DNA of 64,000 nt, from NCBI GenBank assembly GCA_005843835.1, contig SZXZ01000087.1:1-64000 (forward strand). The letters run 5' to 3'. The stretch is from Chlorobium sp. GTDB lineage: Bacteria > Bacteroidota > Chlorobiia > Chlorobiales > Chlorobiaceae. The notes under the pieces are model-generated. The model was not told where the DNA came from, searched no databases, and was given only the letters and a program-made list of their open reading frames with translations. How positions within the stretch are numbered: the stretch's first letter is position 1; the number at the start of each line of letters is the position of its first letter. Positions 1 through 64,000 of the stretch are shown one piece after another. Made by a program: the position numbers and the translations under genes.

Positions 1-262
1 GCAGCTTGATGATTTCGGGCACATCATAGGGATGGTACTCTTGTATATAGGCTTCAAGAGCGCTATAACGCGCCTCTGTAGTCTTTATGTAAAGAACAAC
101 TTCACTTTCCTTCTGCATAACTCCATCCCAGAGGAAAAAGCTCCTTATGTCGGCCATCTGTACACAAGCTGCCAGACGGTTGTTAAGAATGCCATCTGCA
201 AGATTTTCAGCCTCTTGCCAATCAGGGGCAGTTGTAACTACCATGCAATAATTACTTTTCAT
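1..262 (-). CDS. cutA: CutA-like divalent cation tolerance protein (partial, C-terminus beyond window edge)
   Basis: Reverse-strand translation MKSNYCMVVTTAPDWQEAENLADGILNNRLAACVQM...VVLYIKTTEARYSALEAYIQEYHPYDVPEIIKL has the CutA1 hallmarks (LAACV, IKT, HPYDVPEI). Confidence 0.9.
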   Translation of the reverse strand, partial: MKSNYCMVVTTAPDWQEAENLADGILNNRLAACVQMADIRSFFLWDGVMQKESEVVLYIKTTEARYSALEAYIQEYHPYDVPEIIKL

Positions 263-285
263 AAGTTTTCAGGTGAGATAATACT

Positions 286-1380
286 TTACAAAATAATAAG
301 CTCTTTGCTCGAGCTTTGCAGTGGTGTGGCACCATTCAGGCCCATCACCACAGTATCCTCAATCCGTACCCCGAATTTGCCTGGCAAATAAATACCCGGC
401 TCAATTGTAAACACCATATTCTCCTGCAGAACGTGTTCCCCTTTTGGGCTGATCCGGGGCTCCTCATGTACTTCAAACCCAACTCCGTGACCAAGCCCGT
501 GGCCAAACTCATCGGCGTAACCATGTGCAGTGATAAATCGACGAACCTCCCCGTCAAGCTGTTTAGCCGTCATTCCACATTTCGCTGAAGCAATACCGAG
601 CTCCTGTGCCTCTTTCACAATTCGATATACAGTACGAGCTTCACTTGACAGTTCTCCAAGCGCCACGGTTCTGGTCTGATCGGATGCATAACCCTCATAA
701 ACGCACCCCATATCAATAACAATCAACTCTCCAACCTTGAATTTGGCCGATGATGGCTTTGCGTGAGGCATTGCAGAACGAGGTCCTCCGGCTACTATTG
801 GGTCGAATGAGTCTTTTTCTGCTCCTCGTTTTTTATGCTGAAAAGAGATCTCAGCTGCAATATCAAGCTCTGTAACTGACGGAGATATCAGAGAAAGCAC
901 GTTGTCAAAAACAAGCTCACTGATTTCAGCAGCACGGCGCATCTTGATGAGCTCCATCTCGTGCTTGATCATTCTGAACTCATCAAAAAAAGTATCGACT
1001 GGTATAACCCGTTGCTTCCCCTTAAGCTGATCGATTAGCCGGGTGGCCTCGTGCCATGTAATATTATCTGACTGCAGAGCAACAGTTTCACCAAGAGGAT
1101 AGTGACCTGAACCAAGTTCTGCAGCAAATCCTTCCCCGGCTATAACCACTTCAGCCACGTCAACTTCACGTGCAGCCTGCTCTTTGTATCGAAAATCTGT
1201 GAACAACCAGCTTTTTTCACGAGTAACGACCAGCCTTGCGCTTGAACCACTGAAACCGGTTAACCACCTGATAACAGAAAGATCAGTAACAATACAGGCA
1301 TCAAGAGCGCGACTCATCATTTTCATAAGTACCATCCCGAGAGCCTCTTTCCGGCATGGTGTTAACTGTTTACTATTCAT
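286..1380 (-). CDS. M24 family aminopeptidase (Xaa-Pro aminopeptidase/PepQ-like)
   Basis: Metallopeptidase M24 motifs: IDMGCVYEGYASDQTRT, GHGLGHGVGFEVHEEPRI, FTIEPGIYLPGKFGVRIEDTV. Start uncertain (1395 or 1380). Confidence 0.9.
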   Translation of the reverse strand: MNSKQLTPCRKEALGMVLMKMMSRALDACIVTDLSVIRWLTGFSGSSARLVVTREKSWLFTDFRYKEQAAREVDVAEVVIAGEGFAAELGSGHYPLGETVALQSDNITWHEATRLIDQLKGKQRVIPVDTFFDEFRMIKHEMELIKMRRAAEISELVFDNVLSLISPSVTELDIAAEISFQHKKRGAEKDSFDPIVAGGPRSAMPHAKPSSAKFKVGELIVIDMGCVYEGYASDQTRTVALGELSSEARTVYRIVKEAQELGIASAKCGMTAKQLDGEVRRFITAHGYADEFGHGLGHGVGFEVHEEPRISPKGEHVLQENMVFTIEPGIYLPGKFGVRIEDTVVMGLNGATPLQSSSKELIIL

Positions 1381-1504
1381 AAAGAAAATTAACAAAAGTT
1401 ACGTTGCATCCTTAATCATCTCATCATCCTTTTAGAATGCAATCAATTCTTCTTATTATATACATTTACGAATATTCGCATTAAATTGCCAACCAATCCA
1501 CTCA

Positions 1505-2560
1505 ATGCCTCAAAAGAAGTTACTTCAAAAGCTGCTTGCCGGTGAAAATTATTCGGTCGAAGAAATGACATTCTGCATGAACAGCATTATGGATGGCCAA
1601 TTTTCAGAGATTTACATAGCCGCATTGCTTGCCCTATTGCAGAAAAAAGGTGTTACCCCAAGTGAAGCTACAGGAGCCTACTACAGCCTTATGGAAAAAG
1701 CCAGCATTATCATCCTTGATGATAATGCTGTTGACACCTGTGGTACCGGTGGTGACCATGCAGGCACTTTTAATATTTCAACAACAGCATCAATCATTGC
1801 AAATAGTGCAGGGATTCAAATTGCAAAGCACGGAAACCGCTCGGTAACCAGCAATTGTGGAAGTGCTGATGTTCTTGAAGCTCTTGGTTTCGTAATTGAT
1901 TTGTCTGCTGAAGCTACAAGAGAACAGTTTGAGCAAACTGGATTTGCTTTTCTGTATGCTCCACTGTACCACCCGTCTATGAAAAAAGTAGCGACTGTCC
2001 GCCGTGAACTTGGCATAAGAACAATCTTCAACACTCTTGGTCCTCTCATTAATCCTGCACGGGCTAAACGCCAGCTGGTAGGTGTCTTTGACCGGAACCT
2101 GATGGAACTCTACACAGAGGTGCTTTTGCAGACAGGCACTCATCACGCAATGGTTGTTCACTCCCTGACTGAAGAAGGCATTCCTCTTGATGAACCAAGC
2201 CTCAATGGACCAACCTATATTATAGAAATTCAAAACGGGTCTGTCACCCAGCATACTGTTAACCCTGAAGATTTTGGGTTGACCCGGCATGCATTGTCTG
2301 AAATCCAGGGAGGTGATAAACATCAAAATGCACATATTATCCGTAATATTCTGGATGGGAGTGCATCGACAGCACAACGTGATGCCGCGCTGTTTACCAC
2401 TGCCATGACCTGTTATGTTTCAGGAAAGACGTCTTGCATTGATGAAGGGTTCAGCAAAGCAAAAGATGCACTTGAAAGTGGTATGGCTGAAGCTAATTTT
2501 AATAAGATTCTGAAAATAAACGCTGAACTCTCAAGGAAATACAGGTTGACTGGTAACTAA
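1505..2560 (+). CDS. trpD: anthranilate phosphoribosyltransferase
   Basis: [53 protein letters not shown] is the TrpD signature. Confidence 0.97.
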
Positions 2561-2633
2561 ACTCCTATATTTTTAAAAAAAACTAGTATTATAGTTGCCT
2601 TCTTATTAAGCCGAAGAGAGAACCATAATAACC

Positions 2634-3626
2634 ATGAACGGACGCAACACTCTGATCACTGAAAGCTCGAAAAGCATCGGCGATAAGCTTCGCTTGTCGG
2701 GAGTGAGCGAATCACGGCAAAAAGTCATTCAGCAGGCTTTAGAAAATGTCAATAAGCCTGGCTTTCGAATTGATCCATCGGCTATTGTGCCACTTATGAA
2801 ACCGGTCACATGGTTCCCTCCCATGTGGGCCTTCGCCTGTGGCGTAGTATCGACTGGCGAAGGGATTGCTGAAAACTGGTCCATCCTTTTACGTGGCATA
2901 CTCCTTGCCGGCCCTCTCATGTGCGCTATGTCGCAGACAATGAACGACTACTTCGACAGAGAGGTTGACGCTATCAATGAACCTGACCGACCGATACCTG
3001 CAGGTAAAATATCCAAATCTGCAAGTTGGCTCATCACGTTTGCTTTGATTATTACAGGCTTTCTTGTCGCACTGTCCATTCACCCTTACGTAGTCATTAT
3101 TGCTTTTGTAGGTGTACTTATGTCGCATGCCTATTCCGGTCCACCAATCAGGGCTAAAAGGAACGGATGGTTCGGCAATCTAATTGTCGGCCTTGCTTAT
3201 GAAGGAGTAGCGTGGCTTACTGGTAGTTTTTCAATTACACAAGGCGTACCTTCCAGGGAAACGATTGCCCTAGCTATTATTTTTTCACTTGGAGCTCACG
3301 GCATTATGACGCTAAACGACTTCAAATCAGTTGTTGGTGATCATATCCGCAAGGTCGCATCAATACCAGTGCAGCTCGGTGAAAAAAAAGCTGCAATTCT
3401 TGCCGCTGTTGTTATGAATGCTGCACAACTTGCTGCTATTTCTATTCTTGTTCTTAAGGGCTCTATGACAATGACTGTCATAGCTTTGATTCTTCTGGTA
3501 GCCCAACTGCCAATGCAGAAAATCCTCATTACAAATCCAAGGGAAAAGGCAGTCTGGTATAATGCCTTTGGAACGCTGCTCTATGTTTTATCCATGATGG
3601 TTTGTGCTGTCGGTATACGACCCTGA
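2634..3626 (+). CDS. bchG: bacteriochlorophyll/chlorophyll synthase (UbiA family, BchG type)
   Basis: LMKPVTWFPPMWAFACGVVSTG, NDYFDREVDAINEPDRPIPAG prenyltransferase motif, polytopic membrane protein. Confidence 0.9.
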   Translation: MNGRNTLITESSKSIGDKLRLSGVSESRQKVIQQALENVNKPGFRIDPSAIVPLMKPVTWFPPMWAFACGVVSTGEGIAENWSILLRGILLAGPLMCAMSQTMNDYFDREVDAINEPDRPIPAGKISKSASWLITFALIITGFLVALSIHPYVVIIAFVGVLMSHAYSGPPIRAKRNGWFGNLIVGLAYEGVAWLTGSFSITQGVPSRETIALAIIFSLGAHGIMTLNDFKSVVGDHIRKVASIPVQLGEKKAAILAAVVMNAAQLAAISILVLKGSMTMTVIALILLVAQLPMQKILITNPREKAVWYNAFGTLLYVLSMMVCAVGIRP

Positions 3627-3698
3627 AACAATACGTTTCCGGTTTGCAAAACTATTGTTATATTCCGTTTCGTTTTTTTAACACCAATTGATTGCACC

Positions 3699-3914
3699 AT
3701 GTCTAAAGTTTGTTTACTGACCGGTAAAAGACCTAAGTACGGCAACACGGTTTCCCATGCAAATAACCATGTCCGTACCCGTTTTGAACCGAACCTCCAT
3801 ACAAAAAGAATCTGGATAGAAGAAGAAAAACGGTTTGTTAAGGTTAAGCTTTCAGCTAAAGCAATGAGAATTATTGCAAAAACAGGAACCGCCGAACTTG
3901 CCAAACTGGTATAA
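3699..3914 (+). CDS. rpmB: 50S ribosomal protein L28
   Basis: [57 protein letters not shown]. Confidence 0.97.
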
Positions 3915-3964
3915 CAATTCCAGCACAACAACAGCTAAACAAGATTTTTCACTATCTTATAAAG

Positions 3965-3994
3965 GCTCAATCAAACAAGGTTGAGCTTTTTTTT
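3965..3994 (+). terminator. intrinsic terminator after rpmB
   Basis: GCTCAA-N10-TTGAGC followed by TTTTTTTT. Confidence 0.75.
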
Positions 3995-3998
3995 GTCG

Positions 3999-4439
3999 AT
4001 GAAAAAAAAAATAATCATATACACCGACGGTGCCTGTAGCGGTAATCCTGGAAAAGGAGGATGGGGAGCTCTCCTGATGTACGGCTCATCAAGCCGTGAG
4101 ATCTCCGGCTTTTCTCCCGCTACAACTAATAACCGCATGGAACTCAGTGCTGCTATTGAAGCGCTTGAAATTCTCAAAGAGCCCTGTGAAGTTCATCTCT
4201 ACAGCGATTCGAGCTATCTTGTCAATGCCGTCAATGAAGGATGGCTTAAACGTTGGACAGCCAATAACTGGAAAACTGCGGCGAAAAAAAATGTTGAAAA
4301 TGTTGACTTGTGGCAAAAAATTCTGAAGTTGCTTAAATTACAGCATGTTACCTTCCATAAAGTGAAGGGCCACAGCGACAATCCATACAATAACCGCTGT
4401 GATGAACTTGCCCGCCAAGCCATTAAAAACAATTCCTAA
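3999..4439 (+). CDS. rnhA: ribonuclease HI
   Basis: IYTDGACSGNPGKGGWGALL, NNRMELSAAIEAL, YSDSSYLVNA, KVKGHSDNPYNNRCDELAR. ATG at 3999; the ORF track start at 3981 is a TTG inside the terminator. Confidence 0.97.
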   Translation: MKKKIIIYTDGACSGNPGKGGWGALLMYGSSSREISGFSPATTNNRMELSAAIEALEILKEPCEVHLYSDSSYLVNAVNEGWLKRWTANNWKTAAKKNVENVDLWQKILKLLKLQHVTFHKVKGHSDNPYNNRCDELARQAIKNNS

Positions 4440-4450
4440 TCTGCTGAATT

Positions 4451-5485
4451 ATGCCGAGGAATTCCGAACTGGAAGCAACAGCCAAAAGACGCTCTCTGAA
4501 AAATGGATCTGGACTTCTGATGTCAATCAGCGTTTTGGGCTTTCTCGGCTTTCTTGCCGTTGTCCTCTGGATCAACTACCCTAAAACAAGGCTTCAACCC
4601 GAACCATTAAGTCCCGAGCTTAAGACAATAGTTGATCATATCCCAGGCAAAACTGATGCATTGATCTACATAGGCCTTAAAGACATCCGTCAAAGCAAAC
4701 TCTGGCAAAACATTATACCTGACTCCCTGAAAAAGGCACAACTGTTCCAGCCTAAAGGCCGACTCGATTCCCTTATGAAAGCTGCAAATATAAATCCCTC
4801 TCTTGAAGTTGATACGCTGCTTATAAGCTTTAAACGCCATGGCTACAAAGAGCAGGAGTATTTGGGAGTTGCCTGGGGACCATTTGCCGAAAAACTTCCA
4901 AAAACTTTTCTTACATCAAACAGCAGGTCAACTGAAAATATAGGCGGATTCCAATGTTACTCTCTTGACAGTACCCTCTGGCTTTGTTCGCTCAGCCAAA
5001 GAAAAATTGTCCTGGCTAGCAACAGAAAAATGCTGAAAGATTTCCTTATCCCAAACGGTAGTTTTTTCAAGAGAGACTCTCTGACCTCAGTGCTAATCAA
5101 CAAGGCTATATATAAATCTCATCTTTGGTTTGCACTGCCTTCAGCTGTTTGGACTATAGGGGCACTTCAAAGTCTGACTTCAGCAAACAGAGATATAAAA
5201 ACGCTGGGAAACCTCAACAGTATCCAAAACCTTGCTCTGTCCGTTAATTTCAATAATGGTATCGAAGGGCAAAGCGAATGGGTATATGCAACACGACGAG
5301 GAGCTTATTTCGCATCAACATTTTTGTGGGGTGCTGTAAAACTTTCGGAATTATCAGGAACAAGAACTGGCGGGCAGACAAAACAACTCCTTAACAAAAT
5401 TAATATCCAGCAAAATCTTGAATCAGTAATTATTCATACCAAGCTGCCTCTTGAACTTTTTCAGCATGCAAAACAAATAGAGTAA
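4451..5485 (+). CDS. hypothetical protein with an N-terminal membrane anchor (DUF3352-like impression)
   Basis: Long ORF with an N-terminal hydrophobic segment (GLLMSISVLGFLGFLAVVLWINY); family not confidently recognised. Confidence 0.75.
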   Translation: MPRNSELEATAKRRSLKNGSGLLMSISVLGFLGFLAVVLWINYPKTRLQPEPLSPELKTIVDHIPGKTDALIYIGLKDIRQSKLWQNIIPDSLKKAQLFQPKGRLDSLMKAANINPSLEVDTLLISFKRHGYKEQEYLGVAWGPFAEKLPKTFLTSNSRSTENIGGFQCYSLDSTLWLCSLSQRKIVLASNRKMLKDFLIPNGSFFKRDSLTSVLINKAIYKSHLWFALPSAVWTIGALQSLTSANRDIKTLGNLNSIQNLALSVNFNNGIEGQSEWVYATRRGAYFASTFLWGAVKLSELSGTRTGGQTKQLLNKINIQQNLESVIIHTKLPLELFQHAKQIE

Positions 5486-5496
5486 AGGTATTGATG

Positions 5497-6477
5497 TCAA
5501 GAAATGTTCCGGGTAAAAACGAGAGATTCTCCTTTCCATATCACCTGCAATTGCCTGCCGGCCATGACTATTTTTCCAGGGTGCGAACGAAGAAGATCAA
5601 CCAGCTTCTGAAGCGTCTGAGCATCAACGGGTGCATCCATATCTTGCAATGCCCTCTTGAAAACTTCTTTTTGTTCAAAAATCATAAGCTTTTGCAGCAC
5701 ATTAACTTCAAGCTTTCCTTCGCGGAGTGACAGACCCGGTTCCCGTTCAAGAAGGTTCTCGAAATAGAACTCCAAAAACTCTTCGAGCTCCCCTGCCTGT
5801 TCTGACAGTCTTTGAAGCGAAGGCATAAGCTTATAAGGAAAACGTTCTTCAATAAGCGGAATAACACGGTTTCGGATAAAATTCCTGTCGTAGTCATTAG
5901 CAAGGTTGCTGATATCCGTTCTGCTAGGGATGCCTTTTTCGTTAAGGTATGAGGTAATCTCCGCTTTAGGAAGCAGGAGCATCGGCCTGATAATTTTACC
6001 ATTTCGGGCTCTTATGCCTTTTAAGCCAGGTAAAGAAACTCCCCTGAATAAATTGAAAAGAACGGTTTCGGCATTATCGTTGACATGATGTCCAGTAGCA
6101 ATTTTGGTATACCCTTTTACCTGTATTACCTTTTCGAAATAATTGTACCGAAGTATACGAGCTGTTTCCTCGAGAGACTTTTTCCACTCACTGGCGCAAT
6201 GCACAGTGTCAAAATGATCAACAAAGCACTCCAGTCTAAGAGAGTCACACTGATACTTAACAAAATCTTCATCGGCTTGACTCTCTTCAGCTCGAAGCTT
6301 AAAGTTGCAGTGAACAACTGCAATTTCACAATGCAGAACAGGTTTTACGGCACAAAAAAGTGAAAGCATAGCCATTGAATCCGGCCCTCCCGACACAGCA
6401 ACGAGAACTCTGTCACTTTCTTCTACAAGCCTCCTTGTTCTAATTTGCTCAAGAAACTTTTTTTCTAATGCATTCAC
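5497..6477 (-). CDS. tilS: tRNA(Ile)-lysidine synthetase
   Basis: PP-loop VLVAVSGGPDSMAMLSL, ATGHHVNDNAETVLFNLFRG, RPML. Confidence 0.96.
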   Translation of the reverse strand: MNALEKKFLEQIRTRRLVEESDRVLVAVSGGPDSMAMLSLFCAVKPVLHCEIAVVHCNFKLRAEESQADEDFVKYQCDSLRLECFVDHFDTVHCASEWKKSLEETARILRYNYFEKVIQVKGYTKIATGHHVNDNAETVLFNLFRGVSLPGLKGIRARNGKIIRPMLLLPKAEITSYLNEKGIPSRTDISNLANDYDRNFIRNRVIPLIEERFPYKLMPSLQRLSEQAGELEEFLEFYFENLLEREPGLSLREGKLEVNVLQKLMIFEQKEVFKRALQDMDAPVDAQTLQKLVDLLRSHPGKIVMAGRQLQVIWKGESLVFTRNIS

Positions 6478-6630
6478 TTATAAACTGATCTTAAAATCAT
6501 TGTAATAATGGACTTAATCCTGACTGAAATATTAATAAAAATGAAAATAATGTCACCTTTCTTCTCAGGAACAAGATAAATAATTATCATAAGGGGAGTT
6601 ATCAAAAAAAACGATCATAGACCTATAGAA

Positions 6631-7269
6631 ATGTTTACACCCTACGGCAAAAGCACCATGATAAAGGTTTTTCTTTTCTGCCTACTCATCAGCGCTGCCG
6701 CATCGCTCCTTCCCTTTTGGCTCTGGATTGTTGTGTTGCTCACTGCCATCATCACTATCTTTTTTAGCCTCTATTTTTTTCGTGACCCCAAACGGATTGT
6801 TCCTGATGAAAAGCGGATTATTCTGGCACCTGCTGACGGTAAAATTCTTCTTGTTCAGCCATATAAGCACAGCATTACCGGCAAGGCCTCAACGCTGGTC
6901 AGTATTTTTATGTCGCCCTTCAACGTTCATGTCAACCGCATACCGATCAAAGGAAGAGTAAGCTATCTTCGCTACTTCCCTGGCCAATTTCTTATGGCAT
7001 TTGACCATCGAAGCATGGATAGCAATGAAAGAATGGAAATCGGTATTGACAATGGAGAAATAGAGGTGTTTTTCAACCAGGTATCAGGGTTTTTAGCGAG
7101 AAGAATTATATGTAGCCTTCAACAGGGGGATAGTGTTGAAGCCGGAAAAAGTTTTGGTATGATTAAATTTGGATCCAGGGTTGATGTTGTTCTTCCATCC
7201 TCAGTTTCAGTCGTGGTTCAACCGGGCCAAAAAACCATGGCTGGTGAAACTATACTTGCTCGATATTAA
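6631..7269 (+). CDS. psd: phosphatidylserine decarboxylase proenzyme (short type)
   Basis: FFRDPKR, LAPADGKIL, VSIFMSPFNVHVNR and FGMIKFGSRVDVVLP autocleavage motif (GS). Confidence 0.95.
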   Translation: MFTPYGKSTMIKVFLFCLLISAAASLLPFWLWIVVLLTAIITIFFSLYFFRDPKRIVPDEKRIILAPADGKILLVQPYKHSITGKASTLVSIFMSPFNVHVNRIPIKGRVSYLRYFPGQFLMAFDHRSMDSNERMEIGIDNGEIEVFFNQVSGFLARRIICSLQQGDSVEAGKSFGMIKFGSRVDVVLPSSVSVVVQPGQKTMAGETILARY

Positions 7270-7385
7270 GAGTACTGAAAAGCCGCCTGATTTCATCAGG
7301 GCTGTTGGTTAAGGAAGACAGATTGTTTATATAACATGCAGGAATTTACTTTTCATCATATGGTTATTTATATGGAGAAATCCTG

Positions 7386-7568
7386 ATGTTTGGAATAGGT
7401 GGACAGGAGTTGATGCTTATTCTGGTGATCATTTTGCTTTTGTTCGGAGCAAAAAAAATTCCAGAACTTGCAAAAGGTCTCGGGAAAGGAATTAAGGAGT
7501 TTAAGAAATCGCAAAGCACTAGCGAGGATGACGTTAACAACGGTGATGATGAAAAACCAAAAAAGTAA
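7386..7568 (+). CDS. tatA: Sec-independent protein translocase TatA
   Basis: [41 protein letters not shown]. Confidence 0.96.
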
Positions 7569-7607
7569 ATCAATCAAATTTCTGATCGAAAAATAAACTG
7601 CTCAATA

Positions 7608-7627
7608 AAGCCCTCAACAGGGCTTTT
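7608..7627 (+). terminator. intrinsic terminator after tatA
   Basis: AAAGCCCT-CAAC-AGGGCTTT followed by T residues. Confidence 0.75.
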
Positions 7628-7713
7628 TGACTGCTCTTTAAACGTGATATTCCCTAGTTTGTTGTATCAGCGTTATCTTTTTTCACTGAAAGTGCACACC
7701 AACATACCCGGCC

Positions 7714-9420
7714 ATGCTTTTCAGCCTTTATATCAAAAATTACGCACTGATCCAGGAACTCACCGTTGAATTTAGTCCTGGACTGAACATTATCACCGGA
7801 GAAACCGGTGCGGGCAAATCTATTCTTATAGGGGCCCTTAACCTTGTCCTTGGTGAGCGGGCCAGCAGTGATTTGGTCAGGTCAGGAACAACTAAGGCGG
7901 TTATTGAAGCCATACTCAAAGATGTTCATTCTGAAAAAGTGAATGTTCTTTTGAGTGCAGCCAATATTGAAACAACTCCTGAACTTATTCTCCGCAGGGA
8001 ACTGTCGTCGAGCGGACAGTCTCGCTGTTTCATCAACGATAGCCCTTGTAATGCCTCTCTACTCAAACAAGCTGGAGAAATACTGATTGATCTTCACGGC
8101 CAGCATGACCACCAGTTACTCCTGAATGCAGACTCACACGAAACCCTGCTTGACGATTTTGCACAATCAGATTCAGATGTTACCGATTACAAAGCCGCAC
8201 GTTTTTTACTTCTGGAACTACAAAATCAGTTGAATACTCTCAATAAAGAAGCAGCTGAAATCCGCGACAAAAAAGAGACATTGGATTTTCAGATCAATGA
8301 GCTTAAAATGCTGGACTTGAAAAACGATGAATACAAAGATATTGAAACTGAGATTTCGCTGCTGGAAAATTCCGAAACCCTTTTCAGTCTTACCTCTTCA
8401 CTGAATGACCTGTTATATGACTGTGAACACTCCATATACACTTCCATAACATCTGCCCTGCATACTCTTGAAAAACTTGCCAGTATCGACAAACGCTTCG
8501 ACATACATGTTGAGGAAACTCGAACAGTAAAAAGCATTGTTGATGAAATTGCCAGATTTACCCGCAGCTATTCTTCGGTAATTGATTTTAATCCCGCCAG
8601 GCTTGACTCATTAAGGGAACGTCAGCTAAAACTTCAAAGAATCTGCAAAAAATATGGTCTTACTCTTACTGAGCTGATCGATTATCAGAACGAGCTTGAT
8701 GCACGAGTTGCGCTTGAGGACAGCCTTGAAGAAGAGGTTAATCATATCAAAGCTAAAATTACTCTTCAGAAAGCAGAACTTTCAATTCTTGCCCTCAGGC
8801 TTTCAGGTAAACGACAGAAAGCTGCTCATCAGCTTGAAAAAGTCATTCAGGAGCAATTAGCACAATTGGGCATACCAAATGCCACTTTCATTGTCAATAT
8901 AACGCATGATGAGCAGGATAATGGGGAAATCTCCAACGATGGGAAAAGGTTTGCTTGTTTCAGCTGCGGTTATGACCGGATTGAATTCATGATATCGACC
9001 AATCCGGGTGAAAAACCAAAACCCCTTATAAAAGTTGCTTCCGGCGGAGAAATCTCAAGAATCATGCTGGCAATGAAAAGCGCTCTGGCTGACTCAGCAA
9101 AGCTGCCAATACTTATTTTTGATGAAATCGATACCGGCATCAGTGGCCGTGTTGCAGAAGCGGTTGCCCTGAGCCTGAAAAAACTTTCACGCCTTCATCA
9201 AATTATAGCCATCACCCACTTGCCGCAAATCGCTGCAATGGCCGATACACATCTTCAGGTTCAAAAATCCCTGCAGCATGACAGGACAGTATCCGAAGTG
9301 ATCACCCTTGACCATAAAAGCCGTCTGAAGGCCATTGCTGGATTAATAAGTGGAACAGAAGTTTCGCACTCTTCCCTTAATCTTGCCTCGGAACTCCTGG
9401 ACAGGGGCAAATCCATATAG
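7714..9420 (+). CDS. recN: DNA repair protein RecN
   Basis: ITGETGAGKSILIGALNLVLGERAS Walker A, ASGGEISRIMLAMKS, IFDEIDTGISG, ITHLPQIAA. Confidence 0.97.
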   Translation: MLFSLYIKNYALIQELTVEFSPGLNIITGETGAGKSILIGALNLVLGERASSDLVRSGTTKAVIEAILKDVHSEKVNVLLSAANIETTPELILRRELSSSGQSRCFINDSPCNASLLKQAGEILIDLHGQHDHQLLLNADSHETLLDDFAQSDSDVTDYKAARFLLLELQNQLNTLNKEAAEIRDKKETLDFQINELKMLDLKNDEYKDIETEISLLENSETLFSLTSSLNDLLYDCEHSIYTSITSALHTLEKLASIDKRFDIHVEETRTVKSIVDEIARFTRSYSSVIDFNPARLDSLRERQLKLQRICKKYGLTLTELIDYQNELDARVALEDSLEEEVNHIKAKITLQKAELSILALRLSGKRQKAAHQLEKVIQEQLAQLGIPNATFIVNITHDEQDNGEISNDGKRFACFSCGYDRIEFMISTNPGEKPKPLIKVASGGEISRIMLAMKSALADSAKLPILIFDEIDTGISGRVAEAVALSLKKLSRLHQIIAITHLPQIAAMADTHLQVQKSLQHDRTVSEVITLDHKSRLKAIAGLISGTEVSHSSLNLASELLDRGKSI

Positions 9421-9609
9421 AGTTTCAGCATTAGATAGTCGAACTACTATTGTTCTTGTCTCTGGATATTTACCCCATCGCCCCCATTTCTTAATACCTG
9501 GACTTGAATTTTTTTTACGCCTTTCGAGTTCATTCAGAGTAAGAGAACGCTTTTTGTATTTAGTGTGAGTCCAGAGAACAAAAAAAATTCAATTTTCAAT
9601 TTCAATTTC

Positions 9610-9672
9610 CCTGTTTATCTTTTCCCTTTCGGTATCTTCCCGATAAAGTCCGGAGGAAAGAACAGGAACCAC
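9610..9672 (+). promoter_or_regulatory. possible structured RNA leader element upstream of dapA
   Basis: Nested complementarity CCTGTT..AACAGG, CTTT(T)CC..GGAAAG and inner TATC-TTCCC-GATA. Read by eye; no known riboswitch recognised. Confidence 0.3.
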
Positions 9673-9775
9673 TGAAACTCATGTTCAGACTGCCGAATTA
9701 AAATGCTTTGCCAAAAGTTCAGCCTGTTTTAAAGCTTCTCTTTTTACAACACAGTTTGAATACTATTAATCAGGA

Positions 9776-10675
9776 ATGAACAGTATGTCCAAACGATATA
9801 TTTCGGGATCTGCAGTAGCACTGGTGACCCCGTTCAAGACAGACGGATCCATCGATACGAGCGCTTTAAGGAGACTTGTACAGTTTCATAAAGCGGCTGG
9901 AACCGATATCATCATCCCATGCGGTACAACGGGTGAGTCCCCGACACTTTCCGGAGATGAACAGATTGAAATTATCCGTACCGTAAAGGACGAAGCCGGA
10001 GATAAAATAATGGTCGCTGCCGGTGCAGGGACCAATGCAACCCTGCACGCCGTAGAGCTTGCAAAAAATGCAGAAAAAGCTGGAGCTGCAGCTATTCTTT
10101 CTGTTGCACCTTATTACAATAAGCCTTCACAGGAAGGGATATACCAGCACTTCAGGCATATAGCAGAAGCTGTTTCTGTCCCTGTTATTATATACAACGT
10201 TCCGGGAAGAACAGGATGCAACGTGACGGCAACAACTATTCTCAGGCTGGCCAGAGATTTTGAAAATATTGCAGCCGTAAAAGAAGCATCGGACAACTTC
10301 ACACAGATCGCGGAACTTCTCGAAGAGCGTCCTGATCATTTTTCGGTGCTGACTGGAGAGGACTCACTGATTCTTCCGTTTATTGCGATGGGCGGTGATG
10401 GAGTAATTTCCGTCGCAGCGAACGAGGTACCTTATCAGGTTAAGCAACTGGTTGAAGCTGTTAAACAAGGAAACCTTACCGAAGCGCAGTCGATTAACCG
10501 TTCCTGTCGAAAACTATTCCGACTGAACTTTATTGAGAGTAATCCCGTACCGGTAAAATACGCTCTTGCGCGTATGGGTATGATCGAGGAGAACTATAGA
10601 TTACCGCTTGTACCGTTATCGCCTGAAAACAAGGTTATTATTGACAATGAGCTAAAGTCCCTGGGGCTTATATAA
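9776..10675 (+). CDS. dapA: 4-hydroxy-tetrahydrodipicolinate synthase
   Basis: [58 protein letters not shown]. Confidence 0.97.
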
Positions 10676-12002
10676 GAGCCCCAAGGATTTCTGCAAAACG
10701 GTCAAGTTCCTGGCGTGTACGTTTTTCAGTTACCGCAATAAGCAGCCCTGTTTCATTATGTACTGACAAATCGTAACCGGCAAATACCTTCTTCTCAAGC
10801 ATCTTTTCTATCACTTCCGTCGCAGGAATGGGTGTTTCTACAACGAATTCTCGGTAATATGGCGACTTGTACTTCAGAGAAAATCCGGGAATTTTGGCAA
10901 TTTTAGTTGCAAGATAGTGAGCCTTTTGTGCTGATTGCGTAGCCACCTCTTTCAGCCCCTCCTTACCAAGCAAGGAAAGATAGACAGCTGCCTGAAGAGC
11001 GTTAAGTGCCTGATTACTGCATATATTTGAGGTGGCTTTTTCACGCCGGATGTGCTGCTCGCGGGTCTGCAGGGTCAGAATAAAACCGTCCTCACCATCC
11101 CTGTCTTTGGTCATGCCTACAAGACGGCCTGGGATTTTGCGGACAAACTGCTGTTTTACAGTAAATATTCCGAGGTATGGACCACCGAAATTTTGCGGGT
11201 TACCGAGTGATTGACCTTCCCCGACTGCTATATCAGCTCCATAACTTCCTGGAGCAGCAAGAACTCCAAGAGAGAGGGGGTCGGCTGAAACAATAAAAAG
11301 TGCTCCATGGGCATGTGCAATGTCACGTATGGCTTCCACATCTTCCATGCAGCCGTAAAAATTCGGCTGCTGAACTACAACTGCAGCTATACTGTCAGTT
11401 AGCATACCCTTTAATGAAGCGATACAGCCGACCCCATCTTCAAGTGTGTTTTGGATAACAGCAGTATGACCTGAGGCTTCAAGATAGGTTTTCAGAACTG
11501 AACTGTTGTATGGATGTAGTTTTCCGGCGACAACAACACGGCCTCGGCCTGTGATGTTCATGGCCATTAAAACCCCTTCGGCCAGAGCTGTAGCTCCGTC
11601 ATACATTGACGCGTTCGTTACATCCATCTCGTAGAGACGGCATATTAAGCTCTGGTATTCGTAAATTGCCTGCAGGGTACCCTGAGATACTTCTGCCTGA
11701 TAGGGTGTGTATGCTGTATAATATTCGCTTCGGGATACAATGGTCTTGATGGCAACAGGGATAAAATGATCATAGGCCCCACCTCCCAGATAGCTTACAT
11801 AATCCGATGTGCTGCGATTCCCCGAAGCAAGAGATTCGAGCAGTTTTCGAACCTGTGGTTCATCTAATGCCGGAAATACTTCAAGGGCTTTTTTCAAGCG
11901 GATTTCTTGAGGAATATCAACAATAAGATCATCAAAGGATTTTACACCAATTGCCTTGAGCATCTCCTCCCTTTCGTCGGCTGTATTGACAATGAATGGC
12001 AT
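10668..12002 (-). CDS. gcvPA: glycine dehydrogenase (decarboxylating) subunit 1
   Basis: GgcvPA architecture: [69 protein letters not shown]. Confidence 0.96.
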
Positions 12003-12004
12003 AA

Positions 12005-12388
12005 TTATTCCCCTACCAGCTGACGGTATGCTGAGGCGTCAAGAAGTTCTTTGACGGATACCGGATTGTCTACCTTTATCTTGACCAGCCAGCCATTGTT
12101 GTAAGGATCCTGATTAACGATTTCTGCATTGTCAAGCTGAGTGTTCAGCTCAAGAATTTCACCAGCGACTGGCGCAAAAAGATCGGCTACAGTTTTAACT
12201 GCTTCCACAGTGCCGAACACCTCATGCTCTTTCAACTTGGTTCCTGCAGCTTTTAGTTCTACAAAAACAATATCGCCTAGCTCTGACTGGGCAAAGTCAG
12301 TAATGCCGACCAGTGCGGTACTGCCATCTTCAAGCAGTTTAATCCATTCATGGTCTTTTGTATAACGAAGATCTTCAAGAATAGTCAT
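12005..12388 (-). CDS. gcvH: glycine cleavage system H protein
   Basis: [29 protein letters not shown]-like, [21 protein letters not shown] lipoyl-lysine motif. Confidence 0.97.
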
Positions 12389-12520
12389 AGCGGAGAGATG
12401 GTGTGTTATTTGAGTTGCGACGGTAGTAACTGAATATGAGAAAGCAAGGTAATATTTTTTTTAACGAGCTGAAAAAACAGGTAAGTAAAAAAGCCATTTA
12501 ACGTATTCAACACAGAGACG

Positions 12521-13267
12521 TTATATAAGGCGCTGCCTCATGGCTTCGTAAAGCAGCACACCTGCTGTAACACTTACATTGAGTGACTCAACACAACCTG
12601 CCATAGGAATCCTTACAACATGATCGCAGAACTGCAATGCTTCAGGAGCAAGTCCGCTACCTTCCATACCCAGCACTATGGCTGTTGATTGTTTCATGTC
12701 AGCATCCGTATAATTAAGTTCTGCATCCATATCGGCAGCAATGACCTGAACATTCTGAACATGAAGAAATTCAAGGGCACGCACAAGGCTTTTAACTTTA
12801 CAGATTCTCATATGGGACAGTGCACCGGCTGATGCTTTGTGAACAACCGCGTTAACAGGTGCTCCTTTACCTTCAACAAGTACAACAGCATCGGCAGCAA
12901 CGGCTTCAGCTGTTCTGATAATGGCTCCGATATTATGCGGGTCATCCAGGCCTTGCAACACCACAAAAAGTGGGTAAGTGTTTCGGGGGCTTTGCAGCAC
13001 CTCTTCCAGTGAGTAATAGGTAACTGAACTGATGAGAGCGCAAACCCCTTGGTGTTTTGTTGTCCCGGCAATCAAGGAAAGTTTTTCAAGGCGGGCTTTG
13101 CCGGTTACCAGCTTCTGCCTCCTTGCGGTAATAAGTATTTCCTTGATTTTCGGATGAGAAGTGTTAAACTGAAAATATATTTTTTCTATACTTTCCGGCT
13201 TTTGCTGGAGAAGTTCAAGAACGGCATTTCTACCATAAACAATATTTTCGGAATGTTCCGCGTCCAT
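12521..13267 (-). CDS. rlmB: 23S rRNA 2'-O-methyltransferase RlmB (SpoU family)
   Basis: VYGRNAVLELL, LDDPHNIGAIIRTAEA, LGMEGSGL, RIPMAGCVESLNVSVTAGVLLYE. Start within 13267-13288. Confidence 0.94.
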   Translation of the reverse strand: MDAEHSENIVYGRNAVLELLQQKPESIEKIYFQFNTSHPKIKEILITARRQKLVTGKARLEKLSLIAGTTKHQGVCALISSVTYYSLEEVLQSPRNTYPLFVVLQGLDDPHNIGAIIRTAEAVAADAVVLVEGKGAPVNAVVHKASAGALSHMRICKVKSLVRALEFLHVQNVQVIAADMDAELNYTDADMKQSTAIVLGMEGSGLAPEALQFCDHVVRIPMAGCVESLNVSVTAGVLLYEAMRQRLI

Positions 13268-13519
13268 ATAACCTTTTTTTATTATCAAAACATTAAAATA
13301 ACAAAGGATACTGTCGCTGTTGCAGGGCGGCAGGCTTTAGATGTAAAAAGCGAAATCTAATTAAATTTAACAAAAATCGTTTTTTTTAATATCTTCTCAA
13401 TCGCCTCAATTTGATTTTCATGACTACAAGTGTAACTATTTTCCAACTCAATCGTAGTTATCACATCAGTGCTCTGCACGTTCCAAATTTATCAATACAA
13501 ATCAAGAGAGACTGCCAGT

Positions 13520-16500
13520 ATGACCAGGACTTATAAAACAATGGAGGGAAATGAAGCTTTAGCTCATGTCTCTTACCGCACCAGTGAAGTTATATGTATC
13601 TACCCAATTACTCCGGCATCGCCGATGGGTGAATATTCTGATGCATGGGCAGCTGAAGGAAAAAAGAATATTTGGGGAACTGTCCCTAAAATTGATGAAT
13701 TACAGAGCGAAGCTGGCGCTGCTGCTGCAGTCCACGGCGCATTGCAGACTGGTGCGTTGACCACCACGTTTACAGCATCACAGGGATTGCTGCTAATGAT
13801 TCCTAATATGTATAAAATTGCCGGGGAGCTGACACCTTGCGTCATACATGTTTCAGCACGTGCTCTTGCAGGCCAGGCACTTTCAATTTTCGGGGATCAT
13901 GGTGATGTCATGTCTGTTCGTGGAACAGGATTTGCCCTTCTTGCATCAGCTTCTGTTCAGGAAGTTATGGATCTTGGTCTAATTTCCGCTGCAGCAACAC
14001 TTGAGTCCAGAGTACCATTCCTTCACTTTTTTGACGGCTTTAGAACATCTCATGAGATTGCAAAAATAGAGGTTATTTCTGATGATATCATAAAGGCAAT
14101 GATCAGCGAGGAGCTTGTTATAGCGCACCGCAACAGACGCATGAGCCCTGACGCTCCCATTCTTAGAGGAACATCTCAGAATCCTGATGTCTATTTTCAA
14201 GGCAGGGAAACCGTCAACAGCTATTACAACGAATGCCCCGCAATCACTCAAAGATTGATGGACAAATTCGGTGACCTGACGGGACGTTACTATAAGCTTT
14301 ACCAATACTATGGCGCACCTGATGCTGAGCGGGTTATAGTGCTGATGGGCTCCGGTGTTGAGACTGCTCGTGAAACTGCTGATTATCTCAACAGCAAGGG
14401 CGAAAAAGTCGGCGTCCTCCATGCCCGTATGTTCCGCCCGTTCGATATTGAGCTTTTAGTTAATGCGTTACCATCAACAGTCAAATCAGTTTCTGTTCTT
14501 GATAGAATCAAGGAACCCGGAAGTGCCGGTGAACCGCTCTATCTCGACGTTGTCAATGCGCTGCTTGAAGGGGTACAGAATGGGTTACTGAAAACCCTTC
14601 CAAATATTACCGGCGGCAGATATGGCCTTTCTTCAAAGGAATTTACTCCAGCGATGGTAAAGTCTGTTTTCGACAATATGGCTCTTCCTAAACCTAAGAA
14701 TCATTTCACTGTCGGCATCAAAGACGATGTAACATTCACAAGTCTTGACTACGACCATAACTTTACCATAGAACCTGATGAAATGTTCCGGGCTCTTTTT
14801 TACGGACTTGGTTCGGACGGCACCGTCGGTGCAAATAAAAACAGCATCAAAATTATCGGTGAAAAGACATCAAACTTTGCACAGGGTTATTTTGTCTACG
14901 ACTCGAAAAAAGCCGGTTCAATCACAACTTCTCACCTGCGCTTTGGCCCGAATGAGATTCACTCAACCTATCTGATTACTCAAGCACAGTTTATCGGATG
15001 CCACCACTGGATTTTTCTTGAGATGATTGATCTTCTGAAAAATCTCAAGAAAGAAGGCACCCTCCTTTTAAACTCACCATATGCCGCTGATGAACTTTGG
15101 GACAAACTTCCAAAAGTCGTTCAGGAGCATCTGATTAAGAAAGAGGCAAAACTGTATACTATTGATGCTTATAAAGTCGCTCACTCAAGCGGTATGGGCC
15201 AACGCATCAACACCATTATGCAGGCATGCTTTTTTGCCATATCGGGTGTACTGCCCCGTGAAGAGGCAATCGACCAGATCAAGAACTCTATAAGGGAAAC
15301 TTATGGCAAAAAAGGAGATGAAGTTGTCAACCAGAATATTCAGGCTGTAGATGAAACACTCTCGAACCTGCATCAGGTAACTTTAGGTTCGATAGCTGAC
15401 AGCAAGAAAGAACTGCGCCCGCCTATTGTTGGTGAAGCATCTGATTTTGTCTGCAATGTGCTGGCAAAAATAATTGCAGGTGAAGGTGATGATATTCCGG
15501 TTAGCGATATGCCTGCTGACGGCACTTATCCAACTGGTACATCAAAATTTGAAAAACGTAATCTGGCTGATGAAATCCCTGTGTGGGAACCGGATTTATG
15601 CATACAGTGTGCTAAATGCTCCATGGTCTGCCCTCATGCTGTTATCCGTGCCAAGGTCTATGACGCCAAATACCTTGCCAACGCACCGCGTACTTTTAAA
15701 TCTACCGAAGCCAAAGGGACCAGTTGGGAGGGAATGAAGTATACCATTCAGGTTGCACCTGAAGACTGTACAGGTTGTGAAATTTGTGCACATGTCTGCC
15801 CTGGAAGGGATAAAACAAACCCATCAAGAAAAGCATTGAACATGAAGCCTCAGCAACCGCTTCGTGAAACAGAAGTTGACAACTGGAACTATTACCTTAA
15901 TATTCCTGAATTTGACCGTAGCAAAATCAATACAAAGCTGATCAAGGAACAGCAGCTTCAGGTACCTCTCTTCGAGTTTTCAGGAGCTTGCTCCGGCTGT
16001 GGTGAAACACCTTATGTCAAGCTGATGACGCAGCTGTTTGGTGACCGCCTTGTTGTTGGCAATGCTACCGGTTGTTCATCAATCTATGGCGGGAACCTGC
16101 CAACGACCCCTTACACCACTAATGCTGAAGGTCGTGGACCAACGTGGTCAAACTCACTTTTTGAAGATACGGCAGAATTTGCCCTTGGCTTTAGGATTTC
16201 TATTGATAAACAGCGCGAATACGCCCAGGAACTTTTAAAAAGACTCTCTGCTGAAATTGGAGAAACGCTGACAAAAGAAATTCTTGAAGCACGTGAGATT
16301 GTTGAGCCGGATATTTTTGAGCAGAGAAAACGTGTCGCTATTCTGAAGGAGAAGCTTCATCTCATTGATTCTTCCGATGCGAGGAATCTGCTTTCTGTGG
16401 CAGATATGCTTGTTAAAAAAAGTGTCTGGGGAGTTGGTGGTGATGGCTGGGCTTACGACATCGGTTACGGAGGCGTTGATCACATTACTGCAGGCAACAA

Positions 16501-17080
16501 AAATGTCAACCTTCTTGTGCTGGATACTGAAGTTTATTCCAATACTGGAGGACAGGCGTCCAAGGCAACTCCGAAAGCCGCAGTGGCAAAATTTGCCGCA
16601 GCGGGACGAACAGCCACTAAAAAGGATCTTGGTATGATCTCCATGTCATACGGAACAGCCTATGTTGCATCGGTTGCTCTAGGTGCCCGTGATGAGCACA
16701 CCCTGAAAGCTTTCCTGGAAGCAGAAGCTTATAATGGACCATCCATCATTTTAGCTTATTCTCACTGTATCGCACATGGCATCAACATGTCTACGGCTCT
16801 TGAGAATCAGAAAGCAGCAGTTGATTCAGGACACTGGATTCTCTATCGCTACAATCCTGAGAGATTGCTTGAAGGAAAGAATCCACTTATTCTTGATTCG
16901 AAAAAGCCTAAAATACCTGTTGCAAATTTCCTTAATATGGAAAACCGTTTCAGAATGCTCAAAAAGAGCCATCCTGCCTTGGCTGACGAGTACTATACGG
17001 CGATCCAGAAAGAAGTTGATGCACGTTGGTCTCATTACGAATATCTTGCAGCACGAACCAATTTCGATAATGCTCAATAA
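13520..17080 (+). CDS. nifJ: pyruvate:ferredoxin (flavodoxin) oxidoreductase, single-chain
   Basis: ICIYPITPASPMGEYSD, two 4Fe-4S motifs (CIQCAKCSMVCPH; CTGCEICAHVCPG), TPP domain GGDGWAYDIGYGGVDH. ATG at 13520. Confidence 0.97.
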   Translation: MTRTYKTMEGNEALAHVSYRTSEVICIYPITPASPMGEYSDAWAAEGKKNIWGTVPKIDELQSEAGAAAAVHGALQTGALTTTFTASQGLLLMIPNMYKIAGELTPCVIHVSARALAGQALSIFGDHGDVMSVRGTGFALLASASVQEVMDLGLISAAATLESRVPFLHFFDGFRTSHEIAKIEVISDDIIKAMISEELVIAHRNRRMSPDAPILRGTSQNPDVYFQGRETVNSYYNECPAITQRLMDKFGDLTGRYYKLYQYYGAPDAERVIVLMGSGVETARETADYLNSKGEKVGVLHARMFRPFDIELLVNALPSTVKSVSVLDRIKEPGSAGEPLYLDVVNALLEGVQNGLLKTLPNITGGRYGLSSKEFTPAMVKSVFDNMALPKPKNHFTVGIKDDVTFTSLDYDHNFTIEPDEMFRALFYGLGSDGTVGANKNSIKIIGEKTSNFAQGYFVYDSKKAGSITTSHLRFGPNEIHSTYLITQAQFIGCHHWIFLEMIDLLKNLKKEGTLLLNSPYAADELWDKLPKVVQEHLIKKEAKLYTIDAYKVAHSSGMGQRINTIMQACFFAISGVLPREEAIDQIKNSIRETYGKKGDEVVNQNIQAVDETLSNLHQVTLGSIADSKKELRPPIVGEASDFVCNVLAKIIAGEGDDIPVSDMPADGTYPTGTSKFEKRNLADEIPVWEPDLCIQCAKCSMVCPHAVIRAKVYDAKYLANAPRTFKSTEAKGTSWEGMKYTIQVAPEDCTGCEICAHVCPGRDKTNPSRKALNMKPQQPLRETEVDNWNYYLNIPEFDRSKINTKLIKEQQLQVPLFEFSGACSGCGETPYVKLMTQLFGDRLVVGNATGCSSIYGGNLPTTPYTTNAEGRGPTWSNSLFEDTAEFALGFRISIDKQREYAQELLKRLSAEIGETLTKEILEAREIVEPDIFEQRKRVAILKEKLHLIDSSDARNLLSVADMLVKKSVWGVGGDGWAYDIGYGGVDHITAGNKNVNLLVLDTEVYSNTGGQASKATPKAAVAKFAAAGRTATKKDLGMISMSYGTAYVASVALGARDEHTLKAFLEAEAYNGPSIILAYSHCIAHGINMSTALENQKAAVDSGHWILYRYNPERLLEGKNPLILDSKKPKIPVANFLNMENRFRMLKKSHPALADEYYTAIQKEVDARWSHYEYLAARTNFDNAQ

Positions 17081-17104
17081 GCAATAAGAAGTATCATTGA
17101 ATCA

Positions 17105-17136
17105 AAAAACGGTGGAATCTAACATCCACCGTTTTT
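17105..17136 (+). terminator. intrinsic terminator after PFOR gene
   Basis: AAAAACGGTGGA-loop-TCCACCGTTTTTTT. Confidence 0.85.
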
Positions 17137-17275
17137 TTGTTTTCCTTCACTCTATGTTTATCTCATTTCCTATTTAACATTATGCTATCTCAAAAGTGAG
17201 TTTTGAGCGATAGCTCTCTTCTTCATCCCCGCAATATTGTCCCATAACTTTATACCGATTTCACCCCGATCTTAC

Positions 17276-17290
17276 GTCTCTATATGAGAC
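17276..17290. promoter_or_regulatory. inverted repeat GTCTC-N5-GAGAC, candidate upstream activator site
   Basis: Perfect 5-bp arms about 100 bp upstream of the sigma-54-like -24 element. Confidence 0.35.
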
Positions 17291-17391
17291 ACTTTTTCTG
17301 TCACAAGTATACCAAATACTAAGATCCTCTTATCTACAACAAAACTATATTTTATTATATTTCAATACGTTATCCAAATAGATAAAAATAT

Positions 17392-17407
17392 TGGCACTTT
17401 AATTGCA
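17392..17407 (+). promoter_or_regulatory. sigma-54 (RpoN) -24/-12 promoter
   Basis: TGGCACTTTAATTGCA matches TGGCAC-N5-TTGCW with exact spacing, 57 bp before an ATG with a good SD. Confidence 0.75.
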
Positions 17408-17463
17408 AGTATAATCTTATAAAAGTAAAGTCATTGTAAAACAATAATCTAAAGAGGTGACTC

Positions 17464-17652
17464 ATGAAAAGCATAACAAAACAAGGTGATGTGTTGCGGT
17501 CTGAGTCATATGCAGATATTCAAATCTCTCTAACACTTCCAAGATTTTATGATGTTGTGAAAAAAGAACGTCTTAGTTCTGCCATGTATTACGCCAAAAT
17601 GGCAATTGCTCTTGCAATTGTGACCCCCTCCCAGAAAACTGGACACATGTAA
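17464..17652 (+). pseudogene. 5' fragment of a small unidentified gene, interrupted by an IS3-family element
   Basis: ATG preceded by AAAGAGGTGACTC; coding MKSITKQGDVLRSESYADIQISLTLPRFYDVVKKERLSSAMYYAKMAIALAIV, then runs into the IS left end (17621) and stops inside it. Confidence 0.65.
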
Positions 17653-18832
17653 AGTAGAGATTTCCGGCAATGAGTATCTTGAAACAAACCAGGAGCCATT
17701 GCCATGAAAACATCACGATTCAGCGAACAACAGATCAGCTATGCCCTCAGACAATCTGAAGCGGGAACCAAAGTCCGGGATATTTGCCGGCAACTTGGAA
17801 TCTCACAAGCCACCTTATATGGTTGGAAAAACAAATTCGGAGGTATGGGTGTCAACGAGCTTCGACGGCTCCGTCAGTTGGAACAGGAAAATGCCCATCT
17901 CAAGAAGCTTGTTGCCGATTTGAGCCTTGATCGGCAGATGCTTCAGGATGTGATAAAAAAAAGTTGTAAGGCCTGCCGTAAAGATGCATCTGGTGCAATA
18001 CATGACGGTGGCTTACCATGTTTCGGTCAAGCGGGCTTGCCGAACGCTACCGACACCTCCATCGACGCTTTACTACAAGGCTCATAAGCGCGATGAGACG
18101 TTGTTGGCAATGCGGATGCGAGAGATTGCATACTCTCGAGTCCGTTACGGATTTCGACGCATCGAAATCATGCTTAGGCGCGAAGGTTTTACCGATAACC
18201 ACAAGCGCAGGCGTCGGATTTATCGCGAACAAGGTTTGGTTTTGCGGCCGAAGCGGCCACTAAGGAATCGTAGCGCAAAGCACCGCATTGAGAAAATCGA
18301 AGCGCTGCGAGTACATCAAGTATGGAGCATGGACTTCGTAGCCGATCAACTCTTTGATGGCCGGAAATTCAGAGTCTTGACGATCGTTGACAACTTTGGA
18401 AAGAAATGCTCTGGCCTGTTCGCAAGCCAACATATTAAAGGATCAGACGTTGTCGGCTACCTCGAAACTGCTGTGCAACGTGAAGGAGCTATGCCGGAAC
18501 GCATACAAGTCGACAATGGAAGCGAGTTCATTTCCAAAGAACTGGATCGCTGGGCTTATGAGAATAAAGTCGTGTTGGATTTCTCCCGACCGGGCAAGCC
18601 GACCGATAATCCTTATATTGAATCATTCAACGGTAAGTTTCGTGATGAGTGCCTTTCGGTTCATTGGTTCAGCAGTCTCGAAGATGTGCGAACCAAGATC
18701 GAGGAGTGGCGAAGCGAATATAACGGCTTCAGACCTCATTATTCCTTGAGAGGTCTAGCTCCCATTGAATTTATTGCATTAAAAGAAAATAGGCCGGAAT
18801 TTCTACTTTTGAGGTGTCCGATTAAGGGGCCA
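17621..18832 (+). mobile_element. IS3-family insertion sequence (IS407-like group)
   Basis: orfA/orfB pair flanked by imperfect terminal inverted repeats: left TGACCCCC...CTGGACACATGTAAAGTAGAGATTTCCGGC; reverse complement of right TGGCCCCTTAATCGGACACCTCAAAAGTAGAAATTCCGGC. Confidence 0.85.
17704..18087 (+). CDS. IS3-family transposase OrfA (HTH_Tnp_1)
   Basis: MKTSRFSEQQISYALRQSEAGTKVRDICRQLGISQATLYGWKNKFGG...LRQLEQENAHLKKLVADLSLDRQMLQDVIKK. Confidence 0.93.
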   Translation: MKTSRFSEQQISYALRQSEAGTKVRDICRQLGISQATLYGWKNKFGGMGVNELRRLRQLEQENAHLKKLVADLSLDRQMLQDVIKKSCKACRKDASGAIHDGGLPCFGQAGLPNATDTSIDALLQGS

Positions 18833-18874
18833 TACGCAAACTGGTTTAAGCATCTTTTTTTTGTTGCACAATAA
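17984..18874 (+). CDS. IS3-family transposase OrfB (rve integrase domain)
   Basis: VWSMDFVADQL, RIQVDNGSEFISKE, NPYIESFNGKFRDECL (DDE); the frame stays open through the right IR and stops about 40 nt outside it. Confidence 0.93.
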   Translation: MHLVQYMTVAYHVSVKRACRTLPTPPSTLYYKAHKRDETLLAMRMREIAYSRVRYGFRRIEIMLRREGFTDNHKRRRRIYREQGLVLRPKRPLRNRSAKHRIEKIEALRVHQVWSMDFVADQLFDGRKFRVLTIVDNFGKKCSGLFASQHIKGSDVVGYLETAVQREGAMPERIQVDNGSEFISKELDRWAYENKVVLDFSRPGKPTDNPYIESFNGKFRDECLSVHWFSSLEDVRTKIEEWRSEYNGFRPHYSLRGLAPIEFIALKENRPEFLLLRCPIKGPYANWFKHLFFVAQ

Positions 18875-19250
18875 TTTGGGCATATCCTTCTAAATCGTAT
18901 AACCGCTTTTTGTAAAACTTCTTAAATCTGCTCTATAAAAGTAAATTGCTGTGCATCAATTGGTAACATTAATTCAAGTCAGGCAAAAACTTTTACAGGG
19001 TCTGGCTATAGTGCAAGCGATTTAGTTTTCTTTCGCATCATCCTCGTTACGTTGACTTTACGCTTTGGCAGTCTCATTTCCAACACGTAACAATTTTTTC
19101 TCATACCGTTATATTTGAAATGTCTTAGCTTTATTTCTTAAAACAATAATTGATACACTGCGACCCGTGTGCTCTCCTTGTTTTTTTTACCCCTGCAATA
19201 TAATGTTGATTTTTAACGACTTAGTACAGAATAGTATAACAACGTATAGA

Positions 19251-20978
19251 TTACTTCTTCAAAAGCTTCTTGATTTTCTCTTTCATCTCCTGTGACTTTT
19301 GACTGTTACCGATTGCATCGTAGACCTGGCTGAGATGATCCATTATTTCAGTTTCAGTGGTATCTATTCCCAATGCTTTTTCAAGAATATCACGCGCTTT
19401 CTCATACTCTTTTAACTTGAACAAAACCCAACCCAGGGTGTCCAGATAACTTGCATTATCGGGTTCAGCAGTCACAGCTTTTAAGGCAAGATCTTTAGCT
19501 CTAATAAGTTCTTTTTCCTGTACAGAAAGAACATAGGCCAGATTGTTCATCATGAGATAATTTTTAGAGTCGGTTTGCAGAATCGTTTCGTAAAGATGAA
19601 TGCTTTTATCGGGAAAACCCAGTTTATCATAACATAAAGCAAGACTGGTTACAGCTTGCTCATAAAGCTGTTTGTCCTTTTTTGCAGTTTTCGGCCTCGC
19701 GACTGGCTCAAGAAGTAATACTGCCTGCTTTAGATTTCCCGCCTGAAATTGCACCTCGCCTTCTAATACCCTGAGCCTGAACATCAAACTTGGAAATCGA
19801 CTTTTTGCCTTAGAAACTGTTCTCTCTGCATGCAAATAATCCTTTTGCATAAGATATGCCGAAACAAGATTCTCCCACATTTCAACATTTTTCGGTTCAA
19901 GCTGAAGTGCTTTTTTAAAATCAGGTATTGCGTCAAGCCCTTTACCATGCAATATTTTTGCATTGCCTCGGAGGACATAGACCAAACTGTTGTTCTTATT
20001 TCGCCTGCCGATTTCATCTATCATGGTTATTGATGGTTGAACAAAAGAACTGTCGCGTACAGAACGCACAACAAACAGTTTTGCAAGTTCTATTTTCTGT
20101 TTGAAGCTTATCTGACTGGTATTGTTAAGGCGATTAAGATATTCTAGAAAAACAGATTGATTCTTTGACTGAACAGAAACCTCAAACACTCCAAGCCATG
20201 CAGGAATAAATCTTGGATTTTCATGCACTACCTCCCTGAATGTTTTGAATGCAAGATCGAAATCCCCGGCTTGTATATAAAGCTCCCCGAGAGTTAAACG
20301 AAGCTTGTCTTTTTCGTCTCCCTGTCGAATCAGCTCCATCACCCTCTTTATTGCATCCTTATAGTGAAGAAGTTTTATTTCCATGAGCAAGACCTGAGCC
20401 TGCGCTGTCTTGTCTTTAGGGTCAATTGAAAGGATGTCTTTAAATACAGCAAGAGCTTTTTCAGGCTGATCAGCCGCAAGATATTCGAGTGCAAGTGATG
20501 ATAAAGGTTCCACACTGCCAGGTTCAAGAGCAACAATCTGCCGATAAAGATCGCTCGCCCGAGTATAATCATGCATTTGATGTGCTAAACCAGCAAGAAC
20601 ACTCAAATAATATTTATTTCCTGGATTAAGCAGGACACTTTTTTCGCTGTATATACGGGCGGAATCGAGAACACCAAGACTTAGATATGCTTTGGAGAGG
20701 GCATAATGAATCGCAGCGTTTGAGGGCTCAACGGTAAGAAGTTTCAGATAACGATTGGCCGCACTGCGATAATTTCCCTGAGCGCTGAGAAGCGATGCTG
20801 CAACAAATTCCCGGGTAGATGCCTGGGCAAGGGAATCAGATTGCGAACTGCCAGAAAGTGCAGGACGGGATGAACAGGAAGAAAGGAGAATACAACAGGA
20901 AATTGCACAGAAAAGTGCATAAAAATAAATAATCAGCCGATACCGGTTTGCTGATAATTTACCGGTCTTCCTGAACAT
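19251..20978 (-). CDS. TPR-repeat lipoprotein
   Basis: Lipobox FCAISCCILLSSCSS, many tetratricopeptide repeats. Likely start 20978 (ORF extends to 21044). Confidence 0.88.
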   Translation of the reverse strand: MFRKTGKLSANRYRLIIYFYALFCAISCCILLSSCSSRPALSGSSQSDSLAQASTREFVAASLLSAQGNYRSAANRYLKLLTVEPSNAAIHYALSKAYLSLGVLDSARIYSEKSVLLNPGNKYYLSVLAGLAHQMHDYTRASDLYRQIVALEPGSVEPLSSLALEYLAADQPEKALAVFKDILSIDPKDKTAQAQVLLMEIKLLHYKDAIKRVMELIRQGDEKDKLRLTLGELYIQAGDFDLAFKTFREVVHENPRFIPAWLGVFEVSVQSKNQSVFLEYLNRLNNTSQISFKQKIELAKLFVVRSVRDSSFVQPSITMIDEIGRRNKNNSLVYVLRGNAKILHGKGLDAIPDFKKALQLEPKNVEMWENLVSAYLMQKDYLHAERTVSKAKSRFPSLMFRLRVLEGEVQFQAGNLKQAVLLLEPVARPKTAKKDKQLYEQAVTSLALCYDKLGFPDKSIHLYETILQTDSKNYLMMNNLAYVLSVQEKELIRAKDLALKAVTAEPDNASYLDTLGWVLFKLKEYEKARDILEKALGIDTTETEIMDHLSQVYDAIGNSQKSQEMKEKIKKLLKK

Positions 20979-21993
20979 CAAACAAGGGGTAATCATTGGC
21001 ATCACTGCTTGTAGAGAATCTGAGAAATGCGCGGCGTGTTGCAACTCGTCCCCTTGCTGTCCTTGTTAGATAACCGGCTTGAATAAGGTAGGGTTCGTAA
21101 ACCTCTTCAATGGTCTCCCTCTCTTCGCCAACGGATACTGCAAGTGAGGCAATACCAACAGGTCCTCCATTAAATTTATTCACAATGGTGTCCATGATTT
21201 TTTTATCCATATCATCCAATCCTTCCTCATCGATATCAAGACAGTCCAGGGTTTTCATTGCAATAACCCGGCTGATGAGCTCTACACCGTCAACCTGTGC
21301 AAAATCTCTTGCACGTCTGAGCAACCTGTTGGCAATACGGGGTGTTCCTCGTGAACGTCCTGCAATTTCCGATGCAGCTTTACCATCAATGCCAATACCC
21401 AGTATACCTGATGCACGGATAATAATCCCTTCAAGAATATCGGGTGTATAATAGTCAAAGCGGCTGTTGATGCCGAATCTGGCCCTGAGGGGCGATGTAA
21501 GAAGACCAGAACGTGTTGTGGCACCAACAAGGGTAAAAGGCTCTATGCGCAGTTGTACCGCTCTGGCAGATGGGCCACTGTCGAGCATGATATCTATACG
21601 AAAGTCTTCCATCGCTGAGTATAAATATTCCTCGACGGCTGGAGGCATGCGATGAATTTCGTCAATAAATAGAACATCTCCCTTTTTTAAACCAGTTAGC
21701 AGTCCAGCAAGATTTCCTGCTTTGTCCAGGAGAGGACCTGAGGTGGACTTTATACTGCTTCCCATTTCTGCTGCGATAATATAGGCAAGTGTTGTTTTTC
21801 CAAGCCCAGGAGGGCCGGACAACAAAACATGATCCAGAGCATCTCCACGCATTCTAGCTGCCGAAATAAATACTTTAAGATTATCAGTCAGCCGTTGCTG
21901 GCCAGCAAAATCTTCCATGCACAGAGGGCGAATCTGTTCCTCGATCCTGGTCTCAACAGCATCGGGTGGAGTATTAAGCAGTTCTATTCTCAA
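20959..21993 (-). CDS. ruvB: Holliday junction branch migration helicase RuvB
   Basis: VLLSGPPGLGKTTLAYIIAAEMG, LFIDEIHRM, LVGATTRSGLLTSPLRARFG. Confidence 0.98.
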   Translation of the reverse strand: MRIELLNTPPDAVETRIEEQIRPLCMEDFAGQQRLTDNLKVFISAARMRGDALDHVLLSGPPGLGKTTLAYIIAAEMGSSIKSTSGPLLDKAGNLAGLLTGLKKGDVLFIDEIHRMPPAVEEYLYSAMEDFRIDIMLDSGPSARAVQLRIEPFTLVGATTRSGLLTSPLRARFGINSRFDYYTPDILEGIIIRASGILGIGIDGKAASEIAGRSRGTPRIANRLLRRARDFAQVDGVELISRVIAMKTLDCLDIDEEGLDDMDKKIMDTIVNKFNGGPVGIASLAVSVGEERETIEEVYEPYLIQAGYLTRTARGRVATRRAFLRFSTSSDANDYPLFDVQEDR

Positions 21994-22026
21994 ACAGAAA
22001 TAATTACAGGTTGATAGTTATTGCAT

Positions 22027-22992
22027 TCAGAGTTTTATGCGCGGATCAGCAACGGCATAGAGAACGTCGGCAAAAAGATTACCAAGGACTATCAATGAGC
22101 CGGATATAAATGTATTAGCTATAATAAGCGGATAATCTCTTGCAAAAATTGCATCTACCGTCACTCTTCCCATACCTGGAAATGCAAATATCACCTCAAT
22201 AAATAACGCGCCGCTGAAAATAAAAGGTAATGAACTTCCCATAAGGGTAATCACTGGCAGAAGAGCGTTTCGAAGTGCATGCTTGAAAATAACTACATTT
22301 TCCGGCAATCCTTTCGCTCTTGCAGTGCGAATATAGTCCTGGCGGATAACTTCGAGCATGCTGCCCCTGACGTATCGGGCAATGCCTGCAGCTCCGTTAA
22401 TGCTGAGTACGGTAACCGGTAGAATAAGGTGCCAGAATCGGTCAAGCAAAAAACCCAATGGACCATAACTTTCTGCACCGATCTCATTAAGACCTGAAAC
22501 CGGAAAAACAGGAAACTTCAAGGCAAAAAGAATAATCATCATCAAGGCAAACCAGAACTCGGGCATCGAATAAAAAAACAGGGCAGTCACGGTCAGAAAT
22601 CTATCAAGAAAAGTGTTTTGCCGCACAGCAGAAATAATACCAATGAGAATGCCGATAGTAAAGTTTGCAATAAGGGTCAGACCTGCTATAGTCACTGTAA
22701 TCGGCAATGCTTCAGCAATAACATCAAATACAGGCTGTTGGGCTCGACTGAAACTTCGTCCAAAATCACCTTGCAGTACATTCGAAATCCATTTGAAATA
22801 CTGGATTGGTAAAGGGTCGTTAAGACCATATTGCGCCCTGATCTGCTCTGCTACGTTAGGGCTGATTCCCGGCTGTATAAAAAAAGCAGCAGGGTCACCG
22901 GGGGCAAGCCTGATAATAAAAAAAGTAAGGGTCAATACCCCAAATATCAACGGAATAGCTATCAAAAGCCGTTTAAGTATATATATCAGCAT
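22027..22992 (-). CDS. ABC transporter permease, peptide/nickel type (DppB/OppB-like)
   Basis: MLIYILKRLLIAIPLIFGVLTLTFFIIRLAPGDPA; YIRTARAKGLPENVVIFKHALRNALLPVIT. Confidence 0.93.
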   Translation of the reverse strand: MLIYILKRLLIAIPLIFGVLTLTFFIIRLAPGDPAAFFIQPGISPNVAEQIRAQYGLNDPLPIQYFKWISNVLQGDFGRSFSRAQQPVFDVIAEALPITVTIAGLTLIANFTIGILIGIISAVRQNTFLDRFLTVTALFFYSMPEFWFALMMIILFALKFPVFPVSGLNEIGAESYGPLGFLLDRFWHLILPVTVLSINGAAGIARYVRGSMLEVIRQDYIRTARAKGLPENVVIFKHALRNALLPVITLMGSSLPFIFSGALFIEVIFAFPGMGRVTVDAIFARDYPLIIANTFISGSLIVLGNLFADVLYAVADPRIKL

Positions 22993-22998
22993 AACCAG

Positions 22999-24801
22999 CT
23001 ATTGAGTAACATTTGCTGAAGGCCGCAACCTCCAATCATCAATATTGTAAAAAGTCCCTGAAATATTGAGATCCTCCCCCTCAATCCTTTTGCTGAATCC
23101 CTGCGTTTCCCTGATCCAGTAAAGAAAAGTGATCGGCTGATCCCTATGCAGTATTTCCTGATATTCAAGCCAGTATGGTTTAGCTCCGACTGGGTCCATT
23201 TTCAACTTGGCAAGCTCGCAAAGTTCGTCAATCCTTGGATTGCGGTAACCCGTAAAATTAAATCTGCTTTTTTTGAGATCAGAACCCCAAACATCCAGAG
23301 GATCGATTTCCAGACCTATAGACCAGCCTGCCATCCATGCATCAAGTTTTCGAGACTGAAGGTTCTCAAAAAAAACATTGGATTCCTGAACATCCAGCTT
23401 GCACTCAATGCCGATAGCTCGAAGGTTTTGTTGAATAATAACGCTCGCATAGTTTCTTCGCGCATTCCCCGAATTTGTATAGAGGGTAAAACTGAACCTC
23501 TTGCCGTTTTTTTGGAGAATACCGTCGGGACCTGGAAACCATCCATCGGCTTTAAGCAGGTTTGAAGCTTTTGCCGAATCGTAAGGATGTGGAACCATCC
23601 GGTTATTATACGCCCACTTGAGAGATGGAGATATATCGGTATTGCAAATCACACCATACTGTTTGAGATATCCGTCAATGATGGCTTCACGATCAATGGC
23701 ATGAGTAAGTGCAAGGCGGACTTGCGCTGAACCGAACAATGGGTGCGGCTTGAATTTACCGGTTCTCTGGTACTCTGCCTGATCAATATTTGACCAGCCA
23801 ACATAATCGTATACTCTCAGACCAACTGTTTTAATTTCAAGCTGATTATTTGCCTTTAAAAGAGCTGTGAAATCCTCAGGTTTAATGTTTTCGACAACAT
23901 CAACAGCACTTGTCTGAAGCTGCGTGAGCCTTACAGTATAATCAGGGACTACCTTAAAGGAAATAACGGAAATATTGCCGGGCTTAGGAAGATTGGATTT
24001 CCGGTTTGAAGCCAAAACTATTTCCTGCTGCTGCTGCCAGTTTCTCAGTTTGTAGGGTCCTGCACCGAGCGGATCAAGATTTAGCGGGGAATGACGAAAC
24101 TCGTCAGGTTTAACACCTTTCCACCTGTGAGCAGGAAGAGGGGTAAGCGAGGTATGAAAAAGAGCCAGATGTTCAGGAACCGGCTTGTAAAACCTGAAGA
24201 CAAGGGTTGTATCATCTGGCGTCTCTATTGCTTTATCGAAATCAACCCGACCCTTATCGGCACCAACCAATTCAGCAAGATACTGTTGCCGGGCACTTGC
24301 AATAACAGGATTCCCGTACAATTGGTAGGAAAACTTGAAGTCTGCTGATATAATTGGCTTACCGTCATCCCAGAATGCATCATGACGAAGAATGTAAGTA
24401 ATGGATTTATTATCGTCCGACATATGCCAGGTTCTGGCGAGAGCGGCTTTCGGAGTTTTTTTCCCCTGTCCAGATTGCAGTACCCTCAGTTTTTTTTCGA
24501 GGGCCATGTAATTCATGAGACCGGTGGTTGTATCAAACTCACTCTGCAGTAAGGAGGGATAAATAAGGCCGAATATATTGCTTGATGTTACGGTAGTACC
24601 GATAACCGGATTAAGATAATCTGCATCGCCAAGCATGGCAATAACAAGCGTGGAATCCATAGCTGATTGTCCTTTACCTGTCTTTGCCTTACTTGCATCA
24701 TGCTTACTACAGGAAGAAAGGACTACAATAATAAAAACAGCTATAAAGAACCCCGTTAATCGATATGCTGCAGCAAACCTGCAGGCACCTTTTTCAATCA
24801 T
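22999..24801 (-). CDS. ABC transporter substrate-binding protein, family 5 (lipoprotein)
   Basis: Lipobox VVLSSCSKHD; SBP_bac_5 features (WHMSDDNKSITYILRHDAFWDDGKPI, ALTHAIDREAIIDG). Confidence 0.9.
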   Translation of the reverse strand: MIEKGACRFAAAYRLTGFFIAVFIIVVLSSCSKHDASKAKTGKGQSAMDSTLVIAMLGDADYLNPVIGTTVTSSNIFGLIYPSLLQSEFDTTTGLMNYMALEKKLRVLQSGQGKKTPKAALARTWHMSDDNKSITYILRHDAFWDDGKPIISADFKFSYQLYGNPVIASARQQYLAELVGADKGRVDFDKAIETPDDTTLVFRFYKPVPEHLALFHTSLTPLPAHRWKGVKPDEFRHSPLNLDPLGAGPYKLRNWQQQQEIVLASNRKSNLPKPGNISVISFKVVPDYTVRLTQLQTSAVDVVENIKPEDFTALLKANNQLEIKTVGLRVYDYVGWSNIDQAEYQRTGKFKPHPLFGSAQVRLALTHAIDREAIIDGYLKQYGVICNTDISPSLKWAYNNRMVPHPYDSAKASNLLKADGWFPGPDGILQKNGKRFSFTLYTNSGNARRNYASVIIQQNLRAIGIECKLDVQESNVFFENLQSRKLDAWMAGWSIGLEIDPLDVWGSDLKKSRFNFTGYRNPRIDELCELAKLKMDPVGAKPYWLEYQEILHRDQPITFLYWIRETQGFSKRIEGEDLNISGTFYNIDDWRLRPSANVTQ

Positions 24802-25789
24802 TACTTTCTTCCTCTGTTTTACCACTGTTGATAACATTTTTGATTCGATCAGTCAGAGCTTCGGCTGCAACGTAATTGGAGTATCGTTTCAATAGAAAAT
24901 TAAGTGCAACCACCTCAATAATAACGGTAATATTTTTACCGGGGAATATAGGTAATTGTACAAGCGGAACTTCAACACCAAGAATCTTAATAAATTTGGT
25001 GTCTAACCCCAGCCGTTCATAGACCATTTCTTTATCCCATTCCAGCAGTTCCACAACAACCTGAACTTCCTTGACATCACGAATTGCACGGATACCAAAG
25101 TTTGCCCGTACATCAACTACACCAAGACCGCGAATTTCCATAAAATGGTCAATGATGTTATTTCTTTTGGCATTGAGCATCATTGATTCCCCTTTCCGAT
25201 GTATAACAACAACATCATCAGCCACAAGACCATGCCCCCTTTCAACCAGATCCAGCGCAATTTCTGACTTTCCAAGACCGCTTTTTCCGATAAGCAACAC
25301 CCCGACGCCATATACGTCAACCATTGAGCCGTGGTATTGCTGATAAAACGAAAACTGATCATCAAGAAAACCAGTAACAAAGTAAATGGTTTTGGTAGAA
25401 GAAAGGCGAGTAATAAATACAGGAATACCTGCATTGGTAGCCATATCGAGAAGAGACTGAGGGAGTTTATTACTGCTTGTCAGTATTATGCAAGGTATTT
25501 TAAATCGCACAAGATTTTCAAACACCCGATTTCTTTCTTGTTCTTCGAGATGATTTAGAAACCTTGTTTCTGTATTTCCAAGAATCTGTACTCGTTTGTA
25601 AGTAAAAAGATTTGTAAACCCGGCAAGGGCAAGTCCGGGCCGATGAAGATCACGTTCAAATATTCTCCGTTTCTGTTCGTCAACATTATTCAGACGCCGT
25701 AATTTGATATCGTGCATTTTGCCGATAGTATTAAAAAAATAGGCGACCGTAATTGATCGCTTCTTTAATCCCTTTTGGTCAAGGTTCAT
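24794..25789 (-). CDS. hprK: HPr kinase/phosphorylase
   Basis: GVLLIGKSGLGKSEIALDLVERGHGLVADDVV, MEIRGLGVVDVRANFGIRAI. Confidence 0.96.
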   Translation of the reverse strand: MNLDQKGLKKRSITVAYFFNTIGKMHDIKLRRLNNVDEQKRRIFERDLHRPGLALAGFTNLFTYKRVQILGNTETRFLNHLEEQERNRVFENLVRFKIPCIILTSSNKLPQSLLDMATNAGIPVFITRLSSTKTIYFVTGFLDDQFSFYQQYHGSMVDVYGVGVLLIGKSGLGKSEIALDLVERGHGLVADDVVVIHRKGESMMLNAKRNNIIDHFMEIRGLGVVDVRANFGIRAIRDVKEVQVVVELLEWDKEMVYERLGLDTKFIKILGVEVPLVQLPIFPGKNITVIIEVVALNFLLKRYSNYVAAEALTDRIKNVINSGKTEEESND

Positions 25790-25821
25790 GGTATCTGCTG
25801 TCGAAGTGTTAATAAACTTCA

Positions 25822-25863
25822 GAAAGCCTGCAAGGCCTAATTAATACTGCCTTGCAGGCTTTC
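25822..25863. terminator. strong stem-loop between hpf and hprK
   Basis: GAAAGCCTGCAAGGC / GCCTTGCAGGCTTTC 15-bp arms directly after the hpf stop; weak U tract. Confidence 0.5.
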
Positions 25864-25874
25864 ACAATTGCCAG

Positions 25875-26207
25875 TTATTGCAATTTCTCCTGCAATTTCT
25901 CCTTGTACTTTTGAAGCTGCCGACTCAATGCCGCAACGCAATTGTCGATAGTCTGTTCATAGGCCGCGCCCGCCTCCTTTGCAACAAGAACATTCTGAGG
26001 AACATGTACAGTTATTTCAGCAAGCTTATTTTTTTCAAAGTCATTTTTCTGGTGGTCAAGAATAATATGACAGCTGATAATACCGGAATAAACATTTACA
26101 AGGGAAAGTACTGCATTACGTGCATACTCTTCTATGTCGGTATGATTATTGGAGTGGCGCAGGGTGACCTTAACATTTACAGCATCATTATCGAGAGCTT
26201 TTGTCAT
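25875..26207 (-). CDS. hpf: ribosome hibernation promoting factor/RaiA family
   Basis: VKVTLRHSNNHTDIEEYARNAVLSLVNVYSGIISCHIILDHQKNDFEKNKLAEITVHVPQNVLVAKEAGAAYEQTIDNCVAALSRQLQKYKEK. Confidence 0.9.
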   Translation of the reverse strand: MTKALDNDAVNVKVTLRHSNNHTDIEEYARNAVLSLVNVYSGIISCHIILDHQKNDFEKNKLAEITVHVPQNVLVAKEAGAAYEQTIDNCVAALSRQLQKYKEKLQEKLQ

Positions 26208-26287
26208 AATAACCTCCGTTGAAATATGGTGAACGTAATGAAAGAACAGGACCACGGCAAATAAGTTATCCGAAGCCCGAGACAGAT

Positions 26288-27298
26288 TTATGCGTTAGGA
26301 TGCGCTTTCCTGTAAACATCTTTTAAGCGCTCGAAAGTAACGTGAGTATATATTTCAGTAGTTGACAGATTGCTGTGTCCAAGCATTTCACTGACACTAT
26401 TAAGATCAGCTCCACCGTTCAGCAGGTGTGTTGCAAAACTGTGGCGCAGTATATGTGGATTTTTCTGCTTTTGCTCAGTAACCGATCCAAGGTATTTTCT
26501 GGTCAATCTTTGAACAAGCATGGGATAAAGCTTTTTGCCCTTTCTGGTTACAAAAACATACTCTAATGCCCCCACTCCCGCACCAACACTTATTCTAAAG
26601 AAGTTTCTTCGTACTTCAAAATATTTTTTCAATGCTTCAACCGCAAGCATACCAACAGGAACAATTCTCTGCTTATTGCCTTTGCCTGTCAACTTCACAT
26701 ATCCATTGTCAAGATCCAGAAATTCCATAGTCAGACCAATCAACTCAGAAACGCGAAGGCCGCTACAGTAGAGAAGTTCCAAGATGCTTCTGTCACGCTG
26801 AACAAGAAAAGATTCAAGATGTACGTTTTGCTCCGGCTTGTGAAGCGCACTCACTTGACTAGGAATCACTTCATTAAACAGCTTTTCTGTCTGCTGTTCA
26901 GTTAAAAAACCTGGCACGCGCCGTGGAAATTTTGGTGTAGTAATATAGGAAAACACTGAGCTCTTTATCTGCCCTGCTTCCTGCAGATATCGGTAAAAGC
27001 TTTTGGCTGCTGCAAGCTTTCTGGCAATTGATCGTTGTTGAACCCCCCGATCTATTAATGATCCCATAAAAAGCCTCACATCAACAGATGTAACCCTCTC
27101 CGGATCAAACCTGTTAAAATCTGAAATCTCTAAATGTTTTTTAAGAAATGAAAAGAACTGAACAAGATCAGTTCTGTATGCAATAACGGTATTTGGTGAA
27201 AGGTTTTTACGACTTCTGAGTTTGTCTAAAAAATCACTGATTGGAAGAGAACCCTCCTGAAAAGGAGTGAGTGAAGGATGTTTTAAAGAAGCTTTCAT
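26288..27298 (-). CDS. tyrosine recombinase XerC/XerD
   Basis: [54 protein letters not shown]. Confidence 0.96.
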
Positions 27299-28164
27299 GT
27301 AAGTGTAACACAGACCAATTCCTGTTTATTTTTAAGGTAATACAAATTTTCACTCTGGATGAGAAAATTGTTCAGACTGGGTTTTTCGACACCTTCTTCA
27401 AGACACGTTGTGTAGATAAGGATATCCGATCTCCAGACTTTAAGATGAGAGTGCCATGAGCCCTTGCAATCAGCCTGTTCATGTAATACTGCAATAGTAA
27501 AGTGACCTTGAACAATACATTCACTATGAATATGCCTATCAATACCTGCTCTCTGTAAAGCTTCGCCTTGCTCATTTATCACTTCCGATACAAATACAGG
27601 AAGAATAACTTTTTGTCTCTTTTCTTCCGACTCAGCTTTTTGCCTCATAGCATGTATTGTTGGACTTTCGAGTCCGAGGTGACGAATGTCTTCGCCTGTA
27701 AGAGGATCAATAAGCAGATAATGACGTTCAGGAAATCCGCCAAAAGCAGAAAGACGGTACACAAGAAACTCATTATTGATATTATCTGAAAAAATAATAT
27801 CAGACCTTGACCAAACAACCTTGTCGCTTTTAAAATCAACTGCCCATATCCCCTTATGCTCCGGGCTCTCCAATTGATGGGTATAGCAATAAACCAGATT
27901 ACTGTGCGTTGTTTCGAGCCCGACAAACCATCCTTCGCCAGCAGGTACCTGGTGAGTATGATCCATCAACAGATAATCGTCACGATCAACCTTGCCAGTG
28001 ATTTTATCAATACTGAAAAAAAGTGCCCTGCGACTTAATACAAATCGCTTTTGACCAACAAGATTGCCACTATCAGTAAACATAAGCTGCCAGATAATCG
28101 CACTATCTCCTGCATTATATCGCCAGCGAATACAAAGCTCATTGGTGGAGCTATGACCTCTCAT
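27295..28164 (-). CDS. DUF4905-like protein
   Basis: [16 protein letters not shown]..., beta-rich; resembles DUF4905 proteins of Chlorobi/Bacteroidetes. ATGA-type overlap with xer gene. Confidence 0.75.
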
Positions 28165-28865
28165 GTATTGTTTATTTCCCTTGTCATTCTATAAATATTT
28201 ACCGTAACCTCTTTTGAGCCTGCAGAATATTTTCTTGGAAAGGAAGTTATTGAAAAATTATTTTCAGCTGAAAGTTCAAGAAATTGCTCGGCGAGGCGTC
28301 TTCGCGGGTCGGCAATATAAGCTGATCCACCGGGTTTAAGAAGTTTATCAATTGCTGTTACTATAGGAAGCAGATTAACCCTTTCATATAGCACATCAGC
28401 TGCAAATAAGAGATCAAACTGTTCACCGCACTTAACCATCCTCCAGTCGAGTTTTTCGATGTCTAGAGTTACCCCGTTTTTCAATGCATTATATCGTACA
28501 AAACGAAGGGCTTCCATCGAATAGTCTGTAGTCAGAACACTTGCACCTTTACTGGCTGCAACTGTTGACGCCATGCCCACTCCGGAGCCTATTTCTATGA
28601 CACGAAGACCATTAAGTACAAGTTCTTCAGCAATAAATGAAGAAAGAGTTATTGCTGAAGGCCAGATTTCCGCCCAGTAAGGCATCTGTTCATCCTTAAC
28701 AAAATCTTCGGGAGATATTCTATCAAGAAGAGCATAACTATCAATGACGCTCAAAAAACTGAACGGAAGCGTCCCGAAGGTATAGTGTGTTTCAGAAAGA
28801 TCATACTCTGCTGCCAGAGCTTTATAAAGCAACTGTAAATCCGAGTCTTCCCCATTACTGAACAT
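28161..28865 (-). CDS. class I SAM-dependent methyltransferase
   Basis: GLRVIEIGSGVGMASTVAASKGASVLTTDYSMEALRFVRYNALKNG, FAADVLYERVNL. Confidence 0.88.
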   Translation of the reverse strand: MFSNGEDSDLQLLYKALAAEYDLSETHYTFGTLPFSFLSVIDSYALLDRISPEDFVKDEQMPYWAEIWPSAITLSSFIAEELVLNGLRVIEIGSGVGMASTVAASKGASVLTTDYSMEALRFVRYNALKNGVTLDIEKLDWRMVKCGEQFDLLFAADVLYERVNLLPIVTAIDKLLKPGGSAYIADPRRRLAEQFLELSAENNFSITSFPRKYSAGSKEVTVNIYRMTREINNT

Positions 28866-29056
28866 ATGTATATTACCTGCCTTTTATTTCAAAAAGCGCG
28901 TGCTTATTTCTGCTGATTTGCATGCGGGAAGCACTTGTGATCAACAAAAAATCCTGTTAATCTACCAATAAATTGCCATGGATTTCTATTTTGCATCGAA
29001 AAGCACTCTCTTGCTCATAAATACCTTTTATAACACATCAATCAAAATGACAACCG

Positions 29057-29401
29057 ATGAAAAACGAAATCCTTGAGATTTTCGATAATACCTATCCCGA
29101 CAGGGACTATACTATCGAAATTATCAATCCGGAATTTACCTCTGTCTGTCCTAAAACTGGGCTACCGGATTTTGGAACCATAACGATACGCTATGTTCCA
29201 GATAAAAGCTGTGTAGAGCTTAAATCTCTGAAATATTATTTTCTCGAGTATCGCAATGCAGGAATTTTTTATGAAAACATCACTAATAAGATTCTTGACG
29301 ACCTTGTCAGCGTCCTTCAGCCAAGATCACTGAGTGTGATAACAGAATGGAAAGCAAGAGGCGGTATTACCGAAACTGTTACCGTACACTATAGCGTTTG
29401 A
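29057..29401 (+). CDS. queF: NADPH-dependent 7-cyano-7-deazaguanine reductase
   Basis: [53 protein letters not shown]. Confidence 0.96.
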
Positions 29402-29410
29402 CGATAGAAT

Positions 29411-29449
29411 AAAAAAAAGCCTCAGAGGATCTGTCAGAGGCTTTTTTTA
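29411..29449. terminator. bidirectional intrinsic terminator between queF and pscC
   Basis: AAAAAAAAGCCTC...GAGGCTTTTTTT between convergent genes. Confidence 0.8.
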
Positions 29450-29484
29450 TAAACAATTGAATACCCTGAAGGAATAAGCGGTTA

Positions 29485-30126
29485 TCAGAACTTATTCTCT
29501 AAGTATATAACAATGGATTTAGCTTCATCCGGCGTTATACCGGAACCTGCATTAGTCTGCATGCGATTTACAACAACATCGACTTTTCCTGTTTTCTTGT
29601 ACTTGGTTCTGAAGGCATCCTGAACAGATGAAAGAGTATGACATTTGTTGCAACGACCATCTGTGAGAGTTTTGGCTGCTGCAAAGTCAAACCCGGCAGG
29701 CACTGGTTTAGCCTTTATACCAGATGCTGGTTTTTCCAGGAAAGCAGTGAGTTCTTTGACGGAGCGGATGTATTTACCGTCAAGAGTAGTGGTGCGACCC
29801 GTAGTTGACAGTAAAATACCTGAAGGTCTTAGCCAAAGCAAAGCAAACATAACTGCGACAATGGCAATAATGCTGAGGGGAAAACTTAAAAACCACTTGT
29901 CGCTTATTCTTGATGACATTTTGCCTAGTCCCATAATTATGAGAGAGGCACAAAAGATCAAAGAAAACCAGCCCGCAAAGGAACGTAACGGAGTCAAGAT
30001 TACTGAAATGTTTTCAGCCGGCACCTTGTACCCGGTTAGAAAAGACAACCCGAAAAACAAAGCCCCCATTAAGACAGCCCCGCCTAATGCTACAGCAATA
30101 AGCTTACCATTTGATTTGTTGTCCAT
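29485..30126 (-). CDS. pscC: photosynthetic reaction centre cytochrome c-551 (PscC/cytochrome cz)
   Basis: Three TM segments followed by a mono-heme domain CNKCH; overall composition matches green sulfur bacterial PscC. Start ATG 30126. Confidence 0.88.
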   Translation of the reverse strand: MDNKSNGKLIAVALGGAVLMGALFFGLSFLTGYKVPAENISVILTPLRSFAGWFSLIFCASLIIMGLGKMSSRISDKWFLSFPLSIIAIVAVMFALLWLRPSGILLSTTGRTTTLDGKYIRSVKELTAFLEKPASGIKAKPVPAGFDFAAAKTLTDGRCNKCHTLSSVQDAFRTKYKKTGKVDVVVNRMQTNAGSGITPDEAKSIVIYLENKF

Positions 30127-30363
30127 GACAGGTAATGAATTAGGTGTTAGTGGCTTACCCAAAAAATTATAGAGTAAAGATAAGCATAAATTGTAAAGGG
30201 GGCAAACAGAAACCATAAAAAGGTGTGTTTACATTCACTATCTGCTTAAACTTGGGAAGCATATCAATCATGATGATGAATCAGGTCATGGCAAGAATAA
30301 CATTATTTGTAACTCACTTATTATTTTCGAATACTTTATAAAATGACGAATTAAAACCCGGAA

Positions 30364-33144
30364 TTGGTTTTCAATATGATAACAACAGCCAGCAGTATTA
30401 TCGATTTTGAAAAAGCTGAACGCGATTTCATGTTTCTTCTCCAATGTTTTCAAGAGGTACTTCGTGACCTTGGAGAAAATATACTTGCCGACCACCTCCC
30501 CTGTCAGAATACCGGAATGGAGATTGAAAACTATCCAAGTTCCGAACGCACCCTTCAGGCCTTTTCAATTTTTTTTCAACTGCTTAACATGGCCGAAGAA
30601 AACTCTGCTGCACAAAATCGGCGTGCTCTCGAAGCAGAACACGGATTATCGCATCTTACCGGACTTTGGGGCAAAACTCTTTTAAGACTCAAGGAACTTG
30701 GCATATCGGAAACCACAATTTGTTTTTTACTGCCGGAGGTTGCCATCAATGCCGTGTTAACTGCACATCCAACCGAGGCAAAACGAAAAACAGTTCTTGA
30801 ACAGCACCGCCAACTTTACCTGCTTTTGGTGAAACGTGAAAACCAAATGTGGACTCCCCTAGAACAGTTCGAAATCCGAAACGAGATCAAGGTCGTCCTC
30901 GAAAGATTATGGCGAACAGGAGAAATCCTCGTCGAAAAACCACAGGTATCAGCCGAAAGGAGAAACGTAATTCACTATCTCAACAATATTTTTTCTGAAG
31001 TTCTCCCTATGCTTGACAAACGTCTCGTACAGGCATGGAATGCCACAGGATATAATACTGCCAAGCTTTCTGACCCCCGCAATCTGCCCCGCATCAGCTT
31101 TGGAAGCTGGGTTGGAGGCGACCGTGATGGACATCCACTTGTAACCGAAAGTGTAACCAAAGAAACACTTGGTGATATGCGACTTAACGCGCTTACGCTT
31201 GTCAAACGTCATCTCAGTGAACTTGCATCAAAATTAAGCCTTTCCGAAAGACTCCAATCACCTGGAGAGAAACTGGCTTTTCGAGTTGACAGCCTCACAA
31301 GTAAGCTTGGAAATACCGGTTTTGAAGCATTTCATAGAAACCGTCACGAGCCCTGGCGACAGTTTTTGAACCTTATGATTGCGTCACTGCCGTTTGAAGC
31401 CGATATAGCTGATACTACTACTTTGGATAGCGAACCTTGCCGGTACATCAGTTCCGCAGAACTCCTTGAGGATCTTTCGCTTTTAAGAGATTCATTACTG
31501 GCTGCTGGCGCCCAACATATTGCTGACATGGAAGTTGCGCCAGTATTCAGAATAGTGCAGACATTTGGATTCCATCTTGGGTCACTTGATATCCGTCAAA
31601 ACAGCCATGTCCATGAACTGGCCTTGTCACAACTTATGAACGCAGCCGGGATGAACGGAAGTGAATTTCTGGAATGGGACGAATTTGCAAAAAGAACCTT
31701 TCTTGATAGAGAACTTCAGTCCCCCAGACCATTTACCCATCCCGACATGACTGCCGGCGCCGAAGCTGAAACAGTCCTTTCTTGTTTCAGGGTTTTGGTG
31801 AATCATACAAAACGTTACGGATCCGATGCACTTGGCTCTCTTATCGTCAGCATGACAAGAAACACTTCTGACCTGCTTATAGTCTATCTTTTTGCCAGGG
31901 AAGTCGGGCTGATGACTCCAACAGTTAATGGAGATGCCTGTCTACTCCCTGTCGTCCCGCTTTTTGAAACCATTGACGATCTTAAAAAAAGCCACGTGAT
32001 ACTCCAGGAATTTCTCCAGCACCCTGTTACACAAAGAAGTCTTGAGTACCAGAAAAACACAAACGGAAATATAAGAACGATCCAGAAGGTCATGATCGGC
32101 TATAGTGACAGCAACAAGGACGGTGGAATTTTTTCAAGCACCTGGACACTTTATCGTGCACAGGAAGCATTGCTGAAAGCTGCCGAACAAAACAATACTG
32201 ACATTCTTTTTTTTCATGGCAGGGGTGGAAGTATCAGCCGGGGAGCCGGACCCACTCATCGCTTTATAAGAGCGCAACCGCATGGTTCTTTTAATGCTGG
32301 TATGTCTTTTACCGAACAAGGCGAAACCATAGCACAAAAGTATGCCAACCGCATCAGTGCGGTCTATAATCTCGAGCTCTTTATGGCTGGAGCAACTGAA
32401 GCCCTCATCAGGCAGAGAAACAACGAAAAAAGAGCTCACCCTCTCGAGCCTGTAATGGACATGCTGTCTGAAATAAGCAACCAGACATACCGAAATCTCA
32501 TCAACACTGAAGGATTTCTGACTTTTTTTCTTCAAGCCACACCTATTGACATTATTGAATCAACAAGAATAGGATCCCGACCTTCTCGAAGAAGTGGAAA
32601 AACAAGCCTTGAAGACCTTCGTGCCATCCCTTGGGTTTTCAGTTGGAATCAGGCACGTTTTTCGCTTTCAGGATGGTACGGTGTTGGCTCGGCGCTTGAA
32701 TACCTTCAGAAGAATTCTCCTGAAACATTTGAGGAAATTCGAGCCCGAAGCCACGCATGGCCTCCCTTACGATATATTATCAGCAATGCAGATACCAGCC
32801 TGGCATCTGCAGATCTTTTCATAATGCGACAGTATGCGTCACTTGTTAATGACAGTGATACCAGAGAACGTATTTTCAGCTTGATAGAAGAAGAATACCA
32901 TCGGACAAAAATACAGATTGAATTACTGTTTGGAGAACATCTTGAAACCCAGCGCCTTAATGTCAATAAATTTATAGCACTGCGTCGAGAAGGACTTAAT
33001 ATGCTTCACCATCAGCAAATCAAACTCCTTAAACAATGGAGGATACTTCAGTATTCTGCTAAACAGACAGAGTCTGACTCCCTGTTGATGGAACTTTTTC
33101 TGACAGTAAATGCCATATCAGGTGGATTGCGTACAACAGGTTAA
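30364..33144 (+). CDS. ppc: phosphoenolpyruvate carboxylase
   Basis: VLTAHPTEAKRKTVLEQHR, GSWVGGDRDGHP, MIGYSDSNKDGGIFSSTW, FFHGRGGSISRGAGPTH, IGSRPSRR. Confidence 0.97.
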   Translation: MVFNMITTASSIIDFEKAERDFMFLLQCFQEVLRDLGENILADHLPCQNTGMEIENYPSSERTLQAFSIFFQLLNMAEENSAAQNRRALEAEHGLSHLTGLWGKTLLRLKELGISETTICFLLPEVAINAVLTAHPTEAKRKTVLEQHRQLYLLLVKRENQMWTPLEQFEIRNEIKVVLERLWRTGEILVEKPQVSAERRNVIHYLNNIFSEVLPMLDKRLVQAWNATGYNTAKLSDPRNLPRISFGSWVGGDRDGHPLVTESVTKETLGDMRLNALTLVKRHLSELASKLSLSERLQSPGEKLAFRVDSLTSKLGNTGFEAFHRNRHEPWRQFLNLMIASLPFEADIADTTTLDSEPCRYISSAELLEDLSLLRDSLLAAGAQHIADMEVAPVFRIVQTFGFHLGSLDIRQNSHVHELALSQLMNAAGMNGSEFLEWDEFAKRTFLDRELQSPRPFTHPDMTAGAEAETVLSCFRVLVNHTKRYGSDALGSLIVSMTRNTSDLLIVYLFAREVGLMTPTVNGDACLLPVVPLFETIDDLKKSHVILQEFLQHPVTQRSLEYQKNTNGNIRTIQKVMIGYSDSNKDGGIFSSTWTLYRAQEALLKAAEQNNTDILFFHGRGGSISRGAGPTHRFIRAQPHGSFNAGMSFTEQGETIAQKYANRISAVYNLELFMAGATEALIRQRNNEKRAHPLEPVMDMLSEISNQTYRNLINTEGFLTFFLQATPIDIIESTRIGSRPSRRSGKTSLEDLRAIPWVFSWNQARFSLSGWYGVGSALEYLQKNSPETFEEIRARSHAWPPLRYIISNADTSLASADLFIMRQYASLVNDSDTRERIFSLIEEEYHRTKIQIELLFGEHLETQRLNVNKFIALRREGLNMLHHQQIKLLKQWRILQYSAKQTESDSLLMELFLTVNAISGGLRTTG

Positions 33145-33539
33145 CAGGTTTCATTATAAACTCGATTTCGAGGGTTTGTAATTTATGGGTATACACCGGA
33201 GTGCTGTTTTGGCATAGCAATACAATCGCTACATAAACCATCATGTATTTGGTGAAATCCCAAACAAAGACCATTAGAAAAAATGATATTTGTTATTTGC
33301 ATTTAACTTCATTTTACTGGTAATTTCTGTCTATTTTTTTTATCAACCCACCCTAACTTCAAAGATTTACTCTAAAATTTGCTTTTTATAAAGCGACAAA
33401 AGTCTCAAGACACTTCCTTAGTTCAGTTGTAAATTCTTACAATTCTATATACTATAAATCATCTTTCTTAGGATAATTACATTCATCATACTTCATTAAA
33501 AAGTATTATTGCCGCTCATTGTACCATCTTTTCTTCAGG

Positions 33540-33695
33540 TTATGTATACACCATAACTAATGATTCAGGCAATAATTGAATTACTTCATTGTAAAAGGCA
33601 TTAACGATTTCATAAGCTTTATGGGTTATGAATATTTCTACGCCATAACTCCGTGAAAGAGGCTCCGTATAGATTACATGGGTTTCCTTTGATGA
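33540..33695 (-). pseudogene. possible decayed coding fragment
   Basis: Reverse-strand open frame SSKETHVIYTEPLSRSYGVEIFITHKAYEIVNAFYNEVIQLLPESLVMVYT* with protein-like composition but no start codon. Confidence 0.3.
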
Positions 33696-33979
33696 CTATG
33701 TTCATCTTTACATTCAATCTGTGATATGCGCTTAATGATGTTAACTCTAAGCATATATAAAAGAATAAAACATTATTAATATTTTGGCTGAACATACAAG
33801 GATAACTAAACAGGATTATGACATGATAATCTGAAATAAGGTTGAACAGTATTTTACGGACTGTAATTTTTCCTATTTCACAATTGTGGATAATTGAGAG
33901 TTATTTTACCAGAATATATTTTTCTTATAAAGTATTTGATATTGTTTGTTTATTTTTTTCTTACATTCTGTCATAGTTT

Positions 33980-34003
33980 ACCTCTTAATAAAGGAGGTTT
34001 TTT
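33980..34003 (+). promoter_or_regulatory. terminator-like hairpin in the leader of the H-NS-like gene
   Basis: ACCTC-TTAATAAAG-GAGGT followed by TTTTT, 31 nt before the ATG. Confidence 0.5.
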
Positions 34004-34028
34004 ATAACCCATTATAAATAAATAAAAT

Positions 34029-34343
34029 ATGTCATCAACAAAACTTTCGGAAATCAAATCTCAAATAGCTGAGCTTCAAAAAGAGGCTGATGAAATTATC
34101 AAAAACGAACGTATAGCGATAATTAAAGAGATCAAAGATAAACTTGATAACTTCAATATTACAGTTGAAGAACTTCAGCGTAAGGGAAAACCAGCTAAAT
34201 CTTCTTCAGCAAAAAGCCCTTCAGTTATTAAGTACAGAAAAAGCGAAACTGAATATTGGGTTGGCAGAGGACCAAAGCCGGGTTGGGTAAAAGATGTTGA
34301 GAAAAAAGGTGAAAGTATTGAGCAATATAGATTACCAGAATAA
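34029..34343 (+). CDS. H-NS family nucleoid-associated protein
   Basis: Coiled-coil N-terminus, C-terminal KYRKSETEYWVGRGPKPGWVKD resembling the H-NS DNA-binding domain core (W-GRG-P-W). Confidence 0.88.
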   Translation: MSSTKLSEIKSQIAELQKEADEIIKNERIAIIKEIKDKLDNFNITVEELQRKGKPAKSSSAKSPSVIKYRKSETEYWVGRGPKPGWVKDVEKKGESIEQYRLPE

Positions 34344-34369
34344 ATACTGTTTTACTTGGGAATTGGTTC

Positions 34370-34398
34370 AAAAGAGGCTTTTTAAAAAAGCCTCTTTT
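34370..34398 (+). terminator. intrinsic terminator after H-NS-like gene
   Basis: AAAAGAGGCTTTTTAAAAAAGCCTCTTTTG. Confidence 0.85.
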
Positions 34399-34598
34399 GT
34401 TTTCTCATAAATATCCCTGTTGATAAGCATCAACTTGAATGTGTTGCGTTTTTTTTGACTCCCCTCTTTTTCCAATTCTTCCACAACAGCATCGTTGTGA
34501 CAATCTCTGGTCGCTCATAATTAATAATACAAAATAACCCTCAAGAATATATGAAATAATAGCGTACTTTACACGCAAGACTTGACGTATATAAAAAG

Positions 34599-36173
34599 TT
34601 GTTAACGGATTTATTTATGCTCTCAACCCTCAACGCCGCTGCTTTAATGGGTATAGATGCTCTTAGAGTCACGGTTGAAACCAATGTATCAGGGGGGATT
34701 CCATCATTCACTGTCGTAGGGCTTCCGGACAATGCTATCAGAGAGAGCAGGGAAAGAATTCTCACGGCCATCAGAAATTCAGGATTCACAATTCCCCCGA
34801 AAAAAATCACAGTAAACCTCGCACCTGCTGATATAAAGAAGGAAGGAACTGCATTTGATCTTCCAATAGCAATCGGACTACTCGGATCGCTTCAACTTAT
34901 AAGTATTCAATTCGAAGATTTACTGATAATGGGTGAGCTTGCCCTTGACGGTTCGGTAAGAAGAATTAACGGTGCGCTCCCTGTTGCTATTATGGCAGGA
35001 AAAGAACATATAAAGCGCTTGATCGTCCCTCTTTCGAACGCACCAGAAGCTGCTGTTGCGGTTTCTGCATCTCTTTCCGGCATAGAAGTTTTCGGGGTCA
35101 AAACCCTTAATGAGACAGTTGCATTAATAAACGGAAATACTCAGCATGCCCCGATAACGGTTAACATCGAAGAGCTTTTCAACCTTGAAGAGGAATACTC
35201 TGTTGACTTTTCAGATATAAAGGGACAGGGAGCTGCAAAAAAAGCCCTTGAAATTGCGGCTGCCGGTGGACATAATGTTATAATGATAGGACCGCCTGGT
35301 AGCGGAAAAACTATGCTGGCAAAAGGGTTACCGGGTATTTTACCCCCGCTGAGTTTTGAAGAGTCCCTTGAAACAACAAAAATCTATTCGGTCGCAAACA
35401 TGCTTGAAAAAGATATGCCACTGATGGTTACAAGGCCATTCCGCAACCCTCACCATACAACAAGCAATGTGGCTCTGATCGGTGGAGGGTCAACAGCTAA
35501 ACCTGGAGAAGTCAGCCTTGCTCATAACGGAATCCTTTTTCTTGATGAACTGCCGGAATTTACCCGGAATGCTTTAGAGGTTCTTCGTCAACCCCTCGAA
35601 GATCGGGAGGTTACCGTTTCGAGAATTTCTGTAACCACAAAGTACCCGGCAGGCTTTATGCTGATTGCTGCCATGAACCCAAGCCCTGCAGGGGCTTTAA
35701 AAGATTGTGACGGTAATCTTACAGCACCTCCTCAACAGATTCAACGTTATCTTGCTAAAATATCCGGACCATTACTCGATCGAATAGATATACATATTGA
35801 TGTTCCAAAAGTTGAAAATACTGACCTGTTTTCAACCTCATCATCCGAAAGCTCCAAAACTATCCGTGAGAGAGTCATACGTGCAAGAAAAATCCAGTTG
35901 GAACGATTTACCTCCCTGCAAGGTCCAAAAATATATACCAATGCACAAATGAACACTAAACTGATCAAAATGTTCTGCAAGCTAGAAAAACAGAGTTCAC
36001 TCAAACTTATGGAAGCTATGAATAAAATGAATCTATCTGCAAGGGCACACGACCGGATTCTGAAAGTCAGCCGAACAATTGCAGACCTTGAGGGCTCCGA
36101 ACAGATTGCAATGAAGCATCTTATCCAAGGAATTCAATATCGAAACCTTGACCGGGATTTCTGGAGCTTCTAA
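34599..36173 (+). CDS. YifB/ComM family Mg chelatase-like AAA ATPase
   Basis: VETNVSGGIPSFTVVGLPDNAIRESRERI, MIGPPGSGKTMLAKGLPGILPP, FRNPHHTTSNVALIGGG, FLDELPEF. Confidence 0.96.
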   Translation: MLTDLFMLSTLNAAALMGIDALRVTVETNVSGGIPSFTVVGLPDNAIRESRERILTAIRNSGFTIPPKKITVNLAPADIKKEGTAFDLPIAIGLLGSLQLISIQFEDLLIMGELALDGSVRRINGALPVAIMAGKEHIKRLIVPLSNAPEAAVAVSASLSGIEVFGVKTLNETVALINGNTQHAPITVNIEELFNLEEEYSVDFSDIKGQGAAKKALEIAAAGGHNVIMIGPPGSGKTMLAKGLPGILPPLSFEESLETTKIYSVANMLEKDMPLMVTRPFRNPHHTTSNVALIGGGSTAKPGEVSLAHNGILFLDELPEFTRNALEVLRQPLEDREVTVSRISVTTKYPAGFMLIAAMNPSPAGALKDCDGNLTAPPQQIQRYLAKISGPLLDRIDIHIDVPKVENTDLFSTSSSESSKTIRERVIRARKIQLERFTSLQGPKIYTNAQMNTKLIKMFCKLEKQSSLKLMEAMNKMNLSARAHDRILKVSRTIADLEGSEQIAMKHLIQGIQYRNLDRDFWSF

Positions 36174-36285
36174 TTAACCAACTAAAGCATCAGGAAATAA
36201 AAAGCTTAAAAAAATGCTTTCTGTCTGCATATATTTACACTCCAGTTACGATTTATAAAGAAAAAAATCATATGGAGCACCATTC

Positions 36286-37584
36286 ATGAACCCTAAAGGA
36301 AAATTCCGTTTCATCCTGTTGGTTGCCAGTTCACTTATTGCCGCAGTACCCGGTCTAGCAACTGAAACAGTGGATGCACGCATAAATCACCTCGAAAAGG
36401 AAATAGCCGATCTGAAAACCTCAGTACAGCCAGCGTCTGCCAAACAAATGCCTACAGCTACAGAACCCTCGAGTTTTCTTTCAGTATCGTCATCTTCTGG
36501 CGCAAAAGTCCAACTGTACGGGTTTGTCCGTTTTGATGCATCCTACGATACAAGTCCTATCTCTTCAGGAAATTACGCGCTCTGGGTTCTTCAGAAAAAC
36601 GGCAGAAATAGTGACAGCGAATGGAACCTTACAGGGAGCGCGACAAGGCTAGGTCTGAATCTCAGTGGTCCTGATACCGAAACCATGAAGCTTTCTGGTA
36701 ACATAGAAATGGATTTTCTGAGCAATATCGGCACAGAAAACAACTCAAGTCCAAGGTTGCGTCATGGCTTCCTTAAAGCTTACTGGCCTAAATCAGATTT
36801 CAGTATTCTTGCTGGTCAGACGTGGGATATAGTATCTTCACAGATACCGTTTGTTGACGATGTCGCTCTTTTATGGGATGCAGGGAATATAGGATCGCGG
36901 CATCCACAGCTACGAGTCACCAAAGGATTTCCAACTGGAAAAGATGGCCGTTATGAAGTCTCTTTAGCTGCTTCAAGAAATATCGGTGAAAAAAGCTCTT
37001 TTCAAACAGATACCGGTAAAGACGCCGTAATGCCATCCATTCAGGGACGCATTGCCTATTCCGAGCCGCTTCTTGTTAAAAACCAGCCTGCAACATTAGC
37101 TGTATCAGGCCACTATGGTCAGGAAGAATGGGATACAAATAACACCGGTACTTTTAAAACGCTTGATTCATGGTCCTGCAACCTTGAGGTCACTATGCCG
37201 CTAAGCGATAATCTTCTCATTGCCGGTGAATTCTTTACCGGATCAAATCTTGACGATTTTCTTGGTGGAATAGGTCAGGGAGTAAATGCCTCCATACCGA
37301 CTGACCCTAGAAACATAAGATCCCATGGGGGATGGTCGGCATTGAAGTATAACCTGAACCCTGAAACCGCTATCAGTTTAGGGGCAGGTATTGATGACCC
37401 GAATGATAGCGATTTAGCAGTCAGCGCCCGATCATTGAATCAGACAATTTTTGCCAATATAATCAATAAGCTGACACCGAACCTGATTATTGGACTTCAG
37501 CTATCTGAATGGAGGACGGAGTACAAAAATGACCCTGAAAGTAACGCATTCAGGGCACAAGGTTCTTTGACTTATAAGTTTTAA
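36286..37584 (+). CDS. porin-like outer membrane protein
   Basis: Signal peptide, short coiled coil (INHLEKEIADLKT), KVQLYGFVRFDASYDTS, alternating beta-barrel pattern, C-terminal F (GSLTYKF). Confidence 0.8.
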   Translation: MNPKGKFRFILLVASSLIAAVPGLATETVDARINHLEKEIADLKTSVQPASAKQMPTATEPSSFLSVSSSSGAKVQLYGFVRFDASYDTSPISSGNYALWVLQKNGRNSDSEWNLTGSATRLGLNLSGPDTETMKLSGNIEMDFLSNIGTENNSSPRLRHGFLKAYWPKSDFSILAGQTWDIVSSQIPFVDDVALLWDAGNIGSRHPQLRVTKGFPTGKDGRYEVSLAASRNIGEKSSFQTDTGKDAVMPSIQGRIAYSEPLLVKNQPATLAVSGHYGQEEWDTNNTGTFKTLDSWSCNLEVTMPLSDNLLIAGEFFTGSNLDDFLGGIGQGVNASIPTDPRNIRSHGGWSALKYNLNPETAISLGAGIDDPNDSDLAVSARSLNQTIFANIINKLTPNLIIGLQLSEWRTEYKNDPESNAFRAQGSLTYKF

Positions 37585-37596
37585 AAAAATGCTTGA

Positions 37597-37635
37597 TTTC
37601 CCGCCGAAAACAAGTACATATTTTCGGCGGGGAAA
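37597..37635. other. strong inverted repeat between convergent genes
   Basis: TTTCCCGCCGAAAA / TTTTCGGCGGGGAAA. Confidence 0.6.
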
Positions 37636-37644
37636 GCATAAGGT

Positions 37645-39459
37645 TCAACGGATAATGATTTCACAGGGCATAACAGCAAGCAAATGAAGTTGACCGGTCA
37701 ACATCAGTATATTGTAATATGCTTCCATAGAGGCAAATTGATTCTCGGGCAGAATCGAATAAAAAAGCTGTTTTTTCACAGCAACCAATATATTCTCAGC
37801 CAACCCGGAACCACTTCCCGGTCTTAGAAATTCCCACCATGTTTTCTCGGCAGGATATAGCAAAATTTTCGGGTGTTTTGCCGGATCAATCTTTGCGAGC
37901 TGCTGGGCGGCGTGAATGGCATCAAAAAGCCCACCCAAGCGGTCAACAAGACCAACCTTTAATGCACGACTTCCTGTCCAGACCCTTCCTCCTGCGACAG
38001 AGTCTACTTGCGAAACTCGCATTTTTCTTGATACGGCTACTTTTCCAACAAAATCATTATAGATCTCTCCCGATGCAGCAACGAATTTGCTATATGCCTC
38101 ACCTTCAAGTGGTTTGAATATCGTATTTGCATCGGCATACCTGCCTCTCGTCACAACAGTACGGGATAGCCCGATTTTGTCTGAAAGTCCCTTGATATTC
38201 GGTTTCAAAGCATAAACACCTATTGATCCGGTAATACTTAGAGGTTGGGCATAAATGGTTTTTCCTGCAAGGGCGGCCATATACCCTCCTGAAGCAGCAA
38301 GGCCTGACATTGAAACAACCAGAGGTTTTTTTACTGCGGCTGAATCAAGCATCTGAAGCATATCTGCTGAAGCAAGGGCATCACCGCCTGGACTGTCAAT
38401 ACGCAAAACAAGCGCTTTGACTTTTTTGTTCTTTAATGCAGCATCCAGTGAGTTTCTCAATGTCTCAACATCAATACCCTCAGCTACACCGGTAGCAGTC
38501 TCGCCTGCTGAACGAATAATCATACCCGAAAGCGTAACCACTGCAATACTTTCGCCACTATCTGAGTCAAGGGGCCAATCAACTGCAGAACGATACTGAC
38601 TTGCTTGAACAAAAACATCATTCTCGTCAGTCAGCTCTTTTCTGGATATTTTTTTAGTTAAGGTTTTCTCTAACTCCCAGGAAGAAGCGATACCGTCAAC
38701 AAGTTGAAGGGCCTTTGCTCTTTTCGCCGTCATGAGAGGCTCATTGTCGATAACAGCCTGCAAGTGATCCCGACTTATACCCCGACGCTTTGATACAACA
38801 GTAAGATAATCATCATAAAACTCGTCAAGCATTGCGTTAATCTCTTCAAGGGACTCTTTGCTTGAAGCATTCAGTACAAACTGCTCGATCCCGCTTTTGT
38901 ATTTTTTCCATTGCGAAGCCTGAAATGCAATACCTAATTTTCCCAGTGGTGTGGTATAGAACAAGGTTTCGGCTTTCAACCCGTCTAGTAAAAGAAATCC
39001 GCCACGCTCAATAATAATGGAGTCACAAACTGAAGCAAGAAGATAATCGCTATCCTCAGCCGAATGAAGAAATGCTGTTACTTTCTTACCGCCTCGACGC
39101 ACTTTTTCAACTGCTTGTCGAACTTCGCTTATTTTTGCTGGAGTTGTCTTGAGCCCTCCAATATCCAGAAGCACCTCCTTAACTCGTTCGTCGGTTGTAG
39201 CATGATCAAGAATAAACAATATATCCTGAAGTGAAAGCGCCTCCCTGGAGGACAAAAAAGGAAGCGCAGCGCTTTCATGACGAATTTCGCTGATGCTTCC
39301 TCCAAGCGGAACTCTCAATACGAAGCTATCCGGAACAGAATGCGAAGAGCGAATGGCCCAGAATGCTCCACCAGCAAAAAAAACAACAATAATGATAAGA
39401 CCAAGACAACTGTTGCGGAAACATCCCCGCTTCTTTTTTGGATTGTTTGTATTATTCAT
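37645..39459 (-). CDS. sppA: signal peptide peptidase SppA (67K type)
   Basis: RIDSPGGDALASADML, SMSGLAASGGYMAALAGKTIYAQPLSITGSIGVY. Confidence 0.95.
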   Translation of the reverse strand: MNNTNNPKKKRGCFRNSCLGLIIIVVFFAGGAFWAIRSSHSVPDSFVLRVPLGGSISEIRHESAALPFLSSREALSLQDILFILDHATTDERVKEVLLDIGGLKTTPAKISEVRQAVEKVRRGGKKVTAFLHSAEDSDYLLASVCDSIIIERGGFLLLDGLKAETLFYTTPLGKLGIAFQASQWKKYKSGIEQFVLNASSKESLEEINAMLDEFYDDYLTVVSKRRGISRDHLQAVIDNEPLMTAKRAKALQLVDGIASSWELEKTLTKKISRKELTDENDVFVQASQYRSAVDWPLDSDSGESIAVVTLSGMIIRSAGETATGVAEGIDVETLRNSLDAALKNKKVKALVLRIDSPGGDALASADMLQMLDSAAVKKPLVVSMSGLAASGGYMAALAGKTIYAQPLSITGSIGVYALKPNIKGLSDKIGLSRTVVTRGRYADANTIFKPLEGEAYSKFVAASGEIYNDFVGKVAVSRKMRVSQVDSVAGGRVWTGSRALKVGLVDRLGGLFDAIHAAQQLAKIDPAKHPKILLYPAEKTWWEFLRPGSGSGLAENILVAVKKQLFYSILPENQFASMEAYYNILMLTGQLHLLAVMPCEIIIR

Positions 39460-40432
39460 AAAGCAGGCAGCTTACTTGATGTCTATTGTTATCGAAATCT
39501 TTAAGGAAAGGTTCCTTGTGCTTACATTCCGCCATTGCAACCGGACAGCGCGGATGAAAACAGCATCCCGCAGGAATCTGCAAAGGTCCAGGCAAGTCTC
39601 CGCTTAAAAGAATCCGTTCTTTTTTCGTTCCTGGTTCAGGATTCGGAATCGCAGACAAAAGCGCCCTCGTATAAGGATGCTTTGGATTGGCGTAAAGCTC
39701 AATTGAATCAGCAATTTCGACAATTTTTCCAAGATACATGACCGCTACCCTGTCTGAAATATATTCAACAACCGAAAGGTCATGCGCTATAAACAGATAG
39801 GTCAATCCCAAATCACGTTGAAGGTCTTTCAGCAGATTGATTATCTGTGACTGAATAGATACATCAAGAGCCGAAACGGGCTCATCACATATTATAAATT
39901 TCGGATTGACGGCAAGCGCCCTTGCTATACCGATTCTCTGACGTTGACCTCCTGAAAATTCATGGGGATAACGGTTAAAATAATCCCTGTTCAAACCAAC
40001 AATATCGAGCAACTCCTCAATCCGATTGCGAGCTGCATCACCTCTGGCAATGCCATGAATAAGTAAAACTTCTCCGAGCATTTGACCGACAGTCAATCTG
40101 GGATTCAGAGATCCAAAAGGATCCTGAAATATCATCTGCATCTCCTTGCGGAGTGAGCGAAATTCACGATTGCTGATACCGGATATCTCCTGTCCGGCAA
40201 ATTCAATCTTACCTGTCACTACAGGACGGCCAAGTCGAATCAAGGCTCGACCAAGAGTGGTTTTACCGCAACCTGACTCACCAACCAGACCAAGAGTCTC
40301 TCCCTGAAATATGTCAAAGGACACGCCATTGACAACATATATTGAAAGTGGTTTACCAAAACCACCATTTTTTCTTTCAGAAAAATGTACTCGTAAATCC
40401 TTGACCGACAGTAATGGGTTTTGATCCTTCAT
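39452..40432 (-). CDS. oligopeptide/dipeptide ABC transporter ATP-binding protein (OppF/DppF-like)
   Basis: LGLVGESGCGKTTLGRALIRL, FSGGQRQRIGIARAL, CDEPVSALDVSIQSQIINLL, CCFHPRCPVAMAEC. Confidence 0.95.
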   Translation of the reverse strand: MKDQNPLLSVKDLRVHFSERKNGGFGKPLSIYVVNGVSFDIFQGETLGLVGESGCGKTTLGRALIRLGRPVVTGKIEFAGQEISGISNREFRSLRKEMQMIFQDPFGSLNPRLTVGQMLGEVLLIHGIARGDAARNRIEELLDIVGLNRDYFNRYPHEFSGGQRQRIGIARALAVNPKFIICDEPVSALDVSIQSQIINLLKDLQRDLGLTYLFIAHDLSVVEYISDRVAVMYLGKIVEIADSIELYANPKHPYTRALLSAIPNPEPGTKKERILLSGDLPGPLQIPAGCCFHPRCPVAMAECKHKEPFLKDFDNNRHQVSCLLYE

Positions 40433-40530
40433 CTTTGACGTGACGCTGTTTATCGTATTTTTATTATTATAATAAATAGCATCGTGAATTTACTATTAAC
40501 ATATCCTTCGTTCAAGTCCGTCTTTTACCT

Positions 40531-41265
40531 TTGCATACCCCACATTTACATACAGGAACACTTTTTGTTGTTGCTACACCTCTCGGGAATCTCGAAGACA
40601 TTACCTTGCGGGCAATTAAAATACTGGGACAGTCCGGAGCTATTGCTTGTGAAGATACGCGTCGCGCATCAATTCTTCTTAAACATCTCGAAATTACCGG
40701 CAAAAAACTCATCAGTTATCACAATTACAATGAGCCAAAAGCCATCGCTCATATCATTGCGCTCCTTGAAGAAGGTACAGATGTCGCTCTTATCACTGAT
40801 GCCGGTACACCGGTTATCAGCGATCCTGGATATGCACTGCTTCACGCCCTGCATGAACAGAACCTGCAGGTTATTCCTATCCCGGGAGCATGTGCCCTCA
40901 CTGCTGCACTGTCAGCCTGCCCATTACCGGTAAATCAATTTTTTTTTGCTGGATTTCTTCCGCATAAAAAAGGGAGAAAAGGTCGTCTTGAATATCTCGC
41001 TGCGCTCCAGGCTACGTTTGTCATCTATGAGTCTCCATATAGAATTATGCGGCTGCTTGATGAACTCAGTACAGTTCTGCCGGATGCTCAGATATTTATC
41101 GGACGGGAGATGACAAAAATACATGAAGAATATATTACCGGAACTATTGAGGAGATCCGCCAACTGCTTTCCAATGGGAAAACCAGAGGTGAGTTTGTGG
41201 TTGTTGTCTACCCTTCCGGAAAAAAACCATTTAAATCAGAAGAGGACTATGCAGATCATCAGTGA
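40531..41265 (+). CDS. rsmI: 16S rRNA (cytidine(1402)-2'-O)-methyltransferase
   Basis: LFVVATPLGNLEDITLRAIKIL, IACEDTRRASILLKHLEI, DAGTPVISDPGYALL. TTG start. Confidence 0.95.
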   Translation: MHTPHLHTGTLFVVATPLGNLEDITLRAIKILGQSGAIACEDTRRASILLKHLEITGKKLISYHNYNEPKAIAHIIALLEEGTDVALITDAGTPVISDPGYALLHALHEQNLQVIPIPGACALTAALSACPLPVNQFFFAGFLPHKKGRKGRLEYLAALQATFVIYESPYRIMRLLDELSTVLPDAQIFIGREMTKIHEEYITGTIEEIRQLLSNGKTRGEFVVVVYPSGKKPFKSEEDYADHQ

Positions 41266-42100
41266 CCCCGGACAGATGCAAGCCTTAGCCGAAAAACTCC
41301 GCCTCAACCGGCAGTGCATTGGGGTCATTATGACCATGGGAGCACTTCATGAAGGGCATTTAAGCCTGGTAAAGCTTGCTCAACAAACAGCAGGTATAGT
41401 TATTCTCACAATTTTCGTAAACCCCAGTCAGTTCGGGCCGAACGAGGATCTCCACAAATATCCCAGACCTTTTGAAAAGGATGCTTCACTTGCTAAAGCA
41501 GCTGGAGTCGATTACCTGTTTGCTCCTGATGCCGATTGTATCTACCCGGAACATTATCAAACAACCGTAGAATGCAGCAGCATAAGCAGTCTGTTCGAAG
41601 GAGCATTGAGGCCTGGGCATTTTAAGGGAGTCGCAACAATAGTTACCAAACTGTTCAATATTACAAAACCACATATTGCTATTTTTGGTGAAAAAGATAT
41701 ACAGCAGCTTGCTGTTATACGCCGGCTTGTAAAAGATCTCAATATTGATACAAAAATTATCGGTGCACCCATAGTCAGAGAAGAAAATGGACTGGCAATA
41801 AGTTCAAGAAACATCTATCTGTCAAGTCAAGAAAGAGACGCTGCCACTATACTTTACAAATGTATCTGCCATGCTGAAAAAAGAATGGCAGAACATGAAA
41901 AAGACCTTGACTCAATTGCTAATGAAATTGAACAGATGATAACCTTAACGCCTGGATGCCGCCCTGATTATGTCAGCTTTGTTGATGAAGAAACGTTTGA
42001 ACCTGTTATAACAACTCAGGGCAACAAGACATATCGTCTTCTTCTTGCAATGTATTCAGGAAAAGTAAGGCTCATTGACAACGCAAAGATACTCGCTTGA
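41249..42100 (+). CDS. panC: pantothenate synthetase
   Basis: VIMTMGALHEGHLSLV, TIFVNPSQFGPNEDLHKYPR, FGEKDIQQLAVI, ISSRNIYLS. Start 41249 overlaps rsmI end. Confidence 0.97.
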   Translation: MQIISDPGQMQALAEKLRLNRQCIGVIMTMGALHEGHLSLVKLAQQTAGIVILTIFVNPSQFGPNEDLHKYPRPFEKDASLAKAAGVDYLFAPDADCIYPEHYQTTVECSSISSLFEGALRPGHFKGVATIVTKLFNITKPHIAIFGEKDIQQLAVIRRLVKDLNIDTKIIGAPIVREENGLAISSRNIYLSSQERDAATILYKCICHAEKRMAEHEKDLDSIANEIEQMITLTPGCRPDYVSFVDEETFEPVITTQGNKTYRLLLAMYSGKVRLIDNAKILA

Positions 42101-42203
42101 TGTTACGGAGAGATCGGTTTAGGGGGAAGACACTTTTTTGTATTATATTTCAAATCGCATTCATTATTTCGGCATAGTGTCAAAATACTGAAGTCTGCAA
42201 TGA

Positions 42204-42247
42204 GTAGGTCGGAAAAAGTTAGGATCTGTAATGAAAAGCCTACCGAC
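42204..42247 (+). promoter_or_regulatory. possible leader RNA with alternative pairings upstream of pnp
   Basis: GTAGGTCGG ... CCTACCGAC: GTAGG/CCTAC and GTCGG/CCGAC pairings overlap and are mutually exclusive at the shared bases. Confidence 0.3.
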
Positions 42248-42279
42248 AGAATTTTTATCACCAATACTACAAGATATCC

Positions 42280-44478
42280 ATGATTATTAACAAAGAAATT
42301 GATCTAGGCCAAGGAAAAATAATCTCTATCGAGACCGGCAAAATGGCAAAACAGGCCGATGGTTCTGTAGTGGTCCGCCTTGGAGATACAATGGTACTTG
42401 CTACTGTCGTTTCGAGCAAAAAAACACCACCTCCAAATCAGGACTATTTTCCACTGCAGGTTGAATACCGTGAAAAATATTCTGCTGCCGGTAAATTTCC
42501 CGGAGGATTTTTCAAAAGGGAAAGCCGACCTTCGGAAAAAGAAATTCTTTCAGCAAGACTGATCGACCGCGCACTCAGACCACTCTTTCCAGATGGTTAC
42601 CTCTATGAAACTCAGATCATTATAACAGTTATTTCTTCTGACCAGCTCAATGATGCCGATGTGCTTGGAGGACTTGCTGCGTCGACCGCAATCATGGTTT
42701 CTGACATACCGTTTCATAATGCAATGTCCGAAGTCCGGGTGGGTAGAATCAACGGCCTTTATGTTATTAATCCCGATGTCAACGAACTTAAAAACAGCGA
42801 CATTGATATATGTATTGGTGGTACTACAGACACCATCTGTATGCTAGAGGGTGAAATGAAAGAGATATCTGAAGCAGAAATGCTCGAGGCCATCAAATTT
42901 GGACATGATGCTATCCGCAAGCTTTGCGGTCTCCAGAATGAGATTGCTCAAGAAGTTGCAAAACCAAGTCGACCTTTTAATCCAACAGTTATCCCGCCAG
43001 AGCTGACCGAAGTTATCAAGGGATTTTGTGAAACCCAACTTAAAGACCTTGCTTATACTCCTCTCAAAAAAGAAGATCGCGCTGAACAAACTGCCTTCAT
43101 CTACAAAGAAACCATAGAGTCAACTGTCGGGCACTTTAAAACTTTAATCGGCAGTGATGATATCGCTTCCGAACCGGCAAAAGCACTTTTCCTGAATGCT
43201 CATATCATCGAAGAGCAGATTCATGCGGTAGAAAAGAAAGTAATGCGTCATATGATACTTGATGATGCAAAACGTCTTGACGGCAGAGCACTTGACCAAG
43301 TTCGACCAATCAGCATTGAACTGGGTGTTATCCCAAGGGCTCACGGCTCAGCACTCTTTACAAGGGGAGAAACTCAGGCTCTTGTAACCATCACCCTTGG
43401 CACCAATAAAGATGCTCAATCAGTAGATAACCTGACAAACAGTGACGATAAGAAATTCATGCTCCACTACAACTTTCCGCCATTTTGTGTCGGTGAAGTT
43501 GGAAGACTTGGGAGTATCGGTCGTAGAGAAATAGGGCACGGCAATCTTGCTGAGCGATCAATTAAAATGGTTGCGCCAACCGAACAGGAGTTCCCGTATA
43601 CCATTCGTATCGTTTCGGATATACTTGAATCGAACGGTTCTTCGTCTATGGCCTCTGTTTGCGGTGGAACGCTGGCTCTGATGGATGGAGGTGTTCCTAT
43701 CAGAAAACCGGTATCCGGTATTGCCATGGGACTCATCAAAGAAGGATCGGCATATGCTGTACTTTCTGACATTCTCGGTAACGAGGATCATCTTGGAGAC
43801 ATGGATTTTAAAGTTGCTGGTACCAGAGACGGTATTACATCCTGCCAGATGGATATAAAAATAGATGGACTTGATTACCATATTCTAGAATCTGCTCTTG
43901 AGCAGGCTCGAAGAGGAAGGTTGCATATTCTCGACAAAATGGAGGAAGCAATCCCCTCATCGCGTCAGGATCTTGCTAACTTTGCACCAAAACTCACAAC
44001 AATAAAAGTACCGGTGGACTGCATCGGCATGATTATCGGAAAAGGTGGAGAAACAATCCGCAGTATTACCGAAGAAACCGGTGCGGAAATCAACATTGAG
44101 GATGATGGCACTGTCACCATTGCATGTTCGACCAGTGAAGGAACAAACGCTGCCCTTGCAACGATAAAAGGTCTTATTGCAAAACCAGAGGTTGGTACGA
44201 TCTACGTTGGTAAAGTTCGTGATGTTCGTGATGAGCTCGGAGCTTTTGTAGAATTTCTTCCAAAAACAGACGGACTTGTGCACATTTCTGAAATAGCAAA
44301 TGAACGAGTCACGAAAGTCAGCGATCACTTGAAAGTCGGGGATAAAGTAAAGGTCAAGCTGGTTGATGTCCGCAAAGACCCGCGTACAGGGAAAACTAGA
44401 TTTGCTCTTTCAATTAAAGCGGTTGCAGAGACAACTGAAAATGAAGCCGTAAAAGAACAGGGCTCAGAGTTACATTAA
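42280..44478 (+). CDS. pnp: polyribonucleotide nucleotidyltransferase
   Basis: RNase PH repeats, KH domain ([23 protein letters not shown]), S1 domain ([33 protein letters not shown]). Confidence 0.98.
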
Positions 44479-44493
44479 TATCAGAAAAACTTG

Positions 44494-44529
44494 AAAGGCA
44501 GTGCAGTTATCCTAGGCACTGCCTTTTTT
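44494..44529 (+). terminator. intrinsic terminator after pnp
   Basis: AAAGGCAGTGC-loop-GCACTGCCTTTTTTT. Confidence 0.85.
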
Positions 44530-44548
44530 TTATTATCTCCTGAATACC

Positions 44549-46966
44549 ATGAAGTACGAATTTTCAACGATAGAAAAAAAATGGCAGGCCTACTGGGAAA
44601 AGCATAATACCTTTATATCAGGGGATAACGCTGATAAACCAAAATACTATGTGCTAGACATGTTTCCTTATCCTAGCGGAACCGGTCTCCACGTTGGACA
44701 TCTTGAAGGATATACAGCATCGGACATTACGGCTCGCTACAAAAGAAGCTGCGGTTATAATGTTCTGCACCCTATGGGTTGGGATGCTTTCGGATTACCT
44801 GCCGAACAGTTTGCCATAAAAACAGGAACACACCCGAAAACCACTACCGAAAATAATATCAGAAGCTTCAAGGAAACCCTTCAGGCAATGGGTTTTTCTT
44901 ACGACTGGCAAAGAGAGATTAATACCACCGATCCCGGATATTTCAAATGGACACAGTGGATATTTCTCAAACTCTATGATATGGGCCTGGCCTATATGTC
45001 GGAAGTTGACGTCAATTGGTGTGAAGAACTTAAGACTGTTCTTGCCAATGAAGAAGTTGAAGAAAAAATTGCTGAAGGTCACACGGTCGTCCGACGTCCC
45101 CTGCGTCAATGGGTGCTGAAAATTACTGCATACGCAGATCGCCTGCTTGCTGACCTTGAAGAACTTGAATGGCCTGACAATGTCAAGCAGATGCAGCGCA
45201 ACTGGATTGGACGTTCTGAAGGCGTTAACATAGATTTTGAACTCCCCTGCCACAAACAAAAACTGAGAGTTTATACAACAAGACCTGACACCCTTTTTGG
45301 AGCAACCTACCTTGTTATTTCACCTGAACATCCTCTTGCCAAAAAACTTGCCACAGCAACGCAGTTGATTCTTGTAAAGGATTATATCAGGCAAGCAACA
45401 TTAAAAACAGAACTTGAGAGGACCGGTCTTCAAAAGGAAAAGACAGGTGTGTTTACCGGCTCTTATGCCATTAACCCGGCAACAGGCAAACCTCTTCCTG
45501 TCTGGATATCTGATTTTGTCCTAACAAGCTATGGCACTGGCGCTATTATGTCTGTCCCCGCTCATGACAGCAGAGACTGGGAATTTGCTAAACAATATGA
45601 CCTTCCAATCATTGAGGTCATTAAAAGCCCTCATAATGTTCAAGAGAAAGTTTTTGAAGACAAGGATAGTGTCTGTGTCAATTCCTCCAACAGTGAAATA
45701 AGCCTGGACGGGCTGAAGTTTTGTGATGCTTTTGAAAATATGGCGTCATGGCTTGAAACACATAAACTGGGTGAACGAAAGGTTAACTTCAAACTCCGCG
45801 ACTGGATATTCAGTCGACAGCGATACTGGGGAGAACCCATTCCAATAAAGCATTATGATGATGGCTCGATTCGCCTGGAAACAAGCCTTCCTCTTGTTCT
45901 CCCTGAGGTAGAAGCATATCATCCTTCTTCAACCGGTGAATCGCCTCTAGCCAACATCCCTCACTGGCTTTTCGGAACAGATGAGCACGGTCCATTCAGA
46001 AGAGAGACAAATACCATGCCCCAATGGGCTGGAAGTTGCTGGTATTATCTCCGTTTCATAGATCCTGACAACAATGTGCAGCTTATCGATCCTGAAAAAG
46101 AACGTTACTGGATGAACGTTGACCTTTATATCGGTGGCGCCGAGCATGCTGTCCTTCACCTGCTCTACGCCAGATTCTGGCATAAGGTTCTTTTTGACCT
46201 CGGTGTCGTCAGTTCAAAAGAACCGTTTAAAAAGCTTTTCAACCAAGGAATGATTCTTGGAGAAGACAATGAAAAAATGTCAAAATCCCGTGGTAATGTT
46301 ATTCCTGCTGACCACGTTCTGGAACGATATGGTGCTGATGCCGTGCGTCTCTATGAAATGTTTCTTGGACCTCTTGAACAAGTCAAGCCATGGAACACTA
46401 ATGGTATTGAAGGTATAAGCCGTTTCCTTTCGAAAGTCTGGCGTTTGATATATCCGGAAAATGCAATGCAGGCAGCCTTGCTTACTGATGAAGAAATGCC
46501 AGATGAACTTTTGAGACGGATGCATAAAACTGTAAAAAAAGTCTCTGAAGACACTGAAAATCTCAAATTCAACACAGCTATCGCTGAAATGATGATCTTT
46601 GTCAATGAATTGCATAAGACAGGTTGCAAAAACCGGAATGCGATTGAAACCTTGATTATTATACTTGCACCCTATGCACCGCATATTGCCGAAGAACTTT
46701 GGGAAGCTATAGGACACAACTCATCTGTCAACTCAAGACCTTTTCCCTTATTTGACCCGAACCTTGTCGAAGACTCTTTATTGACTATAGCAGTTCAGGT
46801 TAACGGAAAACTAAGAGGCACCTTTATTGCACCGGCAAAAAGTCAAAAAGAAACACTCCTCACTGAGGCTAAAAAGGTTAAATCAGTCATTAAATTTCTT
46901 GAAGGACAAACGATTGTCCGCGAAATCGTTATTCCAGATAAATTAGTAAGTTTTGCAGTAAAATGA
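44549..46966 (+). CDS. leuS: leucyl-tRNA synthetase
   Basis: MFPYPSGTGLHVGHLEGYTASDI (HIGH-like), KMSKSRGNV. Confidence 0.98.
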   Translation: MKYEFSTIEKKWQAYWEKHNTFISGDNADKPKYYVLDMFPYPSGTGLHVGHLEGYTASDITARYKRSCGYNVLHPMGWDAFGLPAEQFAIKTGTHPKTTTENNIRSFKETLQAMGFSYDWQREINTTDPGYFKWTQWIFLKLYDMGLAYMSEVDVNWCEELKTVLANEEVEEKIAEGHTVVRRPLRQWVLKITAYADRLLADLEELEWPDNVKQMQRNWIGRSEGVNIDFELPCHKQKLRVYTTRPDTLFGATYLVISPEHPLAKKLATATQLILVKDYIRQATLKTELERTGLQKEKTGVFTGSYAINPATGKPLPVWISDFVLTSYGTGAIMSVPAHDSRDWEFAKQYDLPIIEVIKSPHNVQEKVFEDKDSVCVNSSNSEISLDGLKFCDAFENMASWLETHKLGERKVNFKLRDWIFSRQRYWGEPIPIKHYDDGSIRLETSLPLVLPEVEAYHPSSTGESPLANIPHWLFGTDEHGPFRRETNTMPQWAGSCWYYLRFIDPDNNVQLIDPEKERYWMNVDLYIGGAEHAVLHLLYARFWHKVLFDLGVVSSKEPFKKLFNQGMILGEDNEKMSKSRGNVIPADHVLERYGADAVRLYEMFLGPLEQVKPWNTNGIEGISRFLSKVWRLIYPENAMQAALLTDEEMPDELLRRMHKTVKKVSEDTENLKFNTAIAEMMIFVNELHKTGCKNRNAIETLIIILAPYAPHIAEELWEAIGHNSSVNSRPFPLFDPNLVEDSLLTIAVQVNGKLRGTFIAPAKSQKETLLTEAKKVKSVIKFLEGQTIVREIVIPDKLVSFAVK

Positions 46967-47152
46967 CCGTAGACACATCAAGATATACTCCGAATATTTG
47001 CCGGTAAATTTTTTTTATGTAAAATTCTTTCGTAAAGTTATAATCTTGCTGTTCGATATTTTTTCTCCGCTTCAACCACTGATTTTCTTTGTTCACAAAT
47101 ACCTGTGATAGGGGGTAGTCTCCTTTTTTTAAAACACATAAATCTGGTATCA

Positions 47153-49138
47153 ATGGCTACAGACGAAACAAAATCCAGCATCCAGCAAACCGAAACATCA
47201 ATAAGTTCTGTTCTGTCTGAAAAAAGGAAATTTCCACCTCCGGCAGAGTTTGCGCAATCCGCACACATCTCATCAATGGAGGATTATGAAAAGCTATATG
47301 CTTCAGCTGCTGCAGATCCTGATGCCTATTGGGGTGGAATTGCCAACCAGTTCCACTGGTTTAAAAAGTGGGATACTGTGCTGGAATGGAATACCCCGTA
47401 TGCAAAATGGTTTAACGGTGGAAAAACTAATATCTGCTACAATGCCCTTGATGTCCATGTTAAAAGCTGGAGAAAGAACAAGGCTGCAATTATCTGGGAA
47501 GGTGAAGAAGGTGAGGAACGGGTTCTAACATACGGTGAACTTCACCGTCAGGTCAGCAAATTTGCTAATGTTCTGAAAATCGCCGGCATCAAGCCTGGAG
47601 ACAGGGTTGCAATTTATATGGGCATGGTTCCAGAACTTGTTATCGCAGTTCTTGCATGTGCACGTGTTGGTGCAGTCCATAATGTTATTTTTGCTGGCTT
47701 CTCAGCTCATGCCATTACCGAGCGAGTCAATGATTCAAGAGCCAAAATGGTAATTTGTGCGGATGGCACAAGACGCCGTGGCGGATCCATCAATCTTAAG
47801 AATATAGTTGATGAGGCTATCGTCAACACCCCATCTATCCGAAGCGTCATCGTTTTGAAAGTGACCAATGAAGAAGTTCATATGCATAACGGTATGGATC
47901 ATTGGTGGCATGATCTTATGGGTCTAGCCGTTGATGAATGCGATCCTGTCGAGGTTGAGTCAGAACATCCGCTTTTCGTCCTCTATACCAGCGGTTCAAC
48001 AGGAAAACCGAAAGGCATCCTGCATACTACTGCTGGATATATGGTACATGCCGCCAGCTCCTTCAAATACGTTTTCGATATTAAAGATGAGGATATCTAC
48101 TGGTGTACAGCAGACGTAGGCTGGATCACAGGACACAGTTATATGGTTTACGGACCGCTTCTCAATGGCGCAACACTGCTCATGTATGAAGGAGCACCCA
48201 ACTATCCACAGTGGGACCGGTTCTGGGATATCATTAACCGCCACAAGGTTACTATCCTCTATACTGCACCCACAGCTATCCGCGCTTTCATACGTGCAGG
48301 AAACGAATGGGTCACAAAACACAATCTCAGCTCCCTCCGTCTTCTCGGAACAGTTGGAGAGCCTATAAATCCGGAAGCATGGATGTGGTATCACAAGGTT
48401 GTAGGACAGGAAAGATGTCCAATCGTTGATACCTGGTGGCAAACTGAAACCGGAGGCATCATGGTTTCTCCACTTCCAGGTGCGACACCTACAAAACCTG
48501 GAACTGCAACACGTCCGCTACCAGGCATCGCGGTTGACGTGGTTCACAAAGACGGAACCCCGTGCAATGCCAATGAAGGCGGATACCTTGTCATCAAACA
48601 GCCATGGCCATCAATGCTTCGCACTATCTACGGCGACAACGAAAGATATGAATCTACATACTGGTCTGAATTCCCCGGTATGTACTTTACCGGTGACGGT
48701 GCACGCAAGGATGATGACGGCTATATCTGGATCATGGGACGTGTCGATGATGTAGTTAATGTTTCAGGCCACCGTCTCGGCACCAGTGAAGTCGAAAGCG
48801 CTCTTGTTTCCTTTGAAGCAGTTGCAGAGGCCGCTGTTGTCAGCCGACCTGATGAACTTAAGGGTAACGCCCTCGTAGCTTTCGTAACGCTGAAGGATGA
48901 ATATATAGGCGACATGAAGATGCGTGAAGATCTGCGTAATCACGTGGCAAAAGAGATCGGACCAATTGCAAAGCCTGATGAAATAAGATGGGCAAAAGGC
49001 CTTCCGAAAACACGCAGTGGAAAAATCATGCGCCGCCTCCTTCGTGAACTCGCTACAAGCAATGAAATCAAGGGAGATGTCACCACCCTTGAAGATTTCG
49101 GTGTTCTTGAAAACCTTCGCTCAAATGAAGACGATTAA
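47153..49138 (+). CDS. acsA: acetyl-CoA synthetase
   Basis: [86 protein letters not shown]. Confidence 0.97.
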
Positions 49139-49163
49139 GCTTTACAAGCTATGATCCCTATAC

Positions 49164-49197
49164 CACAAAAAGCGCATTAAAAAATGCGCTTTTTGTG
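49164..49197. terminator. intrinsic terminator after acsA
   Basis: CACAAAAAGCGCAT-TAAAAA-ATGCGCTTTTTGTG. Confidence 0.85.
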
Positions 49198-49261
49198 TTT
49201 CTGGAGTAATTTAACAAGTTCAGCTTTCTAAAAAGTACAACGGCATGAACGAAGAAGCAGA

Positions 49262-49741
49262 CTATCTATTGAGCAACCAGATAGTAAAATTAAGATACGT
49301 TGCAAAACTCACCCACAAAAGATATGGAATCAGAAGATACCCTGCAGGCGGGTAAACAGCTTTAAATGTCACGATAGTCACCAGAATAGCTACCCAGAGG
49401 GGTACAATTACAAGCAGAGCGATCAGAGGTGAATGAAATCCAAAAAATGCAGCCGACCAGGAAAGATTCAGCAGAAGCTGAACGCCGAATACAATGAGTG
49501 CCCCCTTGATTTTTATTGTTTGAGACTTTTTTTGATCTACCAGATAAAGTGCGATCCCCATAAGCAGGAAAAGGAGTGTCCAGGCAGGAGGGAAAAGCCA
49601 GTCCGGTGGGTTCCATGAAGGTTTTTGAAGTATTTTATAGTACCACTCAGAACCCGGCATGGGCGTAAAGGTGCTGCCTGCATAAGCAAATACAAAACAA
49701 AGCCCTATACAGATTGCAAGCTTTGGAATATTGAGTTTCAT
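49262..49741 (-). CDS. tspO: TspO/MBR family protein
   Basis: WYYKILQKPSWNPPDWLFPPAWTLLFLLMGIALYLV; five predicted TM segments, Trp-rich. Confidence 0.94.
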   Translation of the reverse strand: MKLNIPKLAICIGLCFVFAYAGSTFTPMPGSEWYYKILQKPSWNPPDWLFPPAWTLLFLLMGIALYLVDQKKSQTIKIKGALIVFGVQLLLNLSWSAAFFGFHSPLIALLVIVPLWVAILVTIVTFKAVYPPAGYLLIPYLLWVSFATYLNFTIWLLNR

Positions 49742-49940
49742 AAAAACTGTCTTTTATATAATTAGCAACCAACCCTATCAATTTAACTAACAAACAGATA
49801 GATGGAACGGATAATTCCCCATCCAACATCAAAAGTACCAAAATAAACGGTTTGTGCGTTCCACTAGAAGCCATGAAATAAAAGAATGAGCTTAAATGTT
49901 ATATTGATCGCGATTATGAAACTCATATGTGCAGATTAAC

Positions 49941-50753
49941 ATGAAAATAATAAGCAAAGAACTCCAGACAGCAATCAAGGCAGCTCAGGCTGCAGGAGCT
50001 ATAACCCTTGATAAATTTGGGGAACTCTCTCAAACTGAAATCAACGTAAAAGATTTTAAAGATTTCGTTACCGACGTTGATAAAGCATGTGAAGCTGCCA
50101 TCAGCTCGATTATTACAGATAATTTTCCAGAAGACAGTATGCTCTGTGAGGAAGGCACCATAATAAACGGTGCTTCAGGCAGAACCTGGATTGTCGATCC
50201 TCTTGATGGTACCCTCAATTTTATCCACTCCTTTCCCGTTTTTTCAATAAGCATTGCTCTGAAGGATGACAACAATGAACTGCTCACTGCTGTTGTGTTT
50301 CAACCAGTTCTTCAAGAACTTTTCACTGCTGAACGGGGACAAGGCGCTTATTTGAACGGAAAGCAAATCACCATATCAGACCGCTCAGATAAAGAAAGTT
50401 ATCTCATGGCTACAGGACTGCCATTCAAAGAATACCACTACATGGACTCTTATATAGGTATGCTGAAAGATGTTATTCATGAATCTGCCGGCATCAGGCG
50501 TGCAGGGTCTGCTGCAATTGATCTTGCCTATACTGCCTGTGGGCGATTTGACGGTTTTTGGGAATACAAGCTTTTTCCATGGGATTTTGCAGCTGGTGTC
50601 CTGCTTGTCAGAGAGGCAGGAGGAAAGGCCACCAACTTTACAGGAGATCCTGACGTTTTCAAAGGACACAGCATTATCGCAGGCAATGACAATACTCATA
50701 CACTCCTTCTTGAAAAAGCCATAAAACACTTTTCCAGTCAGACAGTGTTATAG
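49941..50753 (+). CDS. suhB: inositol monophosphatase family protein
   Basis: DFVTDVDKACEAAI, WIVDPLDGTLNFIHSFPVFSISIAL, FPWDFAAGVLLVREAGG. Confidence 0.93.
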   Translation: MKIISKELQTAIKAAQAAGAITLDKFGELSQTEINVKDFKDFVTDVDKACEAAISSIITDNFPEDSMLCEEGTIINGASGRTWIVDPLDGTLNFIHSFPVFSISIALKDDNNELLTAVVFQPVLQELFTAERGQGAYLNGKQITISDRSDKESYLMATGLPFKEYHYMDSYIGMLKDVIHESAGIRRAGSAAIDLAYTACGRFDGFWEYKLFPWDFAAGVLLVREAGGKATNFTGDPDVFKGHSIIAGNDNTHTLLLEKAIKHFSSQTVL

Positions 50754-50895
50754 GCAATCTCCACATATAACGACTATCGGGTCCGATTTGAACCGGATAT
50801 TGTTCTTTATTATCTTCAACGTTTAGGGCTTTTCGTCATTTCAATTCAAATTCATTTCCTGCGCAGCTTTTTCAGGCAGGAGTAACGATTATACT

Positions 50896-52299
50896 ATGCT
50901 CATTCATCAGCGCACACTTCAAAAAGAAGTTTCCCTTTGGGGTAAAGGACTGCACACCGGTAAAGAGTGCATGATCACTTTTAAACCCGCTCCGGTCAAT
51001 TACGGTTACCGTTTTGTCCGGACAGATATAGAAAACAGTCCTGAAATACCAGCTCTGATTGATAATGTCGTTGATGTTTTGCGAGGTACAACAATCGCGT
51101 TCAACGAAGTGAAAGTTCATACCACTGAGCATGTGCTAGGTGCTCTTTACGGTCTACAGATCGATAACTGCCGCATTGAAATGAGCGGACCTGAACCTCC
51201 GGTCATGGACGGGAGTTCGCATCCATTTGCCGAAGCACTGCTGAACGCCGGTTTCCAGGAACAGGAAGAACCAAAAAATTATCTTGTCATTGATGAAACC
51301 ATCGAATACCATGATGCTGACAACAGTGTTGATATTGTTGCCCTGCCACTGGACGACTTTAGAATAACTGTCATGGTGGATTACAAAAATCCGGCATTAG
51401 GCTCACAGCATTCAGGTCTTTTTAATCTTGATACTGAATTTGTCAAGGATTTTTCCCCTTCCAGAACATTCTGCTTTCTCAGTGAAGTCGAAGCACTTGC
51501 AAATCAGGGTATCATCAAGGGTGGCGATATTGACAATGCCATTGTCATAATCGACAAAGCCATGGAACAAGAGGAGCTTGACACACTTGGAAAAAAGCTT
51601 GGTATTTTAAGCGAGCATCTGGTTCTCGGTAAAAACGGCATTCTCAATAACCGTGAACTGCGATTTAAAAACGAACCTGCACGTCATAAACTGCTTGACC
51701 TTCTCGGAGACATCGCCCTGCTTGGCATGCCAATAAAAGCACAGGTACTTGCTGCCCGACCAGGTCATGCTTCAAATGTAGAATTTGTCAAGCAGCTAAA
51801 AAAGTATGCTGACCGCAACAAACTAGCCAGACAATTCCAGCATGAAAAGAAAGCAGGCGTTATTTTTGATATCAACGCTATTTTGAACATTCTCCCTCAC
51901 CGGTACCCCTTCCTTTTAATAGACAAAATTGTTGAATTCAAGCTTGACGAAAAAATTGTTTCGATCAAAAACGTCACCATGAACGAGCCTTTCTTTCAGG
52001 GACATTTTCCAGGAAATCCCATAATGCCCGGCGTTCTCATACTTGAAGCCATGGCCCAGACCGGAGGCATCATGATGCTCAACGGCAATGATAAAATCAA
52101 GGAGAGTGTTGTATACTTCATGGGTATCGACAAGGCTCGCTTCCGTAAACCCGTACTTCCCGGCGACACACTTGTCATTGAAGCCATTATAACCAACAAA
52201 CGCAGAACTGTCTGTCAATTTGATGCAAAAGCATATGTCCGCGGAGAACTTGTCTGCGAAGCATCACTGATGGCTACCGTTGCATCGAAAAACAAATAA
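50896..52299 (+). CDS. bifunctional LpxC-FabZ fusion (UDP-3-O-acyl-GlcNAc deacetylase / 3-hydroxyacyl-ACP dehydratase)
   Basis: LpxC: GKGLHTGKECMITFKPAP, HTTEHVLGALYGLQIDNCRIEM, GPEPPVMDGSSHPF; FabZ: ILPHRYPFLLIDKIVEF, FFQGHFPGNPIMPGVLILEAMAQTGG. Confidence 0.96.
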   Translation: MLIHQRTLQKEVSLWGKGLHTGKECMITFKPAPVNYGYRFVRTDIENSPEIPALIDNVVDVLRGTTIAFNEVKVHTTEHVLGALYGLQIDNCRIEMSGPEPPVMDGSSHPFAEALLNAGFQEQEEPKNYLVIDETIEYHDADNSVDIVALPLDDFRITVMVDYKNPALGSQHSGLFNLDTEFVKDFSPSRTFCFLSEVEALANQGIIKGGDIDNAIVIIDKAMEQEELDTLGKKLGILSEHLVLGKNGILNNRELRFKNEPARHKLLDLLGDIALLGMPIKAQVLAARPGHASNVEFVKQLKKYADRNKLARQFQHEKKAGVIFDINAILNILPHRYPFLLIDKIVEFKLDEKIVSIKNVTMNEPFFQGHFPGNPIMPGVLILEAMAQTGGIMMLNGNDKIKESVVYFMGIDKARFRKPVLPGDTLVIEAIITNKRRTVCQFDAKAYVRGELVCEASLMATVASKNK

Positions 52300-52312
52300 A
52301 AGTTATTCTTAT

Positions 52313-52350
52313 AAAATAAAGGCCCTATCCACAAAAACAGGGCCTTTATT
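52313..52350 (+). terminator. intrinsic terminator after lpxC-fabZ
   Basis: AAAGGCCCT-N12-AGGGCCTTTATT. Confidence 0.8.
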
Positions 52351-52421
52351 CATGCCTTCCCACATTTTACCAACAAGTTATCAACATTCTCCAATGTATT
52401 GATTATAGCTTGTTAACGTAA

Positions 52422-52441
52422 CGTATATATATGTATATACG
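52422..52441. repeat. AT-rich inverted repeat
   Basis: CGTATATA-TATG-TATATACG, perfect 8-bp arms. Confidence 0.6.
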
Positions 52442-52599
52442 CGACTTACGGCATATCTGCCTCAGTGTTTGTTTATTTCATGAAAAGTTATCAATACCTG
52501 TACGTCATAAATTGATCTACCGTAATAAGGGTAGTTCAATGCAGACTGCATGGCAATAATCCGCTGTTTTTTTGATCCAGCCTTAACTTTTTTTGAGAA

Positions 52600-53154
52600 T
52601 TAGGCGGAGTAGTCCAATCCCTTATGAATTCGGTAAAACCTTACACAATATTGAGAAAAAGAGTAGACAAGCATGATGGAGGAAAGGTATAAAAAGAATT
52701 CCTTAACAGGATAGCGCTGAAAAAAGGGATGAGGCCAAACCATGGCAATAAACATCATGGAAACAAAACCAACCGCCCACTTTCCTGGCCAGAGAGATGT
52801 TGTTACAACTGAATGGCGAAATCTTACATACGCAGCGCCGATAAAAATAAGTGTATCTCTTAGAATAGCAAAAAGTACAAACCATAAGGGAAGCTGGCCA
52901 ATCCAAAGAAAATACAAAGCCACACTTGCAAGACAAAGTTTATCCGCAAGTGGATCAAGAATTTTTCCCATTTCGGAGACATCATTAGTCCAGCGGGCTG
53001 CCTTACCATCAAACCAGTCTGTTAACAGCGCTACAATCATAATGATAATGGCTGTTTCGATGTGGCCCGTATGAAAAAAATAAATAAACCAAGGTATCAG
53101 TATTATTCTCAGAAAACTAAGAGAATTCGGCAAATTAAAAATACGACCTTCCAC
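52600..53154 (-). CDS. pgsA: CDP-alcohol phosphatidyltransferase (PgsA-like)
   Basis: NLPNSLSFLRIILIPWFIYFF; DWFDGKAARWTNDVSEMGKILDPLADKL (DG..AR...G..D...D). Confidence 0.93.
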   Translation of the reverse strand: MEGRIFNLPNSLSFLRIILIPWFIYFFHTGHIETAIIIMIVALLTDWFDGKAARWTNDVSEMGKILDPLADKLCLASVALYFLWIGQLPLWFVLFAILRDTLIFIGAAYVRFRHSVVTTSLWPGKWAVGFVSMMFIAMVWPHPFFQRYPVKEFFLYLSSIMLVYSFSQYCVRFYRIHKGLDYSA

Positions 53155-53223
53155 AGCTTAGGTTTTATTATTGAGTAATAGCACCTCTTTCAGCTCAGGC
53201 AATTAAAATATCGTTACTAGATA

Positions 53224-53787
53224 TTACCGGATAACTTTATGGGGTGACGCAGCAATAAACTGATTCCAACTATTGCCACCTGATCCTGCACGTTCATTTG
53301 AAAAAAAAGACTCCCGGCTGTCACCTCTCAACAGATCACACATTGCTATGGCGAGTGCATCGGTAACATCAAAAGGTTTAGGGGGCTCGGCAAGAGAAAG
53401 CATTTTTGTAACCATATAAGCAACCTGTTCCTTGCTTGCAGCTCCCCTTCCTGTCACCGCTGATTTAACTTCACGAGGAGCATACTCGCGCAAACCAAGA
53501 TTCCAGTTCATCGCTAACGCAATAACAGCACCACGAACCTGACCAAGCTTAAGGGCAGACTGAACATTTCTGCTTAAAAAAGCGGTTTCCAGAACCACTC
53601 GATCTGGCCGATACTCATCAATAACCGCTGCAAGTTCACGATATATTTCACCTATCCGCTCAGCATGGCTTTGACGGGAATGAAGACGGATTACACCGCA
53701 TACCAGTACAGAAAACGTCCCGGTATCCTGACGAATCACACCGTAACCAGTATTAAGGCTTCCGGGGTCAACCCCGAGAACAACCAT
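53224..53787 (-). CDS. ruvC: Holliday junction resolvase RuvC
   Basis: [55 protein letters not shown]. Confidence 0.96.
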
Positions 53788-53790
53788 CCT

Positions 53791-54543
53791 TTATTCGTTT
53801 AAACTGCTCATTGCACTCTCACTGATCTCCATATTGCTATATACCGCAAGCACATCATCATTACTTTCGAGCGCATCAATTAATTTGATCACTTTGCGGG
53901 CATCCTCAGCTTCAAGTTCTATATAGTTTTCTGGTATAAGATCACTTTTTGCATTCTCATACTTGATTCCGGAGTCATCAAGTACTTTTTTTACCCTTTC
54001 GAGATCCTTGACATCGCTTATGACGGTAAAATAATTTTCATCATCAACGCCAAGATCTTCAAGACCTGCATCCAGCAATATTTCCATAAGGTGCTCTTCT
54101 CCAACAGCAGACCTTGGAACATCAAGACAGCCCTTGCGCTGGAACATCCAGTTCACACTGCCGCTTTCACCAAGAGAACCATTGTTACGACTCATAATGT
54201 GACGAATATCTGCAACCGTTCTGTTGCGATTGTCCGTTGCCGTCTCAATGATCAGTGCTATCCCTGCAGGGCCATACCCTTCATAGGTAATCTCGTCATA
54301 TGTAACTCCCTCGAGTTCTCCTGTGCCTTTTTTGACGGCACGTGAAATATTGTCCATGGGCATAGAATTATCCCTGGCAGTATCGATAGCAAGCCTTAGA
54401 CGAGGATTTCCTGATGGGTCCCCTCCGCCCATTTTTGCAGCTATTGTTATTTCCTTCACCAGTTTGGTGAATAAACTGCCTCTTTTCTGATCGGTTACCG
54501 CTTTTTTTCTTTTAATGGTCGCCCATTTGCTGTGTCCTGACAT
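53791..54543 (-). CDS. YebC/PmpR family protein
   Basis: [53 protein letters not shown]. Confidence 0.97.
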
Positions 54544-54660
54544 AATAAAAAACTGCTGATTTATTAATCCCGATGAACCCCGCCTATGATAATAGATTTA
54601 TTTTCTTTAAATAAAATCAAAACCACCGGCATTCGTACAAGTTACTAACAAGAAAAAACA

Positions 54661-55500
54661 ATGACAAACTTGATGACCGCCTTTCAGGGGGAACCCGGGG
54701 CTTATAGTGAGATTGCCGCGCTAAGAATCGGTCAGCCAAAACCGTTCGAATCTTTTGAAGAGGTCTTTGCCGCTGTTGAAAACCATGAGGTCGATAATGC
54801 AGTAGTGCCAATAGAAAATTCTCTTGGAGGAAGCATACATCAAAACTACGACCTACTGCTCCAGCATCCGGTAACCATTGTGGCCGAAACTTTTGTCAAA
54901 GTTGAGCACTGTCTTCTGGGCATAAAAGGATCGACTATCCAGCTTGCAAAAAAAGTACTTTCTCATCCTCAGGCACTGTCCCAATGCCGCAATTTTTTTG
55001 GAACCCACAAAAATCTCAAACCTGAAGTTGCTTACGATACTGCTGGCAGTGCAAAAATGATTGCAGCCGAAAAAGATCCTTCAAAACTAGCCATAGCATC
55101 AAAAAGAGCTGGAGAACTCTATGGACTTGAGATCCTGCAAGAAAATCTTGCTGATGAAGAATGGAACATTACCCGGTTTTTCTGCATTGCGCACGATGAA
55201 AAAAAAGATCCCCTGAAACGTATAGCTAATCTGAATACCTCACAGCATAAAACCTCTATCGCGTTCTCGCTGCCCAATGAACAAGGTTCACTTTTTAAGG
55301 CATTGGCAACCTTTGCCATGCGTGACATTGACCTCACAAAAATTGAGTCGAGGCCATTCAGAAAAAAAGCGTTTGAGTACCTTTTTTATGTAGATTTTAT
55401 AGGTCATGAGCATGACCCGAATATTCATAACGCACTCTACCATCTCAGGGAATTCGCTACCATGGTAAAAGTATTGGGTAGTTATGGGGTGGTCGCATAA
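54661..55500 (+). CDS. pheA: prephenate dehydratase
   Basis: AFQGEPGAYSEIAAL, NAVVPIENSLGGSIHQNYDLLL, ACT domain TSIAFSLPNEQGSLFKALATFAMRDIDLTKIESRP. Confidence 0.96.
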   Translation: MTNLMTAFQGEPGAYSEIAALRIGQPKPFESFEEVFAAVENHEVDNAVVPIENSLGGSIHQNYDLLLQHPVTIVAETFVKVEHCLLGIKGSTIQLAKKVLSHPQALSQCRNFFGTHKNLKPEVAYDTAGSAKMIAAEKDPSKLAIASKRAGELYGLEILQENLADEEWNITRFFCIAHDEKKDPLKRIANLNTSQHKTSIAFSLPNEQGSLFKALATFAMRDIDLTKIESRPFRKKAFEYLFYVDFIGHEHDPNIHNALYHLREFATMVKVLGSYGVVA

Positions 55501-58334
55501 TGAACAATAAACAACTGGATTTCTTCCCCCCCTTAGACCAGGTTATGCAAGTTGCACTGACAGCACCTCCACAAGTAAAGCCAGCCCTTTTTCTTATCGA
55601 TGGCATGGCAATTATTTACCGTGCTTTTTATGCTTTGCAAAGAGCAGGCATGACGAGTCGTGATGGAATGCCGACAGGTGCAATTTACGGATTTGCAGTA
55701 GCACTCTTTAAAATCTTTGAAACCTATAAGCCACAATACCTCGCAGCTGTATTCGATAGCAAGGAAAAAACCTTTCGACATGATCTTTATCCGGCTTATA
55801 AAGCCAATCGTCAAGCTCCGCCTGAGGATCTCATCATCCAGCTTGACGCTGTTTTTGAACTTCTGGAGGCACTGGATATTCCTCTTATCAAAACTCCCGG
55901 TTATGAGGCGGACGATCTTATCGGCACAGCTTCACGGAAATTTGAACACATATGCCAGGTTTATATTGTCACGCCGGACAAGGATCTTTCACAGCTTGTT
56001 CATGATGGTATAAAAATCCTCAAACCCGGTAAGAACCAGAATGAACTGGAACTGCTCGGCGAGAAAGAAATTGCCGAACAGTTTGGAGTTCTGCCTGAAC
56101 TTTTCACCCAGTTCCTGACCTTGACCGGCGATACTTCAGATAATATCCCGGGAGCAAAAGGTATAGGACCCAAGACAGCTTCAGCACTTCTCTCGAAGTA
56201 TGGCTCTCTGCAGAATATCTATACCCATTTAGGCGAGATTTCACCAAAAAGCCGAAAAAGCCTCGAGGAATTTCAGCCACAACTTGACCTGATTACCCAG
56301 CTGGTAACAATTCGCACTGACCTTAGGATAGACGTTACCCTCAAAGAACTGGCCTGTGGGGTGCCTGATCAGACAAGACTTATTCCTTTACTGCAAAGGC
56401 TTGGACTTAAAACCATTATATCAAGAATCCCCTCTGTTTTCGGTGAAGCAGTACAATACCCGTTCGAAGAAGTTCAAGAAAATGAAAGCCCGGTCGCATC
56501 TCCACAAGAAAAGCAGCTTGAGCTTCCTGCACCTCAAAATGGTACGGATTATGCCTTAGTCGATACAACAGAAAAACTGAAAGATCTTGTACAATCGCTA
56601 CAACATACAAAAAGGGTTGCTGTAGATACTGAAACAACAAGTCTGAACACCTTTGATGCTGAACTTGCAGGAATGTCGTTTTCCATTGAAACTGGAAAAG
56701 CCCGTTTTGTCTCTTTTGCCGAAAACGCACTCAATAGAGACAGTACACTTGCAATGCTCAAAGGAGTTCTAGAAAATCCATCTATACACAAAACCGGGCA
56801 AAACTTAAAGTACGACATTCTGGTTCTCAAAAAATATGGTATAGAACTCTCGCCTGTTGGATTTGATACTATGATTGCAAGCTATGTACTGGATCCAGAT
56901 GAAAAACACAATCTTGATGATCTTGCTGCACGTCACCTCAATTATCGAACTACCACATATGATGAACTTATAAAGACAGGAAAAACAAAGCTGCATATTT
57001 TCGACATTGAACCGGAAAAATTATCAAACTATGGATGTCAAGATGCGGATCTGGCTTTTCAACTTGAGGATATGTTCCTTAAAAAACTTGCACAAGAAAA
57101 AGAGCTCCTCTGGCTTTGCGAAAACATAGAATTTCCCCTTGTTGAAGTTTTAGCGGCAATGGAGTATGAAGGCATTTGCATTGATTCGGCACATCTTGAA
57201 ATCGCTTCTGAAAAAGCCCGGGAAGAGCTCATACTTTTGACAGAGAAGATATATAGCGCCACTGGCTCCACATTCAATATCGATTCACCAAAGCAGCTTG
57301 CGCATATCCTTTTCAGTGTACTTGCACTCCCAACAAAGAAAACTACAAAAACAGGATTCTCAACAAATGTTGAAGTGCTTGAAGAGCTTGCTCCGCTTCA
57401 CCCTGTTGCAAGTGACCTCCTCGAATACAGAAGTCTGCAGAAACTCAAAACCACCTACATTGATGCGTTGCCTAAAATTGTTAATCCTAAGACTGGCAGA
57501 CTGCATACCTCTTTTAATCAGCACATCACAGCAACAGGGCGGCTCTCATCCTCAAAACCGAACCTTCAAAATATACCTATACGCTCCTCTCTTGGAAAAG
57601 AGATTCGCAAAGCATTCATACCGTCATCACCTGAAAAATGGCTTCTCTCCGCAGATTATTCACAAATTGAACTACGGATTGCCGCTGAAATATCAGGTGA
57701 TCCCCAGCTTCTAAACGCATTCATAAACCACGAAGACATACACGCAGCTACTGCAAAGGTGATTTTTGGCACAGATGAAATCAACAGCGATATGCGTCGC
57801 AAGGCAAAAGAGGTAAATTTTGGGGTTCTGTATGGGATTATGCCTTTTGGCCTCTCAAAAAGGCTTAACATCACTCAAAAAGAAGCAAAAACTATAATCG
57901 ACACATACACTTCAAAGTACCCGGGCTTGTTCGCAGCTCTGCAGGCCATTATAGTAACGGGCAAAAATAATGGCTATGTCTCAACCCTTCTCGGGCGTCG
58001 ACGTTATATTCCGGACCTCAACAGCAGAAATGCAAACCTCAGAAAAGCTGCTGAAAGAGCAGCCACAAATACCCCGATCCAGGGCACGGCAGCCGATATC
58101 ATAAAGTATGCAATGATTCTCTGCAGTCAGCGTATGCGTGTAGAGAAAATGAAATCCATCATGCTTCTGCAGGTGCATGACGAACTGCTCTTTGAGACCA
58201 CCGATGAAGAAAAAAAGCCTCTTTCAGCATTAATAGAAAAGGCAATGATAGAGGCAGCAATAACATGCGGACTAAAAACCGTACCAGTTGAGGTAGTTAC
58301 CGGCTTTGGAAAAAACTGGTATGAAGCTCACTAA
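55500..58334 (+). CDS. polA: DNA polymerase I
   Basis: 5'-3' exonuclease (TPDKDLSQLV, TGDTSDNIPGAKGIGPKTA), 3'-5' exo (VAVDTETTSL), family A pol motifs (SADYSQIELRIAA, RRKAKEVNFGVLYG, QVHDELLFE). Confidence 0.98.
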   Translation: MNNKQLDFFPPLDQVMQVALTAPPQVKPALFLIDGMAIIYRAFYALQRAGMTSRDGMPTGAIYGFAVALFKIFETYKPQYLAAVFDSKEKTFRHDLYPAYKANRQAPPEDLIIQLDAVFELLEALDIPLIKTPGYEADDLIGTASRKFEHICQVYIVTPDKDLSQLVHDGIKILKPGKNQNELELLGEKEIAEQFGVLPELFTQFLTLTGDTSDNIPGAKGIGPKTASALLSKYGSLQNIYTHLGEISPKSRKSLEEFQPQLDLITQLVTIRTDLRIDVTLKELACGVPDQTRLIPLLQRLGLKTIISRIPSVFGEAVQYPFEEVQENESPVASPQEKQLELPAPQNGTDYALVDTTEKLKDLVQSLQHTKRVAVDTETTSLNTFDAELAGMSFSIETGKARFVSFAENALNRDSTLAMLKGVLENPSIHKTGQNLKYDILVLKKYGIELSPVGFDTMIASYVLDPDEKHNLDDLAARHLNYRTTTYDELIKTGKTKLHIFDIEPEKLSNYGCQDADLAFQLEDMFLKKLAQEKELLWLCENIEFPLVEVLAAMEYEGICIDSAHLEIASEKAREELILLTEKIYSATGSTFNIDSPKQLAHILFSVLALPTKKTTKTGFSTNVEVLEELAPLHPVASDLLEYRSLQKLKTTYIDALPKIVNPKTGRLHTSFNQHITATGRLSSSKPNLQNIPIRSSLGKEIRKAFIPSSPEKWLLSADYSQIELRIAAEISGDPQLLNAFINHEDIHAATAKVIFGTDEINSDMRRKAKEVNFGVLYGIMPFGLSKRLNITQKEAKTIIDTYTSKYPGLFAALQAIIVTGKNNGYVSTLLGRRRYIPDLNSRNANLRKAAERAATNTPIQGTAADIIKYAMILCSQRMRVEKMKSIMLLQVHDELLFETTDEEKKPLSALIEKAMIEAAITCGLKTVPVEVVTGFGKNWYEAH

Positions 58335-58416
58335 TCTTTGACTTATAAAATAAAGTTTTTTTATATTTGACCTTCGATCGCGACTTCCCTGATCAGGCAA
58401 TCAACCCGAGTGCTGC

Positions 58417-59199
58417 ATGTTTTCACGAAAAAAGTTTATAACTGTATGCGAATACTGCAGAAAAGGAAAAATATTTTTTCCCCCGCGCATGTTTTTGAAA
58501 GAGTTGGTATTCTCTTGTATCTTCATCACCTCTCTTATAGTAGTACCATCAACTATATTTGCTAAAGAAACCCTGCCTTCCGATACACAGGAAAATATCT
58601 CAACGGCTTCAACAACTGAAGGGTTACTGGCAAGTACAGAACAAATGATAGAGCAGTTGATCAGGCAGATTGATCTGCAACAAGATAATACTCTTGATAA
58701 AGGAGAACTCGCAGACAACCCCAACCCAACCTCTTATTTTTCAAGTATTCCCAATATCAGACCAACTGGCGGAAAGATTACCAGCATTTACGGTATAAGG
58801 GTTCACCCTGTTTACCATGTTCCGCTTTTTCACTCTGGAATCGATTTTTCAGTACCCGAAGGTACAAGAGTGCAGTCAACAGGAGACGGGATTGTTGCTT
58901 TTTCAGGGTATGACAAAGGATATGGGCAAAAAATTACTGTAAATCACGGCTATGGTTTTAAAACAATCTATGCCCATCTCTCAAAATCGCTCGTTCGTCA
59001 AGGGCAGAAGATAAAACGCGGGGACATTATTGCTCTTTCAGGAAACACCGGTGTATCAACCGGCCCGCATATGCATTACGAAGTACACAAAAACAATGTG
59101 ATTGTCAATCCGACTGCATATTTCTTTGATGAAAATAATCCAGACAAGTTCATCACTATACAAAAGACTTCACCTGAACAAGAAGGCAATAACTCTTAA
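58417..59199 (+). CDS. M23 family metallopeptidase (exported)
   Basis: ITSIYGIRVHPVYHVPLFHSGIDFSVPEGTRV, HMHYEVHKN; hydrophobic signal. Start 58417 or 58489. Confidence 0.93.
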   Translation: MFSRKKFITVCEYCRKGKIFFPPRMFLKELVFSCIFITSLIVVPSTIFAKETLPSDTQENISTASTTEGLLASTEQMIEQLIRQIDLQQDNTLDKGELADNPNPTSYFSSIPNIRPTGGKITSIYGIRVHPVYHVPLFHSGIDFSVPEGTRVQSTGDGIVAFSGYDKGYGQKITVNHGYGFKTIYAHLSKSLVRQGQKIKRGDIIALSGNTGVSTGPHMHYEVHKNNVIVNPTAYFFDENNPDKFITIQKTSPEQEGNNS

Positions 59200-59223
59200 A
59201 CTGAATAAATCAATAAACGAAGT

Positions 59224-59451
59224 ATGTATTGGAATTTAGATCTTGCCCGTTATATAGCCGACGCTCCGTGGCCTGTCACAAAAGATGAATTGATTAATTA
59301 CGCAAACAGAACCGGAGCACCGCAACAGGTCATCGACAATCTGTATGATCTTCCTGAAAGCGATGATATGTATGAAAGTCTCGACGAGATATGGCCTGAC
59401 TACCCTACTGACGAAGACTTTGGCTACAGCGACGAAGAACCATTAACTTAG
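59224..59451 (+). CDS. DUF2795-like small acidic protein
   Basis: LARYIADAPWPVTKDELINYANRTGAPQQVIDNLYDLPESDDMYESLDEIWPDYP. Confidence 0.85.
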   Translation: MYWNLDLARYIADAPWPVTKDELINYANRTGAPQQVIDNLYDLPESDDMYESLDEIWPDYPTDEDFGYSDEEPLT

Positions 59452-59473
59452 GATAACGGGACAAGGTTCAGTG

Positions 59474-59483
59474 TTTTTTTTTT
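59474..59483 (+). repeat. poly(T)10 homopolymer at the start of the BamA-like gene
   Basis: GTG followed by ten T then AAGAAAT, immediately before the signal-peptide coding frame. Confidence 0.9.
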
Positions 59484-59535
59484 AAGAAATACCTCCACTT
59501 TAAGGGCAAAAGCATTACATCTTATTGCCCTTTTT

Positions 59536-61704
59536 TTGCTCTGTGCCATTCAGGTTTATGGCCAGTCAACCAACACCGGTGACATCCAGTCACAACAATC
59601 TCCTTATGTAGAAAAGATCAGCTTCAGCGGCAATAAATCGATCAGCAACGAGGAACTCCTGCAAGTAATCGCCACAAGCGAACACAAAACTTTTCTTGGA
59701 CTCGGTCTCTTTGGCGGAGCTATAAAACCTTTTAACCCTGAAGAGTTAGAAAAAGACCTTTTCCTCATTAAAAAACTTTATACCTATAAGGGTTACTTTT
59801 TTGCAAACGTAGACCATGGGCTTGTCTTCAAAGCAAACAGAAAAAAACTGGATCTAAACATTCGCATCCGCGAAAATGAACCATCCAGAATTGATTCGCT
59901 TAAATATGAAGGTCTTGAAAAAATTTCCAGAGAGCTAAAAGCTCGCTATCTCGATCACAAACGCCTCAAAGTCAGTGATATTTTTTCTGTTGAACGCTTG
60001 ATTGATGAAAGAAACCGGACAATCTCATTTTTCAAAGAAGAGGGATTTGCCTTTTTTCATGAGGACAGTATCCGCATCAAGGTGGATACCGTTGGAAATC
60101 GGGCTGGACTTCTGTTCAAGCTCAGCTTACCGCAACAACTTAAATATGGACCTGTTCACGCCATAGTCCACAACCCCTTAAAAAGCGATACCAGACCGGG
60201 TGAAAAAAACTTTATACAAGATGGAATAACCGGCAAAATAATTGGCAAACAAAAAGTATCTCCCGACCTTATTGTATCGGCTATTGAATTTCGTCCTGGA
60301 AAAGTGATTCGCCAGAATCTTGAACAGCGTACCCTTCAAAATTTTGGAACAACAAATATTTTTTCAACGATTTACATCAGCCCTGACTCCGTTCGGTCTG
60401 GCCAACTATACACCACTGTACATCTCGAAACAGCACCAAGACACCAGATTGAACCAAAGTTACTGGTCGACAATCGTTATGGGTCACTCTTTTTTGCCAC
60501 ATCACTGGCTTATGAAAATAAAAATCTTTTAGGGGGAGCAGAACAATTCCATACGTCGACAGAATTCGGTACCCAAGTAGGCAACTTCAACAGTGTCCTT
60601 GAAAACCTTGACCCCTCCCAATACGCTAAAATTATTCCCTACGAATTCAATTTAAAAAGCAGCCTTATCATGCCGGTTCTTAAAAAACCCGGCAACTCCT
60701 ATTCTGTTACAACAGAATACGCAAGTACCATACAGCCTGTGCTGTTATCGACCCAGAACGGACTTATACGAGGAAGCTACAACGCTAAAATGAGTCCGTC
60801 TTCTCGATTGAATTTTGATTTTTTTGAATTCGAATTAGTTAAAAACGACTCCCTCAGGGGGTTCAAACAGCTTTTCAAAACAAGTCTTGCTAAAAATATC
60901 GGTATAGACCCATCGAATGACTCTGCAATCCAGGCAGGTCTCGACAGCCTGCTCAAAACCCATATTGACCAGACTTTCCGACTTCGCTACAATTACAATA
61001 ACCGCAAAACTACTCTTACAGAAAAAAATATCTGGAATTTTGACCTGCTTCTTGAAGCATGCGGAGCCATTCCATGGCTGATCGACAAGTACGTCGATAC
61101 TAAAACATATAACGGGTTCACCGATAAAGAGCCCCAAATATTTGGAACAACCTATACTCAGTACATAAAAGCCGAACCCGGGTTGAGCTATATTCAAACT
61201 CTTTCACCTCAAAGTCAAATTGCTGCTCGAGGTGATATAGGATGGATGGCCCCATGGGGCAAAGCTGAAACGACTCCACAAGAACGCCGATTCTTTGCCG
61301 GTGGTTCAAACAGCATGAGAGGATGGCTATTCAACACGCTTGGCCCCTCCAACAGTGCAAGTAATGCTGCGGCCAATTTTGGCGCTGACATAAAACTTGA
61401 ACTTAATCTGGAATACAGGCTGAAATTATTCAAGCTTTTCCGCCAACCCTCTGGAATAACCTTCTTTTCAGATATTGGTAATATATGGGACAGAAACGGG
61501 CCTTATGCCTTTACTCCGGAATCCATGATTAACAACTACGCCTGGGACGCAGGAATCGGTTTGCGGATAGGATCTCCTATCGGGCCATTCCGTTTCGATT
61601 TTGCCTATAAACTGCGTGACCCCACTGAACCAAAAGCATGGCGTATAACAACTTGGAAACTGAATGACTGTACATTCAATTTTGGAATTGGCGAAGCTTT
61701 TTAA
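59536..61704 (+). CDS. BamA/TamA (Omp85/D15) family outer membrane protein; true N-terminus lies upstream of the ORF-track start
   Basis: POTRA-like N-terminus, FFAGGSNSMRGWLFNTLGP, C-terminal GSPIGPFRFDFAYKLRDP...FNFGIGEAF. An open frame upstream (59452-59535) encodes a signal peptide LRNTSTLRAKALHLIALFLLCAIQVYGQ with no in-frame standard start. Confidence 0.92.
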   Translation: MLCAIQVYGQSTNTGDIQSQQSPYVEKISFSGNKSISNEELLQVIATSEHKTFLGLGLFGGAIKPFNPEELEKDLFLIKKLYTYKGYFFANVDHGLVFKANRKKLDLNIRIRENEPSRIDSLKYEGLEKISRELKARYLDHKRLKVSDIFSVERLIDERNRTISFFKEEGFAFFHEDSIRIKVDTVGNRAGLLFKLSLPQQLKYGPVHAIVHNPLKSDTRPGEKNFIQDGITGKIIGKQKVSPDLIVSAIEFRPGKVIRQNLEQRTLQNFGTTNIFSTIYISPDSVRSGQLYTTVHLETAPRHQIEPKLLVDNRYGSLFFATSLAYENKNLLGGAEQFHTSTEFGTQVGNFNSVLENLDPSQYAKIIPYEFNLKSSLIMPVLKKPGNSYSVTTEYASTIQPVLLSTQNGLIRGSYNAKMSPSSRLNFDFFEFELVKNDSLRGFKQLFKTSLAKNIGIDPSNDSAIQAGLDSLLKTHIDQTFRLRYNYNNRKTTLTEKNIWNFDLLLEACGAIPWLIDKYVDTKTYNGFTDKEPQIFGTTYTQYIKAEPGLSYIQTLSPQSQIAARGDIGWMAPWGKAETTPQERRFFAGGSNSMRGWLFNTLGPSNSASNAAANFGADIKLELNLEYRLKLFKLFRQPSGITFFSDIGNIWDRNGPYAFTPESMINNYAWDAGIGLRIGSPIGPFRFDFAYKLRDPTEPKAWRITTWKLNDCTFNFGIGEAF

Positions 61705-61760
61705 TTATTTGCCCAGCAGAGTTACAATAATATTTTTTTCACGCTCAAGGAAGTATCACT

Positions 61761-62426
61761 ATGCCTGCACCTTCAACGCTTCTTGCTCCTTCAATTCTTT
61801 CTGCGGACTTCACCAACCTCAAGCACTCGTTGGAAATAGCCGAAAAAGCAGGAGCAGACTGGATTCATTGCGATATCATGGATGGAAACTTTGTCCCCAA
61901 CATAACCTTTGGTCCATTTATTGTGCAAGCTATTGCCGCATGCACACCGGTAATTATTGACACCCATCTGATGATTGCAGCACCAGACCGTTTCATTGAA
62001 GATTTTGTTAAAGCCGGATCACACCAGATCACTGTTCATCAGGAAACCTGTCCACACCTGCACCGAACCATTCAGTTTATCAAAAGCCTTGGTGTAAAAG
62101 CAGGCGTCTCAATCAATCCGGCGACTCCCGTTTCTACCCTTGAGTCTATTTTACCTGATCTTGATCTTGTTCTTTTAATGACCGTTAACCCCGGATTCGG
62201 AGGCCAGAAGTTTATACCTTCATCTCTTGGCAAAATTCAACAGCTCCATAAGATGCGCATGGAACTAAACCCACAAATGGTCATTGCTATCGACGGTGGA
62301 ATAACAGAAGAGAATGCTCAGGCAGTAGTATCAGCTGGCGCAGATGCGTTGATTGCGGGCACAGCATTTTTCAAATCAGCTGATCCGGTAAAAACCGCAT
62401 CAATAATAAAAGCTATGACCAGGTAA
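61761..62426 (+). CDS. rpe: ribulose-phosphate 3-epimerase
   Basis: [61 protein letters not shown]. Confidence 0.97.
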
Positions 62427-63183
62427 CTTCACGAAGTTCAGCACTTATATGCAGCCCCTCACCTATCAGCACGGCATCAAATGATGCCTGCTCGATAAGG
62501 GCAATATCGGCAGCTGTCTTCATGCCGCTCTCAGCAACAGCAATGATATCCGACGGAATATACGGACGAAGCATCACAGAAGTCTCAAGTTTGAGGGAAA
62601 AGTCTTTCAAATCGCGATTGTTGACACCAACAATCAGTGCGCCTTTTTCAAGAGCTCTGTCAAGCTCTTTGTGGTCATGTACTTCAACAAGTACATGAAG
62701 ACCGATACTCAGCGCCAATTGCAGGTAATCGCTTAACTGGCATGGATCAAGAGCTGCAACAATTAACAAAATTGCATCTGCACCAATTAACCGTGACTCA
62801 AAAATCTGGGATTCATCAATAATAAAATCCTTGCGAAGTACCGGCAGGGAAAACGAACGACTTACCATCTGAAGATAATCGTTCGACCCTTGAAAAAACA
62901 TACGATCAGTTAATACTGAATAAGCTGCAGCTCCAAGCTCTCCATAAGAACGAGCCATTGTAACAGGATCGAAATCCTGTACAATAAGACCACGTGACGG
63001 AGATGCTTTTTTGATTTCCGCAATAAGACTCAAACCTCCGGCAGTACGCTTGAGGGCACCGGTAAAATCACGAGTCGCAACAAGAGAACCATGCGACTCA
63101 GCATAACGCTGCGAAGGTTTTCCTCTTTTCAGTTCCTGTATTTCCTGTCGTTTCTCCTCTAAAATCCTTGTTAGATAGGTCAT
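62413..63183 (-). CDS. trpC: indole-3-glycerol phosphate synthase
   Basis: [65 protein letters not shown] 63183; the track start at 63192 is a TTG. Confidence 0.97.
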
Positions 63184-63188
63184 CACAT

Positions 63189-63998
63189 TCAATGAGCTTC
63201 AGCCAGTTCCCGAAGCTCATTTTCAACCTCGACTATCTGGAGAATATTATCGAGAAACCATGGATCAATACCAGTTGACTTATGAATCTCGTCAATGGTC
63301 GCTCCAGCTTGAAATGCGTATCGGAGATAAAATAACCGGTCAGCTTTCGGAATCTTTATTTTTTCAAGAATATCCTCTTTTGCAAATTTTTTCTGCTGCT
63401 GAGTCATATCAAGAACATTCATAATATCCTTACCGTCCGACCCAAGTCCTGCTCGACCTATTTCTAGACCTCGTAACGATTTTTGCAATGCTTCCCTGAA
63501 ATTTCGCCCGAATGCCATTACCTCTCCAACGGACTTCATCTGCACACCGAGACGGGCATCAACGTTCTTGAACTTTTCAAAATCCCAACGCGGAATTTTT
63601 ACAACACAATAATCAATGGCAGGTTCAAAACTGGCTGGAGTAGTTTTTGTAATATCATTCAGAATTTCGTCAAGCGTATAGCCTACTGCTAGTTTTGCAG
63701 CTACTTTTGCAATAGGAAAACCAGTTGCCTTGGAAGCCAAAGCAGAGCTGCGTGATACTCGGGGATTCATCTCAATCACAACAATCCTGCCATTCTCGGG
63801 ATTGATGGCAAATTGGATATTGCTTCCGCCCGTCTCAACTCCAATCTCTCTGATGATTCTTATGGAAGCATCCCTAAGCTCTTGATACTGTCGATCCGTC
63901 AAAGTCTGGGCGGGAGCAACAGTAATAGAATCACCCGTATGCACCCCCATAGGATCAAAATTCTCAATAGAGCATACGATAATTACATTATCAGCCAA
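63189..63998 (-). CDS. carB: carbamoyl-phosphate synthase large subunit, N-terminal half (partial; 5' end outside window)
   Basis: [66 protein letters not shown], then oligomerisation domain ending at a genuine stop ...[14 protein letters not shown]. Confidence 0.93.
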
Positions 63999-64000
63999 AT

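Follow-up and report, generated by a model that had tools for sequence, protein, structure and literature searches.

The question raised by this locus is to which regulon a small gene, cut short by an insertion sequence and preceded by an apparent sigma-54 promoter, once belonged, and whether the inverted repeat further upstream marks the site of an activator. The locus lies on contig C78 of a Chlorobium sp. assembly (2.09 Mb, 140 contigs, about 89% complete); the stretch of 64 kb analysed here is referred to as the window, and comparisons were made within a genus collection of 65 genomes. We propose, with moderate confidence, that positions 17138-17620 hold an intact sigma-54 promoter region and a lineage-specific gene, cut by the insertion sequence (IS), that would have belonged to a sub-regulon of cell-exterior genes marked by the heptamer TGAGACA.

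The predicted sigma-54 promoter

The -24/-12 element TGGCACTTTAATTGCA (17392-17407, plus strand), already pointed out in the first-pass annotation, matched the consensus TGGCAY-N5-TTGCW with GG-N10-GC spacing and was unique in the region. In the pattern scan it was the sole 0-mismatch match to TGGCACNNNNNTTGCW within the 64-kb window. The sequence TGGCGTCTCTATTGCT, at 24217-24232, sits within a coding gene (22999-24837, minus strand) and is probably a chance match.

The genome also possessed the machinery that this annotation had proposed to look for, namely rpoN and seven activators matching Sigma54_activat at >200 bits, all with GAFTGA or GSFTGA. A genome-wide motif scan, which had been suggested as a check, returned 7 copies of TGGCAYNNNNNTTGCW compared to 0 in the reversed control. 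The genes behind sites of this type included an hsp20-like gene, nifH and a tolC-like gene (L005, L008 and L011, on contigs C10, C70 and C131 of this genome, G000), the last adjoining a gene for an FhlA/NorR-like activator. The count of 7 against 0, the presence of rpoN and of activators, and targets of this kind together indicate that the exact-type sigma-54 class is real in this genome. The element at 17392-17407 has the best form of this class and a sensible spacing to the ribosome-binding site and start codon downstream, and is a predicted promoter. In a relative (G062), another sigma-54-type site, TGGCACACTTGTTGCA, precedes a gene for a 71-aa Flp-type pilin-like protein (L057).

The gene upstream, encoding pyruvate:ferredoxin oxidoreductase (PFOR; 13469-17080), ends in an intrinsic terminator with a 13-bp stem and a T tract (17104-17137, plus strand), which makes read-through into the promoter region less likely. 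The inverted repeat upstream of the promoter was also considered as the terminator of the PFOR gene, and this was rejected given the much stronger terminator at 17104-17137.

The interrupted gene and its lineage-specific segment

As previously described, an ATG at 17464 follows a good Shine-Dalgarno sequence (AAAGAGGTGACTC-ATG). The open reading frame (17464-17652, plus strand) runs for 52 native codons and one base up to the IS left end at 17621, continues for about 10 codons into the IS and closes there after 62 aa. With a codon model trained on 35 long open reading frames of the window, its score was highest in its own frame and was equalled in 1 of 2000 base shuffles, while the flanking regions scored negative or near zero in all frames. 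The claim of an unrecognised gene cut at about 52 codons is thus borne out, and on its codon signal the interrupted gene is a broken, putatively coding ORFan. A small-RNA reading of the locus was rejected, as no Rfam family was found in the window.

The 52-aa peptide had no match in Pfam, NCBIfam, PHROGs or PDB, and nothing above noise was obtained in 60 relatives, 395 genomes of the phylum, GTDB species contigs, viral contigs, phages or plasmids. The search of other Chlorobi proposed in the first-pass annotation therefore yielded no intact gene in the genus or in the 395 phylum genomes. The peptide likewise showed no convincing similarity to the N-termini of other proteins encoded behind TGAGACA sites (the best of six comparisons reached a score found in 4.5% of shuffles). 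The peptide ends in KMAIALAIV after a basic stretch, which resembles a hydrophobic segment broken off near its start, before its nature shows; an extended signal peptide and a first membrane helix would both fit, and so would export or a place in the membrane.

The interrupting element (17621-18839, plus strand) has imperfect inverted ends starting with TG, and its limits were set by comparison with copies in other genomes (G032, G008 and others). It encodes orfA (17704-18087, plus strand; HTH_Tnp_1, E=3.8e-22) and orfB (17984-18874, plus strand; rve integrase core, rve_3 E=8.5e-25), the frame of the latter extending beyond the IS end. The two transposase genes overlap in different frames, as in the IS3 family, and related copies occur in the genus. 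In contrast to the IS3 family, no target-site duplication was seen (flanks CAATTG and AACTGG, possibly through a later deletion), and the element is present as one copy in the assembly. The right flank (18840-19250, 33.6% GC) is AT-rich, non-coding and without a match in the genus or in plasmids. Continuation of the broken gene on this side was rejected, since no coding signal was detected there in any frame. As the target-site duplication is missing and the gene does not continue to the right, part of it was probably deleted. The IS3-family element would thus have cut the gene after 52 codons, and the remainder would no longer adjoin it.

The 3' end of the PFOR gene was compared in 29 relatives, in 21 of which the same convergent TPR gene stood directly behind it. 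The matched 3' end of the TPR gene lay 87-298 bp past the PFOR stop in these 21, and within 131 bp in 19 of them. Three of the other loci ended too early to tell and five had other genes. Across the genus, the junction between PFOR and the convergent TPR gene (17080-19251 in the window; L025-L053) varies in what it carries. In the window, 2170 bp separate the two genes, and this interval houses the promoter and the ORFan, then the IS and a non-coding AT-rich stretch of about 410 bp; the DNA to the left and right of the IS has a GC content of 32.6% and 33.6%, compared to 42.6% for the window. Apart from the IS, the segment had no match in any other genome of the genus. As the flanking genes stand about 100 bp apart in most relatives, the segment is read as a lineage-specific AT-rich insertion carrying a broken ORFan; the insertion at the variable junction came first and the IS3-family element struck later.

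The proposal that the strain has lost a conserved member of a regulon is consequently not supported, with no homologue in the relatives searched and no such segment in the orthologous gap. Of the three observations named beforehand as refuting, these two went against the gene, and the third, the presence of rpoN, leaves the promoter class standing.

The upstream repeat and the TGAGACA heptamer

The GTCTC-N5-GAGAC inverted repeat GTCTCTATATGAGAC noted in the first-pass annotation is exact, lies at 17276-17290 and is the sole exact copy in the 64-kb window. Chance should produce some 5+5 inverted repeat in any 300 bp of such AT-rich sequence, and this one gains its meaning only from its right arm, which belongs to a recurrent heptamer, TGAGACA (17285-17291, plus strand; 107 bp upstream of the -24 element). 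On this ground the earlier proposal of an activator site upstream of the promoter is likely, and the repeat is regarded as a candidate site for an enhancer-binding protein.

Exact TGAGACA was found at three of the ten sigma-54-type sites of this genome, at -107 (window), -118 (C51) and -158/-169 (C38). It was absent within 450 bp of the other seven, including those of nifH, hsp20 and tolC. The lead site is on contig C38, where TGAGACA-GTTA-TGAGACA lies 158-169 bp upstream of a sigma-54-type site whose open reading frame is cut by the contig end. This frame encodes the N-terminus of a protein with 660-aa relatives of the WbpM/CapD type (Polysacc_synt_2 in Pfam). Relatives of the gene in G068 and G078 possessed the same repeated half-site at 130-157 bp, and the three wbpM-type upstream regions share little except the TGAGACA repeat and the promoter. 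The C51 site, found by widening the own-genome scan to TGGCRY, precedes a gene for a secreted TPR protein related to one in G078.

A search of the genus for KGAGAC-N5-TGAGAC recovered additional copies that precede sigma-54-type promoters (TGGCRY-N5-TTGCW) of genes for a Sel1 protein (G068), a secreted TPR protein (G078) and TPS/ESPR proteins (G007, G015), and of an unassigned gene in G027. The TPS promoters and the G027 promoter also have a single TGTCTCA at -120 to -126. In related genomes, TGAGACA or TGTCTCA thus occurred about 118-171 bp upstream at relatives of the C38 and C51 genes and at Sel1 and TPS/ESPR (type V secretion) genes, and the Pfam families of the heptamer-linked genes were Polysacc_synt_2, TPR, Sel1, and TPS with ESPR. 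Overall, the heptamer recurs at comparable distances before about five independent genes, where its background frequency is about 0.01-0.016 per 160 bp. TGAGACA is not a general feature of these promoters, since it was found at -220 to -60 in only 4 of the 56 sigma-54-type sites of the genus sample. Moreover, the genus total of KGAGAC-N5-TGAGAC was about equal to that of the reversed control, so that the evidence for the association is positional and not numerical. A GTDB-wide scan for TGAGAC-N5-TGAGAC followed by a sigma-54 element after 122-152 nt gave six matches, one of them clear (a Chlorobiaceae record, at a wbpM-type gene); the other five look like chance or repeats. The paired form at this spacing is accordingly rare outside the genus.

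The window locus has its exact TGAGACA at -107, within the 100-170 bp ahead of the -24 element in which TGAGACA or TGTCTCA was looked for, and the probability of a heptamer within -190 to -60 by chance was 1.7% (shuffles). The site, ACGTCTCTATATGAGACAC, is laid out very similarly to the C51 site (TTGTCTTAAAATGAGACAG at -118), which is of a GTCT-N6-GAGAC type. It consists of one full TGAGACA half-site and an inverted GTCTC arm, where the test looked for paired half-sites, either direct with an 11-bp pitch or inverted. The direct-repeat form common to most other TGAGACA sites is absent here; the FHA-type and C51 sites likewise show one full half-site in the corresponding region. Membership of the locus in the sub-regulon is therefore argued from one heptamer (with the chance given above), its position and the inverted GTCTC arm.

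Readings of the locus and known sigma-54 systems

In sigma-54 biology, activators loop onto the waiting holoenzyme. At this locus, the sigma-54 holoenzyme would wait at 17392-17407. An activator of the NtrC family, bound to TGAGACA about 107 bp ahead of the -24 element, would loop to RNA polymerase-sigma54 and remodel the holoenzyme, with the transcript starting near 17418, about 12 bases past the -12 element. The TGAGACA sub-regulon of the genus would comprise a sugar-nucleotide enzyme of polysaccharide synthesis, secreted TPR and Sel1 proteins, and type V secreted proteins. As the site would belong to this cell-exterior sub-regulon, the product was probably a surface or matrix protein, either exported or set in the membrane. 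The chances are about even that green sulfur bacteria have an undescribed sigma-54 TGAGACA regulon for exopolysaccharide and secreted or adhesin-like proteins, with this locus as a lineage-specific member inactivated by an IS.

The main competing explanation keeps the promoter as a true sigma-54 promoter and takes the inverted repeat as a product of chance, the gene then belonging to another conditional regulon with an activator site that was not recognised. In its favour, AT-rich DNA often contains short inverted repeats, the heptamer stands alone with the chance given above, and most other sites have direct repeats where this one does not. However, the C51 site of this genome is a close match in distance (-118 against -107) and in the GTCT that precedes ATGAGACA, and among the ten sites the heptamer occurs only at C38, C51 and the window site; we regard this explanation as possible and rather unlikely. 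That neither promoter nor gene is real, the -24/-12 match and the open reading frame being accidents of an AT-rich insertion, would fit a lineage-specific segment of 32.6% GC with no homologue anywhere searched. This is highly improbable when the exact promoter consensus, the well-placed Shine-Dalgarno sequence and ATG, the heptamer and the in-frame codon signal (1 in 2000) are taken together.

The nitrogen link suggested in the first-pass annotation, in which NifA or NtrC would activate a member of the nif or another nitrogen regulon, appears highly improbable. The genome does encode a NifA-like activator, and its nifH has a sigma-54 promoter. Yet the region upstream of nifH lacks TGAGACA, inspection by eye showed no NifA site (TGT-N10-ACA) at the repeat, and the heptamer is shared with genes for polysaccharides and secreted proteins, not with nitrogen genes. 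The nif sigma-54 promoters of green sulfur bacteria, one of which stands at nifH here, have the same -24/-12 element and spacing as the window promoter; the nifH promoter of this genome differs from it in the upstream TGAGACA. A single sigma-54 survey that extends to Chlorobiia was found, and the genes it names are those of nitrogen fixation (PMC12316311).

The closest known parallel to the proposed TGAGACA sub-regulon is the PEP-CTERM/exosortase regulon of Proteobacteria (PrsK-PrsR). It too has single-gene units with long intergenic regions, a sigma-54 promoter preceded by a repeatable activator motif, and targets linked to exopolysaccharide and secreted matrix proteins. The proteobacterial motif 1 was found via TTTACA and averages 63 nt from the sigma-54 motif 2 (Haft et al. 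2006, PMC1569441), and pepA is RpoN-dependent (PMC9850573). In contrast, the half-site here is TGAGACA, it lies 107-171 bp from the -24 element, and the host is a green sulfur bacterium. An activator at the level of PrsR was not found in the assembly (about 89% complete), the best candidate scoring 422 bits against the TIGR02915 cut-off of 502.6. In another genome of the collection (L138, G033:C122), TGAGAC-N5-TGAGAC occurs ~300 bp upstream of a gene for a protein with a PEP-CTERM-like tail (VPEPSTYLLMGAGAVIAGIAARRK), with no exact sigma-54 match between the two.

Francke et al. 2011 (PMC3162934) likewise connect sigma-54 with exopolysaccharide and envelope genes, as a general theme of the bacterial exterior; their main text mentions neither Chlorobi nor TGAGAC. 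No description of a TGAGACA enhancer was found in the largely open-access literature searched, and surface regulation in green sulfur bacteria is little described. The transferable result is this short candidate enhancer word, which could predict sigma-54 genes of an exterior programme; the truncated gene is itself of little consequence.

Apart from protein-coding genes, the sigma-54 pattern was encountered at the Chlorobi-1 RNA (RF01696), found at L083-L086, L088, L095 and L097 (G062, G011, G025, G017, G072, G022, G064), with copies often in tandem, about 230-510 bp apart. The main text of the 2010 paper describing the Chlorobi-1 motif does not mention sigma-54. In a sample gathered via the sigma-54 pattern itself, TGGCAC-N5-TTG(C/T) lay 27-37 bases upstream of the modelled RNA start in 16 of 16 copies, each with a strong terminator stem after the element. 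This arrangement suggests that Chlorobi-1 may be a small RNA that depends on sigma-54 and is present in tandem copies, which recalls the Qrr RNAs of Vibrio.
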